This document shows positions 1 through 64,000 of a DNA stretch of 64,000 bases, in pieces. The translations under genes were made by a program, and so were the position numbers. The stretch spans positions 1,369,501 through 1,433,500 of the forward strand of contig NZ_CP005188.1 in the NCBI RefSeq assembly GCF_001563285.1, in the 5' to 3' direction. Source of the stretch: Sphingobium sp. MI1205. GTDB lineage: Bacteria; Pseudomonadota; Alphaproteobacteria; Sphingomonadales; Sphingomonadaceae. How positions within the stretch are numbered: position 1 is the first letter of the stretch; each line of letters opens with the position of its first letter. A model generated the notes under the pieces. It searched no databases, was not told where the DNA came from, and worked only from the letters and a program-made list of their open reading frames with translations.

Positions 1-65
1 GCAGCCGGCACCGAGAGGGCAAGAGTGACGCCGGCACTCGCCAGCATGATGCTCCAAATCCGCAT
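1..65 (-). CDS. 5' end of a secreted or membrane protein (partial)
   Basis: Only the first 21 codons are visible; the gene runs off the left edge. The reading frame from ATG at 65 gives MRIWSIMLASAGVTLALS followed by VPA, which resembles a Sec signal peptide: a single Arg, then a hydrophobic stretch, then a small-residue end. The mature protein is outside the window, so no function can be given. The upstream spacer (66-195) holds a GTTAAC-centred, imperfect CtrA-like sequence near 112-130 and a small hairpin at 137-160; neither is strong evidence of regulation. Confidence 0.5.
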   Translation of the reverse strand, partial: MRIWSIMLASAGVTLALSVPA

Positions 66-195
66 GCTAAAACTCCCCGTCGCGTGCAAACAAGCCGTTC
101 GCACGGTCAATTGTTAACGCCTTGTTTAGCATGGTGATCCGCGTCGATCCACGCGCGGATAGCAAGGAACTTGTCCCGAAACAGGTCAGGGCGTG

Positions 196-681
196 TCAGG
201 TGATACGCATTGCAATCCGTTCGGCCAGTGCCTCCAGACCTTGCTGATCGACGGCGTCGAAGCGGGCCGGTATCGGACTGTCGAGATCAAGGACTGCAAT
301 GACACGATCCTCGATGCGTACAGGAACCACGATTTCCGAAGCGCTTGCAGCATCGCAGGCGATGTGGCCGGGAAAGCTGTGGACGTCGTCCACCAGCTGG
401 GTTTCTGCCAGCGCTGCCGCTGTTCCGCAGACGCCCTTACCCAAAGCGATGCGTATGCAGGCCGGCTTGCCCTGGAAAGGTCCCAGCACCAGTTCGCCGT
501 CCACCATGCGGTAAAACCCCGCCCAATTCAGATCCGGCAGATATTGCCAGATCAGGGCGGCAACATTGGCCATATTAGCGATCCCGTCCGGTTCTCCGCA
601 TGTTACCGCCTCAGCGGCCGAGAGCAGGTCTTTGTAAAGCGCGCTCTTGTTACCTGATGCAGGGGCGGAGAAATCAAACAT
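196..681 (-). CDS. msrC: GAF-domain free methionine-(R)-sulfoxide reductase
   Basis: A 161-residue protein consisting of one GAF domain. Enzymes of this family (YebR/fRMsr) reduce free L-methionine-(R)-sulfoxide in the cytosol using thioredoxin. Three cysteines, C75 (KPAC), C85 (GVCGT) and C109 (HIACD), have the same 10- and 24-residue spacing as C84, C94 and C118 of the E. coli enzyme, which supports a catalytic protein rather than a sensory GAF domain. An additional C28 is present. The start is chosen at ATG 681, with an AGGAAGG ribosome site about ten bases upstream. The gene stands alone; the next gene upstream (arfB) ends about 70 bp away on the same strand. Confidence 0.88.
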   Translation of the reverse strand: MFDFSAPASGNKSALYKDLLSAAEAVTCGEPDGIANMANVAALIWQYLPDLNWAGFYRMVDGELVLGPFQGKPACIRIALGKGVCGTAAALAETQLVDDVHSFPGHIACDAASASEIVVPVRIEDRVIAVLDLDSPIPARFDAVDQQGLEALAERIAMRIT

Positions 682-750
682 CGCCGTTCATCCTTCCTAT
701 CTTCGCTGATGCCTGTCGTTGAGAACCCAGGTTGTTCCGAAAATTGCGCC

Positions 751-1155
751 CTAATCCAATCTCACTTTCCCGCGCCCCTGTTTCACGGAACTTCGTGCTT
801 TCTTCGCATCCACCCGGCGCGCCTTGGCGGCCTTTCCCGGCTTGGTCGCGATCCGCCGCGCATCGCGTTTATGCGCCTGCGCAATCATCTGTGTCAGCCG
901 GTCGCGCGCGTCCTGGCGATTGGCGTCCTGGGTGCGGAAGCGGGATGCCTGAATCACGACTTGGCCGCCAGAGGTTAGCCGCGATCCGGCCAGTTCCTTC
1001 ATCTTGCGAAATGCATGGACCGGTAGACCAAGCTTGTAGATGTCCACTCGCAACTGCACTGCGGTAGCGACCTTGTTGACATTCTGCCCACCCGGACCGC
1101 CTGCGGTGATGAAACGCTCCTCCAGCGCCTCTTCAGGAATATCAAAGTCTGGCAT
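751..1155 (-). CDS. arfB: Alternative ribosome-rescue factor ArfB (peptidyl-tRNA hydrolase)
   Basis: A 134-residue class I release-factor-like protein (ArfB/YaeJ; E. coli form 140 aa). It frees ribosomes stalled on mRNAs lacking a stop codon by hydrolysing peptidyl-tRNA. The catalytic GGQ lies at residues 22-24 within the conserved context ITAGGPGGQNVNK, and the C-terminal third is very rich in Lys and Arg, as expected for the tail that enters the empty mRNA channel. No codon-recognition domain is present, which separates it from PrfA/PrfB. Start ATG 1155 is preferred over longer versions because family members begin just before the GGQ domain; it overlaps the end of the pseudouridine synthase gene by 14 bp, suggesting one transcript. 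Confidence 0.9.
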   Translation of the reverse strand: MPDFDIPEEALEERFITAGGPGGQNVNKVATAVQLRVDIYKLGLPVHAFRKMKELAGSRLTSGGQVVIQASRFRTQDANRQDARDRLTQMIAQAHKRDARRIATKPGKAAKARRVDAKKARSSVKQGRGKVRLD

Positions 1156-1819
1156 CGTCCAGATACTCAGGCCCAAACCCCGCCGTGCTGAAGGTTGCGG
1201 GCAGGGGAGCGGTCGCTTCTGCTGGAGCCTTGCCCGCGCGCGGCATGCTGAGGAAGCGGCTGTGCAGCAGCATCGGCCCCTCGCCACTGCCATAGATCGG
1301 ATCGCCTGCTATGCCGAAACCCATGCCATGCAGTGTATGGGCACGGATCTGGTGCGTTCTCCCTGTGCGAGGCGTAAAGATGATGAGCGCGCGCCCGTCG
1401 CTTTCCGCCAGCTTTCGCCATTCCGTGACCGCCGATTTCCCGTCTTTCGCGGCGATCATTCTCCAGCCCTTGGCTGCGCTGCTGACCTTTTTGAGCGACA
1501 GTTCGATAGTCCCAGTCTCCGTTTCCGGCACTCCCTCCACCACGGCCACATAGCGTTTCTGGACGGTTCCGGCCTCGAACGCGGCGGCATAGCGCTTATG
1601 TGCCTTGGGGTTGCGGGCCAACAGCAGGCAACCGCTAGTGTCCCGGTCGAGCCGGTGGACGGGCAGCGGCCAGCGCTGAAAGCCGAAGGTGAGCGAGGAA
1701 AGATGATTTTCCAAACTCAGCGATCCGTCGCGCGGTGCGTCCACCGGCAGGCCGGAAGGTTTATCCAGAATGATGGCCTCGCCATCGATGAAAAGAACTC
1801 GGTCATGTAGCAAGGACAA
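1142..1819 (-). CDS. RluA-family RNA pseudouridine synthase
   Basis: About 225 residues of the RluA/TruC fold, which isomerises specific uridines in rRNA or tRNA. The catalytic signature HRLDRDTSG is present with its Asp, as is the later RTHQIRAH motif that contacts RNA. There is no S4 domain at the N-terminus. The exact substrate cannot be told from sequence. The start is uncertain: homology appears to begin at VLFIDGEAIILDKPSG, and no ATG lies close by, so a TTG at 1819 or 1813 is the likely start; an ORF extending to 1927 would overlap the divergent acyltransferase gene. It is followed directly by arfB with a 14-bp overlap. Confidence 0.85.
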   Translation of the reverse strand: MSLLHDRVLFIDGEAIILDKPSGLPVDAPRDGSLSLENHLSSLTFGFQRWPLPVHRLDRDTSGCLLLARNPKAHKRYAAAFEAGTVQKRYVAVVEGVPETETGTIELSLKKVSSAAKGWRMIAAKDGKSAVTEWRKLAESDGRALIIFTPRTGRTHQIRAHTLHGMGFGIAGDPIYGSGEGPMLLHSRFLSMPRAGKAPAEATAPLPATFSTAGFGPEYLDDARL

Positions 1820-1884
1820 GGGATATGATCCGGACAAAGGGGAATGATTGACGCGCGCGCGGCATCCTATAGGGCGTGGACGCC

Positions 1885-2871
1885 ATGGAGAACAGGGGGG
1901 ACAGCATTCGGCCCAACTTCGCCTCATCTGAATGGGTGCGGGGCGGCGGCCGACTCGAGTGGATCGATGTCGCGCGCGGCATCGGCATCATTGCCGTGGT
2001 GGTGGGACATGTATGGACGCGCGGCCCCTTGCGCGATGCGGTCTACAGTTTCCACATGCCGCTATTCTTTTTGTTGTCGGGATTTTTATCGCGCCCGCAG
2101 CCCCCTAGACGCTTCGCGATGAGACAACTGGTTTCGCAGATGCGCCCCTATGCGGCCTATCTCGTGCTGCTTTTTGCCGCAGACCAAATCATCGAGCCGC
2201 TGAAGGGCAATCGCCCTATCTTTAACCGGTGGCCGCAGGATCTGCTGCCTTTGCTGCTCGGCGGTTCCTGGCTGCGCGGTCCTTATACGATCTTCTGGTT
2301 TGTGCCATGCCTGATGGTGTCGCGCATCCTGTTCAACGCACTTTTGGTCCGTTGGCCTGATCCGCTTGATCGCCGCTGGGCTGTGGCGATCGTCCCCGCC
2401 TTTCTCGGCGGATATCTGCTCGGGAAGCTGACCCAAGTGTCGGTCCTGGGCCTCCTTACCGTGCCTATGGGCTTGGCGCTGCTTTGGCTGGGCGCGATAG
2501 CGCTACGCTTTCCTTGGCGGCGGTGGATGTGGTGGCCTTTGACGATGCTGTCGCTGGCTGGCCTCTCGGGCCTGTTACCGACGCTTAACATGAAAGCAGC
2601 GGATTATGGATTGCCCATGCTGTCAATCGCGTCGGGTGTCGCAAGCGCCATGCTTGTCTTTCGCCTATCTGTGTGGATTTCTTCCTTTGCCGGATGGCTG
2701 GCCGGGGTCGGGCGCGCCTCGCTCGCGATCATGTATCTACATGTCGCGGTCATCCACTATTTGACCCCGTATCTAGCCAAGCCCTGGCTGCTGCTCCATG
2801 CGCTGTTAGGGCCTATCGCCGCTTACTATCTCTTCCGCGCCAGTCCATGGGGACGTAGACTGTTCCTTTAA
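1885..2871 (+). CDS. Acyltransferase 3 family integral membrane protein
   Basis: About 328 residues with roughly ten hydrophobic segments, matching the acyltransferase_3 (OafA/NodX-like) family that O-acetylates or otherwise acylates surface sugars. The family hallmark is the early motif RLEWIDVARGIGIIAVVVGH followed by FHMPLFFLLSGFL, containing the conserved Arg and the His used in the family. The acceptor (polysaccharide, glycan or other) cannot be predicted. ATG 1885 is chosen; a GTG nine bases earlier is also in frame. It is transcribed divergently from the pseudouridine synthase and ends convergently with wrbA. Confidence 0.82.
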   Translation: MENRGDSIRPNFASSEWVRGGGRLEWIDVARGIGIIAVVVGHVWTRGPLRDAVYSFHMPLFFLLSGFLSRPQPPRRFAMRQLVSQMRPYAAYLVLLFAADQIIEPLKGNRPIFNRWPQDLLPLLLGGSWLRGPYTIFWFVPCLMVSRILFNALLVRWPDPLDRRWAVAIVPAFLGGYLLGKLTQVSVLGLLTVPMGLALLWLGAIALRFPWRRWMWWPLTMLSLAGLSGLLPTLNMKAADYGLPMLSIASGVASAMLVFRLSVWISSFAGWLAGVGRASLAIMYLHVAVIHYLTPYLAKPWLLLHALLGPIAAYYLFRASPWGRRLFL

Positions 2872-2876
2872 GCCAG

Positions 2877-2916
2877 AAAAAAAGGGGCCGACTTCCCTGT
2901 CTGGTTTGTCGGCCCC
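2877..2916 (-). terminator. Rho-independent terminator of wrbA
   Basis: A perfect 9-bp stem, GGGGCCGAC (2884-2892) with GTCGGCCCC (2908-2916), is followed on the minus strand by seven U residues (A-run 2877-2883). It lies between the convergent acyltransferase and wrbA genes and faces wrbA. Confidence 0.85.
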
Positions 2917-2977
2917 ATCGTTGCGCCTTGCGACCCAAGGCTCAACCGCTGCACTCAGAGGGTCGTGCAGCGAACGT

Positions 2978-3577
2978 CTAACCGTGCAGCTTTGCCGCGG
3001 TTTCGGCGATCCGCCGTCCCTGATAGCGCGCCCCTTCAAGTTCATCCTCATCGGGCTGGCGGCTACCGTCGCTGTCTGCGAGCGTGGTCGCGCCATAGGG
3101 TGCGCCGCCCCGGACTTTATCGACACCCGTCTGACCAACGAAACCATAGTCCAGTCCCACGATTACCATTCCGAAGTGCAGTAGATTCGTGATGATCGAA
3201 AAAAGAGTGGTTTCCTGTCCGCCGTGCTGACTGGCGGTAGAGGTGAATGCGCCTCCTACTTTGCCATTCAGCGCCCCGCGAGCCCAAAGCCCGCCGGCCT
3301 GATCGAGGAATGCGGCCATTTGGCTAGACATGCGCCCGAAGCGTGTGCCGGTCCCAATGATGATTGCGTCATAGTCTGCCAGTTCGTCCACCGATGCCAC
3401 AGGCGCATCCTGATCCAACTTGAACCCGGCTTTCTTAGCGACTTCCAGCGGCGCGGTTTCGGGCACTCGCCTGATATCAACTTGAGCACCAGCCGCCACA
3501 GCGCCTTCTGCTACCGCCTTGGCCATGGCCTCAATGTGCCCATAGGAGGAGTAGTAAAGGACTAGTACCTTTGCCAT
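2978..3577 (-). CDS. wrbA: NAD(P)H:quinone oxidoreductase WrbA
   Basis: A 199-residue flavodoxin-like protein of the WrbA family, an FMN-dependent two-electron quinone reductase that limits semiquinone and superoxide formation in the cytosol. The FMN phosphate loop is seen at the start ([12 protein letters not shown]), followed by the GTGTRFGRM and [12 protein letters not shown] segments that bind FMN in WrbA, and the late [16 protein letters not shown] helix. The start ATG 3577 has a GGAG ribosome site about ten bases upstream; the longer frame to 3613 lacks support. It lies 105 bp downstream of the pirin gene on the same strand, and a LysR gene is divergent from the pair, so redox- or quinone-responsive control is plausible. 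Confidence 0.93.
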
Positions 3578-3638
3578 GCGCGTTTCTCCAATTAACCTAA
3601 TGCGTTGATCCAAAAAAGGTTTCTTCGAAAATGCGACT

Positions 3639-3671
3639 GCCCGCTCGTGGAAAGGGTTGAATAGAGCGGGC
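3639..3671 (-). terminator. Intercistronic hairpin between pirin and wrbA
   Basis: Eight-base perfect stem GCCCGCTC (3639-3646) with GAGCGGGC (3664-3671), placed just downstream of the pirin stop codon. There is no U-run on the minus strand, so it is more likely an mRNA-stabilising or attenuating hairpin than a full terminator. Confidence 0.4.
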
Positions 3672-3682
3672 GTGCGCCAAGC

Positions 3683-4402
3683 CTAGTCGCTATCGACCAG
3701 GACGATTTCGCTATCTTCGATCGCCGTGACCGTGATCGGTCGTCCGCCCAGGATAGCGGCTCCGTCGCGAGCTTCGAAAATTTGGCCATCGATTTCTATC
3801 CGCCCCGTTGCCGCGACAAGATAGAGGTGACGCCCGTCGGCGCTATCGTAGGTCACCGAAGTGCCAGCCTTCACCGTCCCACCCAGCAGGCGCGTGTCGG
3901 CCCGGATGCGCAGGGCCTCTCGGTCTTCTTCATAGCCGCTGGCCAGCACGACCAGCCGCCCGGAACGATCGTCCTTCGGAAACGGCTTGGCACCCCAACT
4001 AGGTGTGCCGCCTGACGTCTTCGGGATAATCCATATCTGGAACAGCGTTGTCGTTTCACTCTCCAGATTATATTCGGAATGGCGAATACCCGTGCCGGCG
4101 CTCATTACCTGGACGTCGCCCGCTTCGGTGCGGCCGGTATTGCCCAGACTGTCCTGATGCGTGATGGCACCCTTGCGGACATAGGTGATTATTTCCATGT
4201 CGCGGTGAGGGTGCGGCGGAAAGCCGGTGTTGGGGGCAATCTCGTCGTCGTTCCAAACTCGTATCGCACCCCATCCCATGCGGGCCGGGTCATGATAGTC
4301 GGCGAAGGAAAAGTGGTGGCGAGCATTCAGCCAGCCATGGTCAGCATGGCCGAGCGACGCGAAGGGGCGGCGTTCGATATGGTTTTTCACGTTCGTAGTC
4401 AT
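3683..4402 (-). CDS. Pirin-family cupin protein (YhhW-like)
   Basis: A 239-residue bicupin of the pirin family; some members are quercetin 2,3-dioxygenases, others act as iron-dependent redox sensors. The four predicted metal ligands are present: H64 and H66 in HPHRDME, H108 and E110 in IRHSEYN, with spacing as in human pirin and E. coli YhhW. The second cupin half is degenerate, as in the family. Start ATG 4402. The gene is divergent from a LysR regulator and upstream of wrbA; pirin, WrbA and LysR commonly occur together and respond to electrophiles or quinones. The physiological substrate cannot be inferred. Confidence 0.9.
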   Translation of the reverse strand: MTTNVKNHIERRPFASLGHADHGWLNARHHFSFADYHDPARMGWGAIRVWNDDEIAPNTGFPPHPHRDMEIITYVRKGAITHQDSLGNTGRTEAGDVQVMSAGTGIRHSEYNLESETTTLFQIWIIPKTSGGTPSWGAKPFPKDDRSGRLVVLASGYEEDREALRIRADTRLLGGTVKAGTSVTYDSADGRHLYLVAATGRIEIDGQIFEARDGAAILGGRPITVTAIEDSEIVLVDSD

Positions 4403-4460
4403 TGCGTTGCCTCCAAGAAGGGGGGAATTGCCTCCCGCTTGCGTTCCATCAATTTAGCGA

Positions 4461-4504
4461 CAATGATCGTTTCTGAAACAAGCATCATTGAAACGGATTG
4501 TTTC
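4461..4504. promoter_or_regulatory. Nested inverted repeats in the pirin/LysR intergenic region (putative LysR operator)
   Basis: Three dyads are stacked in 44 bp before the LysR start. CAATGAT (4461-4467) pairs with ATCATTG (4484-4490). Almost concentric with it is GTTTC-T-GAAAC (4469-4479). A further GAAAC-N5-GTTTC follows at 4490-4504. LysR proteins usually bind such dyads between divergent genes, one site for autorepression and one for activation. Confidence 0.55.
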
Positions 4505-4508
4505 CCCT

Positions 4509-5402
4509 ATGCGCCTTCCTGATTTCGAAGCCTGGGCCATTTTCGCGGCCGTGGTCGAGCACCGAAGCTTCACGGAAGCTGCCAAATCGCTCAGCGTTTC
4601 CAAGGCGACCGTATCCAAAGCGGTTACACGCCTTGAACAGCATCTCGATACCACCCTGTTCAGCCGCACCAGCCGACGACTTGCTCTCACGGAGAGTGGC
4701 AAGCGTCTGGCTGATCACGCGGCCCGCATTCTTGCCGAAGGGCAGGCGGCGGAAGAGGCTGCCCGGGATGATACGGCTGAACTGAGCGGCACGGTTCGCC
4801 TTGGTGCTCCTATGAGCTTCGGTCTGCTCCGCATTGCCCCGCTGATCGCCGTGTTCACCAAGCTTCATCCGGCGGTTAATGTGGATCTCCACCTTTCCGA
4901 CGCTCGCATCGACATTATTGAAATGGGTCTCGACGCCACTATTCGGGTCGCCGACATGCCAGACAGTTCGCTGCGTGCCCGGCGATTAGCGGACGTCAAC
5001 ATGCATGTTATCGCTTCGCCTGGTTACTTGGCGGAGCGTGGAAGGCCGACGCATCCGTCCGACCTCGGCGAGCATGACTGCCTTTGCTACGCAAATGTCG
5101 CGACACCCGATGTCTGGCGCTTCGCGGGGCCGGGGCAGCAAAATGTCACGGTCCAGGTGAGGGCGCGGATCATGGTCAATAGCGGTGATGCCATGCTACC
5201 TGCCTTGCGACAGGGGGTAGGCATTGCCCGGCTGCCCGATTTTATCGTCAGGGATGGGCTGGCGTCGGGAGAACTGAAGGAAATATTGATCGACTGGCGC
5301 CCACCGCCCATCGGCCTCCATTTGGTCACGCCTCCCTCTCGCTTGCGTCCAGCGCGGGTAGAGGCGCTGCTGGATTACATCACCAAAAACCACGGCTGCT
5401 GA
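4509..5402 (+). CDS. LysR-family transcriptional regulator
   Basis: A 297-residue LysR regulator: an N-terminal winged helix-turn-helix (about residues 3-62, with FTEAAKSLSVSKATVSKAVTRLE covering the HTH in the family pattern) and a C-terminal periplasmic-binding-protein-like effector domain. Sequence style (SRTSRRLALTESG, MGLDATIRVADMPDSSL) places it in the large CrgA/AaeR-like group that typically controls a divergent redox or electrophile-response gene. ATG 4509 is chosen because the HTH begins immediately after it; an upstream in-frame start at 4488 would fall within the operator. It faces away from pirin-wrbA, its most likely targets. Confidence 0.92.
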   Translation: MRLPDFEAWAIFAAVVEHRSFTEAAKSLSVSKATVSKAVTRLEQHLDTTLFSRTSRRLALTESGKRLADHAARILAEGQAAEEAARDDTAELSGTVRLGAPMSFGLLRIAPLIAVFTKLHPAVNVDLHLSDARIDIIEMGLDATIRVADMPDSSLRARRLADVNMHVIASPGYLAERGRPTHPSDLGEHDCLCYANVATPDVWRFAGPGQQNVTVQVRARIMVNSGDAMLPALRQGVGIARLPDFIVRDGLASGELKEILIDWRPPPIGLHLVTPPSRLRPARVEALLDYITKNHGC

Positions 5403-5418
5403 CGATCGTTGCAGAAAC

Positions 5419-5489
5419 GAATCTACCTTGACTCGGATTGAATCAATTATCGCGTAAAATCATGAAAAGTGATTCAAAGCAAACGACTC
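5419..5489. promoter_or_regulatory. Cluster of five GANTC methylation sites upstream of ctrA
   Basis: GAATC at 5419, GACTC at 5430, GAATC at 5440, GATTC at 5471 and GACTC at 5485 fall within 71 bp. GANTC is the target of the alphaproteobacterial adenine methyltransferase CcrM, and in Caulobacter the methylation state of a GANTC site in a ctrA promoter sets when it fires. Five sites here suggest methylation-coupled control of ctrA. Confidence 0.65.
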
Positions 5490-5504
5490 GTGGATTTCTG
5501 CGGG

Positions 5505-5520
5505 TTAGCGAAAAATTAAC
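5505..5520 (+). promoter_or_regulatory. CtrA-binding box upstream of ctrA
   Basis: TTAG-N7-TTAAC (5505-5520) differs at one base from the CtrA consensus TTAA-N7-TTAAC. It ends about 90 bp before the ctrA start, fitting autoregulation, which is established for CtrA in Caulobacter. Confidence 0.6.
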
Positions 5521-5610
5521 CTTTGTCGTTCAGAAGTTTTTTGGTTAATGGAATGGGAGCAGACGCCGTTCTGAGGGGTTACGGATCTGCATTGGACAGA
5601 GGGGCTTCAC

Positions 5611-6318
5611 ATGCGCGTCCTGCTTATCGAAGACGAACCGACGACGGCCAAGGCGATCGAGCTGATGCTCACGACCGAGGGCTTTAACGTCTACACGACT
5701 GATCTGGGCGAGGAAGGCCTGGATCTGGGCAAGCTGTATGATTACGACATCATCTGCCTTGATCTGAACCTGCCGGACATGCACGGCTATGATGTGCTCA
5801 AGAAGCTCAGGGCGGCCAAGGTGCAGACGCCCGTACTGATTCTTTCCGGCATTGCCGAAATGGATAGCAAGGTCCGCTCCTTTGGCTTTGGCGCGGACGA
5901 CTATGTGACCAAGCCTTTCCATCGCGAAGAATTGATAGCGCGCATTCATGCTGTAGTGCGCCGTTCGAAGGGGCATTCGCAGTCGGTCATCCGCACCGGC
6001 AAGCTCGCAGTGAATCTGGATGCCAAGACGGTGGAGGTGGACGGTAATCGTGTTCATCTTACCGGCAAGGAATATGCGATGCTGGAGCTGCTCTCGCTTC
6101 GCAAGGGCACCACGCTGACCAAGGAAATGTTCCTGAACCACCTTTATGGCGGCATGGACGAGCCGGAGTTGAAGATCATAGACGTCTTCATCTGCAAGCT
6201 GCGCAAGAAGCTTGCGCTGGCGTGTAGCGGCGATAATTACATCGAGACCGTTTGGGGCCGTGGCTACGTGCTGCGAGATCCCGATGAGGTGCAGGAAGTC
6301 GCCACAAAGGTGGCCTGA
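5611..6318 (+). CDS. ctrA: Cell-cycle response regulator CtrA
   Basis: A 235-residue OmpR-class response regulator: receiver domain (residues 1-120, phospho-acceptor D51 in [11 protein letters not shown]) and a C-terminal winged helix with the segment HLTGKEY...[21 protein letters not shown] and [13 protein letters not shown], nearly identical to Caulobacter CtrA. CtrA is phosphorylated through the CckA-ChpT phosphorelay and controls division, motility and polarity genes; in sphingomonads it is usually non-essential and mainly governs motility and cell surface genes. The upstream region carries a CtrA-like box and five GANTC sites. The end of the protein (EVATKVA) is Ala-terminated, which is compatible with ClpXP recognition as in Caulobacter. 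Confidence 0.97.
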
Positions 6319-6397
6319 CGCACCAGCTTTGGTCAAGATAGATAGGCCGACGGTTTGTAGTGACCAGCCGGCCTTTCCTTTGCCGAAATATGGGAAA

Positions 6398-6424
6398 GAC
6401 CGGCGACCCATTGGATCGCCGGTC
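6398..6424. terminator. Strong hairpin between ctrA and the Gly-rich secreted protein gene
   Basis: A perfect 9-bp stem, GACCGGCGA (6398-6406) with TCGCCGGTC (6416-6424), sits between two convergent genes. Only a short U-run follows on the minus strand and none on the plus strand, so it may end transcription in both directions with help, rather than as a classical terminator. The rest of 6319-6496 shows nothing else that I recognise. Confidence 0.5.
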
Positions 6425-6496
6425 TGCCGTTATCAGACGGGAGGGCGGCAGAAGCAGGCTGAAAGCCGCTTAGGTGGGGAGCCGCCCCGTTTGGGA

Positions 6497-7135
6497 TCAA
6501 TCGCCCGCCTGACCGGAAGCCTCTCCGCTGCCCGAAAGCTGACCAGCAGCCTCGACCGAAGCCGCGCTGTTCAAGCGGTCAAGCGCACTACCTGTCGCAT
6601 CACCTGCTGCGGCACCCGCAGTTCTGCTAGTCGCGGTAGCGCGGTTGCGTGCAGCCTGAGCTGTGGCATTGACTCGGCCTTCAGCCGCGGCTGCCGTACT
6701 CGCCGCGCGGTCACGGGCAACGCCTGCGGTCTCGTTAGCCCTGTCACGCACGTTGCCAACGGCGCTGCCCACATCGTTAGTGCCTAATGTGTCGGCGGTC
6801 AGTCCACCGCTGGCCGATCCGCCAGCCGATGTGGATGCGCTGCCGCTGCGTGCTTTGCCTTTTCGGGTGACGGAGCCGGTTGCGCTGCCATCCGCGCGAC
6901 CCGAACCCGAGCCATTGACGCCGACGCGGCCATTTTCCAGATCCACGCTACGATCAAGGCTACCGCCTGCCGTTCCGCCGAGGGTTCCGCCAAGCGTGCC
7001 GCCGACGCCCCCCAACGTGCCCCCGAGGCCGCCACCCAGGGCGCCGCCTCCACCGCCGCCAAGTAATTGAGCCGATGCGGGGGCGGCTGTGACGGCGGCA
7101 AGGCATACCGTGGCAAGAATGAACTTCGCTTTCAT
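6497..7135 (-). CDS. Secreted Gly/Ala-rich low-complexity protein, predicted ECF-regulon member
   Basis: A 212-residue exported protein of unknown function. A clear signal peptide ends at APASA-Q (residue 22). Residues 25-55 are a run of Gly-Gly-x-Leu-type repeats (LGG, TLGG); the rest is rich in Ala, Thr, Ser, Gly, Asp and Arg, with irregular repeats of the type AR(D/N)RA(A/T) between about residues 125 and 190 that could form an amphipathic helix. No enzyme motif is visible. Start ATG 7135 begins the signal peptide. A GGGATGAAAC-N14-GTT motif precedes it, matching two copies at the sigma/protease promoter region. The neighbouring S8 protease also begins AQLLP after its signal, like AQLLG here. 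Confidence 0.75.
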   Translation of the reverse strand: MKAKFILATVCLAAVTAAPASAQLLGGGGGGALGGGLGGTLGGVGGTLGGTLGGTAGGSLDRSVDLENGRVGVNGSGSGRADGSATGSVTRKGKARSGSASTSAGGSASGGLTADTLGTNDVGSAVGNVRDRANETAGVARDRAASTAAAAEGRVNATAQAARNRATATSRTAGAAAGDATGSALDRLNSAASVEAAGQLSGSGEASGQAGD

Positions 7136-7171
7136 CGATCGTCTCCTTTTTCGTTGTCGATCCGATGCCAA

Positions 7172-7201
7172 GACAACGGGAGCGCAATGTAGTTTCATCC
7201 C
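7172..7201 (-). promoter_or_regulatory. Predicted ECF promoter of the Gly-rich secreted protein
   Basis: Read on the minus strand, GGGATGAAAC (7201-7192) is followed after 14 bases by GTTGTC (7177-7172). The same -35-like decamer and spacing occur on both strands in the palindrome at 8580-8623. If GGGATG is the -35 core, the distance to the CGTT-like -10 is about 17 bases, normal for ECF sigma factors. It lies 36 bp upstream of the ATG at 7135. Confidence 0.6.
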
Positions 7202-7235
7202 TGATGAGGAAAATTTTTCTCCAAGTTGCTGAAAC

Positions 7236-8483
7236 CTAATCCATATTTCTGCAATCGCGGCAGACGATCCCGTGTCCATAACCCTTGCTACCCTTGGCCG
7301 CCGGTTTCGCTTCGGAGCGCAATGCTGAAAGATTTCCGGTCACAAACAGCCGACCCGCTACCAACGGAGCGGCGAAGGACGTACCCCGAACCGGTGATTT
7401 TCCGCCATCTACGTTGGCCGCGTTCATGTCTGCGCCGGGGGCTGCAAAGTCCACATGTCGTCCGCGACCTGCTTCGGGCAATATTCGCCCGCGTTTGTCG
7501 ATGCCAGTAACCGCCACGACTTCGGGATAGGAGGCCGGATACGCGGGTGGCGCGGCCGGGCCGTCATTGCCGACCGCCGCTACGACCGTCACTCCTTTGT
7601 CGCGCGCCAACCGGATCGCTCCGGCGAGCAGCGGGTTGTCCGGTCCGACCAGACTCACTGTCACGACGCTCACGCCGCGCGCCGCCATCCAGCCGAGTGC
7701 CCTGGTTATGGCAAACGCTCCCCCGCCTGCCGGATCGTCGCCATAGACGTCCGCTGCCAGCAAAGAGGCGCCGGGCGCGGCGCCTCGAACGATGCCCGTC
7801 CCGCTTATGAGCGAGGCGACCGCTGTCCCGTGCGAACTTGCCTTAGGCGCGCCGCGAGCGAAGCCGCGTTGCTCGATCCCGCCGGTCAGTGAAGAATGAC
7901 GGGCCACCCCGCCATCGATCAGCCCCGCAGCGCGACTGCCTAGAGGCACAGCGTTCGCCAGCGTTGCTGCAGCCGACATCGTGCGACCCCCACTGGGGAA
8001 ATAGAGATTGTCTGCGCTGGCCTCCGCCTCGGGTGCTATTGAGCGCACCTGCTTTATCGCACGAAGCAGGCTATGGCCCTGTGGCACGATGAGCCGAGAG
8101 ACGCTGAGATCGATACCTTCGACGGCTTCGCTTGCCACCCCGTAACCTGCGCGGCGCAGCGCTTCGATGCTGGTGGGTTTGGCGCCGGTGAGCAGAATAA
8201 CTCCGCGTCGTGCGGGCTGCCGCCGGTCGTCCAGTTCGACGCTGTCGCCGTGCCGTCGCAGCAGTTCCGTTATCCGCGCTGCCCGCGCAGCAGCCAGCCG
8301 TTGGGTGAGCCGCGTTGGCGACAGGCCGCTCCCCTCCAAGCCGTTCTCAACCTGATCGACGACCCCAGGGAGCACGCCGCCAACCTTACCCAACGTGCTG
8401 CCGGGGGAGGGGAGGAGTTGCGCATGCGCGCCCGGTCCTGAGAGTAGGAGGCAGGCGGCGATACAAGGGGGTGTCCATTTCAT
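7236..8483 (-). CDS. Secreted S8 (subtilisin-like) serine protease
   Basis: A 415-residue preproenzyme. The signal peptide ends near GAHA-Q (residue 21), followed by a propeptide-like region of about 150 residues and the subtilase domain. The catalytic triad is visible: D190 in AGLIDGGV, H218 in SSHGTAVAS and S369 in GTSFAAPLVAG, with the oxyanion Asn in VGNDG (N306). The C-terminus ends in CRDC, a possible disulfide. Start ATG 8483 opens the signal peptide; longer frames run through the promoter. It is divergent from an ECF sigma/anti-sigma pair and carries the same promoter motif, so it is probably made under control of that sigma factor. It could act on envelope proteins, the Gly-rich protein or the anti-sigma factor; this is inference. 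Confidence 0.88.
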   Translation of the reverse strand: MKWTPPCIAACLLLSGPGAHAQLLPSPGSTLGKVGGVLPGVVDQVENGLEGSGLSPTRLTQRLAAARAARITELLRRHGDSVELDDRRQPARRGVILLTGAKPTSIEALRRAGYGVASEAVEGIDLSVSRLIVPQGHSLLRAIKQVRSIAPEAEASADNLYFPSGGRTMSAAATLANAVPLGSRAAGLIDGGVARHSSLTGGIEQRGFARGAPKASSHGTAVASLISGTGIVRGAAPGASLLAADVYGDDPAGGGAFAITRALGWMAARGVSVVTVSLVGPDNPLLAGAIRLARDKGVTVVAAVGNDGPAAPPAYPASYPEVVAVTGIDKRGRILPEAGRGRHVDFAAPGADMNAANVDGGKSPVRGTSFAAPLVAGRLFVTGNLSALRSEAKPAAKGSKGYGHGIVCRDCRNMD

Positions 8484-8579
8484 CCCGATTTCATTTTCCT
8501 TGGGCCGCGCAAAAGAAAGTTGATGCGTCTTTACGCCTGTTAAATGCGCCATCACGCAAAAAATTCCGATAAATGATCC

Positions 8580-8623
8580 TTCATGGGATGAAACGGTCGA
8601 GCGGAAGCGTTTCATCCCATGAA
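8580..8623. promoter_or_regulatory. Perfect 15-bp inverted repeat forming face-to-face ECF promoters
   Basis: TTCATGGGATGAAAC (8580-8594) and its exact reverse complement (8609-8623) flank 14 bases. On each strand this gives GGGATGAAAC, a 14-base spacer and GTTTC, so one element supplies a -35/-10-like pair to the sigma gene (start 8641) and another to the protease gene (start 8483). The leader to the sigma gene is short (about 20-25 bases) and that to the protease about 100 bases. Confidence 0.65.
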
Positions 8624-8640
8624 CATGGAACGGAGACCGG

Positions 8641-9129
8641 ATGTCGTTCGAAAGCGATCTGTTGGGAATCCTGCCTCGGCTGCGACGCTTTGCCGTCAGT
8701 TTGTCCCGTGACCGTTTCGATGCGGACGATCTTTTGCAGACGACCGTGGAACGGGCTTTGCGCGCACGGACCCAATGGCAGCCGGGGACGAGATTGGATA
8801 GCTGGATGTATCGGATCATGCGGAACCTGTGGATCGACGAGGGCCGGTCGCGGCAGCGGGTGGCCCGGACATTTGCCCCTGAAGAGGCGGGTGAGAATGT
8901 AGGCCATGCCGGCGACCAGGATGTGGAGGCGCATGTGATGTTATCCGATGTGGATCGCGCCATGCAGGCTCTGCCCGATGAGCAGCGTGAGGCCATTGCC
9001 CTCGTGCTGGTAGAGGGGCTGTCCTACAAGGAGGCCGCCAGGATTTTGGGGGTACCAATGGGTACGCTGACGTCACGGCTCGTAAGGGGGCGAGGCGCGT
9101 TGATCGAAATGCTGGGGGAAGCCGCATGA
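8641..9129 (+). CDS. ECF-family RNA polymerase sigma factor
   Basis: A 162-residue group IV sigma factor with only regions 2 and 4. Region 2 spans about residues 8-75 (DADDLLQTTVERALRAR and LDSWMYRIMRNLWID, the -10 recognition part) and region 4 about 100-155 (ALPDEQREAIALVLVEGLSYKEAARILGVPMGTLTSRLVRGR, helix-turn-helix for the -35). Start ATG 8641 has a CGGAG ribosome site. It overlaps its anti-sigma factor by ATGA, and its own upstream sequence carries the promoter motif shared with the divergent protease and the secreted Gly-rich protein, which fits autoregulation. The signal to which it responds is unknown; envelope stress is a reasonable guess given the exported targets. Confidence 0.92.
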   Translation: MSFESDLLGILPRLRRFAVSLSRDRFDADDLLQTTVERALRARTQWQPGTRLDSWMYRIMRNLWIDEGRSRQRVARTFAPEEAGENVGHAGDQDVEAHVMLSDVDRAMQALPDEQREAIALVLVEGLSYKEAARILGVPMGTLTSRLVRGRGALIEMLGEAA

Positions 9130-9821
9130 CCGACATTGACGAAGCCATTTTGATCGCATGGGTTGATGGCGAACTGGATGATGTGACGCGCCGACGGGTG
9201 GAGCGCGCCGTGGCGGATGACCCTGCGCTTGCAGCACGACTGGAAATGCATCGCCGCCTGCGGCAGCGCGTCAGCGGTCATTACGCGCCTGTCGAAACCG
9301 AACCTCTGCCGCCATCTATCCACAGGTTGCTGGAAGACAGTGCCAAAGTCGTGCCCTTTGGCCGTCCGATGACGACACGTTGGCGCAACTGGGGTATAGG
9401 TGGAGCTGTCGCGGCGAGTTTGGTCCTGGGCCTTGGCATCGGCCGAATTTCTGGCGGTGTATCCGGGCCCATCGCTGTCACCAGTGACGGCATGGTAGCG
9501 AAGGGCTCACTCGCCTCCGCTCTCGACGCCCAACTTGCTTCGGCCCAGGAAGGCGCGCCGGTGCGTATTGGCCTTAGCTTTCGGCGCAAAGGCGGGGGAT
9601 GGTGCAGGAGCTTCGGGGGGCACTCCATTTCGGGTGTCGCCTGCCGCGAGGGCGAAGACTGGCAGGTTCGGCAACTGATCTCTGGCCAGCGGTCGGCGGA
9701 GGACTATCGGCAGGCATCATCTGACGACGCCCGCATCCTGGCAACCGTCGATGCTCTGATAGAGGGTGCCCCCGCCGATGCAGTGCAGGAAAAGGCAGCA
9801 AGGGCCAAGGGCTGGCGCTGA
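9126..9821 (+). CDS. Membrane-anchored anti-sigma factor
   Basis: A 231-residue protein translated from an ATGA overlap with the sigma gene. The N-terminal part (1-85) resembles anti-sigma domains (LIAWVDGELDDVTRRRVERAVADDPALAARL pattern) but lacks the HxxxCxxC zinc motif. One transmembrane helix is predicted at about residues 90-108 (GIGGAVAASLVLGLGIG), leaving a periplasmic domain of about 120 residues with two cysteines (GGWCRSF, SGVACREG) that could form a disulfide. It should hold the sigma factor inactive at the membrane until cleaved or changed by an envelope signal. No rhomboid or site-2 protease gene is adjacent; the divergent S8 protease is the only candidate here. Confidence 0.85.
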   Translation: MTDIDEAILIAWVDGELDDVTRRRVERAVADDPALAARLEMHRRLRQRVSGHYAPVETEPLPPSIHRLLEDSAKVVPFGRPMTTRWRNWGIGGAVAASLVLGLGIGRISGGVSGPIAVTSDGMVAKGSLASALDAQLASAQEGAPVRIGLSFRRKGGGWCRSFGGHSISGVACREGEDWQVRQLISGQRSAEDYRQASSDDARILATVDALIEGAPADAVQEKAARAKGWR

Positions 9822-9857
9822 CCCGTTCTCATTGAGAAGCGGCAAAGCAGGGGCCTA

Positions 9858-10610
9858 TCAGGTCTGCAAAAACCACCGCTCTGTTCCTTGAAGCCCGATC
9901 GCGGTCAGCGTACCGCTGCGCCATGCGCCGGTGTCTATCCCGATGCGGTTGGGGTGTTCATCGATGCCTGCTGTGACGCTGTGGCCGTGCACTACCATAT
10001 AACCGTGATCGCCGCGATGCTTCAGAAACTCGGCGCGGATCCAATGCAAATCCGCTGCCGTTTGCGCCTCCAGTTGCACTCGTGGCTTGATCCCTGCGTG
10101 GACGAACAGATAGTCGCCCATAACCAGCATATCATCAAAGCCATCAATGAAATCGACATGGTCGCGCGGTATATTGTTCAGCATCCAGCATGCAAGTTCG
10201 TCGTCCGGTTTCTCTTCTGACACATCGGCGCCCAATCCGTAGCTGGCGAGTGTGGAAGTGCCGCCTATCCGCCTGAAATAGCCTGCGGATCGGGCTGATC
10301 CTTGCGCCGCATAGACGAACAACTCCTCGTGATTGCCCTTGATGATGTGGACCTTGTCGCTCGTGTGCCGCAGAGCCATTGCGCGTTCCACCACCTGCGC
10401 TGACTGCGGACCTCGGTCGATCAGATCGCCTAGCAGGACAAGGTGGCAAGCCAGGGCGGGGCGACCGGCATCGTCGTGATCGATAATGTCCAACAGACGG
10501 TCGAACAGGTCCAGGCGGCCGTGGATGTCGCCTATCGCATAGACGCGTCTATCCTCGCCGATGCTGGGCAGCGTTTTTGGCTTTTGGTTCCAGAACGGAA
10601 TTTTCAGCAT
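9858..10610 (-). CDS. PPP-family metallophosphatase (serine/threonine phosphatase-like)
   Basis: A 250-residue calcineurin-like phosphoesterase. The three metal-binding motifs of the PPP family appear in order: GDIHG (27-31), GDLIDRG (61-67) and GNHE (92-95), followed by the expected His residues (VHAGIKP, VVHGHS). Similar bacterial enzymes (PphA/PrpE-like, or diadenosine tetraphosphatases) remove phosphate from proteins or nucleotides; length and motif style favour a protein phosphatase, but the substrate is not determinable. Start ATG 10610. It lies 45 bp downstream of dcd on the same strand and may be the last gene of the cdd-dcd transcript. Confidence 0.85.
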   Translation of the reverse strand: MLKIPFWNQKPKTLPSIGEDRRVYAIGDIHGRLDLFDRLLDIIDHDDAGRPALACHLVLLGDLIDRGPQSAQVVERAMALRHTSDKVHIIKGNHEELFVYAAQGSARSAGYFRRIGGTSTLASYGLGADVSEEKPDDELACWMLNNIPRDHVDFIDGFDDMLVMGDYLFVHAGIKPRVQLEAQTAADLHWIRAEFLKHRGDHGYMVVHGHSVTAGIDEHPNRIGIDTGAWRSGTLTAIGLQGTERWFLQT

Positions 10611-10655
10611 GAAGGGCGGCGTGGGGTAACCATCGCCGCCATTCTGGCACGCTTG

Positions 10656-11210
10656 TCAGAGTCGGGGCAATGTGACGCCCTGTTGCCCCATATATTTGCC
10701 TGCGCGGTCGGCATAGCTGATCTCGCAGGGCTCATTGCCCTTGAGGAAAAGAAACTGGCATGCGCCCTCATTGGCGTAGATTTTCGCGGGCAGGGGCGTC
10801 GTGTTGGAAAATTCCAGGGTCACATGCCCTTCCCAGCCGGGTTCCAGCGGGGTCACGTTCACGATGATGCCGCAGCGGGCATAGGTGGATTTGCCTAGGC
10901 AGATAACAAGTACGTCCCGCGGCACCCGGAAATATTCGACCGTCCGCGCCAGGGCGAAGCTGTTGGGCGGGATGATGCAGCAATCGGTTTTGCGATCGAC
11001 AAAGCTGTTGGCGGCGAAATCCTTGGGATCGACCACGGCGCTATCGACATTGGTGAAGATCTTGAACTCGTCGGCGACCCGCGCGTCGTAGCCGTAGGAG
11101 GAAAGGCCGTAGCTGATGCAGCCATCTCGCCGCTGGCTTTCCACGAAAGGCTCGATCATTGCATGGGAGAGGGCCTGTTCGCGAATCCACTTATCCGACA
11201 AGATCGACAT
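10656..11210 (-). CDS. dcd: dCTP deaminase
   Basis: A 184-residue dCTP deaminase that converts dCTP to dUTP in the pyrimidine nucleotide pathway. The family motifs are present: SYGYDARV near the N-terminus, [23 protein letters not shown] with the catalytic Glu and the nucleotide-binding residues, and the C-terminal [15 protein letters not shown]. Length matches the usual 184-195 residues. Start ATG 11210. It follows cytidine deaminase (cdd) by 8 bp on the same strand, so two pyrimidine deaminases are co-transcribed. Confidence 0.96.
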
Positions 11211-11218
11211 AGCTAATC

Positions 11219-11662
11219 TTAACTCTTACTATAAGGATCTAGCCCCAAATCGTTGGGGCCAAAAGAAAAAGGAAGAAGTTCGGCGAGGCTGTGTTCAACC
11301 ACAGAATCGCCGCCCGACGCGGCACAATAGACAGCGATCCGTCGCCCCGCCACCTGCTCCGCCTCGACCAGTATCTGACGGCACCGCCCGCATGGCGTTA
11401 TGGGAGCGCTGTCACAGCCCACCACTGCGATGGCCATCACATCAATGAGCCGTCCCTGCGCATTCGCAGCGGCCAACGCCACTGTTTCAGCGCAGAGCGA
11501 AAGGCCATAGCTGGCATTTTCGAAGTTTGCGCCAGTGATGATATCGCCGTTGATCAGCCGCACGGCAGCCCCAACGGCAAAGCGGCTGTACGGCGCGTAG
11601 GCGTTATTCCGGGCCGCGCGCGCTGTATCGATCAACCGCTTGATGTCGCCTTCCTTCATCAT
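11219..11662 (-). CDS. cdd: Cytidine deaminase
   Basis: A 147-residue homotetrameric-type cytidine deaminase of the salvage pathway, turning cytidine and deoxycytidine into uridine and deoxyuridine. Zinc ligands and catalytic Glu are visible in LCAETVAL and PCGRCRQIL, and the substrate-binding NFENASYG is intact. ATG 11662 is chosen because it overlaps the stop codon of the preceding gene in an ATGA arrangement; a longer frame to 11680 adds an unlikely MGCGGA. The gene sits between the GH25-like gene and dcd, all on the minus strand. Confidence 0.94.
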
Positions 11663-12309
11663 GGCGCCACCACAGCCCACCGTACTGGTCCATCGACCCC
11701 GTCGATATGCCGCATATCATTGGCTGTCCACATCACCCACCTGCGCGTCGCATAATCAGGCGGGAAGAAATTGCCGTCCAGCCACAGGGTCCGGTTGATG
11801 CCAGATGCGATGTCATATTCAGCTTCGAAGTCATTGGAAACATTGATTAGTGCCGACTTTCCGGTATTGCTTTCGACCAGGTTCACCAGCGTGTTCAATT
11901 CGGACAAAAGCGCATCGCGACCGGGGCGCGTATTGCAGGATGGATCGAACGCCAGCCTTATCACCGGGGGCAGGGCGGCATTGTCGCGGGGCACGGTGGT
12001 GATGAAACGCGTCGCCTGCTCAGCTGCGCGCCTGCACAAGCTGAAATCCAGTGCCGCGCCATAACGCAGTCCGGACGACCGCGCCGCTGACCAGTTGCGG
12101 GCAAATGCAGGATCGCGGCCATCGGCTCCTCTGGCCGCCCGAATATAGGCGAAGTCCGCCCCATTGGCCGCCAATGTGCCCCAATCGATGGCGCCATCGT
12201 CCGCCGTTACCGCTACGCCCTGTACAGGATAGACATCGCGTCCCGGCGCCCAGTGGCAGGCATAGGCCCACAAGGCCGCCGCGACCATGGCCACCACGAT
12301 CGCGCCCAC
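11659..12309 (-). CDS. GH25 lysozyme-fold protein lacking the catalytic residues
   Basis: A 216-residue protein with an N-terminal membrane anchor or uncleaved signal (IVVAMVAAALWAYAC) and a glycoside hydrolase family 25 domain: AIDWGTLAANGADFAYIRA, AGLRYGAALDFSLCRRAAEQATRFI and the late WVMWTA. Family members cleave peptidoglycan. Here the acidic residues expected at the active site are missing: the usual GIDVS strand reads GVAVT, the usual Asp-x-Glu strand (DLEF) reads RLAF, and the KATEG turn reads RAARG. It may bind glycan without cutting it. The start is a GTG at 12309 just after the UPF0262 stop; no ATG is available nearby. The stop overlaps cdd. Confidence 0.72.
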   Translation of the reverse strand: MGAIVVAMVAAALWAYACHWAPGRDVYPVQGVAVTADDGAIDWGTLAANGADFAYIRAARGADGRDPAFARNWSAARSSGLRYGAALDFSLCRRAAEQATRFITTVPRDNAALPPVIRLAFDPSCNTRPGRDALLSELNTLVNLVESNTGKSALINVSNDFEAEYDIASGINRTLWLDGNFFPPDYATRRWVMWTANDMRHIDGVDGPVRWAVVAP

Positions 12310-12357
12310 GATGATGCGGACCAGATACCGGCCTGAAGAATGCTGGCGGATGACCCC

Positions 12358-12840
12358 TTACCCCTTGATGTGCAGCACGCAGATCAGCGTGAACAGGCGT
12401 CGTGCCGTGTCGAAATCTACCTTGATCTTGCCCTCCAGCCGCTCGATCAGCATTTCCGCTGCGTCATTGTGGATAGCGCGCCGGGCCATGTCCACTGTTT
12501 CGATCTGCTGCGGTGATGCATTGCTGATCGCCTGGTAATAGCTGTCGCAGATCGCGAAATATTCGCGGATCGGACGACGGAAGCGCCCGAGGCCGAGGAT
12601 GATGGCCTCCAGCGGTTCGCCATCCTCGCGCTTGATTTCGATCACCAGCCGCCCTTCTTCTACGCGCAGGAGCACGCGATAGGGGCCAGCATAGCCATCC
12701 GGATGGACGCGCTGGGGCGCGAAGTGATTGTCTTCAAGTAGGTCGAAGATGGCGATCCGCCGTTCCTGCTCGACGTCCGCATTGCGCCACAGGATCGTCC
12801 GCTCGTCGAGCGTGATGTCTATTATGCGCGGATCAGTCAT
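12358..12840 (-). CDS. UPF0262 family protein
   Basis: A 160-residue cytosolic protein belonging to the alphaproteobacterial UPF0262 family, whose function is not known. Characteristic segments are IDITLDERTILWRNADVEQERRIAIFDL, the FAPQRVHPDGYAGPYRVLL core and the C-terminal AIHNDAAEMLIERLEGKI. Length agrees with the family (about 155-165 residues). ATG 12840 begins the conserved region. It is divergent from dnaB across 119 bp and is followed closely by the GH25-like gene, cdd and dcd, so it is probably the first gene of that transcript. Confidence 0.88.
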   Translation of the reverse strand: MTDPRIIDITLDERTILWRNADVEQERRIAIFDLLEDNHFAPQRVHPDGYAGPYRVLLRVEEGRLVIEIKREDGEPLEAIILGLGRFRRPIREYFAICDSYYQAISNASPQQIETVDMARRAIHNDAAEMLIERLEGKIKVDFDTARRLFTLICVLHIKG

Positions 12841-12959
12841 GGGCCCTTAGTCCCTGCTGCTGCTGCGGCCGAAAAGCAAGGGGGAGTTCTCCACAGCTTT
12901 GCCGCGCACCCGCCACCTTGCCCCTTGCGCCGGGCCGCTGCGAAGGCGATGAGAGACGC

Positions 12960-14444
12960 ATGGTCGAATTGGTGCAGATGAATCTCGCCGTGGAAGCAGG
13001 CGTGCTCGAACTCCCTCGTAATGTCGAGGCGGAGGCGGCGCTGCTCGGCGCCTTGATGATCGACAATCGCATCGCCGAGGATGTGCAGCTGAAGCTGAAG
13101 CCGGAGCATTTCTTCGAACCGCTTCATGGCCGCATCTACGAAGCCGTCATGAAGCTGGTCGAGCGGGACATGGTGGCCAACCCCGTGACGCTGAAGCCGT
13201 TGCTGGATCAGGATCCGGCGCTCAAGGAACTGGGCGGGGCGGGTTATCTTGCCCAGCTGACCGGTAATGGCGCAGCGCTACTGGGTGCACGCGATTTTGC
13301 CGCGCAGATCTATGATCTTGCTCTCTTGCGCCAGCTGGTCAACGTTGGTCGTGAACTTGTTGAAAATGCAATGGACACCAGCGAGGATGTAAATCCGCGC
13401 GAGCAGATCGAACAGGCTGAAGTAGCGCTTTACAAAGTGTCTGAAGGCGAAGGTGAGAGCGGTTCGGTCAAGAGCTTTGCCACAGCGACAACCATGGCCG
13501 TGCAGGTGGCCGAGCGCGCGCTGAACAGCGGCGGACATGTGTCGGGCATCACCACCGGCCTCAACAGCCTGAACGAGAAGATCGGTGGCCTTCACAATTC
13601 CGACCTTATGATTCTGGCGGGCCGCCCCGGCATGGGCAAGACTTCGCTGGCGACCAACATCGCCTATAATGCCGCCTCTCGCTGGATGCGCGATCATGCC
13701 GATGGAATCCCGCCTGAGAAGAATATGGGCGCGAAAACCGCCTTTTTCAGCCTGGAAATGTCTGCAGACCAGCTTGCGACACGTGTTCTGGCGGAACAAT
13801 CGGGCATCAGCGGCGAAGCGCTTCGCATGGGCAAGATCAGCCGCGCCGACTTTCAGAATCTTTCTCGTGCGGCACGCGAGCTTCAGGAGCTTCCGCTCTT
13901 CATCGACGATACGCCCGGTCTTACTATCGCCGCGCTGCGGACGCGTGCTCGTCGATTGAAGCGCCGTCACGACGTTGGCTTGGTCATAGTTGACTATCTT
14001 CAGTTGCTCCAGGGCAGCGGCAGGGGCAGCGACAATCGCGTTCAGGAAATTTCCGAAATATCTCGTGGTTTGAAGACGTTAGCAAAGGAACTTAATGTTC
14101 CGGTGTTGGCTCTTTCCCAGCTGAGCCGCGCCGTCGAGCAGCGCGAGGACAAGCGACCGCAACTGTCGGATCTGCGTGAGTCGGGCTCGATCGAGCAGGA
14201 CGCCGACATGGTCTGGTTCGTATTTCGGGAAGATTATTATGTGGCCGCCAAGGAGCCGGGCAACAAGGAAAGCTCAGAGCATCTTGAATGGGCGCAGGAG
14301 ATGGAAAGAATCTACGGCTTGGCAGAACTGATCGTGGCGAAACAGCGTCACGGCTCCACCGGGCGCATCCGCATGAAATTCGATGCGAAGATTACCCGCT
14401 TCTCCGACTTGGCGGAGGGCGCATTTATGGGCGATTATGAATGA
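12960..14444 (+). CDS. dnaB: Replicative DNA helicase DnaB
   Basis: A 494-residue hexameric 5'-3' helicase that unwinds DNA at the replication fork and recruits primase. The N-terminal DnaB domain (about 15-120; PRNVEAEAALLGALMIDN) precedes a RecA-like motor with Walker A GRPGMGKTSLA, Walker B LVIVDYLQLL, and the downstream RESGSIEQDADMVWF and KQRHGSTG motifs. ATG 12960 is chosen as the start nearest the conserved N-terminus; an upstream frame to 12918 is possible. No intein or insertion is present. After the stop a direct repeat GAGATTTTCG occurs twice within 27 bp (14443 onwards) before the convergent MAPEG gene. Confidence 0.97.
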   Translation: MVELVQMNLAVEAGVLELPRNVEAEAALLGALMIDNRIAEDVQLKLKPEHFFEPLHGRIYEAVMKLVERDMVANPVTLKPLLDQDPALKELGGAGYLAQLTGNGAALLGARDFAAQIYDLALLRQLVNVGRELVENAMDTSEDVNPREQIEQAEVALYKVSEGEGESGSVKSFATATTMAVQVAERALNSGGHVSGITTGLNSLNEKIGGLHNSDLMILAGRPGMGKTSLATNIAYNAASRWMRDHADGIPPEKNMGAKTAFFSLEMSADQLATRVLAEQSGISGEALRMGKISRADFQNLSRAARELQELPLFIDDTPGLTIAALRTRARRLKRRHDVGLVIVDYLQLLQGSGRGSDNRVQEISEISRGLKTLAKELNVPVLALSQLSRAVEQREDKRPQLSDLRESGSIEQDADMVWFVFREDYYVAAKEPGNKESSEHLEWAQEMERIYGLAELIVAKQRHGSTGRIRMKFDAKITRFSDLAEGAFMGDYE

Positions 14445-14490
14445 GATTTTCGCTCTGTTGAGATTTTCGAAATATGGGACGGGCGCCCGC

Positions 14491-14883
14491 TCACCCGATC
14501 AATGCCTGAAGTACTAGAATCAGGCCGATCAAACTTGCAAGGTACACCATCGTTCGGACCACTGGGACTCCGGCGGCATATAGCGGCAGGTAGACACTGC
14601 GTGCGCCTAGCCACAGCCAGCCGCCAATCGCTGTCCATTCGCTGGTGCGCCCGGCTATCACTACGCCCAGCAGAGTGACGATGGCGATCGGATAGGTTTC
14701 CAGGAAATTGGCCTGCGCCCGCTCCAGTCGTCCCGCCAACGGCTCCAGCGGCGGCAACGTCTCATCGCGCGCGCCGACATTCCATTTGGGGCCATATTGT
14801 CTGGTCTTGAAATGCGCCGCCGCAAATATGTGGGCCATCAAAAGCACACAGCTCCATGCGAGGATCTTCAGTTCAACCGCCAC
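14491..14883 (-). CDS. MAPEG-family membrane protein
   Basis: A 130-residue protein with four hydrophobic segments and the MAPEG pattern (membrane-associated proteins in eicosanoid and glutathione metabolism): ARDETLPPLEPLAGRLERAQANFLETYPIAI, with the conserved Arg-x-x-x-Asn-x-x-Glu on the second helix, and LGARSVYLPLYAAGVPVVRT near the C-terminus. Bacterial relatives are of uncertain function; some act as glutathione transferases. It converges with dnaB and is followed, after an untranslated stretch, by the end of the sulfate operon. Confidence 0.85.
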   Translation of the reverse strand: MAVELKILAWSCVLLMAHIFAAAHFKTRQYGPKWNVGARDETLPPLEPLAGRLERAQANFLETYPIAIVTLLGVVIAGRTSEWTAIGGWLWLGARSVYLPLYAAGVPVVRTMVYLASLIGLILVLQALIG

Positions 14884-14980
14884 CGGCTTTCCTTTCGCGA
14901 AGATTGTTCCGGGAACGACATTATCGTCGGCAGGGCGATCGCGCTATGGCATATCCAAATATGTCCGATGAGCGCCGCTT

Positions 14981-15004
14981 CCCTCTCCCGTTAAAGGGAG
15001 AGGG
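14981..15004 (-). terminator. GC-rich hairpin downstream of cysH
   Basis: A perfect 9-bp stem CCCTCTCCC (14981-14989) with GGGAGAGGG (14996-15004), loop GTTAAA, lies 33 bp past the cysH stop. No U-run follows. Stems of this composition are common between sphingomonad genes and may be a dispersed repeat that also works as a transcription stop. The remaining part of 14884-15036 shows nothing else clear. Confidence 0.45.
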
Positions 15005-15036
15005 GCGCAGATTTATCTCGGTCACGTCCAGACCGG

Positions 15037-15828
15037 TCAGAAGACGGGTTGATTTGCCGGATCGTCCGGATTGGTGGCAGGGGCTGGGATCGGCGTTACG
15101 GGTGAGTGAATCCCGCATTCGACCTTGTCCCACCCGCGCCAACGTCCCGCACGCGGGTCTTCGCCAGGAAGAACCTTGGACGTGCACGGCTCGCAGCCTA
15201 CGGACAGATAGCCCTGCGCCTCCAGCGGGTGGCGCGGAAGATCATGTTCCTCAAAATAGGCTTCCAGGTCATCCTTGGCCCAATCGCCCAGCGGATTAAT
15301 TTTCAGGCGACCGTCCTCGATCTCGAATCGCGGCATATTCTGGCGCGTGGTCGATTGAAACGCCTTGCGTCCCGAAATCCACGCGTCCAGCCCTTGCTTG
15401 GCGCGGTTCATCGGTTCTACCTTGCGGATGTCGCAGCAGCCGTCGGGATCATAGGACCAGCGCAGGCCCGTCTCATCCTTCTGCATCAGTACGTCCCGAT
15501 CGGGCGTCACCGATCGGCTGTCGGTAAAGCCCAGCCGTGTGATCAGAGTGTCGCGGTAATTCAGCGTCTCCGCGAACATCTTGAGCGTATCGACGAAGAT
15601 CACGGGAATGTCCCTGTCGGCCCGCGCCACCAGATCCAGCAGCACGGCGCTTTCGGTGCCGAAGGACGACACGACCGCTACCTTGCCAGCAAGCCCTTCG
15701 GCAAACACGGTCCTGAGCATGGTCAATGCATCTACGCCTTCGAACCGCGCGTTGAGCGCATCCGCCTCCGCCTGGGTGAAGGCGGGGCGGGCATCTATGA
15801 CGTCAAGCTGGCGGGCAGGTTCAGCCAT
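15037..15828 (-). CDS. cysH: Adenylyl-sulfate (APS/PAPS) reductase, [4Fe-4S] type
   Basis: A 263-residue assimilatory sulfonucleotide reductase that makes sulfite, using thioredoxin. Two cysteine pairs, C131/C132 (GCCDIRK) and C212/C215 (GCEPCTSK), are the ligands of a [4Fe-4S] cluster, which marks the APS-reducing subtype; the nucleophilic cysteine is C238 in VECGIH near the C-terminus. The N-terminal part holds the nucleotide loop SSFGTESAVLL. A short Pro-rich tail follows the catalytic Cys. The start at 15828 overlaps the preceding DUF934 gene by 8 bp, so cysH is the last gene of the sulfate operon. Confidence 0.94.
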   Translation of the reverse strand: MAEPARQLDVIDARPAFTQAEADALNARFEGVDALTMLRTVFAEGLAGKVAVVSSFGTESAVLLDLVARADRDIPVIFVDTLKMFAETLNYRDTLITRLGFTDSRSVTPDRDVLMQKDETGLRWSYDPDGCCDIRKVEPMNRAKQGLDAWISGRKAFQSTTRQNMPRFEIEDGRLKINPLGDWAKDDLEAYFEEHDLPRHPLEAQGYLSVGCEPCTSKVLPGEDPRAGRWRGWDKVECGIHSPVTPIPAPATNPDDPANQPVF

Positions 15829-16261
15829 CTACACTCTCCGGGTGCCGCTTTGCCCAGACCGGGCGGCGGCCATCGACGGCCTTTTGATAGACGTCGGCAT
15901 AACGATTGAGGGCGCGTTCCACCGCGGCATCGTCCAGCGCCTTGTCAGGGCGGAAGCTGTCGAAGCCGCAGCGGCGCATCGCGCTGAGCTGATCCACCAG
16001 GACATCGCCCACGGCGCGCAACTCGCCCACATATCCAGCTTCGCGCAATATCCGCGCCGCAGAATAGCCACGCCCGTCGCCAAATGCGGGGAAGTTGACC
16101 TCTACGAGGGACAGCCGGTCGATATAGGGCAGCAATTCGCGGGCGTCCTCTCCCGCCTCGATCCGCACGGCGGTCGAGTTGGACTGGCCGGTGAAGGATT
16201 CGACCGTCACGGTCGGTTCCTGCGTTGCTTCGCCTTCGCGGAATGACAGGAACTCAACCAT
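15821..16261 (-). CDS. DUF934 protein of the sulfite reductase operon
   Basis: A 146-residue protein of family DUF934, found next to nitrite/sulfite reductase genes in alpha- and betaproteobacteria. Conserved features seen are LSLVEVNFPAFGDGRGYSAARILRE and GDVLVDQLSAMRRCGFDSF; the single Cys of MRRCGFD is typical. No catalytic or cofactor motif is recognisable. It overlaps cysI upstream and cysH downstream by 8 bp each, which implies translational coupling and a role in delivering electrons to, or assembling, the sulfite reductase. That role is inferred from position only. Confidence 0.87.
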   Translation of the reverse strand: MVEFLSFREGEATQEPTVTVESFTGQSNSTAVRIEAGEDARELLPYIDRLSLVEVNFPAFGDGRGYSAARILREAGYVGELRAVGDVLVDQLSAMRRCGFDSFRPDKALDDAAVERALNRYADVYQKAVDGRRPVWAKRHPESVDG

Positions 16262-17885
16262 AGATCGCCTCCTTGAAGGGCTTCATGCCAAGACGGCGAT
16301 AGGTGTCGAGGAAGCGTTCACCGTCCGCCCGCTGCGCCAAATAAAGGTCCGTCACCTTCTCGATCGCATCAACGACGCCGTCCTCGGAAAAGCCGGGGCC
16401 GGTGATCTGCCCGACGCTCGCATCCTCCGCGCCCGAACCGCCGAGCGAAAGCTGGAAATTCTCCACGCCCTTCCGATCGACGCCCAGCACGCCGATGTGC
16501 CCGGCGTGGTGATGACCACAGGCATTGATGCAGCCGGAAATCTTGACCTTCAACTCGCCAAGATCCTTCTGCCGGTCTTGCGCGGCAAAGCGTTCCGACA
16601 GCTTTTGCGCCAGCGGGATCGAACGGGCGTTGGCCAGGCTGCAATAGTCGAGGCCGGGGCAGGCGATGATGTCCGTGATGAGGTCGAGATTGGCTTCCGC
16701 CAGCCCGGCTTCATCCAGCTTTTGCCAGATGGCGTAAAGATCGGCCTTCTTCACATGCGGCAGAACGAGGTTCTGCGCATGGGTCACGCGCAGTTCGTCA
16801 AAGGAATATTGCTCCGCCAGGTCCGCTACCAGCTCAATCTGTTCGGCCGAGGCATCGCCCGGAATGCCGCCGCGCGGCTTCAGGCTGATATTGACGATCG
16901 CGTAGCCGGGCTGCTTGTGCGCGGCGACCTGACGATCGACCCACAGCGCAAAGGCCGGATCGGCACGATCGATGTCGTCGCTCACACCCTGCTCGTATGC
17001 CGGATTGGCGAAGAACGGCCGGATGCGGTCCAGTTCTTCGGTCGGCGGATTGAGGCCGAGGACGCGCATTTGGGCGAACTCTTCCTCCACCTGCCGCTTA
17101 TATTCCTCGACGCCCAGTTCATGCACCAGGATCTTGATCCGCGCCTTGTACTTGTTGTCGCGTCGACCGTAGCGGTTATAGACGCGCAGGCACGCTTCCA
17201 GATAAGGTACGATCTCAACTTCAGGCACAAAGTCCTTGATGAGAGGCGCAACCATAGGGGTGCGGCCCATGCCACCGCCGGCGTAGACTTCCGCCCCGAT
17301 CTGCCCGTCCCGCGACACCAGCTTGATACCGATATCGTGCAGCTTCATGGCCGCGCGATCTTCCTCCGATGCGATCACGCAAATCTTGAACTTGCGCGGG
17401 AGATAGGTGAATTCGGGGTGGAAGGTCGACCACTGGCGCAGCAGTTCCGCCCATGGGCGCGGATCGGCGACTTCATCGGCCGAAACGCCCGCATATTGGT
17501 CGGACGAGATGTTGCGGATGCAGTTGCCGCTGGTCTGGATGGCGTGCATCTCGACCGTCGCCAACTCTGCCAGGATGTCCGGCGCATCGGCCAGCTTGAT
17601 CCAGTTATATTGAAGGTTGGTGCGCGTCGTGAAATGGCCATAGCCCTTGTCATATTTACGCGCGATCTCGCCCAGTTTGCGCATCTGCTTGCCGGACAAG
17701 GTGCCATAAGGAATGGCGACGCGCAGCATATAGGCGTGCAGTTGCAGATAGAGGCCGTTCATCAGCCGCAGGGGCTTGAACTGATCCTCGGTCAGTTGCC
17801 CCGCGAGGCGGCGTTGCACCTGATCGCGAAATTCCTCGACGCGGGCGTCAACGATGGACTGGTCGTAGCTATCATAACGATACAT
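16254..17885 (-). CDS. cysI: Sulfite reductase hemoprotein (siroheme, [4Fe-4S])
   Basis: A 543-residue nitrite/sulfite reductase. The two cysteine motifs for the [4Fe-4S]-siroheme centre are seen as GLDYCSLANARSI and KISGCINACGHHHAGHIG, and the basic siroheme or substrate region as GHFTTRTNLQYNWI and SGNCIRNISSDQYAG. Placed between cobA (which makes the siroheme precursor) and cysH, it should reduce sulfite to sulfide. No cysJ flavoprotein lies nearby, so the electron donor is likely ferredoxin or an unrecognised partner such as DUF934 or DUF2849. It starts 3 bp after the DUF2849 stop and overlaps DUF934 by 8 bp. Confidence 0.94.
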   Translation of the reverse strand: MYRYDSYDQSIVDARVEEFRDQVQRRLAGQLTEDQFKPLRLMNGLYLQLHAYMLRVAIPYGTLSGKQMRKLGEIARKYDKGYGHFTTRTNLQYNWIKLADAPDILAELATVEMHAIQTSGNCIRNISSDQYAGVSADEVADPRPWAELLRQWSTFHPEFTYLPRKFKICVIASEEDRAAMKLHDIGIKLVSRDGQIGAEVYAGGGMGRTPMVAPLIKDFVPEVEIVPYLEACLRVYNRYGRRDNKYKARIKILVHELGVEEYKRQVEEEFAQMRVLGLNPPTEELDRIRPFFANPAYEQGVSDDIDRADPAFALWVDRQVAAHKQPGYAIVNISLKPRGGIPGDASAEQIELVADLAEQYSFDELRVTHAQNLVLPHVKKADLYAIWQKLDEAGLAEANLDLITDIIACPGLDYCSLANARSIPLAQKLSERFAAQDRQKDLGELKVKISGCINACGHHHAGHIGVLGVDRKGVENFQLSLGGSGAEDASVGQITGPGFSEDGVVDAIEKVTDLYLAQRADGERFLDTYRRLGMKPFKEAIYG

Positions 17886-17888
17886 GGT

Positions 17889-18185
17889 TCAGATCACCCA
17901 GTTGCCGGCATCGGCGTCATTCGGTTTCAACGTCAGGTCGGGGCGAACGGTCGGCCCGAGCGCACGGATGCGGTCCTTGATATGGGCCGGGCGCACGCCC
18001 TCTTCCGTCACCGTGGCGTCGATCGCATAGGCACCCACGACCCGCAGGGCAGCTTCCTCCGCGCGGGCAAGCTCATCGCCCCTGTCGCTCACATCGACGG
18101 AATCGCCGACCTGCCGCGACCAGCCGTCGCCCGCCCACCAGATGACGTCTCCGGTGCCTAGGTCATTGCCAGTCAAAATCTTCAC
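17889..18185 (-). CDS. DUF2849 protein of the sulfite reductase operon
   Basis: A 98-residue soluble protein of family DUF2849, restricted mainly to alphaproteobacteria and usually found just upstream of the sulfite reductase gene. Visible conserved parts are KILTGNDLGTGDVIWW near the start and VGAYAIDATV followed by RPAHIKDRIRALGPTVR. There are no cysteines or transmembrane segments. It overlaps cobA by 4 bp and precedes cysI by 3 bp. Function unknown; the context suggests support of siroheme insertion or of sulfite reduction. Confidence 0.87.
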   Translation of the reverse strand: MKILTGNDLGTGDVIWWAGDGWSRQVGDSVDVSDRGDELARAEEAALRVVGAYAIDATVTEEGVRPAHIKDRIRALGPTVRPDLTLKPNDADAGNWVI

Positions 18186-18970
18186 TTATGCATCTCCGTC
18201 CCATTATTCCTTTGTGCGGCCCAGCCGGTCAGCACATCCTGCGCAAGCGCATAGGCCGCGACGTCTCCGACGACAATCAGCGCCGGGCTCTTTACCTTTT
18301 CCCGAACAACCATATCGCCCAAGTCAGCCAGCAAGGTCCGGAGCGTGCGCATGTCCGAACGCGTGCCGTTTTCCAGCACTGCAACCGGGATCGCGGGAGA
18401 AACGCCGTCGGCCATCAGCTTGTCGGCAATGTCCGCCGCAGTCGCGACGCCCATATAGATAACGAGCGTACGCCCAGCACCCGCCAGGCCCGACCAATCC
18501 TGATCCCTCAACCCCTTGCACTGTCCGGCCACGAAGCTCACGGCGCTCGCCGCATCGCGATGGGTAAGGGGGAGCTGCGCCTGCGCCGCGCAGCCAATGG
18601 CTGCACTGATGCCCGGCACCACTTCCACGGAAACGCCGGCTGTGCGACATGCTTCCATTTCCTCGCCGCCGCGTCCGAAAACGAAAGGATCGCCGCCCTT
18701 CAGCCGCACGACCGATCGCCCAGCCAGCGCCAGCTCCACCAGTAACGCATTGATACCTTCCTGCGGCATCGAATGGCGACTGCGCTGCTTTGCGACGGAA
18801 ATAAGTTCGGCGTCCGGCGAAGCCATCGCGAGTATTTCAGCGGAAACCAGGCCGTCATGCACAATCACATCCGCCTGCCCAAGCAGTCGCGCAGCGCGAA
18901 GGGTCAGCAGTTCGGGATCACCCGGACCCGCGCCGACGAGATAGACGGTAGCAGATGCATTTACGGTCAT
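18182..18970 (-). CDS. cobA: Uroporphyrinogen-III C-methyltransferase (SUMT)
   Basis: A 262-residue SAM-dependent methyltransferase that converts uroporphyrinogen III to precorrin-2, on the way to siroheme. Family signatures are VYLVGAGPGDPELLTLRAARLL at the N-terminus and VVRLKGGDPFVFGRGGEE in the middle. It lacks the N-terminal dehydrogenase/ferrochelatase half of E. coli CysG. As first gene of the operon cobA-DUF2849-cysI-DUF934-cysH it supplies cofactor for CysI. Start ATG 18970. The 119 bp upstream (18971-19089) contain no regulatory element that I recognise. Confidence 0.93.
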   Translation of the reverse strand: MTVNASATVYLVGAGPGDPELLTLRAARLLGQADVIVHDGLVSAEILAMASPDAELISVAKQRSRHSMPQEGINALLVELALAGRSVVRLKGGDPFVFGRGGEEMEACRTAGVSVEVVPGISAAIGCAAQAQLPLTHRDAASAVSFVAGQCKGLRDQDWSGLAGAGRTLVIYMGVATAADIADKLMADGVSPAIPVAVLENGTRSDMRTLRTLLADLGDMVVREKVKSPALIVVGDVAAYALAQDVLTGWAAQRNNGTEMHK

Positions 18971-19089
18971 GCTGGCGAAATGGCCAAATCCACCAAGGGT
19001 TTCAATCCAGAATGCTTTGTCGGGGAAGTAGGAAAATTTGGGGCCCGTACCTGACGTCCTGTCAAAAACCGTCCTGCTGGTTGTCCCGA

Positions 19090-20526
19090 TCAGTCGCCCA
19101 TTGCGCTCGTATCAAAATCCCTGAGACCTATTCCGATCGAAGCGCGTGGCTGTTCGATCTCTGCCGATGACACCGGGTAGGCGCAATAATCCGCCGCATA
19201 ATAGGCGCTTGGCCTATGATTGCCTGAAATACCCACGCCGCCAAAGGGTGCGGACGAAGATGCACCGTTAGTCGGGCGGTTCCAGTTGACGATCCCGGCG
19301 CGGACATTGGCCCAGAACTGGTTATATTGTTCGGGTGAACCACCGATCATGGAGGCTGACAGGCCGTACCGGCTATTGTTGGCTTCCGCGATCGCGGCGG
19401 GAAAATCTGGAACCCGGACGACCTGCAACAAAGGGCCAAACAATTCGACGTCGGGCCGTTCTGACATTGCGGTGACGTCGATGATGGCGGGGCTGAGGAA
19501 GGGCCGGTCCTCCGACAGGCGCACCAGATGTTTGATGGGCCGGCCACCATGGCTCATCAGATAGAGAAAACTTTCGGTCAGTTGGTCTGCTGCGTGGTTG
19601 TCGATCACCGGTCCCATGAAAGGCGCCGGGTCGGCGTGGGGATGATCGACGATCAGGCGGTCGGCGATCTTTTTCACCTCCGAAACCAGCAGTTCCGCGA
19701 TGTCTTCCTTCACGATCAGTCGGCTTGCCGCCGTGCAGCGTTGCCCGCTCGACAGGAAGGCTGACTGTACCACCAAGGCCGCCGCGCTGGAGATGTCGCC
19801 CGTATCCCAAACGATGATCGGGTTATTTCCGCCCATTTCCAGCGCCAATATCTTGCCCGGATTGGCAGCGAATTGCCGGTTGATCGCGATTCCTGTCGCA
19901 GCCGATCCGGTGAAGAGTATCCCGTTCACATCCGCATGAACCGCGAGCGCCTTCCCTTCATCAGGCCCGCCATGCACCAGTCGCACCACATCCTGCGGCA
20001 CGCCTGCCTCATGATAGAAGCGGACCAGCATTTCGCCCACTGCAGGCGTTTTTTCCGATGGCTTGAACAGCACGCCATTCCCGGCAAGCAGTGCCGGAAC
20101 GATATGCCCATTGGGCAGATGAGCGGGGAAATTATAGGGGCCCAGCACCGCCATAACGCCATGCGGCTTGTGCCGCACCGACTGGCGCGCGCCCATCGCC
20201 GCCTCCAGCCGCCGCTGTCCGGTGCGTTCGGAATAGGCGGCCACGGAAATATCGACCTTGTTCATCACCGCAGCCACTTCGGTGCGCGCATCCCAAAGGG
20301 GCTTACCCGTCTCGCGCGCGATCAGGTCGGTCAGGGCATCTTCGTTGGCCCGCACGACGTTGACGAAGCGGCGCAGCGTCTCGATCCGGTAGGCGACGGG
20401 CTTGGCGGCCCAGGACGGCCATGCCGCCCGAACGCGCCCGACTTCAGCTTCAACATCGCTTGCAGCGCCTTGCCACAGGACAGCGCCGGTGGCGGGTTCG
20501 ATTGAGGTGAGCGGCGCGGACATCAC
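19090..20526 (-). CDS. astD: Succinylglutamate-semialdehyde dehydrogenase
   Basis: A 478-residue aldehyde dehydrogenase of the AstD group, which oxidises N-succinylglutamate semialdehyde with NAD in the arginine succinyltransferase pathway. The catalytic Cys is C264 (SSGQRCTAASR) and the general base E230 (LALEMGGNNP); GVMAVLGPYNFPAHLPNGH and the FTGSAATG Rossmann loop match the subfamily. None of astA, astB, astC or astE lies in this window, so its partner genes must be elsewhere. ATG 20526 or the next ATG at 20523 is the start. Confidence 0.9.
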   Translation of the reverse strand: MMSAPLTSIEPATGAVLWQGAASDVEAEVGRVRAAWPSWAAKPVAYRIETLRRFVNVVRANEDALTDLIARETGKPLWDARTEVAAVMNKVDISVAAYSERTGQRRLEAAMGARQSVRHKPHGVMAVLGPYNFPAHLPNGHIVPALLAGNGVLFKPSEKTPAVGEMLVRFYHEAGVPQDVVRLVHGGPDEGKALAVHADVNGILFTGSAATGIAINRQFAANPGKILALEMGGNNPIIVWDTGDISSAAALVVQSAFLSSGQRCTAASRLIVKEDIAELLVSEVKKIADRLIVDHPHADPAPFMGPVIDNHAADQLTESFLYLMSHGGRPIKHLVRLSEDRPFLSPAIIDVTAMSERPDVELFGPLLQVVRVPDFPAAIAEANNSRYGLSASMIGGSPEQYNQFWANVRAGIVNWNRPTNGASSSAPFGGVGISGNHRPSAYYAADYCAYPVSSAEIEQPRASIGIGLRDFDTSAMGD

Positions 20527-20584
20527 TTCGATATGGAGGATAACGGGGCGTTAGGGAAGGGGTGTGGCTGGCCCCGTGCCCGCC

Positions 20585-21982
20585 TCAGGAGATGGGCAGG
20601 GGAGGCGGGCCTAGCGCGTCCCCCATTCTCCTCACGGCAGCGACCTTCGCATGCAAAGGAGCCCAATCATCGCTTCCTGCAATCGCGCTCCAGATCTGTT
20701 CGACCTCGTCGATATGCATCGAACAAGGCGCGACGTCTTGCCAATAGGGATGCTTGTCACCCCCGCAAGCCTCGACCCCTGCGATCGCCTCCCGGAAGGC
20801 GGCCCATGTTTCGCCGGAATAATCCGTACCCTCGCGCGGCTCTCCCCCGCGCCAGTCGTGGAAGAAGCGATCTATGGGTATCTCGCTTGTGACCATTCCA
20901 CGCACCGCCGCTTCGACCATGGCCGAAGCATCGGCGGTAGGCTGAACGCCCAGTCGCCAACAGAAACGGCGCGCCATGGCGTCACCGTAAAGCTGGGGAA
21001 AGCGTTCCAACTGCTCGATCAGCGGCTCTGCCTCGACCAACGGCCGGAGCGAAACGGCAAGCTGCGCGACATCCCAATGTATTGCCTCCGCCTGCCGTCC
21101 AAAGGCGTAAAGGCCTGAATGATCGAAATAGGCTGCGGTAAAGCCGGGCTGCCACAGGGGCGTGAACCGCCAAGGGCCATAGTCGAAGCTCTCGCCGGTC
21201 ACGTTGATATTGTCGCTGTTCAATACGCCATGGACAAAGCCCGCAACCATGTAGCTGGCAGCCAGGTCCGCCGTCCGCTCTACCACGCGGCCCAGCAATT
21301 GGGCCGGCGGGCAGTTCCCCGGTTCCTCGTCATACAGCTTGCCCAGGGCATAATTGGTCAGCCGCTCCAGCAGCGCCTTGTCATCGAAATAGGCAGCCCG
21401 CTGGAAGGAACCGATGCGGATATGCGAATGGCTCAGGCGCACCATGACCGCTGCGCGCGTCGGGGAGGGTTCGTCGTTCCGTTCAAGCGCCTCGCCCGTT
21501 TCGATTATCGACAAGGTCCTGGACGTGGTGACGCCCAAGGCTTCGAGCATTTCGGTCGCCAATATCTCCCGCACCCCGCCTTTCAGCGTCAGGCGTCCAT
21601 CGCCGAAGCGGCTGTAGGGTGTCTGGCCAGATCCTTTCGTGCCCAAATCCAGCAATCGGCCTGCCCCGTCGCGCAACTGGGCAAACAGAAAGCCCCGTCC
21701 GTCACCGATATCGGGATTATATGTCCGGAACTGATGTCCATGATAGCGCAGCGCCAGCGGCTGCTGTAGCGTGCCGGGCAGCGGTTCGAACCGGCCGAAG
21801 TGCGAAATCCATTCTTTGTCGGTCAGGCTATCCAGCCCTACATCCGCCGCAGCGCGGTCATTGCGGTAGCGCAGGACTGCCTGCGGGAAATCGGCGGCCT
21901 TGACGTTATCGGCGAAGTCCGGCTGCAGGGCGGAGATTTCCTTTGCCGGATTATATCTGGTGGCTTGCGAGGATTTGTCCAT
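20585..21982 (-). CDS. selO: SelO-family protein adenylyltransferase (pseudokinase fold)
   Basis: A 465-residue SelO/YdiU protein that transfers AMP to hydroxyl side chains of target proteins and is linked to oxidative stress. Conserved parts are RYHGHQFRTYNPDIGDGRG, LGTKGSGQTPYSR with the nucleotide-binding Lys, LKGGVREILATEML, VMVRLSHSHIRIG, and the metal-binding NSDNINVTGESFDYGPW. It is a little shorter than E. coli YdiU (478 aa), and the usual C-terminal Cys (Sec in animals) is not seen; the protein ends in PPPLPIS. ATG 21982 is used because the conserved region begins soon after it. Divergent from the hydrolase gene. Confidence 0.9.
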   Translation of the reverse strand: MDKSSQATRYNPAKEISALQPDFADNVKAADFPQAVLRYRNDRAAADVGLDSLTDKEWISHFGRFEPLPGTLQQPLALRYHGHQFRTYNPDIGDGRGFLFAQLRDGAGRLLDLGTKGSGQTPYSRFGDGRLTLKGGVREILATEMLEALGVTTSRTLSIIETGEALERNDEPSPTRAAVMVRLSHSHIRIGSFQRAAYFDDKALLERLTNYALGKLYDEEPGNCPPAQLLGRVVERTADLAASYMVAGFVHGVLNSDNINVTGESFDYGPWRFTPLWQPGFTAAYFDHSGLYAFGRQAEAIHWDVAQLAVSLRPLVEAEPLIEQLERFPQLYGDAMARRFCWRLGVQPTADASAMVEAAVRGMVTSEIPIDRFFHDWRGGEPREGTDYSGETWAAFREAIAGVEACGGDKHPYWQDVAPCSMHIDEVEQIWSAIAGSDDWAPLHAKVAAVRRMGDALGPPPLPIS

Positions 21983-22057
21983 GCGGCGATATGGGGGAGC
22001 AGGGCAGGAAGTTGCAACCGCTGCCATGCACATCAATTTCTGAAGGATGCACGACCG

Positions 22058-22927
22058 TTGACCCAGTTCACCGACGGATATTGGTGGTCCCCCGATGGCC
22101 TGAGGCTCCATTACCGTGATTATGCCGGTGGCGATGACGGTCGTCCGCCTCTCCTGTGCTTGCCGGGGTTAACCCGCAACGCGCGCGATTTCGAGCCGGT
22201 GGCGGAGCATCTGGCGGGCGAGTGGCGCCTCATCTGCCCTGACATGCGCGGCCGCGCGGAAAGCGCGCAGGCGAAGGATCCGATGACCTATGTCCCTCTC
22301 ACCTATTTGCAAGACATAAGCCGTCTTATTGCCGATCTTGCCATCACCCGTTTCGTGGCGGTCGGTACTTCGCTGGGCGGTCTTATCACGATGTTGATTG
22401 CCGCGACGCATCGCGAATGGCTGGCAGGCGCAGTGCTTAACGATGTCGGTCCAAAGCTGGAGGATAGCGGTCTTGACCGCATCTGCGCCTATGTCGGCGT
22501 TGGGCAGTCGCACCACAGTTGGGTCCAGGCCGCGCGAGCACTGGAGGAGGCCAATCGCGACATCTATCCCCGTTATGGGCTGGAGCAATGGCTTGCCATG
22601 GCGAAGCGCTTGTATCGCCTGAACAGTGGCGGCCGTGTGGTGCTGGACTATGATATGCGCGTGGCGGAACCGCTGCGTATGACGGGGGGAGAGGCTGGCG
22701 TCGATATGTGGCCAGTCGTGGCTGCCTTTCGCGGTATTCCTACGCTGATTCTGCGCGGTGAGCGGTCCGATCTGTTGAGCGCGGCGACGGCCGAGCGGAT
22801 GGCGGTTGAGATCGGTTCGGGCGCCGAACTCGTCACCGTTCCTGATGTCGGCCACGCACCGGTCCTTGATGAACCCGAAGCGTTGGCTGCGATCGACCGA
22901 CTTTTGTCGCGCGTTCTCCATGGGTGA
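22058..22927 (+). CDS. Alpha/beta hydrolase
   Basis: About 289 residues of the alpha/beta hydrolase fold. The nucleophile elbow is GTSLGG, the oxyanion region PLLCLPGLTRNARDF, an acid residue near RGERSDLL, and the catalytic His in VGHAPVLDEP. It belongs to the broad group of esterases and C-C hydrolases; the substrate is not identifiable. No ATG fits; TTG 22058 follows an AAGGA ribosome site by about twelve bases and opens exactly at the conserved start (LTQFTDGYWWSPDGLRLHY). Its last 8 bp overlap the start of the glycosyltransferase gene, so the two genes are likely co-translated. Confidence 0.85.
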   Translation: MTQFTDGYWWSPDGLRLHYRDYAGGDDGRPPLLCLPGLTRNARDFEPVAEHLAGEWRLICPDMRGRAESAQAKDPMTYVPLTYLQDISRLIADLAITRFVAVGTSLGGLITMLIAATHREWLAGAVLNDVGPKLEDSGLDRICAYVGVGQSHHSWVQAARALEEANRDIYPRYGLEQWLAMAKRLYRLNSGGRVVLDYDMRVAEPLRMTGGEAGVDMWPVVAAFRGIPTLILRGERSDLLSAATAERMAVEIGSGAELVTVPDVGHAPVLDEPEALAAIDRLLSRVLHG

Positions 22928-24059
22928 CGCAGTGTGCCGGCCCCGGCTGTTGCATGTCCATGGCAGCTTCTCGCTAGGCGGCAAGGAAGCGCGCGCAGTG
23001 CGTCTCATGAATCTGTGGGGGGATCGCGCGGAGCATGCGATCGTCAGCGCCGCACCTGACGCCATGGGAGCACGCTCAGCGATCGATCCGTCGGTGCCGG
23101 TCAGCTTTCCCGAACCCCCGCCGCTTACCGGCCGTCCGGGTCTGGTGCGTTTCAGGGCGATCGGCCGCTTCCTGTCGGGATTCGACCTAGTCCTGACTTA
23201 TAATTGGGGTGCGATGGACGCGGTAATGGCTCACCGCCTCTGCTCGGCATTCCGATGGATGCCGCCGCTCATCCATCATGAGGATGGGTTCAATATTGAG
23301 GAAGCCGACCGGTTGAAGGCCGACCGGAACCTTTATCGACGCATCGCGCTCAAGCGAGCGAGAGCTGTGGTGGTGCCCTCAATTCGCCTCGATCAAATTG
23401 CTCGCACGGTGTGGAAACAGGCTGGATCAAAAGTCCATCTGATCCGTAACGGAATCGATGTTGTGCGTTATGCTGAACCAGTTGCTGACGGTGCGATACC
23501 CGGACTGGTGCGGTCCCCCGGAAAGCTGGTCGTGGGGACGTTGGCCGGGTTGCGCCCGGTCAAGAATATTCCGCGTCTCATACGCGCTGTAGCCCCGCAC
23601 CGGGACCGGCTGCAACTCGTCATCGTTGGCGATGGCCCGGAACACGACGCCATCCTGGCTGAAGCCGCGAGACAGGGACTCGACGACCTCTGCATGCCCG
23701 GTTTCCTTCCTGAACCTTGGCGCTTTCTCGGGTCACTCGATCTGTTCGCGCTCTCTTCCGACAGCGAACAATTTCCAATCTCTCTGGTCGAAGCGATGGC
23801 GGCGGGACTGCCTGTCGCTTCCATGGACGTGGGTGACGTCGCGCAGATGGTTGCGCCTGAAAATCAGTCATTTATCGTCCAGGACGAAGCGGCGCTGTCA
23901 CAGGCTTTAGCGGACCTGTCAGAGAATGCAGGGCTTCGCGCCCGTCTGGGGGAAGCCAACCGACAGCGCGCAGCGCGCGACTTCGATGAAGCCGCGATGG
24001 TGGACGCCTATGCGGCGCTTTATGGAGAGGCACTATCCAGCCCCCATATTTTCGGGTAG
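22920..24059 (+). CDS. Group 4 glycosyltransferase
   Basis: A 379-residue GT-B fold glycosyltransferase of the GT4 class. The C-terminal half has the donor-binding elements VVGTLAGLRPVKNIPRLIRA, LVIVGDGPE and the EX7E motif in DSEQFPISLVEAMAAGLPV. The N-terminal half binds an acceptor that cannot be predicted. No signal or transmembrane segment is seen, so it acts on the cytosolic side of the membrane. ATG 22920 overlaps the end of the upstream hydrolase gene. No sugar-pathway genes are nearby, so its role in envelope or exopolysaccharide synthesis is open. Confidence 0.87.
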   Translation: MGDAVCRPRLLHVHGSFSLGGKEARAVRLMNLWGDRAEHAIVSAAPDAMGARSAIDPSVPVSFPEPPPLTGRPGLVRFRAIGRFLSGFDLVLTYNWGAMDAVMAHRLCSAFRWMPPLIHHEDGFNIEEADRLKADRNLYRRIALKRARAVVVPSIRLDQIARTVWKQAGSKVHLIRNGIDVVRYAEPVADGAIPGLVRSPGKLVVGTLAGLRPVKNIPRLIRAVAPHRDRLQLVIVGDGPEHDAILAEAARQGLDDLCMPGFLPEPWRFLGSLDLFALSSDSEQFPISLVEAMAAGLPVASMDVGDVAQMVAPENQSFIVQDEAALSQALADLSENAGLRARLGEANRQRAARDFDEAAMVDAYAALYGEALSSPHIFG

Positions 24060-24153
24060 GGCGCGCCCCGTAATTCGTCATCGGCTACAAAAGCTGCTAT
24101 AGAGCGACTTTTATCCGGCCGGGGACCGAGCAGCTGTTGCGCGGGAGATTAGG

Positions 24154-25557
24154 TTGTTCAAGGGTTTGAAGCCCATCATCTATGGTGGTCGTGAAGTCTG
24201 GCCGCTGGTTGAAGGCGGAAAGGGCGTCGCCGTATCCAATCACGCGAGTTCCGGCGCCTGGGCGGCTGCTGGCGGGATTGGCACCGTGTCCGCCGTCAAC
24301 GCCGACAGTTATGACGGCATGGGTAATATCATCCCGCAGATTTATCATGGCCGCACCCGCCGTGACCGTCATGAAGAACTTGTCGCCTATGCGATCGACG
24401 GCGCTGTGGAGCAGGTCAAGCGAGCCTTCGAGATCGCCGGTGGCAAGGGCGCGATCAACATCAATGTTCTTTGGGAAATGGGCGGCGCTCAGCGCGTCCT
24501 CCATGGTGTGCTTGAAAAGACGAAGGGCATGGTTTCGGGCGTCACATGCGGCGCGGGCATGCCCTATAAGCTGAGCGAGATAGCGGCGTCCTATGGCGTT
24601 AGCTACCTGCCGATCGTCAGCTCCGGTCGCGCCTTTCGTGCGCTATGGAAGCGTGCCTATTCCAAGGCGTCTGAATGGCTGGCGGCGGTGGTCTATGAAG
24701 ACCCCTGGCTGGCGGGTGGGCATAACGGCCTTTCCAACGCCGAAGATCCGCGTGAGCCGCAAGATCCCTATCCCCGTGTGAAGGCGCTGCGCGACACGAT
24801 GCGCGAGGGCGGCATTTCGGACGATGTGCCGATCGTCATGGCGGGCGGCGTCTGGCACCTCAAGGACTGGAACGACTGGATCGACAATCCGGAACTGGGC
24901 GCAATCGCTTTCCAGTTCGGCACGCGGCCACTGCTCACGCAGGAAAGCCCGATCCCGCAGCTTTGGAAGGAGCGCCTCACCCAGCTTGAGCCGGGTGATG
25001 TGTTGCTTCACCGTTTTTCGCCTACCGGCTTCTACAGTTCGGCGATCCGCAACCCCTTCCTTCGCCAGCTGGAATCGCGGTCTGAACGGCAGATCCCGTT
25101 CAGCACGGAACAGGCGGGCGACCACACGCATCAACTGGACGCGGGTGTGAAGGGCAAGAATTTCTGGGTTACGCGTGGCGACTTGCTGCGTGCCCGCGAG
25201 TGGGTCGGGCAGGGCTTCACCTCCGCGCTAAAGACGCCAGACAACACGCTGGTCTTCGTGACCGAAGAGGAAAAGGGCGAAATCCGCAAGGACCAGACCG
25301 ACTGCATGGGTTGCTTAAGCCAGTGCGCCTTTTCCAGCTGGATGGATAGCGAGACTAACTCGACCGGACGGCTGGCCGACCCGCGCAGCTTCTGCATCCA
25401 GAAGTCGCTGCAGGAGGCGGTGCACGGCGGCGATCTGGACAAGAACCTGCTGTTCGCTGGCCATGGCGCCTATAAGTTCAAGCAGGATCCCTTCTATTCC
25501 AACGGCTTTGTGCCTACCGTGAAGCAGCTGGTCGATCGCATTCTGACGGGTCACTGA
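24154..25557 (+). CDS. Nitronate monooxygenase-like FMN protein with C-terminal Cys cluster
   Basis: A 467-residue TIM-barrel flavoprotein of the nitronate monooxygenase/2-nitropropane dioxygenase family. Family elements include VAVSNHASSGAWAAAGGIGTVS at the start, VTCGAGMP, the VVYEDPWLAGGHNG loop with the expected His, and IVMAGGVWH. Beyond the barrel lies an extra region with a cysteine cluster, DCMGCLSQC, plus a later Cys (RSFCIQ), not found in classical nitronate monooxygenases. The start is TTG 24154. It ends at TGATG with the DUF2093 gene. The true substrate is unknown. Confidence 0.82.
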   Translation: MFKGLKPIIYGGREVWPLVEGGKGVAVSNHASSGAWAAAGGIGTVSAVNADSYDGMGNIIPQIYHGRTRRDRHEELVAYAIDGAVEQVKRAFEIAGGKGAININVLWEMGGAQRVLHGVLEKTKGMVSGVTCGAGMPYKLSEIAASYGVSYLPIVSSGRAFRALWKRAYSKASEWLAAVVYEDPWLAGGHNGLSNAEDPREPQDPYPRVKALRDTMREGGISDDVPIVMAGGVWHLKDWNDWIDNPELGAIAFQFGTRPLLTQESPIPQLWKERLTQLEPGDVLLHRFSPTGFYSSAIRNPFLRQLESRSERQIPFSTEQAGDHTHQLDAGVKGKNFWVTRGDLLRAREWVGQGFTSALKTPDNTLVFVTEEEKGEIRKDQTDCMGCLSQCAFSSWMDSETNSTGRLADPRSFCIQKSLQEAVHGGDLDKNLLFAGHGAYKFKQDPFYSNGFVPTVKQLVDRILTGH

Positions 25558-25769
25558 TGGCCGATATTCAGGGATTGGCGGTGTTGGAATACCATACGCC
25601 GCACTTCGAAATCATACGGCCCGGGCAGTTCGTCATTTGTGCTATCTCGGGCGGGCGCATTGACTTGGATGACCTTAAATATTGGAGTGCCGAGTTTCAG
25701 GAAGCCTATCGGGGGCCTGTGGAGGCAACCCAGTCCTTTCTCCGTCACCGAAGCCTGAATGCAGGCTGA
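25557..25769 (+). CDS. DUF2093 family small protein
   Basis: A 70-residue protein matching DUF2093, an alphaproteobacterial family of unknown function. The central pattern FEIIRPGQFVICAISGGRIDLDDLKYWSAEFQEAY agrees with the conserved block of the family. One Cys only; no signal peptide. It starts within the stop codon of the nitronate monooxygenase-like gene (TGATG), so the two are translated from one mRNA and may act together. Confidence 0.82.
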   Translation: MADIQGLAVLEYHTPHFEIIRPGQFVICAISGGRIDLDDLKYWSAEFQEAYRGPVEATQSFLRHRSLNAG

Positions 25770-25843
25770 AACCTCGCTTCCTTTCTTAGGATAGATGCGT
25801 TATCCTTCCTGTGCAGGCGACAAAGATCGCCGGTTGAGGAAGG

Positions 25844-25942
25844 ATGTCAACGATGTCACGGATAGATATCTATGGCGATCGAATTTGCGTCGTCACCAGT
25901 TTCTTGATTGTAGGCTGGTTTCTTTACAGCGTAGTTTCCTGA
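25844..25942 (+). CDS. Possible 32-residue single-helix membrane protein
   Basis: In the 241-bp gap between the DUF2093 gene and purU, a 32-codon frame starts at ATG 25844 directly after a GAGGAAGG ribosome site and encodes one hydrophobic helix (VVTSFLIVGWFLYSVVS) after a charged N-terminus (SRIDIYGDR). Size and layout fit small membrane proteins. No homology can be claimed and the frame could be chance. A small hairpin (AGCGCT stems, 25963-25979) follows it. Confidence 0.3.
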   Translation: MSTMSRIDIYGDRICVVTSFLIVGWFLYSVVS

Positions 25943-26010
25943 CTAACGGGCAGGATGTGACGAGCGCTGCGATAGCGCTTGATGATTTCTGGGTCCGCTT
26001 GGGCATTTGA

Positions 26011-26877
26011 TCAGCGGAAGACGACCGTCTTTCCGCCATTCAGCAGGACGCGGCGATCGGCGATCCAGCCGACTGCACGGGCCAGCACTTGGGCTTCGAT
26101 ATCACGGCCAATGCGGATCATGTCTTCTGCAGTCGCTCGATGGTCCACCCGCTCTACGGCCTGCTCGATGATCGGCCCTTCGTCGAGATCGGCGGTGACG
26201 AAATGCGCGGTCGCGCCAATTAGTTTTACACCACGCTCATGCGCCCTGTGATAGGGGCGCGCACCTTTGAAGCCGGGAAGGAAGCTGTGGTGGATATTGA
26301 TGCAGCGGCCTTCCAATTGCCCGACGAGCGTTTCTGAGAGAACCTGCATGTAGCGTGCGAGGATCAGATAATCCGATCGCGTCCGATCAAATATGTCCAG
26401 CAAAGCAGCTTCCTGCGCGTCCTTGTCTCCATTGCGCGGCAGTTCGTGGTAGGGAATGCCGTGCCATTCGGTGATACGCCGCATGTCGGGATGGTTCGAC
26501 ACTACGCCCATGATGTCGATCGCCAGCGTTCCGGTCTGCCAGCGGTGGAGCAGATCGGCCAGGCAATGCGATCCCTTCGATACCGCGAGCAGCATGCGCG
26601 GCTTTTCCTGCGCGGGCGTGATCCGCCAATCCATGGCGAAGCGCGCGCCGATTGCATCGAATTCGGCCTTAAGCTGTTCCGTGGCGGTCATCCGGTCGTC
26701 GGTCGCTTCAAACGCGACCCGCATGAAGAAGCGTCCCGCTTCCCGATCGGCATATTGCTGACTGTCCGTGATGAAGCCGCCGCGATCGGCCAAAAACTGG
26801 CTGACCCCGGCAACGATGCCGACGCGGTCGGCGCAGACAAGCGTCAATACCCAGGAAGGGAGAACCGGACTATTCAA
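26011..26877 (-). CDS. purU: Formyltetrahydrofolate deformylase
   Basis: About 288 residues: an N-terminal ACT domain (WVLTLVCADRVGIVAGVSQFLADRGG) and a C-terminal formyl-transferase-like domain. PurU hydrolyses 10-formyl-THF to formate and THF, which balances one-carbon pools and supplies formate to PurT. Active-site residues are seen in INIHHSFLPGFKGARPYHRAHERG and the later Asp in VTADLDEGPIIEQ. The start is uncertain: TTG 26877 follows a GGAGG site and gives the family length; GTG 26925 would add 16 residues. It is followed upstream by the DUF1338 gene on the same strand. Confidence 0.9.
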   Translation of the reverse strand: MNSPVLPSWVLTLVCADRVGIVAGVSQFLADRGGFITDSQQYADREAGRFFMRVAFEATDDRMTATEQLKAEFDAIGARFAMDWRITPAQEKPRMLLAVSKGSHCLADLLHRWQTGTLAIDIMGVVSNHPDMRRITEWHGIPYHELPRNGDKDAQEAALLDIFDRTRSDYLILARYMQVLSETLVGQLEGRCINIHHSFLPGFKGARPYHRAHERGVKLIGATAHFVTADLDEGPIIEQAVERVDHRATAEDMIRIGRDIEAQVLARAVGWIADRRVLLNGGKTVVFR

Positions 26878-26946
26878 CAACGCCTCCGCCAATGCTTGCG
26901 AAAGCCGTTGCCTTATGGCGATCACATGATCAAGCCGTTAAGGGGT

Positions 26947-27966
26947 TCATGACTTCACGCTGGTCATGGCAAAAATGCCGGTCGCATTGCTCGCGTCGAA
27001 CGAAAGGTCCAATCGACCAGTCGCTGGATCGACGTCGCGGCTGATAAATTCGTAAAATGATCCCGGCACCTGGCGCAGTTCTTTCCCGGCGAAGAGCCGT
27101 TCGACGGGGTCTGCGCGCAGAGCCGTTTGGCGCACGCGGCCATTGCGGGATATTTCGATCTTGTCCTTGATCGGCCAATCCTCTTGCCTCAACCGATCGG
27201 CCAGCGCGGCGACGTTCCGCACACGGTCGGTGGCGTGATTAAAAGCGTTGCCCTCAGTCGCGATCCAGGCTGCCTCATGGGATCTCGCCAGCAACTGCTC
27301 GTAGTCGTCCAGTGAGACTGGGTCGTGTTGGCGATCGAAGGCTGAAATCAGAATGGGGAGAGCTTCGACGGCGCGATCAAAGCTGACCGGTTCCCCGCGG
27401 GCGTAGCTGTCGAGTGCTCCGTGCCTCTGCGAATCCAGCGGATCGCGCGACGTCCCGAACACGCGCGCCGCGACTTCGCCGAAGGCGGGATCGAAGCGGT
27501 CGATGTGCAATTCGGACAGGAAGAATTGCGGAATATCCTCCGGCGCGTCGGCATGCACATAGGCCCGTCCAGTCATTTTCAAACGGTCCAATGGATAGAC
27601 GCCCGCCAACTGATAGCCCAAAGGCAGGAAGATGCGGGTGAAGGCGTCTTCGCCCGGAGGGAGGGCGCCGGTCGGTCCCTGCGGCATGCGCACGGTTCGC
27701 AACGCGCCATGGTCGAACATCACCTTGCCGCCTCGCGCCACGGTGTCGGTCACATAGGCCGCCCCGCTCGGCACGCGTTCCAGAAGTCCGTGAAACAGGA
27801 CTATATTCATCGCCATCGCAAGCGCGGCTCGCGATACGTTGGAACCGCCCTCAGCCAGCAAGGAGGGTGCGATGGTCAGCGCCGTCAGCGCCTGTTGCGC
27901 AGCCCTTTGTCCCAGCGCGGCCTCTACCAACGCTGCGACATGTCCCTGCTCACTTCCCACGGCCAT
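26947..27966 (-). CDS. DUF1338 protein (2-oxoadipate dioxygenase/decarboxylase family)
   Basis: A 339-residue DUF1338 protein. The characterised member, HglS of Pseudomonas putida, is an Fe(II) enzyme turning 2-oxoadipate into D-2-hydroxyglutarate in lysine breakdown. Here KVMFDHGALRTV holds the conserved His and Arg, and IATEGNAFNHATDRV the second conserved block with further possible ligands. I cannot confirm 2-oxoadipate as substrate, as no other lysine-pathway genes are adjacent. ATG 27966 is preferred because GGAG lies six bases upstream; the frame opens at 27978. Confidence 0.78.
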   Translation of the reverse strand: MAVGSEQGHVAALVEAALGQRAAQQALTALTIAPSLLAEGGSNVSRAALAMAMNIVLFHGLLERVPSGAAYVTDTVARGGKVMFDHGALRTVRMPQGPTGALPPGEDAFTRIFLPLGYQLAGVYPLDRLKMTGRAYVHADAPEDIPQFFLSELHIDRFDPAFGEVAARVFGTSRDPLDSQRHGALDSYARGEPVSFDRAVEALPILISAFDRQHDPVSLDDYEQLLARSHEAAWIATEGNAFNHATDRVRNVAALADRLRQEDWPIKDKIEISRNGRVRQTALRADPVERLFAGKELRQVPGSFYEFISRDVDPATGRLDLSFDASNATGIFAMTSVKS

Positions 27967-28043
27967 AATGCGCTCCACAAAGAGACAGGCCCGTTATTGC
28001 GCGCCGCATCCGAACTGCCAAGATGCGGAAAGGGCGATCCTGA

Positions 28044-29039
28044 TCACATTTTGCGGGGCATGCAATCGGCACCGGCAGCCTTGATCGCGCCGCACAGCCG
28101 CGCAGCGTCGGCGCTGTTGGCTAGAGGGCCTGCCTGCAGTCTGGTCACCGCGCCGCCCTTCACAAGATAAAGCTGGTAGCTTGAAAGACCGGAAACCTTG
28201 CTGCGCAGGCTGTTCCAGAGCGCGCGCGCGCGTCCCTCTTCGCTGAAGGCACCCAGTTGAACCCGCCACCCGCCATCAGCGGCTACCTTGGGCTGTTCCG
28301 CCTTGTTGATCGCCGTTTTTGCGGCAGCGGCTTTGCCAGAAGTCTTTGACGAAGCAGGCTTCTCTGCATCGGGAGCGGGCGGCAAGGTTGCGGTCGCGAG
28401 CGGCGGCGGACCTTCGCGCACCACGGGCGTAGTCGATGTTCGACCGTTGGCATCTGCCAGCGCCGTCACTTCTGTTGATCCCATATCCCGCGCCATCGCG
28501 AGGCCCCGCTCGCGCTGCTCCGCCGGGATATATCTGTCCATCTGCTTCAGGCTTGCCGTCGCCTGCGTCAGTCCCGCAGCGGATGCGCGGTTCATCAGCG
28601 CATAGGCGCGGGGCCAGTCTTTCGGCGCAAGGTCACCGTTAAAAAGCGCCGTACCAACGATATATTGCGCGCGCGGCTCACCCCTTATCGCCGACCGCTG
28701 TAGATAGGGCAGGGCGCCTGCCCGGTCGCCTTGCTGGAACATCAGCAGGCCAAGATTGTCCTCTGCCCGGATGTGCCCTTGTGCCCTCGCCTTGCGATAC
28801 CAGTCGAGGGCGACGGCCATGTCGGCCTTCACGCCGCGCCCCAGCTTGTATGCCTGACCCATATTGAACTGGGCGTCGGGATCACCCGCCTGAGCAAGCG
28901 GCAGCCATACGCCGACAGCCTTGTCATAATCCCCCTGCTGCCAGGCATCGACGCCGGTCTTCACGTCGGCGAAGGCTGGTGGCGCCAGGCTTACTATCGT
29001 TGCTGCGGCCAAGATGCCCCAGATCTGCTTCATATGCAT
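28044..29039 (-). CDS. Exported Sel1-repeat protein with C-terminal SPOR domain
   Basis: A 331-residue periplasmic protein. The signal peptide ends near APPAFA-D (residue 24). Sel1/TPR repeats follow (about 30-160: AGDPDAQFNMGQAYKLGRGV, YLQRSAIRGEPRAQYIVGTALFNG, and AYALMNRASAAGLTQA), then an Ala/Lys-rich linker and a SPOR domain at about 255-331 (GGWRVQLGAFSEEGRARALWNSL). SPOR domains bind glycan strands stripped of stem peptides, which gather at the division site. The gene is divergent from parA, whose operon ends with a second SPOR protein. Start ATG 29039; the ATG at 29033 is equally possible, with AGGAG upstream. Two CtrA-like boxes lie in the shared promoter region. Confidence 0.85.
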   Translation of the reverse strand: MHMKQIWGILAAATIVSLAPPAFADVKTGVDAWQQGDYDKAVGVWLPLAQAGDPDAQFNMGQAYKLGRGVKADMAVALDWYRKARAQGHIRAEDNLGLLMFQQGDRAGALPYLQRSAIRGEPRAQYIVGTALFNGDLAPKDWPRAYALMNRASAAGLTQATASLKQMDRYIPAEQRERGLAMARDMGSTEVTALADANGRTSTTPVVREGPPPLATATLPPAPDAEKPASSKTSGKAAAAKTAINKAEQPKVAADGGWRVQLGAFSEEGRARALWNSLRSKVSGLSSYQLYLVKGGAVTRLQAGPLANSADAARLCGAIKAAGADCMPRKM

Positions 29040-29085
29040 GTGCTCCTGAAAGGACAGCTTTGCCGCAGCCTATGATCCAACAAGG

Positions 29086-29100
29086 TTAACGGCCACTTAG
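29086..29100. promoter_or_regulatory. CtrA-like box 1 in the SPOR/parA intergenic region
   Basis: TTAA-CGGCCAC-TTAG (29086-29100) matches the CtrA consensus TTAA-N7-TTAA except for the last base. It lies 47 bp upstream of the Sel1/SPOR start and 124 bp from the parA start. Confidence 0.5.
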
Positions 29101-29157
29101 CATTAAGAGGGCCATGCTTTATAGTGCTATCCTGCCCTACACAGGGATGCGGCGATG

Positions 29158-29172
29158 TTAACCAATTCTTAG
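29158..29172. promoter_or_regulatory. CtrA-like box 2 in the SPOR/parA intergenic region
   Basis: TTAA-CCAATTC-TTAG (29158-29172) has the same one-base deviation as box 1 and lies 51 bp before the parA start. Two such boxes in one intergenic region make chance less likely and suggest that CtrA controls both directions. Confidence 0.55.
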
Positions 29173-29223
29173 GCGCCGCCGTGGCACTCCAGAACCCAAT
29201 TGGATTTTCTGGGGGAAACGCGC

Positions 29224-29946
29224 GTGCGCATACTCGCATTGGCATCGCAAAAAGGTGGGTCCGGCAAGACCACCCTGTCTGGTCACCTGGCCGTCCAGGC
29301 GCAGAGGGCCGGGGCCGGCCCGGTGGTTCTGATCGACATCGATCCGCAGGGGTCGCTCTCCGACTGGTGGAACGAGCGCGAGGCGGAATTTCCGGCCTTT
29401 GCCCAGACGACAGTTGCGCGTCTGGCCGCCGATCTGGAAATTCTTCGTCAGCAGGGCTTCAAGCTTGCGGTCATCGATACGCCGCCCGCAATCACCATGG
29501 CAATCCAGAGCGTAATTTCGGTCGCTGAACTGATCGTCGTACCCACGCGTCCCAGCCCTCATGATCTTCGCGCCGTTGGCGCTACGGTTGATCTTTGCGA
29601 CCGGGCGGGCAAGCCGTTGATCTTCGTCGTCAACGCGGCGACCCCCAAGGCGCGGATCACGTCCGAAGCAGCTGTTGCACTTTCCCAGCATGGTACGGTC
29701 GCGCCGGTGACGCTCCACCATCGCACCGACTTTGCAGCATCGATGATCGACGGGCGTACGGTGATGGAGGTCGATCCCAATGGCCGCTCGGCCGGCGAAG
29801 TGACTCAGCTCTGGAGCTACGTGTCCGACCGCCTTGAAAAGAATTTCCGGCGCACGGTCTTTTCCGTGCCCAACGGTTCGGCGGGTACGCCCGGTGCCGT
29901 GCGTCCAGCGACCGGTGGCTTCGGCCGCCGGGTCGTCGGCCAGTAA
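29224..29946 (+). CDS. ParA/MinD-family positioning ATPase (orphan)
   Basis: A 240-residue ParA-like ATPase. The deviant Walker A motif SQKGGSGKTTL (residues 8-18) has the signature Lys; VVLIDIDPQGSLSDWW and LAVIDTPPA give the Walker A' and B elements. There is no DNA-binding N-terminal domain, as in small chromosomal ParA, MipZ or cargo-positioning ParA proteins. The C-terminus has a Pro/Gly-rich tail. GTG 29224 follows a GGGGG ribosome site. It is followed by an RHH protein, not a ParB, and then by a SPOR lipoprotein, so it may position division or polar factors rather than the chromosome origin. Confidence 0.85.
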   Translation: MRILALASQKGGSGKTTLSGHLAVQAQRAGAGPVVLIDIDPQGSLSDWWNEREAEFPAFAQTTVARLAADLEILRQQGFKLAVIDTPPAITMAIQSVISVAELIVVPTRPSPHDLRAVGATVDLCDRAGKPLIFVVNAATPKARITSEAAVALSQHGTVAPVTLHHRTDFAASMIDGRTVMEVDPNGRSAGEVTQLWSYVSDRLEKNFRRTVFSVPNGSAGTPGAVRPATGGFGRRVVGQ

Positions 29947-29963
29947 CAGGGAGGGAAGACATC

Positions 29964-30479
29964 ATGGGCGAATCCAAGCCACTCGCTTCGCTGACCTCCG
30001 GGTTGCTCGCACGCAAGGGCGCTGCCCAACCTGCCATGCGCCGCCCCATAATGGGTTTTGGTGGTCAGGCGACAGCTGCCCTGTTGCAGGATGATCTTGG
30101 CTGGAACGACATGGGTTTTGACGTGACAGAGCCTGAGCCGGTTCCCACAGAGCCCCGGGCCGTGGTCGGACTGACGCCGATGACGCAACCGCCCGCGGCA
30201 GCTCCCGTGCCTCCCGTCGTTGTGGCGCGAAAGGAACTGACAGAGCGAATGGAAGAAGCGGTCAAGACGACTGCTCCGGCGACCCGTCCGGTCAGGGCGC
30301 GCAAGGCCGCCTTTACGCTCCGTCTGGACGCAGATCGGCATTTGAAGCTGCGGCTCGCCAGCGCCATTGTAGGCCGATCGGCGCAGCAGATGGTGACCGA
30401 AGCGCTCGACATATTCCTCGCCAGCCTGCCCGACATAGACAGGCTTGCGCAGCAACTGCCGCGCGACGAAGCGAAGTAA
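29964..30479 (+). CDS. Ribbon-helix-helix-like partner protein of the ParA-SPOR locus
   Basis: A 171-residue cytosolic protein without recognised close relatives. The N-terminal half is low-complexity, with Pro-rich stretches (residues 55-85). The C-terminal block KAAFTLRLDADRHLKLRLAS followed by AIVGRSAQQMVTEALDIFLASLP has the strand-helix-helix pattern of RHH (Arc/MetJ-type) DNA-binding proteins. RHH partners of ParA ATPases are known in plasmid segregation, where they bind the centromere. It follows parA by 17 bp and precedes the SPOR lipoprotein by 13 bp. The DNA-binding role is inferred from pattern, not from an assigned family. Confidence 0.65.
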   Translation: MGESKPLASLTSGLLARKGAAQPAMRRPIMGFGGQATAALLQDDLGWNDMGFDVTEPEPVPTEPRAVVGLTPMTQPPAAAPVPPVVVARKELTERMEEAVKTTAPATRPVRARKAAFTLRLDADRHLKLRLASAIVGRSAQQMVTEALDIFLASLPDIDRLAQQLPRDEAK

Positions 30480-30492
30480 GGGAGACACGCCC

Positions 30493-31794
30493 ATGAAGCG
30501 CAATGCTCTTGCCAAGGCGGCATTTTCGTCACTGGTCTTGGGGACGACGATGGTCGGCTGTACTGGTGCAGCCTTCCGTCCTTCCGCCATTGCGCCTGCC
30601 AGGCAGAACCCCGACCGCGCAGCCGCTGCCATAGACAAGGCGCTGGCCGACCACGACGGCGTCCGCGCAATCGCAGCGGCCGAGACGGCGGTGCAGGCTG
30701 CCCCGCAGGACGCGAGCTATCGCCAGTTGCTGGGCCGCGCTTATATTGCCGATGGCCGATTCGCGTCGGCTGAAACTGCGCTCGGTGACGCCATGGCCTT
30801 GGGTAATCGCGATCCTCGCACGATTGTCAGTCTGGCACTGGTCAAGGTGGCGCTCGGCAAGAGCGACGCCGCGCGCGATCTTCTCACCTCTCATGCGGAC
30901 ATCGTTCCGGCGGGTGATTATGGCCTTGCCATCGCTATGGCGGGTGACGCGGCTGAAGGCGTCCGCATCCTGTCCGCAGCCATTCACGATTCGTCTGCCA
31001 CCGCGCGTACGCGCCAGAATCTTGCCTATGTCTATGCGTTGGCGGGCCGGTGGAAGGATGCGCGCGTCATGGCTGGGATTGATCTGGAGCCACTCGCGGC
31101 AAATCAGCGCATCGCACAATGGGCGCAGACGGCGGCTCCCGAACTTGCGCAGCAGCGCATCGCGGGTCTGATGGGCGTGACGATCAATGGCAGCGATGCA
31201 GGCCAGCCGGTTGCCCTCGCGCTCGCTCCTGAGCCCGCGCCGGTGCAGACTGCGCAGGTGCCCGAGCCGATTGTCGAGGCTGTTTCTGTGGAAGTTGCCG
31301 CTACGTCGAGTCCGCAATTCGAAGCTGTCCCTTCGGAGGCCTTCGCGCCGGTCGAAACGCATGATCTTGCATTTGTAGAGAATCGGGCTCCGTTGAAGCT
31401 GGCCAGCGTCCGCCAGCCTGCGGCGGTCCGCGTACCGCTGGCTCCGCGCCGCATGCAGGCTGCCTTCATTCCTCAGGACAAGGGCAGCAGCAACTGGGTC
31501 GTTCAACTCGGCGCTTACGAGAATGCCGCCATCGCCAAGGAAAAATGGTTTGAGATGGCCCGCCGCAATCACGTACTTTCGACGCTGCCTGTGCTTACCA
31601 GCCAGATCACGCTCAACGGCGTCAGCTATTCGCGCCTCGCAGTAAGTGGGTTCAATGATCGTCTGGAGGCGGTCGCGATGTGTCGCGCCATTCGCGCTCA
31701 GCGCGGGCAGTGCTTCGTTCGCGAAAATGCGCCCGACGCAGCGACTCAGCGCTGGGCCGTGGCACTCAAGCAGCGTCAACTTGCATCGCGCTGA
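30493..31794 (+). CDS. TPR-containing lipoprotein with SPOR domain
   Basis: A 433-residue envelope protein. The N-terminus (MKRNALAKAAFSSLVLGTTM then VGC) looks like a lipoprotein signal, with Cys at residue 22. TPR-like repeats span about 35-210 (ASYRQLLGRAYIADGRFASAETALGDA, ARTRQNLAYVYALAGRWKDA), followed by a Pro/Val-rich linker and a SPOR domain at about 335-420 (SNWVVQLGAYENAAIAKEKWFEMA). It should reach from the outer membrane to denuded septal glycan. It ends the parA-RHH operon and mirrors the divergent Sel1/SPOR protein. Two hairpins follow the stop codon. Confidence 0.83.
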   Translation: MKRNALAKAAFSSLVLGTTMVGCTGAAFRPSAIAPARQNPDRAAAAIDKALADHDGVRAIAAAETAVQAAPQDASYRQLLGRAYIADGRFASAETALGDAMALGNRDPRTIVSLALVKVALGKSDAARDLLTSHADIVPAGDYGLAIAMAGDAAEGVRILSAAIHDSSATARTRQNLAYVYALAGRWKDARVMAGIDLEPLAANQRIAQWAQTAAPELAQQRIAGLMGVTINGSDAGQPVALALAPEPAPVQTAQVPEPIVEAVSVEVAATSSPQFEAVPSEAFAPVETHDLAFVENRAPLKLASVRQPAAVRVPLAPRRMQAAFIPQDKGSSNWVVQLGAYENAAIAKEKWFEMARRNHVLSTLPVLTSQITLNGVSYSRLAVSGFNDRLEAVAMCRAIRAQRGQCFVRENAPDAATQRWAVALKQRQLASR

Positions 31795-31808
31795 CAGAAG
31801 GCAACTGC

Positions 31809-31879
31809 CGCCCGGGCCTCAGCGCCCGGGCGCATCACCGCATTTCCCGTGCAGGCGGCGCCAAAAGGCGCGCGCCTGC
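31809..31879 (+). terminator. Two tandem GC-rich hairpins after the SPOR lipoprotein gene
   Basis: First stem CGCCCGGGC (31809-31817) with GCCCGGGCG (31824-31832), perfect, 15 bp after the stop codon. Second stem of 12 bp with one bulge, GCAGGCGGCGCC (31851-31862) against its complement at 31867-31879, loop AAAA. Neither has a U-run. They mark the end of the conserved backbone before the island; 31880-31953 holds nothing recognisable. Confidence 0.5.
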
Positions 31880-31953
31880 ATCTCATTATGCCACCTTGGC
31901 TTCGAACGCGAGCGGGTCAAACAGGCGTTATAACGATAACCGGGATTAGCTAA

Positions 31954-32328
31954 TTCAGCCGCCAAACTGTCCAAGAAGGCGGGACCACCTCAGAGGCCCT
32001 GACACCTGCCACGGAAGGCCTGATAGACCGCGAAGTCCTAGACCTGCTCGGCCACCGGGGTTTTCTGGTAAATGCCGCGCGAGGCGGTCTCGTGGATGAG
32101 GATGCCCTTATTGCCGCATTACGCGAGGGAACGCTTGGCGCCGCGGCGCTCGATGTACAACGATCGGAGCCGCCGTCGCGGGGCTACTGGCGATCGGTAC
32201 CGAATATTCTGCTCACGCCCCATATCGGTGGGGTCGCGACCGGCGCTCTCGCCAACCTGGATGCTCTGCTTCGAGCCAATCTGCGCAGCTTCTTTTCCGG
32301 AGCGGGGCCCCTGAACCCGGTCAACTGA
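31954..32328 (+). pseudogene. C-terminal remnant of a D-2-hydroxyacid dehydrogenase
   Basis: An open frame with no proper start encodes about 124 residues, of which roughly the last 108 match the C-terminal part of D-2-hydroxyacid dehydrogenases (glyoxylate/hydroxypyruvate reductase type): ALTPATEGLIDREVLDLL, FLVNAARGGLVDEDALIAAL, and the catalytic His in LLTPHIGGVATGA. The first two thirds of the enzyme, including the NAD Rossmann core, are gone, and the frame runs back to a TAA at 31951. It is therefore a truncated gene left by insertion or deletion. Its stop overlaps tail-to-tail with the GMC gene by 8 bp. Confidence 0.75.
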
Positions 32329-33988
32329 CACGAGCAGTCTCGCGGATCATGTCCGCTGCCTTCTCGGCGATCATGATGGTAGGTGCATTGGTGTTACCGG
32401 ACGGGATCATCGGCATCACGGATGCGTCAACAACCCTCAGTCGCTCTACTCCCCGCACCCCTAGGTTGGGGTCGAGCACGGCAGCATCGTCAGGTCCCAT
32501 CGCACATGTGCCACAAGGGTGATATCCCGTCACCGCCGTCGCCCGCGCATAATCGAGCCAGTCGGATTCTGTCTGGACCGCGTCTCGGGGACGCAACTCA
32601 TGCGCGATATATCTCGCAAGCGACGGCATGGACGTTAGCTTGCGTCCCCAGCTCAGCCCCCGCACCAGAACGTCTTGGTCGGTTGGATGGCTCAGGTAAT
32701 TGGGACGAATTTCAGGCGGGCAGTCGGCTTCGGGAGAGCATATGTCGACCCGTCCCCGACTCAGTGGCCGTAGCTGATTTGGCGCCAGAGTAAGACCCGG
32801 TTCCCTCTCTAGCCGCAGCGAACCGGTCTGCGCATAAGCATTGAGATCGATTGAGGCGGGCAGCACGTGGAACTGAACGTCTGGCTGCGTCAAATCGTCT
32901 TTCGAGCGCAGAAAAATGCCAACGTCGGCGGCCGGGAAAGTAAGCAGCCCGTCACGGCGAGCAGCATAGCGCAGCGCCTGCCCGAGAAGATGTGGCCCCC
33001 TGCTCAAACGGTTGATCGACGGCGAACGCGGAAGCAATCGATAGCAAAGCTGACCCATCAGATGGTCCTGCAAATTCCCACCGACCGCGTTGATTGCGAC
33101 GAGGGGCGTAATTCCGTGATCCTGCAGCAGGCCTCCGGGACCAATTCCGGAAAGCTGCAGTAGCTGAGGCGTGTTGATTGCGCCTGCACATACGATCACC
33201 TCTGCCCTGGCAACTGCCGTGCCAAGGCGTCCCTTTCGCAGGAAGTCGACACCTGTTGCCACCCGCCCCTCAAACCGGATCTTCTGGGCCGAAGCATTCG
33301 TCAGAACAATCAAATTCGGGCGCTTCAGCGCCGGATGAAGATAGGCTGCGGCGGCGGAACAGCGGAAACCCTTGCGTTGCGTTACCTGGAACCATGCAGC
33401 ACCTTCCTGCGCTATGCTGTTCACGTCTTCGGATGGCGGCAGGCCGGCCTCCAGCGAGGCGCTGATAACCGCCTGAGACACCGGGTTGCGGGGAAAGACA
33501 TCCTGAACGTGCAGCGGTCCCGCTGCGCCGTGAAGGGCGGACGCGCCCCGGACATTGCCTTCGCTCTTTCGGAAATAGGGCAACACCGACTCCCAATCCC
33601 AGCCGCGGCAGCCTGATGCCGCCCAGCCGTCATAGTCGGCGCGATTCCCGCGCACATAGAGCATGGCGTTGACGGACGATGATCCGCCTAGCACCCTGCC
33701 GCGCGGCCAGACGTGGCTGCGCCCGTCAGTACCGGGGTCGGCTTCGGTGGTGAAGCTGCGCGTAAGCCCCGGCGCCACCATCGTGCGACTATAACCGATG
33801 GGCAGATGCAGGAATAGCTTGTCCACAAAATGCGACGGCGATCGCAGGGGCCGGTCGTCCTCCCCGGCCTCGAGCAGCAGGACTTTGAACCTGCCGTCCT
33901 CTGTCAACCGATCGGCGAGCACACATCCTGCGCTTCCGGCACCGACGATTACATAGTCCGCTTCAAACCGACTGATCGTGTCCGTCAT
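32321..33988 (-). CDS. GMC-family FAD-dependent oxidoreductase
   Basis: A 555-residue glucose-methanol-choline oxidoreductase, similar in plan to choline and alcohol dehydrogenases. The FAD-binding motif is DYVIVGAGSAGCVLADRL; GMC signature 1 is WPRGRVLGGSSSVNAMLYVRG split over residues about 80-105, and signature 2 is GAINTPQLLQLSGIGP. The conserved active-site His is expected in TGYHPCGTCAMG near the C-terminus. Cytosolic; the substrate is probably an alcohol imported by the neighbouring MFS transporter. ATG 33988 overlaps the transporter stop (ATGA). The gene belongs to the island. Confidence 0.9.
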   Translation of the reverse strand: MTDTISRFEADYVIVGAGSAGCVLADRLTEDGRFKVLLLEAGEDDRPLRSPSHFVDKLFLHLPIGYSRTMVAPGLTRSFTTEADPGTDGRSHVWPRGRVLGGSSSVNAMLYVRGNRADYDGWAASGCRGWDWESVLPYFRKSEGNVRGASALHGAAGPLHVQDVFPRNPVSQAVISASLEAGLPPSEDVNSIAQEGAAWFQVTQRKGFRCSAAAAYLHPALKRPNLIVLTNASAQKIRFEGRVATGVDFLRKGRLGTAVARAEVIVCAGAINTPQLLQLSGIGPGGLLQDHGITPLVAINAVGGNLQDHLMGQLCYRLLPRSPSINRLSRGPHLLGQALRYAARRDGLLTFPAADVGIFLRSKDDLTQPDVQFHVLPASIDLNAYAQTGSLRLEREPGLTLAPNQLRPLSRGRVDICSPEADCPPEIRPNYLSHPTDQDVLVRGLSWGRKLTSMPSLARYIAHELRPRDAVQTESDWLDYARATAVTGYHPCGTCAMGPDDAAVLDPNLGVRGVERLRVVDASVMPMIPSGNTNAPTIMIAEKAADMIRETARVS

Positions 33989-35343
33989 GGGCCCGCTCCC
34001 GACCGATTGCACAAAGTGATGTTCGGCTCCTCCGGTTCGCTGGCCACCCTTGCATATACCGCCCGTCGATAGGGGAGCCACGCCGAAAAAAAGAGCAACC
34101 AGGCGAACGGCAGCGTAACCGCCGCCAGAAGTAGGAGTGCGCTTCCCAGCGCGGCAGATCCGCTGAACAGTTGGTCCGCAAGGGCCGGCACGAGGAAGGA
34201 TCCGATGCTGAGGCTGCCGGCATTGTTACATAGCTGGATGACGGCGACCAACCGCCCGCGCAGATGAGCAGGTGCAGTCTGCGGTATCGTGATCGAAGGC
34301 AGCGCGTTCACAGAAGAGAGCAGGCTGAATCCCAAGGCGAGCGATGCAGTGGCACCCCACAGCGAAGCCTGCATGAGCGAGGCCGCAAAGAAGGCCGCGC
34401 CCACGGGTAGAATTAGAAGCGGCAGAAACAGAATGAGATCACGCCGCCCCTTTACCGCAATCCGCTCCGCCAAGATCGGAATAGCCAGCGTCAGCAGGAC
34501 TCCAAGCGCAAGGGCGGTGGAAAAGACATAGCCGGCTTGGGAAGCGCTGATGCCATGGCGTCGGATCAAGTAGGTCGGATACCAGGCGAGGGAGCCGTAA
34601 AGCGTCAGCCCGAGAATCGTATTGCCCGCGAAAAACGACGCATAATAGCGGATCGCCTGCGCGCGGCTGCTGAAAATGCCGTAGCGATCCGTTCTGTCAC
34701 TATGCTCTGGTACTGCGCCCGGACCATCTCCGCTTCGGGAAGGTTCGCGGACAGTCAGCAGGATGACAAGCGCAAGGATGAGACCGGGTGCGCCGACCAT
34801 CATCAATGCTATGCGCCACGTCGCCTCATCACCGATGACCGGCAACCACCGGAGCGCCCCGGCATTCGCCAGGTCGATAATGAAACCGCCCACCAGATAC
34901 GCCAACATCACCCCGGTCACTCCCGAGGCGATGAAGACGGCGCTTGGGGCGGAACGGCGGCCCTGCGCGAACATGTCCCCGATCAGCGAAATGCCGACTG
35001 GAGAAAGCACCGTCTCGCCCACTGCGAGGCCCATCCTGAAGACAAACAGTTGTTCGAACGAACGCGAGAATCCGGCGCCGGCCGTACACGCGCTCCAGAT
35101 CAGCACGCCGGCGACGAGAAGGCGGACGCGGTTTCCCCGGTCGACCATCCAGGCGACCGGAATGCCGACGACCGCGAACAGGATCGCGAAAGCCGGCCCT
35201 ATGAGCAGACCAATCTGGACGTCCGATACAGGCATGTCCGCCTGGATCGGCTCGACGAGAAGGGTCAGGATCAGACGGTCGACGTACGAGACGACGTAAA
35301 GAGTGGCGAGTAGCGCGACGACATACCAAGGCCTGTTAAGCAT
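33985..35343 (-). CDS. MFS transporter
   Basis: A 452-residue major facilitator protein with about twelve transmembrane helices. The N-terminal signature SYVDRLILTLLVEPIQADM and the loop WMVDRGNRVRLLV place it with the ACS/spinster-like organic acid and sugar-acid importers of proteobacteria. It overlaps the GMC gene by 4 bp and lies about 80 bp downstream of the class II aldolase gene, so the three form one catabolic operon on the island. The substrate is unknown. Confidence 0.88.
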   Translation of the reverse strand: MLNRPWYVVALLATLYVVSYVDRLILTLLVEPIQADMPVSDVQIGLLIGPAFAILFAVVGIPVAWMVDRGNRVRLLVAGVLIWSACTAGAGFSRSFEQLFVFRMGLAVGETVLSPVGISLIGDMFAQGRRSAPSAVFIASGVTGVMLAYLVGGFIIDLANAGALRWLPVIGDEATWRIALMMVGAPGLILALVILLTVREPSRSGDGPGAVPEHSDRTDRYGIFSSRAQAIRYYASFFAGNTILGLTLYGSLAWYPTYLIRRHGISASQAGYVFSTALALGVLLTLAIPILAERIAVKGRRDLILFLPLLILPVGAAFFAASLMQASLWGATASLALGFSLLSSVNALPSITIPQTAPAHLRGRLVAVIQLCNNAGSLSIGSFLVPALADQLFSGSAALGSALLLLAAVTLPFAWLLFFSAWLPYRRAVYARVASEPEEPNITLCNRSGAGP

Positions 35344-35423
35344 GAATTGAGCGCCTTACGCCGATTGCGCCGTGAAGGGCAGGGCAACCGGTATTCTCCT
35401 GCCCGAAGCCGGACCACTCACGG

Positions 35424-36212
35424 TCAATCCCGGTACCCCGGATTCACGCGATCAAGCTTGCGCAGCAACGCTGGCCAGACCAGATCCACGGCATATCGGG
35501 TGGCAAAGGGGCTTCTGCTAATGCCGAATTCCGCCTGCGTTCTTTCGATCACATCGGGGCACGCCGACTGCAGCGGCAATCCCATCGAAAGCGTGCGGAC
35601 CTGCACGGAACAGGCCCATTCCAGAAAATACATGTTGAGGAATGCTTCGGCGACCGACGCCCCGACGGTGAGTGTACCGTGATTGCTCAGCAGCATCATG
35701 TCACAATCGCCAAGATCGAATGCCAGCCTTTCCCGTTCCGCGTCGTTGACTGCTACGCCCTCGAACTCATGCCGTGCGATGGATGCGCCCGCGATTATCG
35801 CTGTCTGGTTGAGCGGCAGGAGACCGGCGGCCGTCGCGGAAACCGCAACGCCGTCGCGCGTGTGCAGATGTATAACGCAGTTCGCGTCGGGCCGTGCCGC
35901 GTGAACCGCCGAGTGGATGACGAAGCCCGCCTTATTAACGGTGAAGGGCGTGTCCTGTAGCACTTCGCCATTATGATCGATCTTGACCAGGCTCGACGCT
36001 GTAACCTCTTCAAACATCAGTCCGAATGGGTTGATGAGGAAGCAATCCTTCCCTGGGACGCGGGCCGAAAGATGGGTGGCCAGCAGATCATCCCAGCCGA
36101 AATGGGCGACCAGGCGGTAGGCCGCAGCAAGATCGCGCCGCATCTTGCGCTCTTCTTGGTCTATCTCGGCGCAATTTGACGGCCACTTTTCGCGCCCGTG
36201 CCTGATTTCCAT
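35424..36212 (-). CDS. Class II aldolase/adducin-family protein
   Basis: A 262-residue zinc-dependent aldolase-fold protein. The metal ligands appear as the His pair in CVIHLHTRDG and the later His in LLSNHGTLTVG; the acidic residue that acts in catalysis in fuculose aldolases is less clear. Similar proteins include sugar-acid aldolases, decarboxylases and ribulose-phosphate epimerases, so the reaction is open. ATG 36212 follows an AAGGAGG site with ideal spacing, which settles it over the TTG at 36230. The gene starts 14 bp after the stop of the integrase/dioxygenase chimera. Confidence 0.87.
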   Translation of the reverse strand: MEIRHGREKWPSNCAEIDQEERKMRRDLAAAYRLVAHFGWDDLLATHLSARVPGKDCFLINPFGLMFEEVTASSLVKIDHNGEVLQDTPFTVNKAGFVIHSAVHAARPDANCVIHLHTRDGVAVSATAAGLLPLNQTAIIAGASIARHEFEGVAVNDAERERLAFDLGDCDMMLLSNHGTLTVGASVAEAFLNMYFLEWACSVQVRTLSMGLPLQSACPDVIERTQAEFGISRSPFATRYAVDLVWPALLRKLDRVNPGYRD

Positions 36213-36226
36213 GGTTTCATCCTCCT

Positions 36227-36640
36227 TCAATCTATCAATGCGACCTGAACATCACGCTTTCCGGTGAAGGATTGTCTCCCATGAGCAGTGAGCTTGTTTT
36301 CGATGAGCAGCACATCACCTGCTTGCCACGGAAAATTCACGGAAGCGGTGCCAAGCGCGGCATAGATCGTGTCAAGTTCCGAATCCAGAATAGGCGAACC
36401 GTCCCCGTAGGTCGCGTCGAAAGCTCGCGGCAGATCGCCGTAGGCTGCTGTCATTCGGGCGAATCCGGCTTCCCCATAGGTGCCGAAGGTGAGGCGATGC
36501 TCCTTGCCCCCGAAACGATATTTCAGTCGCCCGGAGCGCGTGCCCGATGGCATGACGTAGAGATAGAGACCGTGAGCGTCGGAGAGCTTGTAGGGCTTCT
36601 CCTTGGGCTTGGCTGTTCGGCAGCGAACGTCCGTCAACAC
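36227..36640 (-). pseudogene. Chimera of integrase N-terminus and Fe(II)/2-oxoglutarate dioxygenase C-terminus
   Basis: One open frame of 137 codons joins two unrelated pieces. Residues 1-57 (VLTDVRCRTAKPKEKPYKLSD... KYRFGGKEHRLTFGTYGE) are the arm-binding DUF4102 domain of a P4-type tyrosine integrase. From about residue 58 (AGFARMTAAYGDLPRAFDATYGDGSPI ... WQAGDVLLIENKLTAHGRQSF) the protein is the C-terminal third of a TauD/TfdA-like dioxygenase, with only the distal iron-binding His. The junction is near 36470. Both catalytic domains are lost, so it is probably a deletion scar. The start (GTG 36640 or TTG 36637) is that of the integrase, 147-150 bp from tRNA-Asn. Confidence 0.72.
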
Positions 36641-36786
36641 GCGGTGCCCCCCATGCCCCCGAATGTTCCCCCGAAACGGGGGCGCTGGGGTGTTCTTCCC
36701 TGATCTCGCATGAGACGATGCGTGAGGAGAAAGGCCAGCGATTGCAAGGGTTTTGATCCTGGCTGATCTTGCCAGAGAGGAAGATT

Positions 36787-36861
36787 TGGCTCCCCGAGTA
36801 GGATTCGAACCTACGGCCATTCGATTAACAGTCGAATGCTCTACCGCTGAGCTATCGGGGA
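36787..36861 (-). tRNA. tRNA-Asn (GUU)
   Basis: A complete 75-nt cloverleaf read on the minus strand: acceptor stem TCCCCGA with TCGGGGA, D arm GCTC-AGCGGTA-GAGC, anticodon arm TTCGA-CTGTTAA-TCGAA giving anticodon GTT, T arm GTAGG-TTCGAAT-CCTAC, discriminator G and an encoded CCA (36789-36787). The integrase remnant lies just beyond the 3' end, where P4-type integrases commonly insert. Confidence 0.97.
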
Positions 36862-36940
36862 GCAGCCCGGCTCTCGCTGGGCAGGCCGCGCCTATAGCAG
36901 CGGGATTCTTCGGATGGCAAGGGCAGAGTTGGGAATTTTT

Positions 36941-37717
36941 TCAGGCGATGAACTGTTCCGCAGCGATCCGGTCGTCCAGCGTATGTTCCGGGTCGAAAAG
37001 CAGCGTCAGCGGTGTGCCCCGATCAATCTGAACTTCCACCTGTGCGACATCGCGAACTTCCCGCTGATCGGCCACGGCGCTCACCGGTCGCTTGACGGGG
37101 TCAAGAACGCCGAAGCGTATTACCGTGTTTTCGGGCAGGATGGCCCCCCGCCAGCGGCGGGGACGGAAAGGGCTGATCGGGGTCAGCGCCACCAGCGCCG
37201 AACCCAGCGGCAATATGGGACCATGGGCCGAAAGATTGTAAGCTGTTGACCCGGCGGGCGTTGCCACCAGGACGCCGTCGCACACCAGTTCGGCCAGCGC
37301 GATACGCCCGTTCACATGCACTTCCAGCTTCGCCGTCTGGCGCGTTTCGCGCAGCAGCGACACTTCGTTGATAGCGGGGATCGAAAAGCGTTCACCATCG
37401 ACCGTATCGACCGTCATGCGGAGTGGGTTGACCTTGAACGCCTTGGCCGCCTCTATCCGTTGTTCGAGCCGTTCCAGACGCCATTCATTCATCAGGAAAC
37501 CTACGGTGCCGAGGTTCATGCCGAATACAGGCGTAATCCGGTGGCTTTCCAGCATCGAATGAAGCGTCTGTAGCATGAACCCGTCACCACCCAAGGCGAT
37601 GATCATATCGGCCTGCTCAACGGGCACGAAGTCATAGGCGGCGCGCAGCCGTTCTTCGGCGGCTTTGGCGGCTTGGGTCGGAGAGGCGAGCAGCGCGCGC
37701 CGCGGTTCCTGGCTCAT
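36941..37717 (-). CDS. nadK: NAD kinase
   Basis: A 258-residue ATP-NAD kinase that makes NADP. The GGDG motif is in IIALGGDGFMLQTLH, with the substrate region FGMNLGTVGFLMNEW, INEVSLLRET and the conserved GVLVATPAGSTAYNLSAHGPI. Size is normal for alphaproteobacteria. ATG 37717 overlaps the moaA stop codon by 4 bp; the longer frame to 37894 lies within moaA. Between its end and tRNA-Asn are 79 bp without features. Confidence 0.95.
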   Translation of the reverse strand: MSQEPRRALLASPTQAAKAAEERLRAAYDFVPVEQADMIIALGGDGFMLQTLHSMLESHRITPVFGMNLGTVGFLMNEWRLERLEQRIEAAKAFKVNPLRMTVDTVDGERFSIPAINEVSLLRETRQTAKLEVHVNGRIALAELVCDGVLVATPAGSTAYNLSAHGPILPLGSALVALTPISPFRPRRWRGAILPENTVIRFGVLDPVKRPVSAVADQREVRDVAQVEVQIDRGTPLTLLFDPEHTLDDRIAAEQFIA

Positions 37718-38727
37718 CCGCCGGTCACGCTCATATGCCGACCGACGGCAGCGGCGGGCGCGCCGGTGCCGATGCGGAAGTCGTGGGCAGCGGGCTTCAG
37801 GCGAAGCGCCCGATCGATCAGCGGCCCGACAGCGTTCAATCCGCCTTCCCGAAAGGCCGTCTTCAAATCCACATGATCTTCGTGCCCCAGACACATGAAG
37901 ATTTTCCCCTCGCAGGTCATTCGCATGCGATTGCAGTCCGCGCAGAAATTATTGGTGAGCGGCGTGATTAAACCCAACCGAGCTGTCAGCCCACTCACCG
38001 CATGGTAACGCGACGGTCCCCCCGTCCGATGCGCAAGCGGACGAAGCTCATGATGTAACCGCAGCTGGTCTACGACCTTCGTCAGCGGCAGATAATGATC
38101 CATCCGGTCCTCGCCGGTTTCACCCAGCGGCATCGTTTCAATCAGAGTGAGGTCAAAGCCCTGCTGGTCGCACCAATAGAGCATCGGCAGGATTTCATCT
38201 TCATTGATGCCCTTCAACGCCACCATGTTGATCTTGACGGCCAGCCCGCTGGCCCTGGCTGCCGCAAGACCTTCCTGCACTGACCGGATATCGCCATTGC
38301 GGGTCACATGGGCGAAGCGTTCCGGATCGCGGCTATCCAGGCTGACATTGATCCGCCGTACGCCAGCGTCAAATAACGCATCCGCATGTTGGGCAAGCCT
38401 GGTGCCGTTTGTCGTCAGCGTCAGCTCGTCCAGCCCATCGCCCAGATGCCGTCCAATACGGCGCACAAGATCAATAATGTCGCGTCGCACCAGCGGTTCG
38501 CCGCCTGTCAGCCGGATCTTGCGGATCCCGCGGCTGATGAAGAGATCCGCGATCAGCGCAATCTCTTCCAGCGTCAATACCTGGTCTTTGGGCAGAAAGC
38601 TCATCCGTTCCGCCATGCAATAGCGGCAGCGCAGATCGCAGCGATCCGTTACCGAAATCCGCAAATAGCTGATCCGGCGGCCCAGCGCATCGGTAAGGCC
38701 GTTGCGCGCAAGATCGGGCTTGTCCAT
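37714..38727 (-). CDS. moaA: GTP 3',8-cyclase MoaA
   Basis: A 337-residue radical SAM enzyme for the first step of molybdenum cofactor synthesis. The N-terminal [4Fe-4S] motif is CDLRCRYC, and the C-terminal cluster ligands are in FCADCNRMRMTCEGKIFMC. The extreme C-terminus ends in Gly-Gly (SVTGG), as required for activity in MoaA. LTGGEPLVRR is the SAM-binding GGEP-like element. ATG 38727. It overlaps nadK by ATGA. No other moa genes lie here. The promoter region faces the divergent GGDEF/EAL gene. Confidence 0.95.
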   Translation of the reverse strand: MDKPDLARNGLTDALGRRISYLRISVTDRCDLRCRYCMAERMSFLPKDQVLTLEEIALIADLFISRGIRKIRLTGGEPLVRRDIIDLVRRIGRHLGDGLDELTLTTNGTRLAQHADALFDAGVRRINVSLDSRDPERFAHVTRNGDIRSVQEGLAAARASGLAVKINMVALKGINEDEILPMLYWCDQQGFDLTLIETMPLGETGEDRMDHYLPLTKVVDQLRLHHELRPLAHRTGGPSRYHAVSGLTARLGLITPLTNNFCADCNRMRMTCEGKIFMCLGHEDHVDLKTAFREGGLNAVGPLIDRALRLKPAAHDFRIGTGAPAAAVGRHMSVTGG

Positions 38728-38847
38728 GCGGGACTAGCTAAGCCATGGCAAACCCCCGTGCAAGCACTGCCGGTTGCAGCATCGTGAACGGGTCGCTAAC
38801 CCGTAGCTGTTATTTGCCGCCATGTGCTGTCCCTTAGGAGTTTCAAT

Positions 38848-40866
38848 GTGAGCGGTGAGACCGCACTGCATGGCCAGCGCAGCCTTTTCATTCTGTCTCC
38901 CGGCGACCGCGACGGCCTGTCCGATGCGGCTCGCGGTGCAGGTTGGCGTGTGATTGCCGCCCGGCGCCCGACCGACGCGGCGCAGCGCTTCCTGCATAGC
39001 GATGCGCAGATCGCGATGGTGGATCTGCGAGAGACCTCCGATGGGGGTGGCCGACTGATAGCCTCGATGGCGTCAGCTGTGGAGGCGGGGGGAGGTGCGC
39101 TGATCGCACTGCTCGACGCCAACGTGCTAGGCTCTGCACCTGCGCTGTTGGAGGCCGGGGCCACCCATTTCCTTGCCGCGCCATTCTCGCCAGAACAGTT
39201 GGGCGCAACGCTTGCGTCCGCTCAGCGGCTGGTGGATCGCGTGGGGGGAGGCGTCACCCACAGCCAGCGCGCCCAACGCATCCGTCGCGGCGACGCACTG
39301 TTCTGGGAACTTGACCAAGGCGGGGGTTCGGTTCGGCTTAGTGACAATCTTGCCCGGCATTTGGGCCTCGGTTCCCAACTCATCAGTCCCGCGCTTTTCA
39401 TGCGTTGCCTGCCGCGTTCGGAGCGGCGGTCGGTAATAGCAGTGTTGCGGGGCATGATGCGGTCGGGCCGGGCAGAGGCATTCGCTCACGCTGCTCCGGG
39501 CCGTCCAGACGACCGCCTCGTCCATCACCTTCGCCTGGTTGATGGGACCGTGGCGGCCGATGTCGAATGGCTGTCCGAGTCTCATGGTCATGACGGTGCG
39601 GGCCGCGACGACCTCACCGGGCTGCGATCCCGCCAGGCAGCTCTTGATTGGCTGGATAAGCGAGCCGGGCTGCCGACGACAATCCTGCTGCTGTCAATCA
39701 GCCAGTTTGACCGTATGAATGCCGCTTATGGGGAGGTAGTTGGTGACGCGCTGCTGGGCCGCATCGCTCGCCGAATCGAGCGGATGACCGCCGATGCCGC
39801 GCCCGGCGCCATCGTGGCGCGTATCGCGGGCACGGAGTTTCTCGTTGGATTGACGGGGGAGGCGGCGGCCAGCGACCACGCGACCTTGCTTGCCCGGCAG
39901 CTTATCGGCGCGATCGGCCGTCCGTTCAGCGCGGGCGATCACCTTATTCGCCTCACCGCGCGCTGCGGCATCGCACAATCGCGCGCCGATGATGACGCCA
40001 CCCGCCTGCTACGCCGCGCTGGAACGGCCCTGGCCGACGCCAGGGCGGGGGGTGGGGAGGGTATCCGCATCTTTTCAGCCGAAAAGCGTAGTCGGCAGGT
40101 GGATGCCGATCAGCTGGAAACCGATCTTCGCCTGGCGCTTGATCGAGGCGAGATCGGCATCGTTTTTCAGCCTCAATATCCGGTGGATGGCATTCATATG
40201 ACCGGGGTGGAGGCGTTGGCGCGCTGGAACCATCCGCAATATGGCGCGCTTGGCGCAGGGATGCTCTTCGCCACCGCAGAGCGATCCGACTATATGCTCC
40301 CTCTGTCGGCCCATATTCAGGCCGAAGCACTTAAGCAGGCCGCGGCATGGCCTCGTGCGCTTTCGCATCTGCGCCTGTCGATAAATGTCACCGCCGCCGA
40401 CATCGCGCAGCCCGGCTTCCTGGGGCAGTTTCTCGCCTTGGTGGATGCGAGCGGATTCCCGCGTGCGAGGCTGACTGTGGAGATCACCGAAAGCGGCCTT
40501 ATCGAAAATGTCGGTGCCGCGACGGCGCTGCTGACCGCACTGCGCGCCGCAGGGCTTGCCGTGGCCGTAGATGACTTTGGCACCGGCTATTCCAGTCTAG
40601 CCTACCTCAAGAGCTTGCCGCTCGATTATCTGAAGATCGATAGCGGGTTGGCGCAGGACATCGCCGGGACGGCGCGTGATCGCATCATCGTGCGGGGCGT
40701 CATTCACATGGCCAAGTCCCTGGGCCTCGCTGTCATTGCCGAAGGCGTGGAAACGCAACAGCAGCTCGATTTGCTCGCTCGTGAGGGGTGTGACTATTAT
40801 CAGGGCTTTCTACGTTCTGCGGGCATCTCGTCGATGGATCTCGTGGCGATGGCGCTGAAGGTCTGA
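38848..40866 (+). CDS. GGDEF/EAL protein, probable c-di-GMP phosphodiesterase
   Basis: A 672-residue cytosolic protein. Residues 1-125 resemble a degenerate receiver-like domain, followed by a PAS-like stretch (about 140-250), a GGDEF domain (about 260-410) and an EAL domain (about 415-670). The GGDEF signature reads AGTEF, so cyclase activity is unlikely. The EAL domain keeps the catalytic set: EALAR, NVTAADI, EITES, VDDFGTGYSS, LKIDSG and AEGVETQQQ. It should therefore degrade c-di-GMP, perhaps regulated by GTP bound in the dead GGDEF. GTG 38848 follows TAGGAG by seven bases. A PilZ receptor gene occurs 8 kb away. Confidence 0.87.
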   Translation: MSGETALHGQRSLFILSPGDRDGLSDAARGAGWRVIAARRPTDAAQRFLHSDAQIAMVDLRETSDGGGRLIASMASAVEAGGGALIALLDANVLGSAPALLEAGATHFLAAPFSPEQLGATLASAQRLVDRVGGGVTHSQRAQRIRRGDALFWELDQGGGSVRLSDNLARHLGLGSQLISPALFMRCLPRSERRSVIAVLRGMMRSGRAEAFAHAAPGRPDDRLVHHLRLVDGTVAADVEWLSESHGHDGAGRDDLTGLRSRQAALDWLDKRAGLPTTILLLSISQFDRMNAAYGEVVGDALLGRIARRIERMTADAAPGAIVARIAGTEFLVGLTGEAAASDHATLLARQLIGAIGRPFSAGDHLIRLTARCGIAQSRADDDATRLLRRAGTALADARAGGGEGIRIFSAEKRSRQVDADQLETDLRLALDRGEIGIVFQPQYPVDGIHMTGVEALARWNHPQYGALGAGMLFATAERSDYMLPLSAHIQAEALKQAAAWPRALSHLRLSINVTAADIAQPGFLGQFLALVDASGFPRARLTVEITESGLIENVGAATALLTALRAAGLAVAVDDFGTGYSSLAYLKSLPLDYLKIDSGLAQDIAGTARDRIIVRGVIHMAKSLGLAVIAEGVETQQQLDLLAREGCDYYQGFLRSAGISSMDLVAMALKV

Positions 40867-40915
40867 TCCCGGCTCGGCCGGTGGCAGACATACGAGCAGA
40901 TCGACGGGCGAGGGG

Positions 40916-41665
40916 CTAAAGAGCCAGGCCCACCCGCCCTATGAGCCTTGCTCCTGCGTGACGCGATCCCGGTCCATCAATGCTGCTGTTGGCGTACCGC
41001 ACCCCGGCGAACCAGCATCCCTTCAGATAATCGATGCTGATGCCATGATCCCAGTAAACGCCGTCAGGCCTTAGCCGGGCTGCCTTAACAGGGGCGCGCA
41101 CATCACCGGACGACCGTCCAATCCGTCCCGAAATCGTGAATGGCGTTCCGGGTACGCCAACCGTCGCCAAAGCCGAGAGATAGAGATTGTCGCCACCGAT
41201 GGAGGATTGCCGCGGCGCGTAGCTGGCGTTCAGGTCGATGTTCGCCGGGCCGATCAAAAAGCCGACGCCTCCGCCTACCTCACCATAACCCAAACCCGAT
41301 GCGCCCGGAAAAAGATGGTAGCGCGCCTCTGTCGATAGCCTCCATCCGCCAATCTGCCTCACATAGCTTCCGCCTAAATCGACGACGGCATCCGCGCCGC
41401 CATGCCGGTCACTTCCCCACAGGGAGACGGCTGTGCCGTCGAGGCTGAACCCTTGCACCACAGGCACCGAAACAGACCCGCGCAACACGGGATCGCCTTC
41501 ACTCCAGCTTAGGCCTCGTCGCCGTTCGTCGCTGGCGGCCTCAATCGTGGCTGACACCCCTTGCGCATATTGGGCACGCGCCGGGTAGGCGCTGGCGCAG
41601 GCGATCAGCCCTACCGCCAGCGCCAGCCGGATTTCAGTTCGAGGCAAGGTTGCGAACGGCATCAA
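40916..41665 (-). CDS. TorF-like putative outer membrane porin
   Basis: A 249-residue outer membrane beta-barrel candidate. Signal peptide ending in YPARA-Q (about residue 31), then alternating hydrophobic strands. The opening GVSATIEAASDERRRGLSWSEGDPVLRGSVSVP resembles the conserved start of proteobacterial TorF-type barrel proteins, in which the strand reads SDYRFRGxS. The C-terminus ends in a hydrophobic strand (GRVGLAL), although the usual final Phe is Leu. Substrate unknown. The start at 41665 overlaps the upstream hypothetical gene by 32 bp; the ATG at 41662 is also possible. Confidence 0.72.
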   Translation of the reverse strand: MMPFATLPRTEIRLALAVGLIACASAYPARAQYAQGVSATIEAASDERRRGLSWSEGDPVLRGSVSVPVVQGFSLDGTAVSLWGSDRHGGADAVVDLGGSYVRQIGGWRLSTEARYHLFPGASGLGYGEVGGGVGFLIGPANIDLNASYAPRQSSIGGDNLYLSALATVGVPGTPFTISGRIGRSSGDVRAPVKAARLRPDGVYWDHGISIDYLKGCWFAGVRYANSSIDGPGSRHAGARLIGRVGLAL

Positions 41666-42056
41666 GCTCGGCCAACAAGGGGGCGCGGTCCTTTTCAGCC
41701 ACGGCGATCAAATGATCACGGATCGCCGTATCGTGCCGCGCCAGATTACGCGCGCCAGATTGGCGTCCGGGCGTACATGCGCCAGCCTCGCTACCGGAGA
41801 ATCGTTTGTCGTTAGAAACGGTACGTCCCAGTGCCGGACCATGACTAAGCGCCCGATCGACCACGATCGTCGCAGTCCACTGACAACGCTGCGTATCCAT
41901 ACGGTTCGGTGTTCTTGCTCCCACGGTCTTGTAGCGAAACTCCGCCCGCGCGCTGTAGGTCGCCCGTACCGGCGTCTCCCTATGGTCGATCTGAACGCTA
42001 TGCGTGGCTTGGGGCGTGGCGGCTGCCGCAGCCATCGCCATAAGAGTCAAACTCAT
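41634..42056 (-). CDS. Conserved-looking exported protein of unknown function
   Basis: A 140-residue protein with a short signal-like N-terminus (MSLTLMAMAAAAATPQATH). The mature part has two cysteines that could pair (TQRCQWTA and EAGACTPG) and a helical C-terminus (AIRDHLIAVAEKDRAPLLAELDAVRNLA). I do not recognise a named family. It overlaps the porin-like gene by 32 bp and is probably co-transcribed with it. The 128 bp upstream, to the mfd stop, show nothing clear. Confidence 0.6.
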   Translation of the reverse strand: MSLTLMAMAAAAATPQATHSVQIDHRETPVRATYSARAEFRYKTVGARTPNRMDTQRCQWTATIVVDRALSHGPALGRTVSNDKRFSGSEAGACTPGRQSGARNLARHDTAIRDHLIAVAEKDRAPLLAELDAVRNLASN

Positions 42057-42184
42057 TTCGGTCTCCTGCTTGATGCCGGGCTTTGTTGCCTGGTCATCGC
42101 GACGGGATTTAGGTTGCGACCATTGCTGAAACTTTGCTGGCCCGTGAAGAACTCTTGTCGCTGAGGGGACTCGCCCGCGGCGCT

Positions 42185-45100
42185 TTATCCTGCCGCCTTT
42201 GCGAGTCCCTTCGAAAGTTGCAACGCTCCATTCAATCGCGCTGCGGGATCAGCCCAGGCTCTGTTAACCACGACCTTGCTATCCGGCCGCAACCGCGCGA
42301 CGCCGTCCAGCCGCTGAATATATGAGACCAATCCCGCAGGGTTGGGAAAGCGATCCTCGAAGAAGCTGACCAGTGCACCCTTCGGGCCGACATCGATCTT
42401 TGCGATATTGGCTGCGACGCAATTCTGCTTGATCTCGATGATCTTGAAGAGGTTCTGGGTCGGCGCGGGCAGTTTTCCGAACCGGTCGATCAACTCGGCT
42501 GCGAAAGCCTCCAGCCCCTGCCGATCTTCGACCTCGTTCAGGCGTCGGTACAGACCCATGCGCAGGTCCAGATCCGGCACATAATCCTCCGGGATGAGGA
42601 TTGGCGCGTCCACGCTGATTTGCGGGGAGAAGCTGTCCCGCCGTTCCACACCGGCTCCGCCAGCCTTTGCTTCGAGGATGGCGTCCTCCAGCATCGACTG
42701 ATAAAGTTCGAATCCGACCTCTTTGATATGGCCCGATTGCTCGTCGCCCACCAGGTTGCCCGCCCCGCGAATATCGAGATCGTGGCTCGCCAACTGGAAG
42801 CCTGCGCCAAGCGTGTCCAGGTCGGACAGCACCTTCAACCGCTTCTCTGCCGTTTCGGTGATGATCCGGTTCGTGGGCGTCGTGAAATAAGCATAGGCCC
42901 GCGTCTTGGCCCGGCCGACGCGTCCGCGCAACTGATAGAGCTGTGCGAGCCCGAACCGATCCGCGCGGTGGATGATGAGCGTGTTGGCCGAGGGGATATC
43001 AAGGCCGCTCTCCACGATCGTGGTCGAGAGAAGCACATCATACCGTTTGTCGTAGAAGGCCGACATGCGCTCCTCGACCTCGCTCGCCGACATCTGGCCG
43101 TGAGCGACGACGGGGCGCACCTCCGGCACTTCGGTCCGCAGGAACTCCTCTATTTCTGTCAGGTCGGCAATGCGCGGCACCACGAAGAAGCTCTGCCCCC
43201 CGCGATAATGTTCGCGCAGCAGAGCCTCGCGGATCACCACCCCATCCCAGGGCATGATATAGGTGCGCACCGCCAAGCGATCGACCGGCGGGGTCTGGAT
43301 GACGGACAACTCCCGCAATCCCGACATAGCCATCTGCAAGGTGCGGGGGATCGGCGTCGCAGTCAGCGTCAGCACATGCACATCGGTCTTGAGGCTCTTG
43401 AGCCGCTCCTTGTGGGTGACGCCGAACCGCTGTTCCTCATCGACGATGACAAGACCGAGCCGCTTGAACTCCAGACCCTTGGCGAGGAGTGCGTGGGTGC
43501 CGACCACGATATCGATGGTTCCATCGGCAAGACCCGCCTTCACGGCCTTGGCTTCCTTGTCCGGAACCAGACGCGACAAGCGTCCGATGTTCACAGGAAA
43601 ACCCCGGAAGCGCTCCTCGAAATTCATATGATGCTGACGGGCGAGCAGGGTGGTTGGGCAGATCAACACAACCTGCATCCCAGCCATCGCTGCGACGAAG
43701 GCTGCACGCAGGGCGACTTCGGTCTTGCCGAAACCTACGTCTCCGCACACCAACCGATCCATCGGACGGCCCGCTCCCAGGTCCTCGATCACATCGCCGA
43801 TCGCGCGATCCTGATCTTCGGTTTCCTGATAGGGGAAGCGATCCACGAACGCTGGATAGCCGGCGCTATCGGGTTCCGCCACGGTCGCTGCGCGAAGGGC
43901 GCGCTCCGCAGCCGTCTTGAGCAATTCACCCGCAATCTCGCGGATGCGCTCCTTCATCTTCGCCTTGCGCCGCTGCCAAGCCTCGCCACCCAGCTTGTCG
44001 AGGCTGACGCCATCGCTGTCGGAGCCATAGCGGGAGAGGACCTCCAGATTCTCCACCGGCACGTAGAGCTTGTCGCCGCCCGCATACTCAAGGGCGACGC
44101 AATCGTGCGCCGCCTTTGCAACCGGGATCTGTGTCAGTCCCTCATAGCGGCCAATGCCATGGTCCATATGCACGACCAGATCGCCTGGCGAGAGCGTCGC
44201 CAGCTCCGCGAGGAAGGCGTCAGCGCTCTTCTTCCGCTTGGCGCGCCGCACCAGCCGGTCACCTAGCATGTCCTGTTCGGTCAGCACCGCCACATCCGGC
44301 GCCGTGAAGCCATGATCCAGCGGCAGGACGGTCAGCACGGTGCTGCCGCCGGCGGCGATGCCCAGCGCCTCCTGCCAGCTATCCGCGGCCGCAATCCGTT
44401 TCAGTCCATGATCGATGAGCAGCCCCGAAAGTCGTTCCCGTGCGCCCACGGAATAGCTGGCGATGACGACCTTCTTCTTTGCCTTGTGGAGGGAGGCAAT
44501 ATGTTTCCCTACCGCCTCATAAACATTGGCGTTCTGCGCCCGCTCAGGCGCGAAATCACGCGGCCCGTCAACCTCGAAATCGAGGACGGTCGCGCTTTCC
44601 GGTTCGTGAAAGGGCGTGGTCTCATGCATGGGCCAGTCGCGCACGATCCCGGCCCATTCCCCGGCATCCAGATAAAGCGCTTTGGGTTCCAGCGGCCGAT
44701 ATGCCCCCGGATCGGATGACTTCGCCTGCACGCGATTGGCGTGATAGTCACGTATCGCCTCGAACCGGGCGTCCGCCGATCCGGGCACGCCGTGGTCGAG
44801 CAAGATGACGGTATCGTCGCCCAGATGCTCGGTCATCGGCACCAGCCGTTCCTCGAACAGCGGCAGCCAGTGCTCCATCCCCGCCAGCCGCCGCCCGTCG
44901 CTCACCGCCTGATAGAGTGGATCGCCCGTTGCTGTCGCTCCGAACGTTTCGCGATAGCGGCCCCGAAAACGCTTTATCGTCTCCTCATCGAGCAGCGCCT
45001 CGGAGGCGGGGAGCAGGGTGAAGCCCTCGACGCTCCCGCTGGTTCGTTGGTCGGCGGGATCGAAGCGGCGCACCGTCTCAATTTCGTCCCCGAAGAAGTC

Positions 45101-45646
45101 GAGTCGTAACGGCTGCTCCTCGCCCCCGGGAAACAGATCGACGATGCCGCCGCGAATCGCAAACTCGCCGCGGTCGTGCACCGTATCGGTCCGCACATAG
45201 CCGTTGGCCTGCAACATCTCGGCCAGTCGCGAAATCGCGATCCGCTCCTTGGGAGCGAGCTTGGCCACCAGTTGCCGGACGCGAAAGGGCGTCAGCGTGC
45301 GTTGCGTCAGGGCATTGAGCGTGGTCAGGACAAGCTGCGGTCCCTTCGGCTCACCTTGAAGCGCATAAAGCCCCGCCAACCGCGCAGAAGCCGTACGGAG
45401 CGAAGGGCTCGCCCGGTCGTAGGGCAGGCAGTCCCAGGCCGGTATCTCGACAGTCTCAATTTCCGGGGCGAAATAGTGCGCCGTATCCGCCACCGCCCGC
45501 ATCAGTTGCTCATCGGGTGCAACAAACATGGTTCGCGCAGGCGCAGCCCGCGCTATGTCCGCCAGCAACCAGGGCTGAAACCCGGCCGGCACGCCCGAAA
45601 GGGTGATGGGAGATTTCGCTTTGAGGATTTTCAGAAGATCGGTCAT
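42185..45646 (-). CDS. mfd: Transcription-repair coupling factor Mfd
   Basis: A 1153-residue superfamily 2 translocase that removes stalled RNA polymerase and recruits UvrA. The N-terminal UvrB-like module, the RNA polymerase-interacting domain (GDLVVHMDHGIGRYEGLTQI) and the RecG-like motor with Walker A GDVGFGKTEVALRAAF, Walker B LVIVDEEQRFG, TATPIPRTLQMAM and the C-terminal LRGRVGRAKTRAYAYF motif are all present. Length is normal. ATG 45646. It follows sdhE on the same strand after 69 bp. Confidence 0.97.
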   Translation of the reverse strand: MTDLLKILKAKSPITLSGVPAGFQPWLLADIARAAPARTMFVAPDEQLMRAVADTAHYFAPEIETVEIPAWDCLPYDRASPSLRTASARLAGLYALQGEPKGPQLVLTTLNALTQRTLTPFRVRQLVAKLAPKERIAISRLAEMLQANGYVRTDTVHDRGEFAIRGGIVDLFPGGEEQPLRLDFFGDEIETVRRFDPADQRTSGSVEGFTLLPASEALLDEETIKRFRGRYRETFGATATGDPLYQAVSDGRRLAGMEHWLPLFEERLVPMTEHLGDDTVILLDHGVPGSADARFEAIRDYHANRVQAKSSDPGAYRPLEPKALYLDAGEWAGIVRDWPMHETTPFHEPESATVLDFEVDGPRDFAPERAQNANVYEAVGKHIASLHKAKKKVVIASYSVGARERLSGLLIDHGLKRIAAADSWQEALGIAAGGSTVLTVLPLDHGFTAPDVAVLTEQDMLGDRLVRRAKRKKSADAFLAELATLSPGDLVVHMDHGIGRYEGLTQIPVAKAAHDCVALEYAGGDKLYVPVENLEVLSRYGSDSDGVSLDKLGGEAWQRRKAKMKERIREIAGELLKTAAERALRAATVAEPDSAGYPAFVDRFPYQETEDQDRAIGDVIEDLGAGRPMDRLVCGDVGFGKTEVALRAAFVAAMAGMQVVLICPTTLLARQHHMNFEERFRGFPVNIGRLSRLVPDKEAKAVKAGLADGTIDIVVGTHALLAKGLEFKRLGLVIVDEEQRFGVTHKERLKSLKTDVHVLTLTATPIPRTLQMAMSGLRELSVIQTPPVDRLAVRTYIMPWDGVVIREALLREHYRGGQSFFVVPRIADLTEIEEFLRTEVPEVRPVVAHGQMSASEVEERMSAFYDKRYDVLLSTTIVESGLDIPSANTLIIHRADRFGLAQLYQLRGRVGRAKTRAYAYFTTPTNRIITETAEKRLKVLSDLDTLGAGFQLASHDLDIRGAGNLVGDEQSGHIKEVGFELYQSMLEDAILEAKAGGAGVERRDSFSPQISVDAPILIPEDYVPDLDLRMGLYRRLNEVEDRQGLEAFAAELIDRFGKLPAPTQNLFKIIEIKQNCVAANIAKIDVGPKGALVSFFEDRFPNPAGLVSYIQRLDGVARLRPDSKVVVNRAWADPAARLNGALQLSKGLAKAAG

Positions 45647-45715
45647 TTACTTCTCGGTTCCCCTTCCGCTTGGGGAAAAGGGCAAGGGGAGGTATGTCAG
45701 CGTACGGCCGGAAGC

Positions 45716-45985
45716 CTATTTCTTCCCGATCTCGACAAAATCCAGCTTGGCGAATCTGTCCCACATTGGTCCCTGCCACTCGGCTGGAACCGGCAAAGTC
45801 CCCATCGCCCAAGCCATGATGTCCGCATCCTGTTCATCCATGAAGCGCTCGAACCACTGAATTTCTTCCTCGCTCCAGGTGTCGTGATAGCGATCGAAGA
45901 ATCCGCCCACCGCCAGATCCGCTTCTTTTATGCCGCGGTGCCAGGCGCGAAATTGCAGGCGGCGAATGCGGGGATCTTCGTTCAC
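45716..45985 (-). CDS. sdhE: FAD assembly factor SdhE
   Basis: An 89-residue SdhE/YgfY (Sdh5) protein, which helps attach FAD covalently to succinate dehydrogenase subunit A. The family motif, an RGIKEADLAVGGF-like sequence (the proteobacterial RGxxE), is at residues 17-29, with DWSEEEI-like acidic helix and the C-terminal MGTLPVP. The start is GTG 45985. It lies between recG (divergent) and mfd, an arrangement seen in many alphaproteobacteria. Confidence 0.93.
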   Translation of the reverse strand: MNEDPRIRRLQFRAWHRGIKEADLAVGGFFDRYHDTWSEEEIQWFERFMDEQDADIMAWAMGTLPVPAEWQGPMWDRFAKLDFVEIGKK

Positions 45986-46071
45986 AATTTGTTCCTTGGC
46001 CGGACATGCCGAAATTGCCGATCGGATGTTTGAACCACCGTCCCGGCTGGGCTAGATGCCGTCAGATAGAC

Positions 46072-48135
46072 ATGCGCCCAGATATCCTCAACCCACTCTT
46101 CGCCGAAATCGAAGCACTGAAAGGCGTAGGCCCTGCGCTCGCCAAGCCGCTGGAGCGACTGGGGCTTGCGCGCGTAGTCGATGTGGCCTTTCACCTGCCG
46201 GTCAGCTTCGTCGATCGCCGCATGGTGAACGAGCTTGCGATTGGCGATTCCGGGCGAGTGATCGGCGTCGAACTCACCCCCGTCGATTATCGGGCCTCGG
46301 GTAGTACACGCGCGCCCTTTCGCGTCATTGCGCAGGACAGACATGGCAACTCGGTCGCACTGGTCTATTTTGGCAAGAATAGTGGCTGGCCCAGAAAGCT
46401 GCTGCCCCTCAACGAACCCAAATTCGTCTCCGGCAAGCTGGAAGCCTATGGCGAGAATCTTCAGATCGTCCATCCAGACTATGTCCTGCCGCCGGAAGAA
46501 GCCGCCAGCATTCCGGCGCGCGAGCCGGTCTACGGTCTTTCCGAAGGTCTCACCAACAATCGCATGCGCGACCTTGTGGAGCAGGCGCTGGCGCGTGCGC
46601 CTGAACTTCTCGAATGGATCGAACCCAGTCTGTTGGCGCGGAAGGGTTGGCCTTCCTGGCGAGAGGCTCTAACCCGGATCCACGCCGATCCTTCCGACGC
46701 GCAAGCGCGCGAGCGCCTCGCCTACGACGAAATCTTCGCGGGACAACTCGCACTGATGCTGGTTCGCCAGTCGTCACGCAAGCGCAGAGGACTGGCGATT
46801 GCTGGGGATGGTCGCCTGCGCGCCATGCTGAAACTGCCCTTTGCGCCCACTGGTGCCCAACGGCGCGCGTTTGGGGAGGTTGAAGGCGACATGGCCCAGC
46901 CGGTGCCGATGCTCCGGCTGCTCCAGGGTGATGTGGGGTCGGGTAAGACGCTGGTCGCCCTGATGGCGCTGCTCAACACGGTGGAGGCGGGCGCTCAAGG
47001 CGCACTGCTCGCGCCCACCGAAATCCTCGCACGGCAGCATTATGAGACGCTGCGCAGAATGGCATCGGGCCTTCCCGTCACTATCTCCATCCTCACGGGA
47101 CGCGAAAAAGGCAGGGCGCGTGAGTCCACGTTGATGGGTCTGGCGGACGGGAGTATCGACATTCTTGTTGGCACCCACGCCATTTTTCAGGATGCCGTGC
47201 GCTACAGGAAGCTCGCTCTTGCCGTGATCGACGAACAGCATCGCTTCGGCGTCGCCCAGCGCATGATGCTGGCCGCCAAGGGCGAACGTACGCCTCACCT
47301 GCTTGTGATGACCGCCACGCCGATCCCTCGCACGCTGACGCTCACCTATTATGGCGAGATGGATGTTTCGCGCCTGGACGAGATGCCGCCGGGCCGACAG
47401 CCAATTCAGACTGTAGTGATGTCCGCCAACCGGCTGGACGAGGTGGTCGATGCCCTCGCGCGCCATGTCGAAGGCGGTGGCCAAGCTTATTGGGTGTGTC
47501 CTCTGGTGGAGGAAAGCGAAAAGAGTGACCTTGCAGCCGCAGAGGCGCGGGCCGAAACACTCAAGATGCGGTTCGGCGATCGCGTCGGGTTGGTCCACGG
47601 CCGCATGAAGGGCCCGGAGAAGGACGCCGCGATGGAGGCGTTCGCTGCCAACCGGACGCAGATACTTGTCGCCACCACCGTGATCGAAGTTGGCGTCGAT
47701 GTGCCCAATTCCAGCCTGATCATCATCGAAGGTGCCGACCGCTTTGGACTGGCGCAACTGCATCAGCTGAGAGGAAGGGTGGGCCGGGGCCAGAATCACA
47801 GCGTCTGCATCCTCTTGCGCGGTGGTGCGCTGTCGGAGACATCCCGCGCGCGTCTCGCCCTGATGCGTGAAACCAATGATGGCTTCCGCATAGCCGAAGA
47901 AGATTTGCGGTTGCGGGGAGCGGGCGAAATCCTCGGCACCCGTCAGTCTGGCGAGCAGCAACTGAAGATCGCGACGCCGGAGCATCTGTCCGCCCTGCTC
48001 GACGCAGCCCGCGACGACGCGCATCTGCTCATTGACCGAGACGGCGGGCTCGACGAAGCGAGAGGCCAAGCTGCGCGGACGTGCCTCTATCTGTTCGAGC
48101 GTGACGCGGCTGTGGGATTGCTCCGTAGCGGCTGA
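46072..48135 (+). CDS. recG: ATP-dependent DNA helicase RecG
   Basis: A 687-residue branch-migration helicase that reverses stalled forks. The N-terminal wedge domain (FHLPVSFVDRR, ending about residue 150) precedes the motor with Walker A GDVGSGKTLVALMA, the DEQH box AVIDEQHRFGV, TATPIPRTLTLTYYGEMD and the HQLRGRVGRG motif, followed by the RecG-specific RLRGAGEILGTRQSGEQQ. ATG 46072 gives the expected N-terminus; the frame opens at 46006. Divergent from sdhE. Confidence 0.97.
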   Translation: MRPDILNPLFAEIEALKGVGPALAKPLERLGLARVVDVAFHLPVSFVDRRMVNELAIGDSGRVIGVELTPVDYRASGSTRAPFRVIAQDRHGNSVALVYFGKNSGWPRKLLPLNEPKFVSGKLEAYGENLQIVHPDYVLPPEEAASIPAREPVYGLSEGLTNNRMRDLVEQALARAPELLEWIEPSLLARKGWPSWREALTRIHADPSDAQARERLAYDEIFAGQLALMLVRQSSRKRRGLAIAGDGRLRAMLKLPFAPTGAQRRAFGEVEGDMAQPVPMLRLLQGDVGSGKTLVALMALLNTVEAGAQGALLAPTEILARQHYETLRRMASGLPVTISILTGREKGRARESTLMGLADGSIDILVGTHAIFQDAVRYRKLALAVIDEQHRFGVAQRMMLAAKGERTPHLLVMTATPIPRTLTLTYYGEMDVSRLDEMPPGRQPIQTVVMSANRLDEVVDALARHVEGGGQAYWVCPLVEESEKSDLAAAEARAETLKMRFGDRVGLVHGRMKGPEKDAAMEAFAANRTQILVATTVIEVGVDVPNSSLIIIEGADRFGLAQLHQLRGRVGRGQNHSVCILLRGGALSETSRARLALMRETNDGFRIAEEDLRLRGAGEILGTRQSGEQQLKIATPEHLSALLDAARDDAHLLIDRDGGLDEARGQAARTCLYLFERDAAVGLLRSG

Positions 48136-48207
48136 GTTCGGCCTTCCGCACGCCCATGGCGACGGAGTGCCAGTCTCACCCGGCGGAACAAATGTTCCCT
48201 GACGCCT

Positions 48208-48561
48208 TTACCAAGCCGTCTGGCGCGGCGGGATGAGCGAGAGCATCGATTCGTAAATCCGCGGCTGGATGGGAGCGCAAAACTCCATGCCGACCCGGCC
48301 ATCCTCAGCCCAGCGCACCTCCGCCTGAACGTCCTTTATCATCGGCAGCCACACCGACACGCGCTCGCCGATCGACAGTTCGGCATCGGACCGGCACATC
48401 AGTCCAAGCTCGGAAATGTTGATAACCCTGATGCCGTGGGTGCGACCTCGCGCCGTGATATGGCTGACCATATCCACCAACACGCGCGCTGCGCGGCGCT
48501 GATTGATGGAAGGATCCCGCGAACGGGCGACCTGAGCGAGGCTGGCGAGCACCGAAGACAT
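48208..48561 (-). CDS. Single-domain PilZ protein (c-di-GMP receptor)
   Basis: A 117-residue protein consisting of one PilZ domain. The c-di-GMP binding elements are the basic QRRAARV at residues 21-27 (RxxxR) and NISELG at about 49-54 (the D/NxSxxG motif). Such small PilZ proteins transmit c-di-GMP levels to motility or envelope machinery by protein contact. ATG 48561. A perfect CtrA box (TTAA-N7-TTAAC) lies 48 bp upstream, tying it to the cell cycle or motility regulon. It converges with recG; the 72 bp between contain no clear terminator. Confidence 0.88.
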   Translation of the reverse strand: MSSVLASLAQVARSRDPSINQRRAARVLVDMVSHITARGRTHGIRVINISELGLMCRSDAELSIGERVSVWLPMIKDVQAEVRWAEDGRVGMEFCAPIQPRIYESMLSLIPPRQTAW

Positions 48562-48609
48562 GAATGAAACGTACGGTTGAAACGGTCGCTTACTTCTTAA
48601 GGGATATGC

Positions 48610-48625
48610 TTAATGCTGTTTTAAC
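48610..48625. promoter_or_regulatory. Perfect CtrA box upstream of the PilZ gene
   Basis: TTAA-TGCTGTT-TTAAC (48610-48625) is an exact match to the CtrA consensus. It lies about 50-65 bp upstream of the PilZ start on the minus strand, and only just past the stop codon of tyrS (48637), so PilZ is the likely target. Confidence 0.65.
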
Positions 48626-48636
48626 TTCGTATAAAT

Positions 48637-49854
48637 TCAGTCGGTTATTAATCCATGTTTCTTTGCGCCGAAGCTGACCTTGTCCCCTGGCTTCAAAGTC
48701 AGGGCCGGGTCGCTGACCACTTCGCCGTTCACCCGGATCGCGCCTTCGGAAAGCTTGCGCCGGACCTCCTTGTTGGATGCCGCAAAGCCCAGGGCAGTCG
48801 TGCCCTGAACGATGTTCAGACCCTCCGCGCCCAGGCTCACGGTCGGCAGGTTGGCGTCTGATGCGCCTTCCTCGAACGTCTTGCGCGCCGTCTCGGCTGC
48901 CAGCGTCGCAGCATCCGCGCCCCGGCAAAGCGCTGTCGCTTCGTTGGCCAGGATCTTCTTGGCCTCGTTGATCTCTGCGCCTTGCAAGGAAGCGAGGCGC
49001 GTCACTTCGTCCATCGGCAGGTCCGTAAACAGGCGCAAGCGATTGGCGACGTCGGCATCAGCCGTGTTCCGCCAGAACTGCCAGTAATCATAGCTGGAAA
49101 GCTGGTCCTCGTTCAGCCACACAGCGCCGCCCACTGTCTTGCCCATCTTGGTGCCATCGGCGTTGGTGAGGAGCGGCGTCGTGAGGCCGAACACATGGGT
49201 GCCATCGACGCGTCGCGCCAGTTCAACGCCGTTGACGATGTTGCCCCACTGATCCGACCCGCCCATTTGCAAACGGCATGCTGACCGGCGCGACAGTTCC
49301 AGGAAGTCATATGCCTGGAGGATCATGTAGTTGAATTCGAGGAAGCTGAGCGACTGTTCGCGGTCCAGCCTCATCTTGACTGAATCGAAGCTCAGCATCC
49401 GGTTGACCGAAAAATGCTGCCCGATGTCGCGCAGGAACGGGATATATTCCAGCTTGTCGAGCCAGTCCGCGTTATCGACCATGATCGCGTCGGCCGGCCC
49501 GTCGCCAAAGGTCAGGAACCGTTCGAACACCTGCTTGATGCTCGACACATTCGCCGCGATGGCGTCGGTGGTCAGCAGCTTGCGCGCCTCGTCCTTGAAG
49601 CTGGGATCGCCGATCTTGCCGGTGCCGCCGCCCATCAGGACGATCGGCTTGTGCCCGGCCTTTTGCAACTGGCGCAGCATCATGATGGACACCAGATGCC
49701 CGACATGCAGCGACGGCGCAGTCGGATCGAAACCGATATAGCCCGGCACCACCTGCCTGGCGGCGAGCGCGTCCAGCCCCTCCGCATCGGTCAGCTGGTG
49801 AATGTAGCCGCGCGTTTCGAGCAGGCGGAGTAGATCGGACTGATAGTTGCTCAT
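48637..49854 (-). CDS. tyrS: Tyrosyl-tRNA synthetase
   Basis: A 405-residue class I synthetase. Rossmann-fold signatures are the HIGH-equivalent PSLHVGHL and the KMSKS-equivalent [10 protein letters not shown]; tyrosine-binding residues are in [10 protein letters not shown] and [12 protein letters not shown]. An S4 RNA-binding domain ends the protein ([21 protein letters not shown]). Start ATG 49854; the open frame runs further but has no conserved residues. Divergent from anmK across 56 bp. Confidence 0.96.
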
Positions 49855-49910
49855 GGCGCGCGCCTGTAGCATTGCGGTTGCGACTGTAAAAGAGGCGGAG
49901 TCTTTCGACC

Positions 49911-50996
49911 ATGCTGGCAATTGGGCTAATGTCCGGCACATCGCGCGATGGGATCGACGCCGCGCTGATCGAAACGGACGGCGAGGGGCAGGCGCAGGCG
50001 GTCGAATTTCACGCCATGCCCTATGATGACGGCTTCCGCTTCCGGCTGGCCGAGGCGTGCAGGCGGGCGATGGCGATGCAGAGTCCGGGCTTTGAACCGC
50101 TGGTCGCGTCGGTGGAGGCGGAACTGACCGAGCTGCATGTGCAGGCGGTCGCAGACCTGCTGGGGCGCAGCGGGCATATCGCAGAAGATGTGGGCGTGAT
50201 CGGCTTTCACGGTCATACCGTCGCGCACCGACCCGAGTGGGGCTGGACCTGGCAGATTGGCGACGGAGCGGGGCTGGCCGGGGCTTTCGGGATTCCCGTG
50301 GTGGCCGATCTGCGTAGCGCTGATGTCGCGGCGGGCGGGCAGGGCGCGCCGTTGATGCCAGTGTATCACCGGGCGCTTGCTGAAGGGTTGGCAAAGCCGA
50401 CTGTGGTGCTCAATCTGGGGGGGGTGGCCAATATCACCTTCATCGGATCGGATGGGACTCTGATCGCGTTCGACACCGGGATGGCGAGCGGCCTCATCGA
50501 CAACTGGATGCAGATGCAGGTCAACGCTGACTATGATGCGGGCGGGGCGTGCGCGGCGGCGGGGCAGGTGGACGAGGAACGACTGGCGGCGATGATGGCC
50601 GATCCCTGGTTCGATCTGCCTCCGCCCAAAAGCATCGATCGCGAGCAGTTCAGCATCAATGCGGTACAGGGGCTCAATCTGGAGGATGGCGCGGCGACAC
50701 TCACGGCCTTTACCGCCGCCGCCGTGGCGCGGGCGATCGATCATCTGCCTGAGCGGCCAACCGCAATTCATGTGGGGGGTGGCGGACGGCACAACGGCAC
50801 GCTGATGGCGATGCTGACGGGCCGGACCGGCGTCGCCGTCATGTCCGTCGATGAACTGGGATGGGACGGCGATGCGCTGGAGGCGCAGGGTTTTGCCTAT
50901 ATGGCGGTACGGCGTCTCAAAGGATTGCCGATCAGCTTTCCAGGAACGACCGGAGCGCCGACGCCGATGACTGGCGGGGTGCTGTTCCGGCCATGA
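49911..50996 (+). CDS. anmK: Anhydro-N-acetylmuramic acid kinase
   Basis: A 361-residue kinase of the ASKHA fold that phosphorylates and opens anhydro-MurNAc from recycled peptidoglycan, giving MurNAc-6-phosphate. Motifs: [20 protein letters not shown] at the start, [35 protein letters not shown] and [18 protein letters not shown] 49911. Its stop overlaps the next gene (ATGA). The partner MurQ is not in this window. Confidence 0.95.
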
Positions 50997-51622
50997 AGCG
51001 TTACGATCGGCGACACTGGGTTCTGGCGGCAGGCCTGTCGGCGCTGGCTGGTTATGTCGATGTGATCGGTTTTCTGCGGCTTGGCGGTTTTTTCGTGTCG
51101 TTCATGAGCGGCAATTCAACGCGGCTGGCTGTTGGCACGGTGCAGGGAAGCGGTGTCGCGGCGCGCGCCGCGTTAATTATCGCACTGTTCATCGCCGGGG
51201 CGGCGCTGGGCGCGATTGTCGCCCGGATCGCCGGACGATGGAGAAAGCCGGTTTTATTAACGCTGGTGGCGATGCTGCTGGGACTGGGCGCTAGCGGGGT
51301 GATGCTGTCGGTGCCTGCGATGGTGGTCGCCATGGGGCTGCTCAACGCTGTATTCCTGCGCGACAAGGAAGTCAGTATCGGAGTTACCTATATGACCGGC
51401 ACGCTGGTAAAGCTGGGACAGGGCATCGGCAATGCGCTGGTCGGTGGAGACCGGACAGGCTGGCTGCCTTATGCGCTACTGTGGACGGGATTGATGGCCG
51501 GGGCGTTGATGGCGGCCTTTCTTCACGCCGTTCTGCCGGTCGATCCATTATGGGGTGCGACTGGCTGGACCCTGGCGCTGGCGCTTTTCGCCGCGAAGTG
51601 GTTGCCCCGCCCCGGGACCTGA
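50993..51622 (+). CDS. DUF1275 (YoaK-like) membrane protein
   Basis: A 209-residue integral membrane protein with six hydrophobic segments, of the DUF1275/YoaK family. The family pattern AGYVDVIGFLRLGGFFVSFMSGNSTRLA is present near the start, as is EVSIGVTYMTGTLVKLGQGI in the second half. Function unknown; possibly a transporter. ATG 50993 overlaps the anmK stop, so it may be co-transcribed. Converges with the VWA gene. Confidence 0.88.
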   Translation: MKRYDRRHWVLAAGLSALAGYVDVIGFLRLGGFFVSFMSGNSTRLAVGTVQGSGVAARAALIIALFIAGAALGAIVARIAGRWRKPVLLTLVAMLLGLGASGVMLSVPAMVVAMGLLNAVFLRDKEVSIGVTYMTGTLVKLGQGIGNALVGGDRTGWLPYALLWTGLMAGALMAAFLHAVLPVDPLWGATGWTLALALFAAKWLPRPGT

Positions 51623-52798
51623 TCAGCGCTTGCGCGTCAGTTCGCGCATGGCGTCGTCAATGCCTTCGATCGTCAGAGGATACATGCGTTCGTTCATAAT
51701 CTCGCGGATCATCCGCGTCGATTGGCTATAGTCCCAATGTTGCCGGGGCGTCGGGTTCAGCCACACTGACGCGGGATAGGTGTGGAGCACCCGGCTCATC
51801 CAGACGGCGCCCGGTTCTTCGTTCATATGTTCGACCGATCCGCCCGGATAGCTGATCTCATACGGGCTCATCGCTGCATCGCCGACGAAGATCACCATAT
51901 AATCATGTCCATATTTGTGCAGGACATCCCATGTCGGAATCCGTTCCGAAAACCGGCGGCTATTGTCCTTCCACACGCCTTCGTACAGACAGTTATGGAA
52001 GTAGAAGAACTCCATATTCTTGAACTCGGCCGTTGCCGCTGAAAACAGCTCCTCGCACAGCCGAATGAAGGGGTCCATTGATCCGCCTACGTCGAGAAAG
52101 AGCAGTAGCTTGACCGCATTGTGCCGCTCGGGCCGCATGCGAATGTCCAGCCAGCCCTGCCGTGCCGTGCCCCGGATCGTGCCTTCCAGGTCCAGTTCGT
52201 CGGCGGCGCCCTCCCGCGCGAAGCGGCGCAGACGCCGCAGCGCGACCTTGATATTTCGGGTGCCCAGTTCCTTGTTGTTGTCCAGATTCTGAAACTCGCG
52301 CTTTTCCCATACCTTGATCGCGCGCTTGTGCCGGCTTTCGCCGCCGATCCGAACGCCTTCGGGATTATAGCCACCGTTGCCGAAAGGGGAGGTGCCACCC
52401 GTACCAATCCACTTGTTGCCGCCCTGATGGCGCCCTTTCTGCTCCTCGAGCCGCTTCTTCAGCGTCTCCATGATCTCGTCCCAGCTGCCGAGCGACTTGA
52501 TCTTCTCCATCTCTTGGGCGCTCAGATATTTCTCGGCGACCAGGCGCAGCCATTCCTCCGGAATTTCCGCGTCCAGGCCCTCTGTGCCCAATACGCCCTT
52601 GAAAATCTGGGCAAAGACCTGATCAAAGCGGTCGATCAGCCCTTCGTCCTTCACATAGGTTGCGCGCGCGAGATAATAGAAATCCTCCGGCCGCTGCCCG
52701 ATAACGTCGCGGTCCAGCGCCTCCAGCAGCAGCAGATGTTCCTTAATACCTACCGGGATTCCGGCGGCGCGGAGCGCATCGAGTAAGTTGAGCATCAT
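51623..52798 (-). CDS. VWA-domain protein (CoxE-like), partner of MoxR
   Basis: A 391-residue cytosolic protein with a C-terminal von Willebrand A domain of the CoxE/YehP-type. The metal-ion site is the modified LFLDVGGSMDPF. The N-terminal half, with alternating helices, includes GRHQGGNKWIGTGGTSPFGNGGYNPEGVRIGG. Such proteins act with MoxR-type AAA+ ATPases to insert or activate metal centres or complexes. The matching MoxR gene is 3.2 kb away rather than adjacent. ATG 52798 is used; the frame begins at 52852. Confidence 0.86.
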   Translation of the reverse strand: MMLNLLDALRAAGIPVGIKEHLLLLEALDRDVIGQRPEDFYYLARATYVKDEGLIDRFDQVFAQIFKGVLGTEGLDAEIPEEWLRLVAEKYLSAQEMEKIKSLGSWDEIMETLKKRLEEQKGRHQGGNKWIGTGGTSPFGNGGYNPEGVRIGGESRHKRAIKVWEKREFQNLDNNKELGTRNIKVALRRLRRFAREGAADELDLEGTIRGTARQGWLDIRMRPERHNAVKLLLFLDVGGSMDPFIRLCEELFSAATAEFKNMEFFYFHNCLYEGVWKDNSRRFSERIPTWDVLHKYGHDYMVIFVGDAAMSPYEISYPGGSVEHMNEEPGAVWMSRVLHTYPASVWLNPTPRQHWDYSQSTRMIREIMNERMYPLTIEGIDDAMRELTRKR

Positions 52799-52929
52799 GA
52801 CCCCGCCCTTGTCGGATACCCAGCCGATGGATGCAAGGTCCGCCGACATCATGGTTGACGGAATGTTAAGTGTTGCATTGCATCCTTAATAAGGCAGTAT
52901 CCATGACAGGTTGTGAGGGCGGGTAACCA

Positions 52930-54309
52930 TTGGAAAACGGGCAGTTGTTGACTGATCTGGGTGAGCGGTCCGGGGACATAGCGTTGCAGTGCAGCGAAAC
53001 TGCCGGCTTCCTTGCAGAACTTACGCGGCGCATCCAGGCCGACTCGGTGCGGCTCGGTCAGCTCCAGTCCAATATGGAGGCTTTGGCCAGTAGCCAGAAT
53101 GAAAGCGTCGTGGCTGCTCAGGAACTTAGCCTGACCTCTCGGCGCGCCGCTCGCATCATCGCCGAAGGGCATGAAGCGATCACCCAGTCGCTGGCGCAGG
53201 TTGCGGGGCTGGTTGAGCATGTGACGGGGCTGGAGGGACGGCTTCGTCAGTTTCTGGACGTGATCGAAGCGGTGGGCGGCATATCCGACCAACTGGGGGC
53301 CATTGCCCGCCAGACCCGGCTGCTTGGCGTCAATGCCGCGATCGAAGCGGCACGAGGGGGCGAAGCAACGCAGGGGTTTGCGGTGGTCGCGGATGAAATC
53401 CGCCGCCTTGCCGGGCAGGCGGGCGACTCCGCGGCTTCGGTCGGCGACAAGCTGGGCCAGTTGGACCGCGACGCGCGTCACCTTATCAGCGGGGTCGAGG
53501 CCAATATCGTACGCGGCCGCGATGTCAGTGCGCATATCGACACATTGAGCGTCACCATGGCGGAAATCGCGTCACTCGTGACCCAATTCGGCGATCGATC
53601 AAACGCCATCGTCACCTGCACTGACGAGGCCGACGCCGATGTGGGGGCGTTGCGTCTGGGGCTTACCAGCTTCAGCCAGTCAGCGGCCGAAAGTTCGGGC
53701 CGTGTCGAAGTGGCGAAGGCGCAGCTTGAGCAGCTTGAAGGGATGGCGAATGATATGCTCAACCGGGCGGCTCATGGTGGCTATGCTACCCGCAACAGCC
53801 GCTATATCGGTTATGCAGAGGATGGGGCGGAGGAGATTTCGCGCCTGATCCAAGCCGCGCTGGGTTCAGGAGAATTGGCTCCATCGGCCTTGTTCGACGC
53901 CCATTATCGCCCAATTGCAGGGTCCGACCCGACACAATATGAAAATGGGTTCACCGCCTTCGCCGACCGCGCCATCCAGCCGGTGCTGGACAGGCGGACG
54001 GCGCAGGATGAAGCGATCGTGGGCTGCTGCCTCATCGACATGAACGGATATTTGCCCACGCATATCACTGCGCGCAGCCATCCCCAGCGGCCCGGATCGT
54101 CCAGTTGGAACATGGAGCATGCCCGCAATCGGCAGATTTTCATGGATAACCAGACTCGCCGCGCGTTGGACGGGGATGGGGATTTCTTTCTCTTCACATA
54201 TCGGCAGGACTTGGGTGAGGGCCGTTATCGCGCGCTGCGGAGCGTGTTCGTGCCGCTGCGGTTCGATGGCCGCCGGTGGGGCCTGTACGAGGTTGGTTAT
54301 CTCATCTGA
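52930..54309 (+). CDS. Soluble methyl-accepting-type signalling protein with C-terminal sensor region
   Basis: A 459-residue cytosolic protein. A coiled-coil signalling domain lies at the N-terminus (about 1-290), with the chemoreceptor hairpin tip visible as IARQTRLLGVNAAIEAARGGE followed by GFAVVADEIRRLAGQAGDSA. It has no transmembrane segments. The C-terminal 150 residues (DAHYRPIAGSDPTQYENGFTAF, CCLIDMNGYLPTHI, and RYRALRSVFVPLRF) resemble a PAS or Cache-like sensory fold. Sensor after signalling domain is the reverse of most chemoreceptors. The start is TTG 52930. Divergent from the VWA gene. Confidence 0.8.
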   Translation: MENGQLLTDLGERSGDIALQCSETAGFLAELTRRIQADSVRLGQLQSNMEALASSQNESVVAAQELSLTSRRAARIIAEGHEAITQSLAQVAGLVEHVTGLEGRLRQFLDVIEAVGGISDQLGAIARQTRLLGVNAAIEAARGGEATQGFAVVADEIRRLAGQAGDSAASVGDKLGQLDRDARHLISGVEANIVRGRDVSAHIDTLSVTMAEIASLVTQFGDRSNAIVTCTDEADADVGALRLGLTSFSQSAAESSGRVEVAKAQLEQLEGMANDMLNRAAHGGYATRNSRYIGYAEDGAEEISRLIQAALGSGELAPSALFDAHYRPIAGSDPTQYENGFTAFADRAIQPVLDRRTAQDEAIVGCCLIDMNGYLPTHITARSHPQRPGSSSWNMEHARNRQIFMDNQTRRALDGDGDFFLFTYRQDLGEGRYRALRSVFVPLRFDGRRWGLYEVGYLI

Positions 54310-54342
54310 CCCTTGCCGTAGCGTGTCCGTCCCCGACCGATC

Positions 54343-55365
54343 TTACTGACCCGCATCCGTGCGGCGCATCGTTACCTCACCATTGGCAGCGTAATGTGCG
54401 GTCGTTCGCGCTTGCGCGGTTTGCGGGTCTTTTCCGTCGATGATTTCAGCGATCTGACGCGGGCTGGGAATCCGGTCATAAACGCCGAACAGCTCGGTCT
54501 GGCCGACAGAATGAATCGACAACTGATAGCCTGTGCCGGAAGTAGCCGGATCGAACGCCATTACGGTTCCGGCGTCATCGATCGGAATGATCACGGCGTT
54601 ATTCAGCGCATTTTGCTGTTGCAGCACATCGTAGCTGCCATCCGCGGTCTGAACCCGTCCGCGAATACAGAAGGAGGCTTTCTCGCCTGTGCCAGCGACA
54701 TTGGCGAGCGTTTCGGGTGCCTGCGTCGTAAGGGTGGCGTCCGCGGCATCCCGACTGGGGCAGGCGGTGAAATGCGCTGGCGCGATCGGCTGTACGCTTT
54801 GCGGATTATCGAAATGGAGCCCGTTCAGCATGCCATCCAGCCCGGCGAGAACTTCTTTCCGCCGCTCCGTCGGACCGGTCACTCGCAGTTTCGCCAGCCA
54901 GCGTCCGGCATGGACCAATCCTGCAGCGGTGGTCAGGGCGCCATCGGCAGCATCATCGTAAACCGCGCGGATTGCGCGGTTGGCGTTTCCGGCAACCGGC
55001 GCCGTTGCGTAAGCGGTGCGCCGCGTTTTCGTGCCGAAGCGCTCCATGATCGCGCGATCGGTCATATATGCGGCGAGTGAACCATCTGCATAGCTGGGCA
55101 GGTAGATATATAGCGTCGCCTGGATCGCGCCATCTTCCGACAGATATTGTGCGTAATTATCAATGCCCTTGCCCCCGTTGGACACCTCTCCGCTCTTGGT
55201 AAGGGAGAGCCCGGCAACCGTCTGCGGCAGGCTGATGCCAGCGGCGTCGGAACGCAGGCTGGAGCCGCTTAGCGACCAGGCTTCACGCTCTTCGGCGGCA
55301 TGAACCGGTGCAGGCGTTGATGCAAACAACAGGACCGGCAACAGGGACAAGACAGGCTTAAACAT
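54343..55365 (-). CDS. Exported protein of unknown function
   Basis: A 340-residue secreted protein. The signal peptide ends in PAPVHA-A (about residue 23). The mature protein has two cysteines (FTACPSRD and ASFCIRGR), a Tyr-rich middle section (YLPSYADGSLAAYMTD) and a C-terminal IPSPRQIAEIIDG. I recognise no family. ATG 55365 has GGAAGG six bases upstream; the frame begins at 55380. It converges with the signalling protein and shares no obvious operon. Confidence 0.7.
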   Translation of the reverse strand: MFKPVLSLLPVLLFASTPAPVHAAEEREAWSLSGSSLRSDAAGISLPQTVAGLSLTKSGEVSNGGKGIDNYAQYLSEDGAIQATLYIYLPSYADGSLAAYMTDRAIMERFGTKTRRTAYATAPVAGNANRAIRAVYDDAADGALTTAAGLVHAGRWLAKLRVTGPTERRKEVLAGLDGMLNGLHFDNPQSVQPIAPAHFTACPSRDAADATLTTQAPETLANVAGTGEKASFCIRGRVQTADGSYDVLQQQNALNNAVIIPIDDAGTVMAFDPATSGTGYQLSIHSVGQTELFGVYDRIPSPRQIAEIIDGKDPQTAQARTTAHYAANGEVTMRRTDAGQ

Positions 55366-55457
55366 CGACATCCTTCCCAATTCACGCCGTCTTGTCGCGG
55401 CTTTGAATATTTAGCGGGAAAGTTGAGCCGAATTGCAGCCTGGGCGCAAGTGGACTT

Positions 55458-55871
55458 TTACGCGACCGGAGGAATCTGGGCCGGATAATGAGGCAGGCTT
55501 GCGTCCAGATGCGCCCAATCGGGAGCGGCGCTGGTCCAGATCACTGCCTCAGGCCCGATCAACGACGGATCGTCGAGGGCGCCTGCCCGAATAAAAGTCA
55601 GGTGCGGCCGCGATTCGGCAAGGCTGAACAGCGGGGTCCCGCATTGTGGGCAAAAGCCGCGCCGCATGCTGTTGCCGCTGTCAGCGATGCTTTCATGCCA
55701 TTGCACTTCGCCATCGGCATGAACGCTGTCGGCAGGGAAGCAAACATTGACGGTGCCAGAGCCGCCACCCAGATATTGGCACAGCCGACACCAGCACATC
55801 CGCGCCGCCAAAGGCTCAGCATCAATAGTGATACGAACGGCGCCACAAAGGCATCCTGCATGGTGAGTCAC
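55458..55871 (-). CDS. GFA-family (CENP-V-like) zinc protein
   Basis: A 137-residue glutathione-dependent formaldehyde-activating enzyme-like protein. The zinc ligands are GCLCGAVRI, CWCRLCQ and FCPQCGTPLF. Most members do not metabolise formaldehyde and their substrates are unknown; some serve in aldehyde or thiol handling. ATG 55871. The following upstream spacer carries a RIME-like repeat. Confidence 0.9.
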   Translation of the reverse strand: MTHHAGCLCGAVRITIDAEPLAARMCWCRLCQYLGGGSGTVNVCFPADSVHADGEVQWHESIADSGNSMRRGFCPQCGTPLFSLAESRPHLTFIRAGALDDPSLIGPEAVIWTSAAPDWAHLDASLPHYPAQIPPVA

Positions 55872-55930
55872 AGTCCAACCTCCGTTCTTGTCAGGCGCAG
55901 CATCGCCCGGCCAACGTCGTGGCGATACTG

Positions 55931-56034
55931 GAGCATGATCCGATCATACTGAACCGGACCATGCTCTATATGTCTTTGGTTTTACGCCTTTTCCGAGCCA
56001 GCAGGTGATGCCACCTGCTTAAAAAATGCTCTAG
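55931..56034. repeat. RIME-like palindromic intergenic repeat
   Basis: Two linked hairpins: GAGCATGATCCG (55931-55942) against CGGACCATGCTC (55955-55966; 11 of 12 pair), then AGCAGGTG (56000-56007) against CACCTGCT (56012-56019), ending in AAATGCTCTAG. The layout, including the TTTGGTTTTACGCCTTTTC-like middle, recalls the intergenic mosaic elements of rhizobia and relatives. Its end overlaps the last codon of the MoxR gene. Confidence 0.6.
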
Positions 56035-56876
56035 CGCCCCTGCCGCCTGGCCATGAACGCCAGACGTTCAAACATCATGATATCCTGCTCATTCTTCAAA
56101 AGCGCGCCGTGGAGCGGAGGAATCGCCTTGGTCGGATCACGTTCTTGCAGGACCTCCAACGGCATGTCCTCATTGAGCAGCAGCTTCAGCCAATCAAGCA
56201 GCTCGCTGGTTGAGGGCTTCTTCTTGAGGCCGGGTACCTCGCGGATCTCGTAAAAGATCTCAAGTGCGCGGTTCACCAATATCTTCTGTATGCCGGGGAA
56301 GTGCACATCGATGATCGCTTGCATCGTCTCACGATCGGGAAACTTGATGTAGTGAAAGAAACAACGCCGGAGAAAGGCATCCGGCAATTCCTTCTCGTTG
56401 TTTGAGGTGATGACGACGACCGGCCTTTCCTGGGCGGCGACCGTTTCGCCGGTTTCATACACATGAAAGGCCATCCTATCGAGTTCCTGCAACAGATCGT
56501 TGGGAAATTCGATGTCAGCCTTGTCGATCTCATCGATCAGCAGGACGGGCAGGGTGGGGGAGGTAAAGGCCTCCCAAAGCTTCCCCTTGCGAATATAGTT
56601 GCTGATGTCATGAACGCGTGGGTCGCCGAGTTGCCCATCGCGCAGGCGTGCGACGGCGTCATATTCATACAGGCCCTGATGCGCCTTGGTCGTGGATTTC
56701 ACGTTCCATTCGATCAACGGGGCGTTCAGCGCCTTGGCGATCTCCTGCGCCAGCACTGTCTTGCCGGTGCCCGGTTCACCCTTGACCAGCAACGGGCGGC
56801 GCAGCAGCACCGCAGCGTTCACGGCGACCTTAAGGTCGTCGGTGGCGACATAATCTTCCGTGCCTTCAAATCGCAT
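56031..56876 (-). CDS. MoxR-family AAA+ ATPase
   Basis: A 281-residue MoxR ATPase. Walker A is VKGEPGTGKTVLAQEIAKAL, Walker B VLLIDEIDKADIEFPNDLLQELD, with sensor 1 VVITSNNEKELPDAFLRRC. It acts as a chaperone-like ATPase with a VWA-domain partner. The likely partner (51623-52798) is separated by four genes, and a 226-residue hypothetical protein lies directly upstream. ATG 56876. Confidence 0.93.
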   Translation of the reverse strand: MRFEGTEDYVATDDLKVAVNAAVLLRRPLLVKGEPGTGKTVLAQEIAKALNAPLIEWNVKSTTKAHQGLYEYDAVARLRDGQLGDPRVHDISNYIRKGKLWEAFTSPTLPVLLIDEIDKADIEFPNDLLQELDRMAFHVYETGETVAAQERPVVVITSNNEKELPDAFLRRCFFHYIKFPDRETMQAIIDVHFPGIQKILVNRALEIFYEIREVPGLKKKPSTSELLDWLKLLLNEDMPLEVLQERDPTKAIPPLHGALLKNEQDIMMFERLAFMARRQGR

Positions 56877-56946
56877 GAGCTTGCTTCGCTTTCCTGTCCT
56901 GCATTCCGACTAGGGAAAGCGGACCAGCGTCGCAATGCGTTTGTGC

Positions 56947-57627
56947 CTAGGATTTCTGCCGCCGTATTTCGGCGCGCGCCTGTAGCAGGTCCCAAAGGCC
57001 GCGCTGCTGACTGAGCAACTGGCGTACGCCGAACTGGATCGCCCGATCGGTCGCGTCGTCGCCACCAGTCGCCGCCGCGAGGCTGAAGGTCGTGTTGCGG
57101 TCTGGCAGATGGCAGATATCGGGCTCCAGGCCGAGTCGAATCGCCGCCATGTCGAGTATTTGGCGCACGGCCTGCCAATCCAGCAGGAGGGCGACCGCAG
57201 CGCCCATCGCGCACCCCCGTCTGTCGGATTGGGCCAACATGTCGAGTGCATGCCGTTGCTGGCTGACGATCGCCTCGCAATCACTCTGCCCAGTGGTGCT
57301 GGGGGCCGGCCCCGCAGCTACTGTCACCCGCGCCAGATAGGCCCTTTCACGGGCAAAGCCATCCGCCGCCTGAATCAGCCAGGCTCTGGCCGTGCTGTCG
57401 GTTGATCGTGTCGCGGCATGATCGATCACGCCAGGGTGACGGCCATGAAGCAGGCAAAGATAATGTGCGGCATCGGCAAGGTCCTGGGGGGTCAGCGCGG
57501 CATCGCGCCCCATCCCGGCCCGTGCGCTGCTGGCATGAGCATGAGCCGCCGTGCCATCCGCAGCGACGAGTGCCTCAATCACCTGAGATATGTCGCCTGG
57601 ATTCGGGCGTGCTGCTGCTTCGTTCAT
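56947..57627 (-). CDS. Hypothetical protein, helical
   Basis: A 226-residue protein without signal peptide, transmembrane segment or recognised domain. It is mostly alpha-helical and rich in Ala, Asp and Arg, with segments DLADAAHYLCLLHGRHPGVIDHAA and DDATDRAIQFGVRQLLSQQRGLWDLLQARAE. ATG 57627 is chosen as the first Met before the Ala-rich N-terminus; the longer frame (to 57750) has atypical residues. It lies between rpoD and moxR and is separated from rpoD by that gene's terminator. Confidence 0.6.
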   Translation of the reverse strand: MNEAAARPNPGDISQVIEALVAADGTAAHAHASSARAGMGRDAALTPQDLADAAHYLCLLHGRHPGVIDHAATRSTDSTARAWLIQAADGFARERAYLARVTVAAGPAPSTTGQSDCEAIVSQQRHALDMLAQSDRRGCAMGAAVALLLDWQAVRQILDMAAIRLGLEPDICHLPDRNTTFSLAAATGGDDATDRAIQFGVRQLLSQQRGLWDLLQARAEIRRQKS

Positions 57628-57713
57628 CGTCACCCCCTGCGCGGTCACCGAGCGCCATTGCGACCGTTTCCGGCACCATAGGGATGCGAGGTAAAAGAGG
57701 GGTTTATGCGGCG

Positions 57714-57742
57714 AAAAAAAAGGGCGACCCGCGAGCCGCCCT
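57714..57742 (-). terminator. Rho-independent terminator of rpoD
   Basis: Stem AGGGCG (57721-57726) with CGCCCT (57737-57742), loop of ten bases. On the minus strand eight U residues follow (57721-57714). It lies 27 bp past the rpoD stop codon. Confidence 0.85.
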
Positions 57743-57768
57743 TTGTTCAATTCTCCATGCGCGGAGCG

Positions 57769-59817
57769 TTATTGGTCGAGGAAGCTGCGCATCTTCCGGC
57801 TGCGGCTGGGGTGCTTCAGCTTCCGCAGCGCCTTTGCTTCGATCTGACGAATACGTTCGCGTGTCACGCTGAACTGCTGACCGACTTCCTCCAGGGTATG
57901 ATCGGTGTTCATGCCGATGCCGAAGCGCATGCGCAGGACGCGTTCCTCGCGCGGCGTCAACGACGCCAAGACGCGCGTCACGGTCTCCTTGAGGTTCGCC
58001 TGAATCGCGGCATCCACGGGGATGATCGCATTCTTGTCCTCGATGAAATCGCCCAGGTGCGAATCCTCCTCATCGCCGATCGGCGTTTCGAGGGAGATCG
58101 GCTCCTTGGCGATCTTCATCACCTTGCGCACCTTCTCCAGCGGCATGGAAAGGCGCTCCGCCATTTCCTCCGGCGTCGGTTCGCGGCCCTGTTCATGCAG
58201 GAACTGCCGGCTGGTGCGGACAAGCTTGTTGATCGTCTCGATCATGTGGACCGGAATACGGATCGTCCGTGCCTGGTCCGCGATCGAGCGGGTGATCGCC
58301 TGACGGATCCACCAGGTCGCATAGGTCGAGAATTTGTAGCCGCGCCGATATTCGAACTTATCGACAGCCTTCATGAGGCCGATATTCCCTTCTTGAATGA
58401 GATCAAGGAATTGCAGGCCGCGGTTGGTATATTTTTTAGCGATGGAGATGACGAGACGCAGGTTTGCCTCCACCATTTCCTTTTTCGCGATACGTGCTTC
58501 GCGCTCGCCCTTCTGCACCATGTTGACGATGCGGCGGAATTCGCCGAGCGACATACCCGTTGCTTGCGCGATTTCGCTCACTTCAGCGCGGATGCGATCG
58601 ACAGCGCGTCCTTCCGCCGCAGCGAAGGCCGCCCATTTCTTGTCGATCCCCGACACACGATCCATCCAGCCGTCATCCAGCTCGTGGTTCACATAGCGAT
58701 CGAGGAAGTCCTTGCGGCTCACCTTGTGCCGTTCGGCCAGGCGCAGCATCTGCCCGCCGAGCGCAGTCAGGCGCCGATTATAGGCATAAAGCTGATCAAC
58801 CAGATATTCGATCTTCTGCTGATGGAACTGGACGCTTTCCACCTCTGCCGTCAGCTGCTCGCGCAGTTCCTGATAGTCGTCCTCCGCCTTCTGGCTCAGG
58901 CTCTCGCCATTGGCCATGGCGGTCATCCGCGACTCCTGGGCACGGGAGAAGGTGCGGAAAATCTCAGTGATGGTCGCGAATTTCTCCAGCGCCATCGGCT
59001 TGAGAGTTTCTTCCATCTGGGCGAGCGAGAGGGTGTTGTCTTCCTCCTCTTCCTCTTCCACGCGACGGGCGCGACGCTCGGTCAGGCCGTCTTCCTCCTC
59101 GTCGGAGTCAGCCGACTCCTCCTCGGGCTCCTCCTCTTCCTTGAAGCTGGGGCCTGCGGTCTTCTCGCTGATCTCGCCGTCGTCGTCCTCGGCGCCTTCC
59201 TCCAGATTCTCGGGGGCAGGATCTTTGGACAGCATGGCGTCGAGATCCAGGATCTCGCGCAGCTGCATTTCGCCATTGTTGAGTGCGGTCGACCATTCGA
59301 TGATGGCGTTGAAGGTCGTCGGGCTTTCACAGAGGCCCAGGATCATCGTGTCGCGACCCGCTTCGATCCGCTTGGCGATTGCGATTTCGCCTTCGCGGCT
59401 GAGCAGTTCGACGGCGCCCATCTCGCGCAGATACATGCGCACCGGGTCGTCGGTGCGATCTACGGTTTCCTTCTTCTTTTCCGTGACAAGTTTAGGCGCG
59501 CCGTCATCGTCACCCGAATCGTCCTCGGCGTCTTCGGCATCCTCGCGCTCGCGCTGTTCGTCGCCGTCTTCGCTGGCTTCTTCATTCTCGACGATGTTCA
59601 CGCCCATTTCGTTGAGCGCGGCCATGATGTCCTCGATCTGCTCGGAGGACATCTGATCCTGCGGCAGGGCATCGTTCAGCTCGTCATAAGTGATGTACCC
59701 GCGCTTCTTGGCGCGCGCGATCAGTTTCTTGACTGACGCCTCGTTCAGATCAAGAAGCGGCGCATCGCCGGTATCCACATCCTCGCCCGCACCCTTGCCT
59801 GTCGCCTTGCTCGCCAT
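57769..59817 (-). CDS. rpoD: Primary sigma factor RpoD (sigma-70)
   Basis: A 682-residue housekeeping sigma factor. Region 1.1 (about 15-80) is followed by a very acidic insertion (residues about 80-105), region 1.2 ([22 protein letters not shown]), a second acidic stretch in the non-conserved region (about 190-240), and regions 2 ([50 protein letters not shown]), 3 and 4 ([28 protein letters not shown]). All recognition helices are intact. It follows dnaG by 39 bp, so dnaG and rpoD are one transcript. Confidence 0.97.
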
Positions 59818-59856
59818 TTATTCGCCTTAATTCGATCATCCCGAACGGGACGATAA

Positions 59857-61758
59857 TCAAATAATATCTTCGGACTGCGCCAGTTCCGCCAAGCGCTGGT
59901 CATGATCCATCTTCATCCGATGGATCCGCTGCTGCTCGGCAAAGGTCTCCTCGGTGAGGTCTTCCCTCGCTCGCCTGGTGGCTTCCGCCAGCGCCGTCTC
60001 CAACTCCGGTCCTTGCGCCATCACCCGAATAGCCTCCTCCAGATCGCGCCGCACGCGACCCGAATCGGTCGTCATCCTGTTGGGGGTGAATGTGAACGTG
60101 TCGGCCCGGAGCATCCCCTTCGCCATATTATACACTTCACCTTGGCCCAATATGGTAAGGAGGCCATCGGTTTCAACTGTTTCTTGCGTGAAAGACGCTG
60201 CGACCATCGCGCGGAGCAACTCGCCAAGCGCCGAATCGGCAATTTGGAGACCAGACAGCATCTCGCGGTGCAGTGCGATCTGCTCGGGATGGCGCAGTAG
60301 GCTGGCGAGGACCGCGCGCAACAGTCGCTGCTCCATCCCGCTTGCGCCAATTGCTCGCGCTTCGTTGCCGGCGGGGGGCAGGGGTGGCTTCCAGTGGCCT
60401 CGCCGGTCACGCTGCCAGCCGGGGCGCGCGCCGCCGCGCTGATGTCGCGGCTCAGCGCTTGCCGCCCGGCGGGCAAAGAACTGCGCGTCGTAACGCTGGC
60501 GGAAAATCTGCACATAATGCGCTCGCACATCGGGATGCGAGATGGCGTCAGTTATCGCGGAAAGCCGTTGTTTCAGGCCCGCGCGCTGTTCGGGCGTATC
60601 AATTGGCGCTGCATTCTGCTCATGCGTCCAAAGCCGATCCACAAGCGGTTCGGCAGAACCCAGGACCTTCTCCATCGCTGCCGGTCCTGACGATCTGATC
60701 AGATCGTCAGGGTCCTGGCCTGCAGGCAGGGTGGCAAAGGCCAGGCTCATGCCGGGTCGCAGTAGCGGGAGCGCTCGGATCGCAGCGCGAATCGCTGCCT
60801 TTTGCCCAGCCGCATCGCCGTCGAAGCAGAGGATCGGGACGTCCGTCATCTTCCACAGCCGCTCGATCTGGTGCTCGGTCAGCGCCGTGCCCAGGGGTGC
60901 GACCGCTTCGCCAAAACCTGCCTGGGCCAGCGCAATGACGTCCATATAGCCTTCAACCACGATCACCCGTCCGCTTTGGCGGCTGGCGGGCGATGCGCGA
61001 TCGATATTGTAGAGCGTCCGCCCCTTGTCGAAGAGGGGAGTGTCGGGTGAATTCAGATATTTGGGTTCGCCAGCCCCGAGAATGCGTCCGCCAAAGGCGA
61101 TCACCCGTCCGCGAATGTCGCGGATCGGCAGCATCAGGCGTCCCCGGAAGCGGTCGTAGCTTTCACGCTTTCGCGCCTGGGTTGCATTGTCGTCGGCCGA
61201 GTCCGGATCGATCAGCAACCCTGCCTCTATCAGCATCGGGTCGCCGAAATCCTTCAGCGCGGTTTTCAGTTTCGTCCGGGATTCGGCGGAATATCCAAAA
61301 CCAAAGGCACGCCGCGTCGCATCGCTGATGCCCCGACGGGCAAGATAGTCACGGGCTTCGCTGCCCTCTATCCCGCCCAGCTGTTCCTCGAACAATGCCT
61401 GCGCCGCCGCCATGACGTCATGCAGCCCCTTGGCCTTTTCAGCCCGCTGCGCCGTGAACGGGTCCGGCGCGGGAACGTCCATTCCTGCCGCCGCCGCGAG
61501 TTCCTTCACCGCTTCCATGAAGGGCAGGCCGCGCTGATCCGTCATCCAGCGGATCGCATCCCCATGCGCCCCGCAGCCAAAGCAATGATAGAAGCCCTTT
61601 TCGTCGTTGATGGTGAAGCTGGGCGTCTTCTCATTATGGAAGGGGCAGCACGCCTTATATTCGCGTCCAGCCTTCTGCACCTTCACCGTCCGCCCGATCA
61701 GCGTAGACAGCGAAGTCCGCATGCGCAGTTCGTCAAGGAAGGCGGGGGAGAGGCTCAT
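59857..61758 (-). CDS. dnaG: DNA primase DnaG
   Basis: A 633-residue primase. The N-terminal CHC2 zinc finger is CPFHNEKTPSFT with YHCFGCGAHGDAI; the TOPRIM domain holds VVEGYMDVIALAQAG and CFDGDAAGQKAA; the C-terminal helicase-binding part is Arg/Pro-rich. ATG 61758 directly precedes the finger. It is followed by rpoD and preceded by yqeY at 12 bp; rpsU, often first in this operon, is absent. Confidence 0.97.
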   Translation of the reverse strand: MSLSPAFLDELRMRTSLSTLIGRTVKVQKAGREYKACCPFHNEKTPSFTINDEKGFYHCFGCGAHGDAIRWMTDQRGLPFMEAVKELAAAAGMDVPAPDPFTAQRAEKAKGLHDVMAAAQALFEEQLGGIEGSEARDYLARRGISDATRRAFGFGYSAESRTKLKTALKDFGDPMLIEAGLLIDPDSADDNATQARKRESYDRFRGRLMLPIRDIRGRVIAFGGRILGAGEPKYLNSPDTPLFDKGRTLYNIDRASPASRQSGRVIVVEGYMDVIALAQAGFGEAVAPLGTALTEHQIERLWKMTDVPILCFDGDAAGQKAAIRAAIRALPLLRPGMSLAFATLPAGQDPDDLIRSSGPAAMEKVLGSAEPLVDRLWTHEQNAAPIDTPEQRAGLKQRLSAITDAISHPDVRAHYVQIFRQRYDAQFFARRAASAEPRHQRGGARPGWQRDRRGHWKPPLPPAGNEARAIGASGMEQRLLRAVLASLLRHPEQIALHREMLSGLQIADSALGELLRAMVAASFTQETVETDGLLTILGQGEVYNMAKGMLRADTFTFTPNRMTTDSGRVRRDLEEAIRVMAQGPELETALAEATRRAREDLTEETFAEQQRIHRMKMDHDQRLAELAQSEDII

Positions 61759-61770
61759 AGCCTCTTCATG

Positions 61771-62223
61771 TCAGCTAAGCGCCGCCTTCACCAGCCCGCT
61801 CGCCTTGCTCATATCGATCACCGACCCGTGCCGTTCCTTCAGCACCGCCATGACCTTGCCCATATCCTTGACGCTCGCGGCACCAACCTCAGCCTTGATG
61901 CCCTCGATCGCAGTACGCGTCTCATCTTCGCTCAGCTGCTGCGGCAGGAAGCTCTCGATCACGCCCAGTTCCGCCTGTTCCTTGGCGGCCAGTTCGTCGC
62001 GACCGCCGCTCTTGAACATATCGATCGATTCGCGGCGCTGCTTTGCCATCTTTTGCAACACCTCGACGACGATCACATCATCGTCCGGCACGGTCGCGGC
62101 CGTCCGCAATTCGATGTCCCGGTCCTTCAATTTCGCCATGATCAAGCGCACGGCGGCCAGGCGTTCCTTGTCCCCAGCCTTCATGGCTTCGACCTGGGCG
62201 CTCTTAACCTGCTCGCGAATCAT
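61771..62223 (-). CDS. GatB/YqeY domain protein
   Basis: A 150-residue protein of the YqeY family, related to the tail domain of the GatB amidotransferase subunit. Typical segments are AMKAGDKERLAAVRLIMAKLKDRDIE near the N-terminus and ESFLPQQLSEDETRTAI, ending in MSKASGLVKAALS. The family binds tRNA in GatB, but the role of the free form is unsettled. It is the first gene of the yqeY-dnaG-rpoD transcript, divergent from carA. Confidence 0.93.
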   Translation of the reverse strand: MIREQVKSAQVEAMKAGDKERLAAVRLIMAKLKDRDIELRTAATVPDDDVIVVEVLQKMAKQRRESIDMFKSGGRDELAAKEQAELGVIESFLPQQLSEDETRTAIEGIKAEVGAASVKDMGKVMAVLKERHGSVIDMSKASGLVKAALS

Positions 62224-62377
62224 GGCGATACGAATCCTGTTCTGCTGGAAAAGACCAGATATAATGCGAAAAGAGATTTTTTACAGTGGTTGACCGCGGG
62301 GCTTCACGAGCATAGGTGACCGGCCGTTTAACCCGCTGCAGACGGGTTCCCGCAAAAGCATGAAGGACGCTACTACC

Positions 62378-63541
62378 ATGGCTGATGCCAAGACCCTCAC
62401 CGTGCCCAAAGGAGCGACAGGGGTATTGGTCTTCGCCGATGGCAGCGCGGTATTCGGGCGCGGCTTTGGCGCGGTCGGCGATGCGGTGGGCGAGCTTTGC
62501 TTTAACACCGCCATGACCGGCTATCAGGAAGTGATGACCGACCCCAGCTATGCGGGCCAGATCGTCACCTTTACCTTCCCTCACATCGGCAATGTCGGCA
62601 CGAACCTGGATGACGTCGAAGCGGACAATCCCTTCGCGCTTGGCTGCGTTGTCCGGCAGGATGTGACTGAACCCAGCAATTTCCGCAACGTCGAACCCTT
62701 CGACCAGTGGATGAAGGACAATGGCCGCATCGGTCTGGCCGGTGTCGACACCCGCGCGCTGACCCGCATGATCCGGGTGAAGGGAGCGCCCAATGTGGTC
62801 ATTGCCCACGACCCGGAAGGCAATTTCGACCTTGCTGCGTTGGCGCAGAAGGCCGCCGCCTGGCCGGGCCTGGAAGGCATGGACCTCGCCATCGAAGTGA
62901 CGGGCAAGGAAAGCCGCCTGTGGAAGGACGGCGTGTGGAAGCTGGGTTTCGGCTATGGCCTGAATGAAGCCGGTGACGAACGGCCCCATGTCGTCGCCAT
63001 CGATTATGGCGCGAAGAACAATATCTTCCGCAATCTGGTGAGGGCTGGCGCGCGCGTCACCGTCCTGCCCGCAACTGCGACCTACGAGCAGGTGATGGAG
63101 CAGGAGCCCAACGGGGTGTTCCTTTCCAACGGCCCTGGCGATCCAGCCGCGACCGGCGCATATGCCGTGCCCGTGATCCGCAAGCTGCTTGACGCCGACA
63201 AGCCGATCTTTGGCATCTGCCTTGGCCATCAGATGCTGGCGATCGCCGCTGGCGCCCGGACGGTGAAGATGCATCAGGGCCATCGCGGCGCCAACCATCC
63301 GGTCAAGCGGCTGTCGGACGGACTGGTCGAGATTACCTCGATGAACCACGGCTTTGCGGTGGACAGCGACACGTTGCCTGCCAATGTGAAGCCGACCCAT
63401 GTGTCGCTCTTCGACGGCAGCAATTGCGGCATCGAATTGACGGACAAGAAAGCCTTTTCCGTCCAGTATCATCCCGAGGCATCGCCCGGCCCACAGGACA
63501 GCTTTTACCTGTTCCAGCGCTTCGTCGAGGGGCTGAAGTGA
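62378..63541 (+). CDS. carA: Carbamoyl-phosphate synthase, small (glutaminase) subunit
   Basis: A 387-residue subunit that hydrolyses glutamine and passes ammonia to CarB for carbamoyl phosphate, used in arginine and pyrimidine synthesis. The class I amidotransferase triad is seen as the Cys in GICLGHQM and the His/Glu pair in VQYHPEASPG. The N-terminal domain holds FNTAMTGYQEVMTDPSYAGQ and GNVGTNLDD. ATG 62378, with AGGA upstream, is preferred over ATG 62360. A leader hairpin, AACCCG with CGGGTT, lies around 62331-62349. Confidence 0.95.
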   Translation: MADAKTLTVPKGATGVLVFADGSAVFGRGFGAVGDAVGELCFNTAMTGYQEVMTDPSYAGQIVTFTFPHIGNVGTNLDDVEADNPFALGCVVRQDVTEPSNFRNVEPFDQWMKDNGRIGLAGVDTRALTRMIRVKGAPNVVIAHDPEGNFDLAALAQKAAAWPGLEGMDLAIEVTGKESRLWKDGVWKLGFGYGLNEAGDERPHVVAIDYGAKNNIFRNLVRAGARVTVLPATATYEQVMEQEPNGVFLSNGPGDPAATGAYAVPVIRKLLDADKPIFGICLGHQMLAIAAGARTVKMHQGHRGANHPVKRLSDGLVEITSMNHGFAVDSDTLPANVKPTHVSLFDGSNCGIELTDKKAFSVQYHPEASPGPQDSFYLFQRFVEGLK

Positions 63542-63906
63542 GCCTCAACCTGCCCCCGGTTGACGAAGCCCGTCTCGCGGCAGAGTGGGAGGCGGACAAG
63601 GAAGTCCTCGCCAATCTCGCTGCCAACGGCGACGTGGCGCGTTTGTCGCGCCCGGTCGACGTCAGCTTCAAGGGCAGCTCGAAGGATTTCGAGCGCGTGT
63701 TGACAATCGCCAGCCAGTTCGGCTTCGTCGAACTGGACCGCGAGGAGGATGAGGATGGCGACCTTTTCCTGTTCCTCGAATGCGAGCAGCCGGTTGATGA
63801 ACAATCGATCCGCGCCCTGACCAAGAAGTGCCTCCAGATCGAAATCCTCTGCGGCGTCGAATATGACGGTTGGGGTTGCGAGGCCCGGACAGGGGCAGTG
63901 CATTGA
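63538..63906 (+). CDS. RraB-like ribonuclease E inhibitor family protein
   Basis: A 122-residue acidic protein resembling RraB, which binds RNase E and modulates mRNA decay in gammaproteobacteria. Matching parts are EWEADKEVLANLAANGDVARLSRPVDVSFKG and QFGFVELDREEDEDGDLFLFLE, and the C-terminal YDGWGCEA. Whether it acts on RNase E in this lineage is unknown. GTG 63538 overlaps the carA stop codon by GTGA, so it is co-translated and sits between carA and carB. Confidence 0.78.
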   Translation: MSLNLPPVDEARLAAEWEADKEVLANLAANGDVARLSRPVDVSFKGSSKDFERVLTIASQFGFVELDREEDEDGDLFLFLECEQPVDEQSIRALTKKCLQIEILCGVEYDGWGCEARTGAVH

Positions 63907-63964
63907 TCATTCTATCGCGAGCAGCCTTCGCCGGCGCCGATCACCATAAACCAGAGGCCGCATA

Positions 63965-64000
63965 ATGCCCAAACGCACCGACATCTCCTCCATCCTCATC
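63965..64000 (+). CDS. carB: Carbamoyl-phosphate synthase, large subunit (5' end only)
   Basis: Only the first 12 codons (MPKRTDISSILI) are inside the window, but this N-terminus is diagnostic of CarB. It starts at ATG 63965, 58 bp after the RraB-like gene, with GAGG nine bases upstream, and continues past the right edge. Confidence 0.8.
   Translation, partial: MPKRTDISSILI

Follow-up and report, generated by a model that had tools for sequence, protein, structure and literature searches.

What does a ParA-type ATPase do on a sphingomonad chromosome, where its gene lies among genes for a ribbon-helix-helix (RHH) protein and two SPOR proteins? ATPases of the ParA/MinD kind place cargoes as different as DNA, carboxysomes, chemoreceptors and division rings. 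At a probability of roughly 55%, we favour the reading that a plasmid-type ParA/RHH partition pair has been taken over by the chromosomes of alphaproteobacteria, where its coupling to SPOR proteins serves to position the nucleoid and the constriction.

Organization of the locus

The window, a 64,000-nucleotide stretch of the Sphingobium sp. MI1205 genome, was checked for ORFs, and the genes for the Sel1-SPOR, ParA, RHH and TPR-SPOR proteins are all present where expected (Table 1). The TPR-SPOR gene lies downstream of the RHH gene in the same direction, and the Sel1-SPOR gene is divergent from the ParA-RHH operon; the ORFs and Pfam matches thus bear out the layout given in a preliminary description of this DNA. 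The locus is not plasmid-borne: it lies on the largest contig (C1) of a six-contig genome, at 1.40 Mb of 4.62 Mb.

Table 1. Features of the ParA-RHH locus and its SPOR genes, in window coordinates.
Feature	Position	Strand	Basis and remarks
Sel1-SPOR protein: Sel1 repeats and C-terminal SPOR	28044..29039	-	Pfam, hydropathy scan; divergent from ParA operon; SPOR at about 28053-28277
CtrA-like promoter element TTAACCAATTCTTAG	29158..29172	+	TTAA-N7-TTAR; about 50 bp 5' of ParA start
ParA ATPase, ParF (type Ib)-like	29224..29946	+	Solved-structure profile matches, alignments
RHH partner: N-terminal tail, variable linker, C-terminal RHH domain	29964..30479	+	Profile search, AlphaFold2 model
Tail motif ASLTSGLLARKGAAQPAMRR, residues 8-27 of RHH protein	29985..30044	+	Candidate ParA-activating peptide; alignment of 14 tails
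RHH domain, residues 109-155	30288..30428	+	Relatives' profile and AlphaFold2 model
TPR-SPOR protein: TPR and C-terminal SPOR, lipobox-like Cys23	30493..31794	+	Pfam; lipobox by eye; TPR at about 30640-30888, SPOR at about 31486-31722

The SPOR matches of the Sel1-SPOR and TPR-SPOR proteins (54.9 and 31.3 bits; Pfam cut-off 21) are accompanied by Sel1 (45.7 bits) and TPR_19 (34.7 bits) matches, respectively. A hydropathy scan found a hydrophobic, signal-like N-terminus in the Sel1-SPOR protein, left the N-terminus of the TPR-SPOR protein unflagged, and showed in neither an internal membrane span, a feature of the bitopic FtsN. Identification as FtsN was rejected, since NF050813 scores are 43.4 and 28 against 300 bits. 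Because two of the four SPOR matches in the whole genome sit here, and the linkage is conserved (see below), the clustering of SPOR genes exceeds chance. Both SPOR proteins look exported, the RHH protein looks cytosolic, and no cytosol-to-periplasm link was found in the four-gene set of the window.

ParA and its RHH partner resemble a type Ib partition pair

The start codon of ParA (GTG) was picked from alignments of orthologs. The protein has a deviant Walker A motif (KGGSGKTT) and an active-site core that is invariant across aligned relatives, and its closest solved relatives are ParA 5u1g and ParF 4dzz (E 5-6e-22; 5.8e-22 for 4dzz). Alignments and structure matches thus show a ParF-type ATPase of the kind found in type Ib (ParF-ParG) partition, although its score against NCBIfam NF041546, a family of ParA partition ATPases, is below the curated cut-off (164.6 vs. 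180 bits). Its C terminus bears a conserved tail (NFRRTVF...GFGRR), which is absent from the Comamonas plasmid ParA. The window ParA is distinct from MipZ, a ParA-like division regulator of alphaproteobacteria. That identity was rejected because the PF09140 match (31.4 bits, above a cut-off of 20.7 that other ParA-like proteins exceed too) covers residues 3-54 only and not the full length. This corresponds to MipZ positions 2-53, and a separate full-length MipZ match (8.2e-110) is found elsewhere in the same genome.

By Pfam alone the RHH protein is sub-threshold (PF23807, 16.9 bits; cut-off 27). A profile built from 29 relatives matches the solved structures 2kel (protein 56B; E 4.7e-5) and ParG 1p94 (E 0.0072), with omega at E 0.24-0.3, in keeping with the earlier call of an RHH-like protein. 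In the AlphaFold2 model, two helices (residues 123-136 and 140-153) are predicted with confidence; the mean pLDDT is 67.5, and confidence is low over most other residues. A Foldseek search with this model gave 11 matches, every one with E>1, most of which we take to be RHH proteins (AtaR, CdbA, CopG, Arc and one MatP complex, chain unverified). As in type Ib systems, this adjoining partner has a basic N-terminal tail. ParA had been described as an orphan; this was rejected, since a partner-type RHH gene adjoins it and the pair resembles plasmid ParF and ParG.

The tail has the consensus ASLxxxLLARKGxAxP, including R17/K18, and L10, L14, K18, G19, A21 and P23 are invariant in all 14 aligned tails, SPOR fusions among them (see below). 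The pattern makes it a candidate for a dedicated, modular ParA-activating peptide, with activation itself predicted. It should be noted that, in the genome search for the tail, only part of the candidates was scored in several genomes.

Plasmids of Comamonas, Methylomonas and Deefgea carry ParA-RHH pairs with a closely similar tail. Across the plasmid pairs of these genera, Pseudomonas and Xanthomonas, ParA is about 60-66% identical to the window ParA. Among 15 plasmid partners, 7 match the tail profile (E<0.01), 8 match the RHH profile (E<0.001) and none has a SPOR match; three of the plasmid pairs lie near a replication gene. The non-plasmid ParAs form one clade (97/96). For the rebuilt tree 13 rows were added and 12 left out, namely the outgroup, ten rows from plasmids and the earlier one for G147.

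A conserved CtrA-like element precedes ParA

A second copy of the CtrA-like element, with one mismatch, is found at 29086. With at most one mismatch, the element occurs in 35 of 37 ParA upstreams and in 0 of 117 control upstreams, the latter taken from first-possible start codons and possibly containing coding sequence. Shuffled upstreams and a whole-locus count are better controls. A TTAA-N7-TTAA-type element is found in 77 of 80 upstreams, which are related sequences, compared with a shuffle mean of 12.3, and a stricter pattern has 23 of its 24 occurrences in 378 kb of loci within 300 bp upstream of ParA. Loci without a strong Sel1-SPOR match show a weaker box (35/73; shuffle mean 13.8, maximum 20). 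For GANTC sites the upstreams show no enrichment (24/80; shuffle mean 43.7).

This conserved one-mismatch box suggests that the locus may be under CtrA control. The other two strict matches to the promoter pattern in the genome lie near a purH-like gene and between purM- and purN-like genes (by eye), and so give no confirmation of CtrA. In Sphingomonas melonis, CtrA has been reported not to affect growth (PMC8116508, in excerpt), so an essential role in division would not follow from a CtrA site.

The promoter was also considered as a centromere array, which was rejected, as a scan of 29020-29260 for repeats gave nothing convincing and only one weak two-copy direct repeat. ParG-type proteins act as autorepressors, so the RHH protein could be mainly a repressor of its own operon, with ParA as modulator and the SPOR genes merely co-regulated. 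The RHH domain, the conserved element in the divergent promoter and the co-directional TPR-SPOR gene downstream all fit such an arrangement. We nevertheless consider it quite unlikely: the element TTAACCATTCTTTAG is kept at one locus (L236, genome G132) where ParA and RHH were not found, and the SPOR-fused adaptors described below have no RHH match and still have ParA and the tail. In the remaining ParA-less loci that were inspected, the matches (zero or one mismatch) are all to other sequences than TTAACCATTCTTTAG.

Alternatively, the ATPase might place another cargo, a polar or envelope machine (polar growth, flagellum or pilus), with SPOR marking young poles. CtrA often controls motility genes, a connection that would suit this proposal. 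So would the action of SPOR proteins beyond division, as with RgsS, which supports growth-pole inheritance in Sinorhizobium (PMC7822825, in excerpt). Within the window, none of the 7 proteins scanned is a motility or pilus protein by Pfam or NCBIfam matches above cut-off. This argues weakly against such a cargo, and we regard the proposal as highly improbable.

Linkage to SPOR genes is conserved across the order

Co-occurrence in relatives had been set as a test of the proposed link to constriction, and it was found. ParA orthologs are present in 122 of 147 sampled genomes of the order, and in 119 of these 122 one or both SPOR genes are no more than 5 kb from ParA. Both SPOR genes are near in 98, which fall into two gene orders (81 and 17). 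In alignments A5 and A6 the seeds were genes adjoining ParA; the searches themselves were genome-wide. One genome (G125) has ParA with no RHH detected. ParA is absent from 4 of 64 genomes of the family and is thus dispensable over evolution. In eight genomes the Sel1-SPOR and TPR-SPOR genes are neighbours and ParA has no match; completeness is below 90% in two of the eight (G036 and G102). The SPOR proteins can thus do without ParA. The locus is found in the environmental genera Sphingobium, Novosphingobium, Sphingomonas and Parvibaculum.

The ParA-type tail is fused to SPOR in other bacteria

The gene that follows parA in bacteria resembling Parvibaculum, and in some resembling Kiloniellaceae, encodes an adaptor in which the N-terminal tail of the RHH protein is joined to a single membrane span and a SPOR domain. 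A class sample has 43 ParA loci from outside the family, 7 of them with such a tail-TM-SPOR adaptor; a named set of 80 loci, the best 80 of 554 relatives in a capped scan, has 14 (3 records are common to both). Pfam SPOR is over its cut-off in all six complete SPOR-bearing ParA-adjacent proteins scanned; for the G147 adaptor, the SPOR domain was found in a longer stretch by a profile of our own. The fused adaptors have no RHH match and retain ParA and the tail. Five fusion genomes searched contain 4-6 further SPOR matches each.

RHH-type loci make up 28 of the 43 class-sample loci outside the family, and no SPOR gene lies in the stretch fetched for any of the 28. Among the best 80 of 554 relatives, 4 of 16 non-sphingomonad RHH-type loci have a SPOR gene and 12 have none; RHH-type loci with a downstream SPOR gene are found in Kiloniellaceae/Kiloniellales (L171, L175, L218 and L219). 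On these counts, a SPOR link as the ancestral trait of all these ParAs was rejected, and the coupling looks derived. Together with the ParA-less SPOR pairs in eight genomes, the class-sample RHH-type loci indicate that the set of four falls into two modules that can be separated.

These loci, and the kinship to plasmid partition pairs, would also be expected if ParA-RHH were a second chromosomal (or ter) segregation system acting on some DNA site, beside which the SPOR genes are functionless inherited synteny. We consider this unlikely, as SPOR coupling is seen both as gene linkage and as protein fusion, which fall in different regions of the tree, the linkage outlasts a change in gene order, and the window promoter has no repeat array. 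The proposed link between nucleoid and constriction is supported in part, in that co-occurrence and fusions tie the ParA family to the wall, and qualified in that the four genes do not form one indivisible unit. Through the adaptors, this ParA family is connected with the wall in a more direct way than the preliminary description could show, and a tail fused to a SPOR protein suggests that the nucleoid is linked with the dividing cell wall.

A proposed model for wall-coupled positioning

In the partition-derived positioning that we favour, ParA-ATP dimers would coat the nucleoid, as in other members of the family, and the partner's N-terminal tail would insert at the ParA dimer and trigger ATP hydrolysis, by analogy with ParG, PomX and ParB. 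Whatever bears the tail would then set the site of ParA removal. In sphingomonads this would be an RHH domain on DNA; in Parvibaculum-like bacteria and some of Kiloniellaceae type it would be a bitopic protein of the inner membrane, with a SPOR domain expected to sit on denuded septal glycan. The constriction site and the nucleoid (or, in its place, a DNA site to which RHH binds) would thereby be positioned relative to each other, probably with the septum as the site of action and nucleoid position as the readout. In the window, the coupling would run through operon and divergent SPOR genes behind the CtrA-like site, perhaps with an RHH-SPOR contact; elsewhere it would be achieved by fusion.

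More tentatively, and at less than even odds, the system may be a domesticated plasmid partition motor that joins nucleoid and septal peptidoglycan through interchangeable adaptors, the ParA-activating tail being carried by either a DNA-binding RHH domain or, through the inner membrane, a SPOR domain reading denuded glycan, so that the state of the wall outside would set a ParA gradient on the chromosome. A tail-TM-SPOR adaptor could pass information from septal wall to nucleoid, or the reverse, within one polypeptide. At this locus, the change of a plasmid-type partition pair into a chromosomal system can be traced, and partners can be predicted from a conserved motif.

Comparison with known systems

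In the open-licence PMC literature, by titles and abstract starts, nothing relevant to this gene set was found, and in the portions of that literature covered no ParA/MinD ATPase with a peptidoglycan-reading partner was found described. MatP is an RHH protein, and we know of no ParA or SPOR in the MatP-ZapB-ZapA or Caulobacter terminus-to-Z-ring link. The resemblance to the system here is that MatP connects the terminus to the Z-ring (PMC7188993, in excerpt). The PomXYZ system has other activators and a polymer scaffold, acts on FtsZ and is not known to include SPOR. It is similar in combining a ParA/MinD ATPase, which positions division on the nucleoid in Myxococcus, with an activator bearing a short basic N-terminal peptide (PMC7993993, in excerpt), for which the RHH tail is our candidate counterpart.

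The nearest model is ParF-ParG of plasmid TP228 (type Ib), with a ParF-family ParA (4dzz) and a ParG-type RHH partner (1p94); ParG likewise has a basic N-terminal tail (PMC7993993, in excerpt). In contrast, the window system is chromosomal (largest contig) and is kept through the order; its ParA has a C-terminal tail, its partner has a long linker, SPOR genes adjoin it, and no repeat array was found at its promoter. The pairs of Comamonas, Methylomonas, Deefgea, Pseudomonas and Xanthomonas share a ParA and a small RHH-type partner, with a tail matched in 7 of 15 partners, but are plasmid-borne and their partners have no SPOR match. Finally, FtsN consists of a cytosolic part, one TM, a linker and SPOR, and the fused adaptors have the same topology as these FtsN/RgsS-type bitopic proteins; unlike them, the adaptors bear a ParA-type tail and follow parA.

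The locus and its proteins

The four genes lie where the preliminary description had placed them (see the table), and Pfam bears out its SPOR domains and repeats: each outer protein has a SPOR domain that exceeds the curated cut-off, one of them together with Sel1 repeats and the other with TPR repeats. The window ParA has a deviant Walker A motif, KGGSGKTT, and alignments of 17 and 19 orthologs show no variation at the core residues of the active site. Its best solved relatives are the 5u1g ParA and ParF of TP228.

The middle protein consists of a long N-terminal tail, a linker and a ribbon-helix-helix (RHH) domain. The domain, also part of the preliminary description, stays below threshold with Pfam alone; a profile of 29 relatives matches the solved structures of 2kel (protein 56B), ParG and omega. 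Two RHH helices are confidently modelled by AlphaFold2, and the Foldseek matches of this model, all above E 1, are mostly RHH proteins. Among the 29 family members, mean identity to the window protein is 64% in the tail, 76% in the family-specific DLGWNDMG stretch and 65% in the RHH domain; conservation is not concentrated in the linker (only 20%).

The genes flanking the Sel1-SPOR side appear unrelated to the locus.

Features of the locus and of two related loci
Feature	Position	Strand	Remark
HGLS gene, then purU	26011-27978	-	2-oxoadipate dioxygenase/decarboxylase-like; adjoins locus
Sel1-SPOR gene	28044-29039	-	
Promoter box	29158..29172	+	CtrA-like TTAA-N7-TTAR
ParA gene	29224-29946	+	
RHH gene	29964-30479	+	
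Tail of RHH protein	29985..30044	+	candidate ParA-activating peptide
TPR-SPOR gene	30493-31794	+	
Apparent C-terminal remnant of D-2-hydroxyacid dehydrogenase	31950-32327		lies between TPR-SPOR and an opposite-strand ORF of a GMC-type oxidoreductase; both assignments by eye
Locus L236 (genome G132)	1314-1562		no ParA or RHH found; Sel1-SPOR and TPR-SPOR matches 247 bp apart
Second, convergent SPOR protein, locus L181	4950-5759		N-terminal hydrophobic segment; beside ParA/tail-TM-SPOR pair

Conservation across the order

Thirty family loci were compared, the window's own plus those of the 29 best RHH matches elsewhere. All 30 have ParA, RHH and TPR-SPOR together, and 29 have Sel1-SPOR upstream, the exception being L010, where it was not found. 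Leaving the window's own copy aside, ParA in these loci is 83-89% identical and the RHH protein far less so, at about 36-49%. The ParA profile matches 122 of 147 sampled genomes of the order, 109/124 of those of good quality and 60/64 of those in the family (counted from rows), while a single-sequence RHH search matches 95/147. Sel1-SPOR and TPR-SPOR profiles were run genome-wide on the same 147 genomes, and distances and gene orders were counted by taking, for each genome, the best match listed. The co-occurrence that the preliminary description had proposed to look for is found: at least one SPOR gene lies within 5 kb of 119 of the 122 ParA genes, and both do in 98, arranged as Sel1< ParA> TPR> in 81 genomes and as ParA> Sel1< TPR> in 17. 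The three exceptions are G101 (ParA at a contig end), G107 (genes on different contigs) and G034, where the genes are truly separated. The whole window genome has four SPOR matches, two of them in this locus.

Separable modules

Sel1-SPOR and TPR-SPOR stand side by side with no ParA match in eight genomes (G001, G006, G036, G058, G085, G090, G102 and G132), of which G036 is 89% and G102 76% complete. In G125 (L244) the ParA has diverged (71% identical), TPR-SPOR follows directly, with the matches about 45 bp apart, and RHH searches gave no match, an apparent loss of the partner with a faster-evolving ParA.

In a 289-genome sample of the class, ParA was detected at E<=1e-70 in 39 genomes. At the 43 ParA loci outside the window's own family, the next gene encodes an RHH protein in 28, a SPOR fusion in 7 and a tail without RHH or SPOR match in 4; the remaining 4 show none, 3 of them at contig ends. 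The fetched stretches, about 10 kb long where the contig extended that far, contain no SPOR match at any of the 36 loci without a fusion. Among the best 80 of 554 relatives, a SPOR gene lies downstream in 4 of 16 RHH-type loci classed as non-sphingomonad from ParA score and title (L171, L175, L218 and L219, all titled Kiloniellaceae or Kiloniellales). Since SPOR pairs without ParA and RHH-type loci without SPOR both occur, ParA-RHH and the SPOR genes form two separable modules, linked tightly in the order and occasionally outside it. The locus of the preliminary description is real and strongly conserved in the order; these results speak against a simple four-gene system.

The promoter box

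With up to one mismatch, TTAA-N7-TTAA is present in 77 of 80 upstream regions adjoining Sel1-SPOR, where 100 shuffles give 12.3 on average and 22 at most; for the other upstream regions the count is 35 of 73 (shuffle mean 13.8, maximum 20). In the named-genome subset, 35/37 ParA upstreams carry the box vs. 0/117 control upstreams. Of the 24 occurrences of the stricter TTAAC-N6-TTAR in 378 kb of locus sequence, 23, spread over 21 of 37 loci, lie no more than 300 bp upstream of ParA. The 4.6 Mb window genome has three copies of TTAACC-N5-TTAR, one of which is at the window locus (reversed-pattern control, 1). The CtrA consensus in Hyphomonas is given as TTAA-N7-TTAAC in PMC7200025. The box could be an RHH operator or the site of a host regulator; the G132 locus, lacking ParA and RHH, retains TTAACCATTCTTTAG before TPR-SPOR, and this one case therefore speaks for the host regulator.

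Plasmid relatives and ancestry

In the plasmid collection, 23 ParA records reach at least 60% identity (highest, 66.5%); these closest ParAs include those of Comamonas, Deefgea, Methylomonas, Xanthomonas and Pseudomonas plasmids. Comparison of 16 plasmid stretches, with 15 partner proteins, gave a tail-profile match (E<0.01) in 7 partners, all among the closer ParAs (Comamonas, SSLSAGLIAKKGQAVPA; Deefgea, ASLTSGLVAKKGQAAPA), and an RHH-profile match (E<0.001) in 8; the two coincide in the Comamonas, Methylomonas, PLAsvaD and Deefgea partners. Pfam's RHH model scores the Pseudomonas partner over its cut-off and gives no match for that of Comamonas. Three of the stretches have a replication gene adjacent or nearby. 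L232, L233, L250, L251 and L252 form a plasmid partition family of ParA plus a small RHH-type protein with an LVAxKGxAxP-like tail, annotated as hypothetical protein where annotated (L233 is without annotation).

The non-plasmid ParAs, many of them from draft-genome or MAG contigs and so not all proved chromosomal, form one clade (support 99/95 in the first tree, 97/96 in the rebuilt one), present in 98% of bootstrap trees for each. Placing the SPOR-fused ParAs, apart from the sphingomonads, takes two changes on the tree (2-3 across bootstrap trees, of which well-supported branches force one). The trees are midpoint-rooted and their deep plasmid branches long, so a move from plasmid to chromosome is the natural interpretation without being proved.

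Tail-TM-SPOR fusions

In Parvibaculum, Tepidicaulis and related bacteria, the product of the gene that comes after ParA opens with the same tail (ASLxSxLLVRKGxAxP); a single strong hydrophobic span comes next, and a SPOR domain forms the C-terminus. There are 14 such loci among the best 80 of 554 relatives, a 15th (L159) being cut by a contig end; L152, L154 and L165 are the same records as G288, G386 and G371 of the class sample. All three elements are present in L181. In L183, L197 and L198 (Kiloniellaceae) and L223 (an unclassified alphaproteobacterial record), ParA is followed by a protein of 570-620 aa with a C-terminal SPOR domain; of these only L198 shows a weak tail match, and L197 has no clear hydrophobic span. 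SPOR is above the Pfam cut-off in all six complete proteins scanned (L152, L158, L165, L181, L183 and L198).

Five of the seven class-sample fusion genomes (G155, G268, G288, G352 and G371, the last assembly 10% contaminated) carry a further ParA whose partner is an RHH protein. Their loci are L277, L281, L282, L285, L287, L289, L291, L298, L300 and L301, and each genome holds two paralogous systems, one with an RHH partner and one with the fusion adaptor. In a tail search of 20 genomes, 20 of 21 matches at E below 0.001 adjoin a ParA of the same family, the exception being on contig C12 of G269; G424 and G302 gave no match among the candidates scored.

Possible mechanism and relation to known systems

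The link of this ParA family to the cell wall is well supported by two separate forms of association. A literature search, judged by titles and abstract starts, found no description of the gene set in open-licence papers. The window's own chain has a gap, because its RHH protein lacks a membrane span by hydropathy and both SPOR proteins look exported, one having a hydrophobic N-terminus and the other, judged by eye, a lipobox-like Cys. In the simplest joint interpretation, a ParA gradient on the nucleoid would be shaped by an adaptor marking either DNA or the septal wall. Septal positioning is a testable proposal. SPOR domains bind amidase-processed peptidoglycan, according to PMC7822825. As the sole part seen in common between the RHH and SPOR adaptors, the tail is most likely the ParA-contacting element, a prediction from sequence, and in the RHH protein it fits the pattern drawn from PMC10241942.
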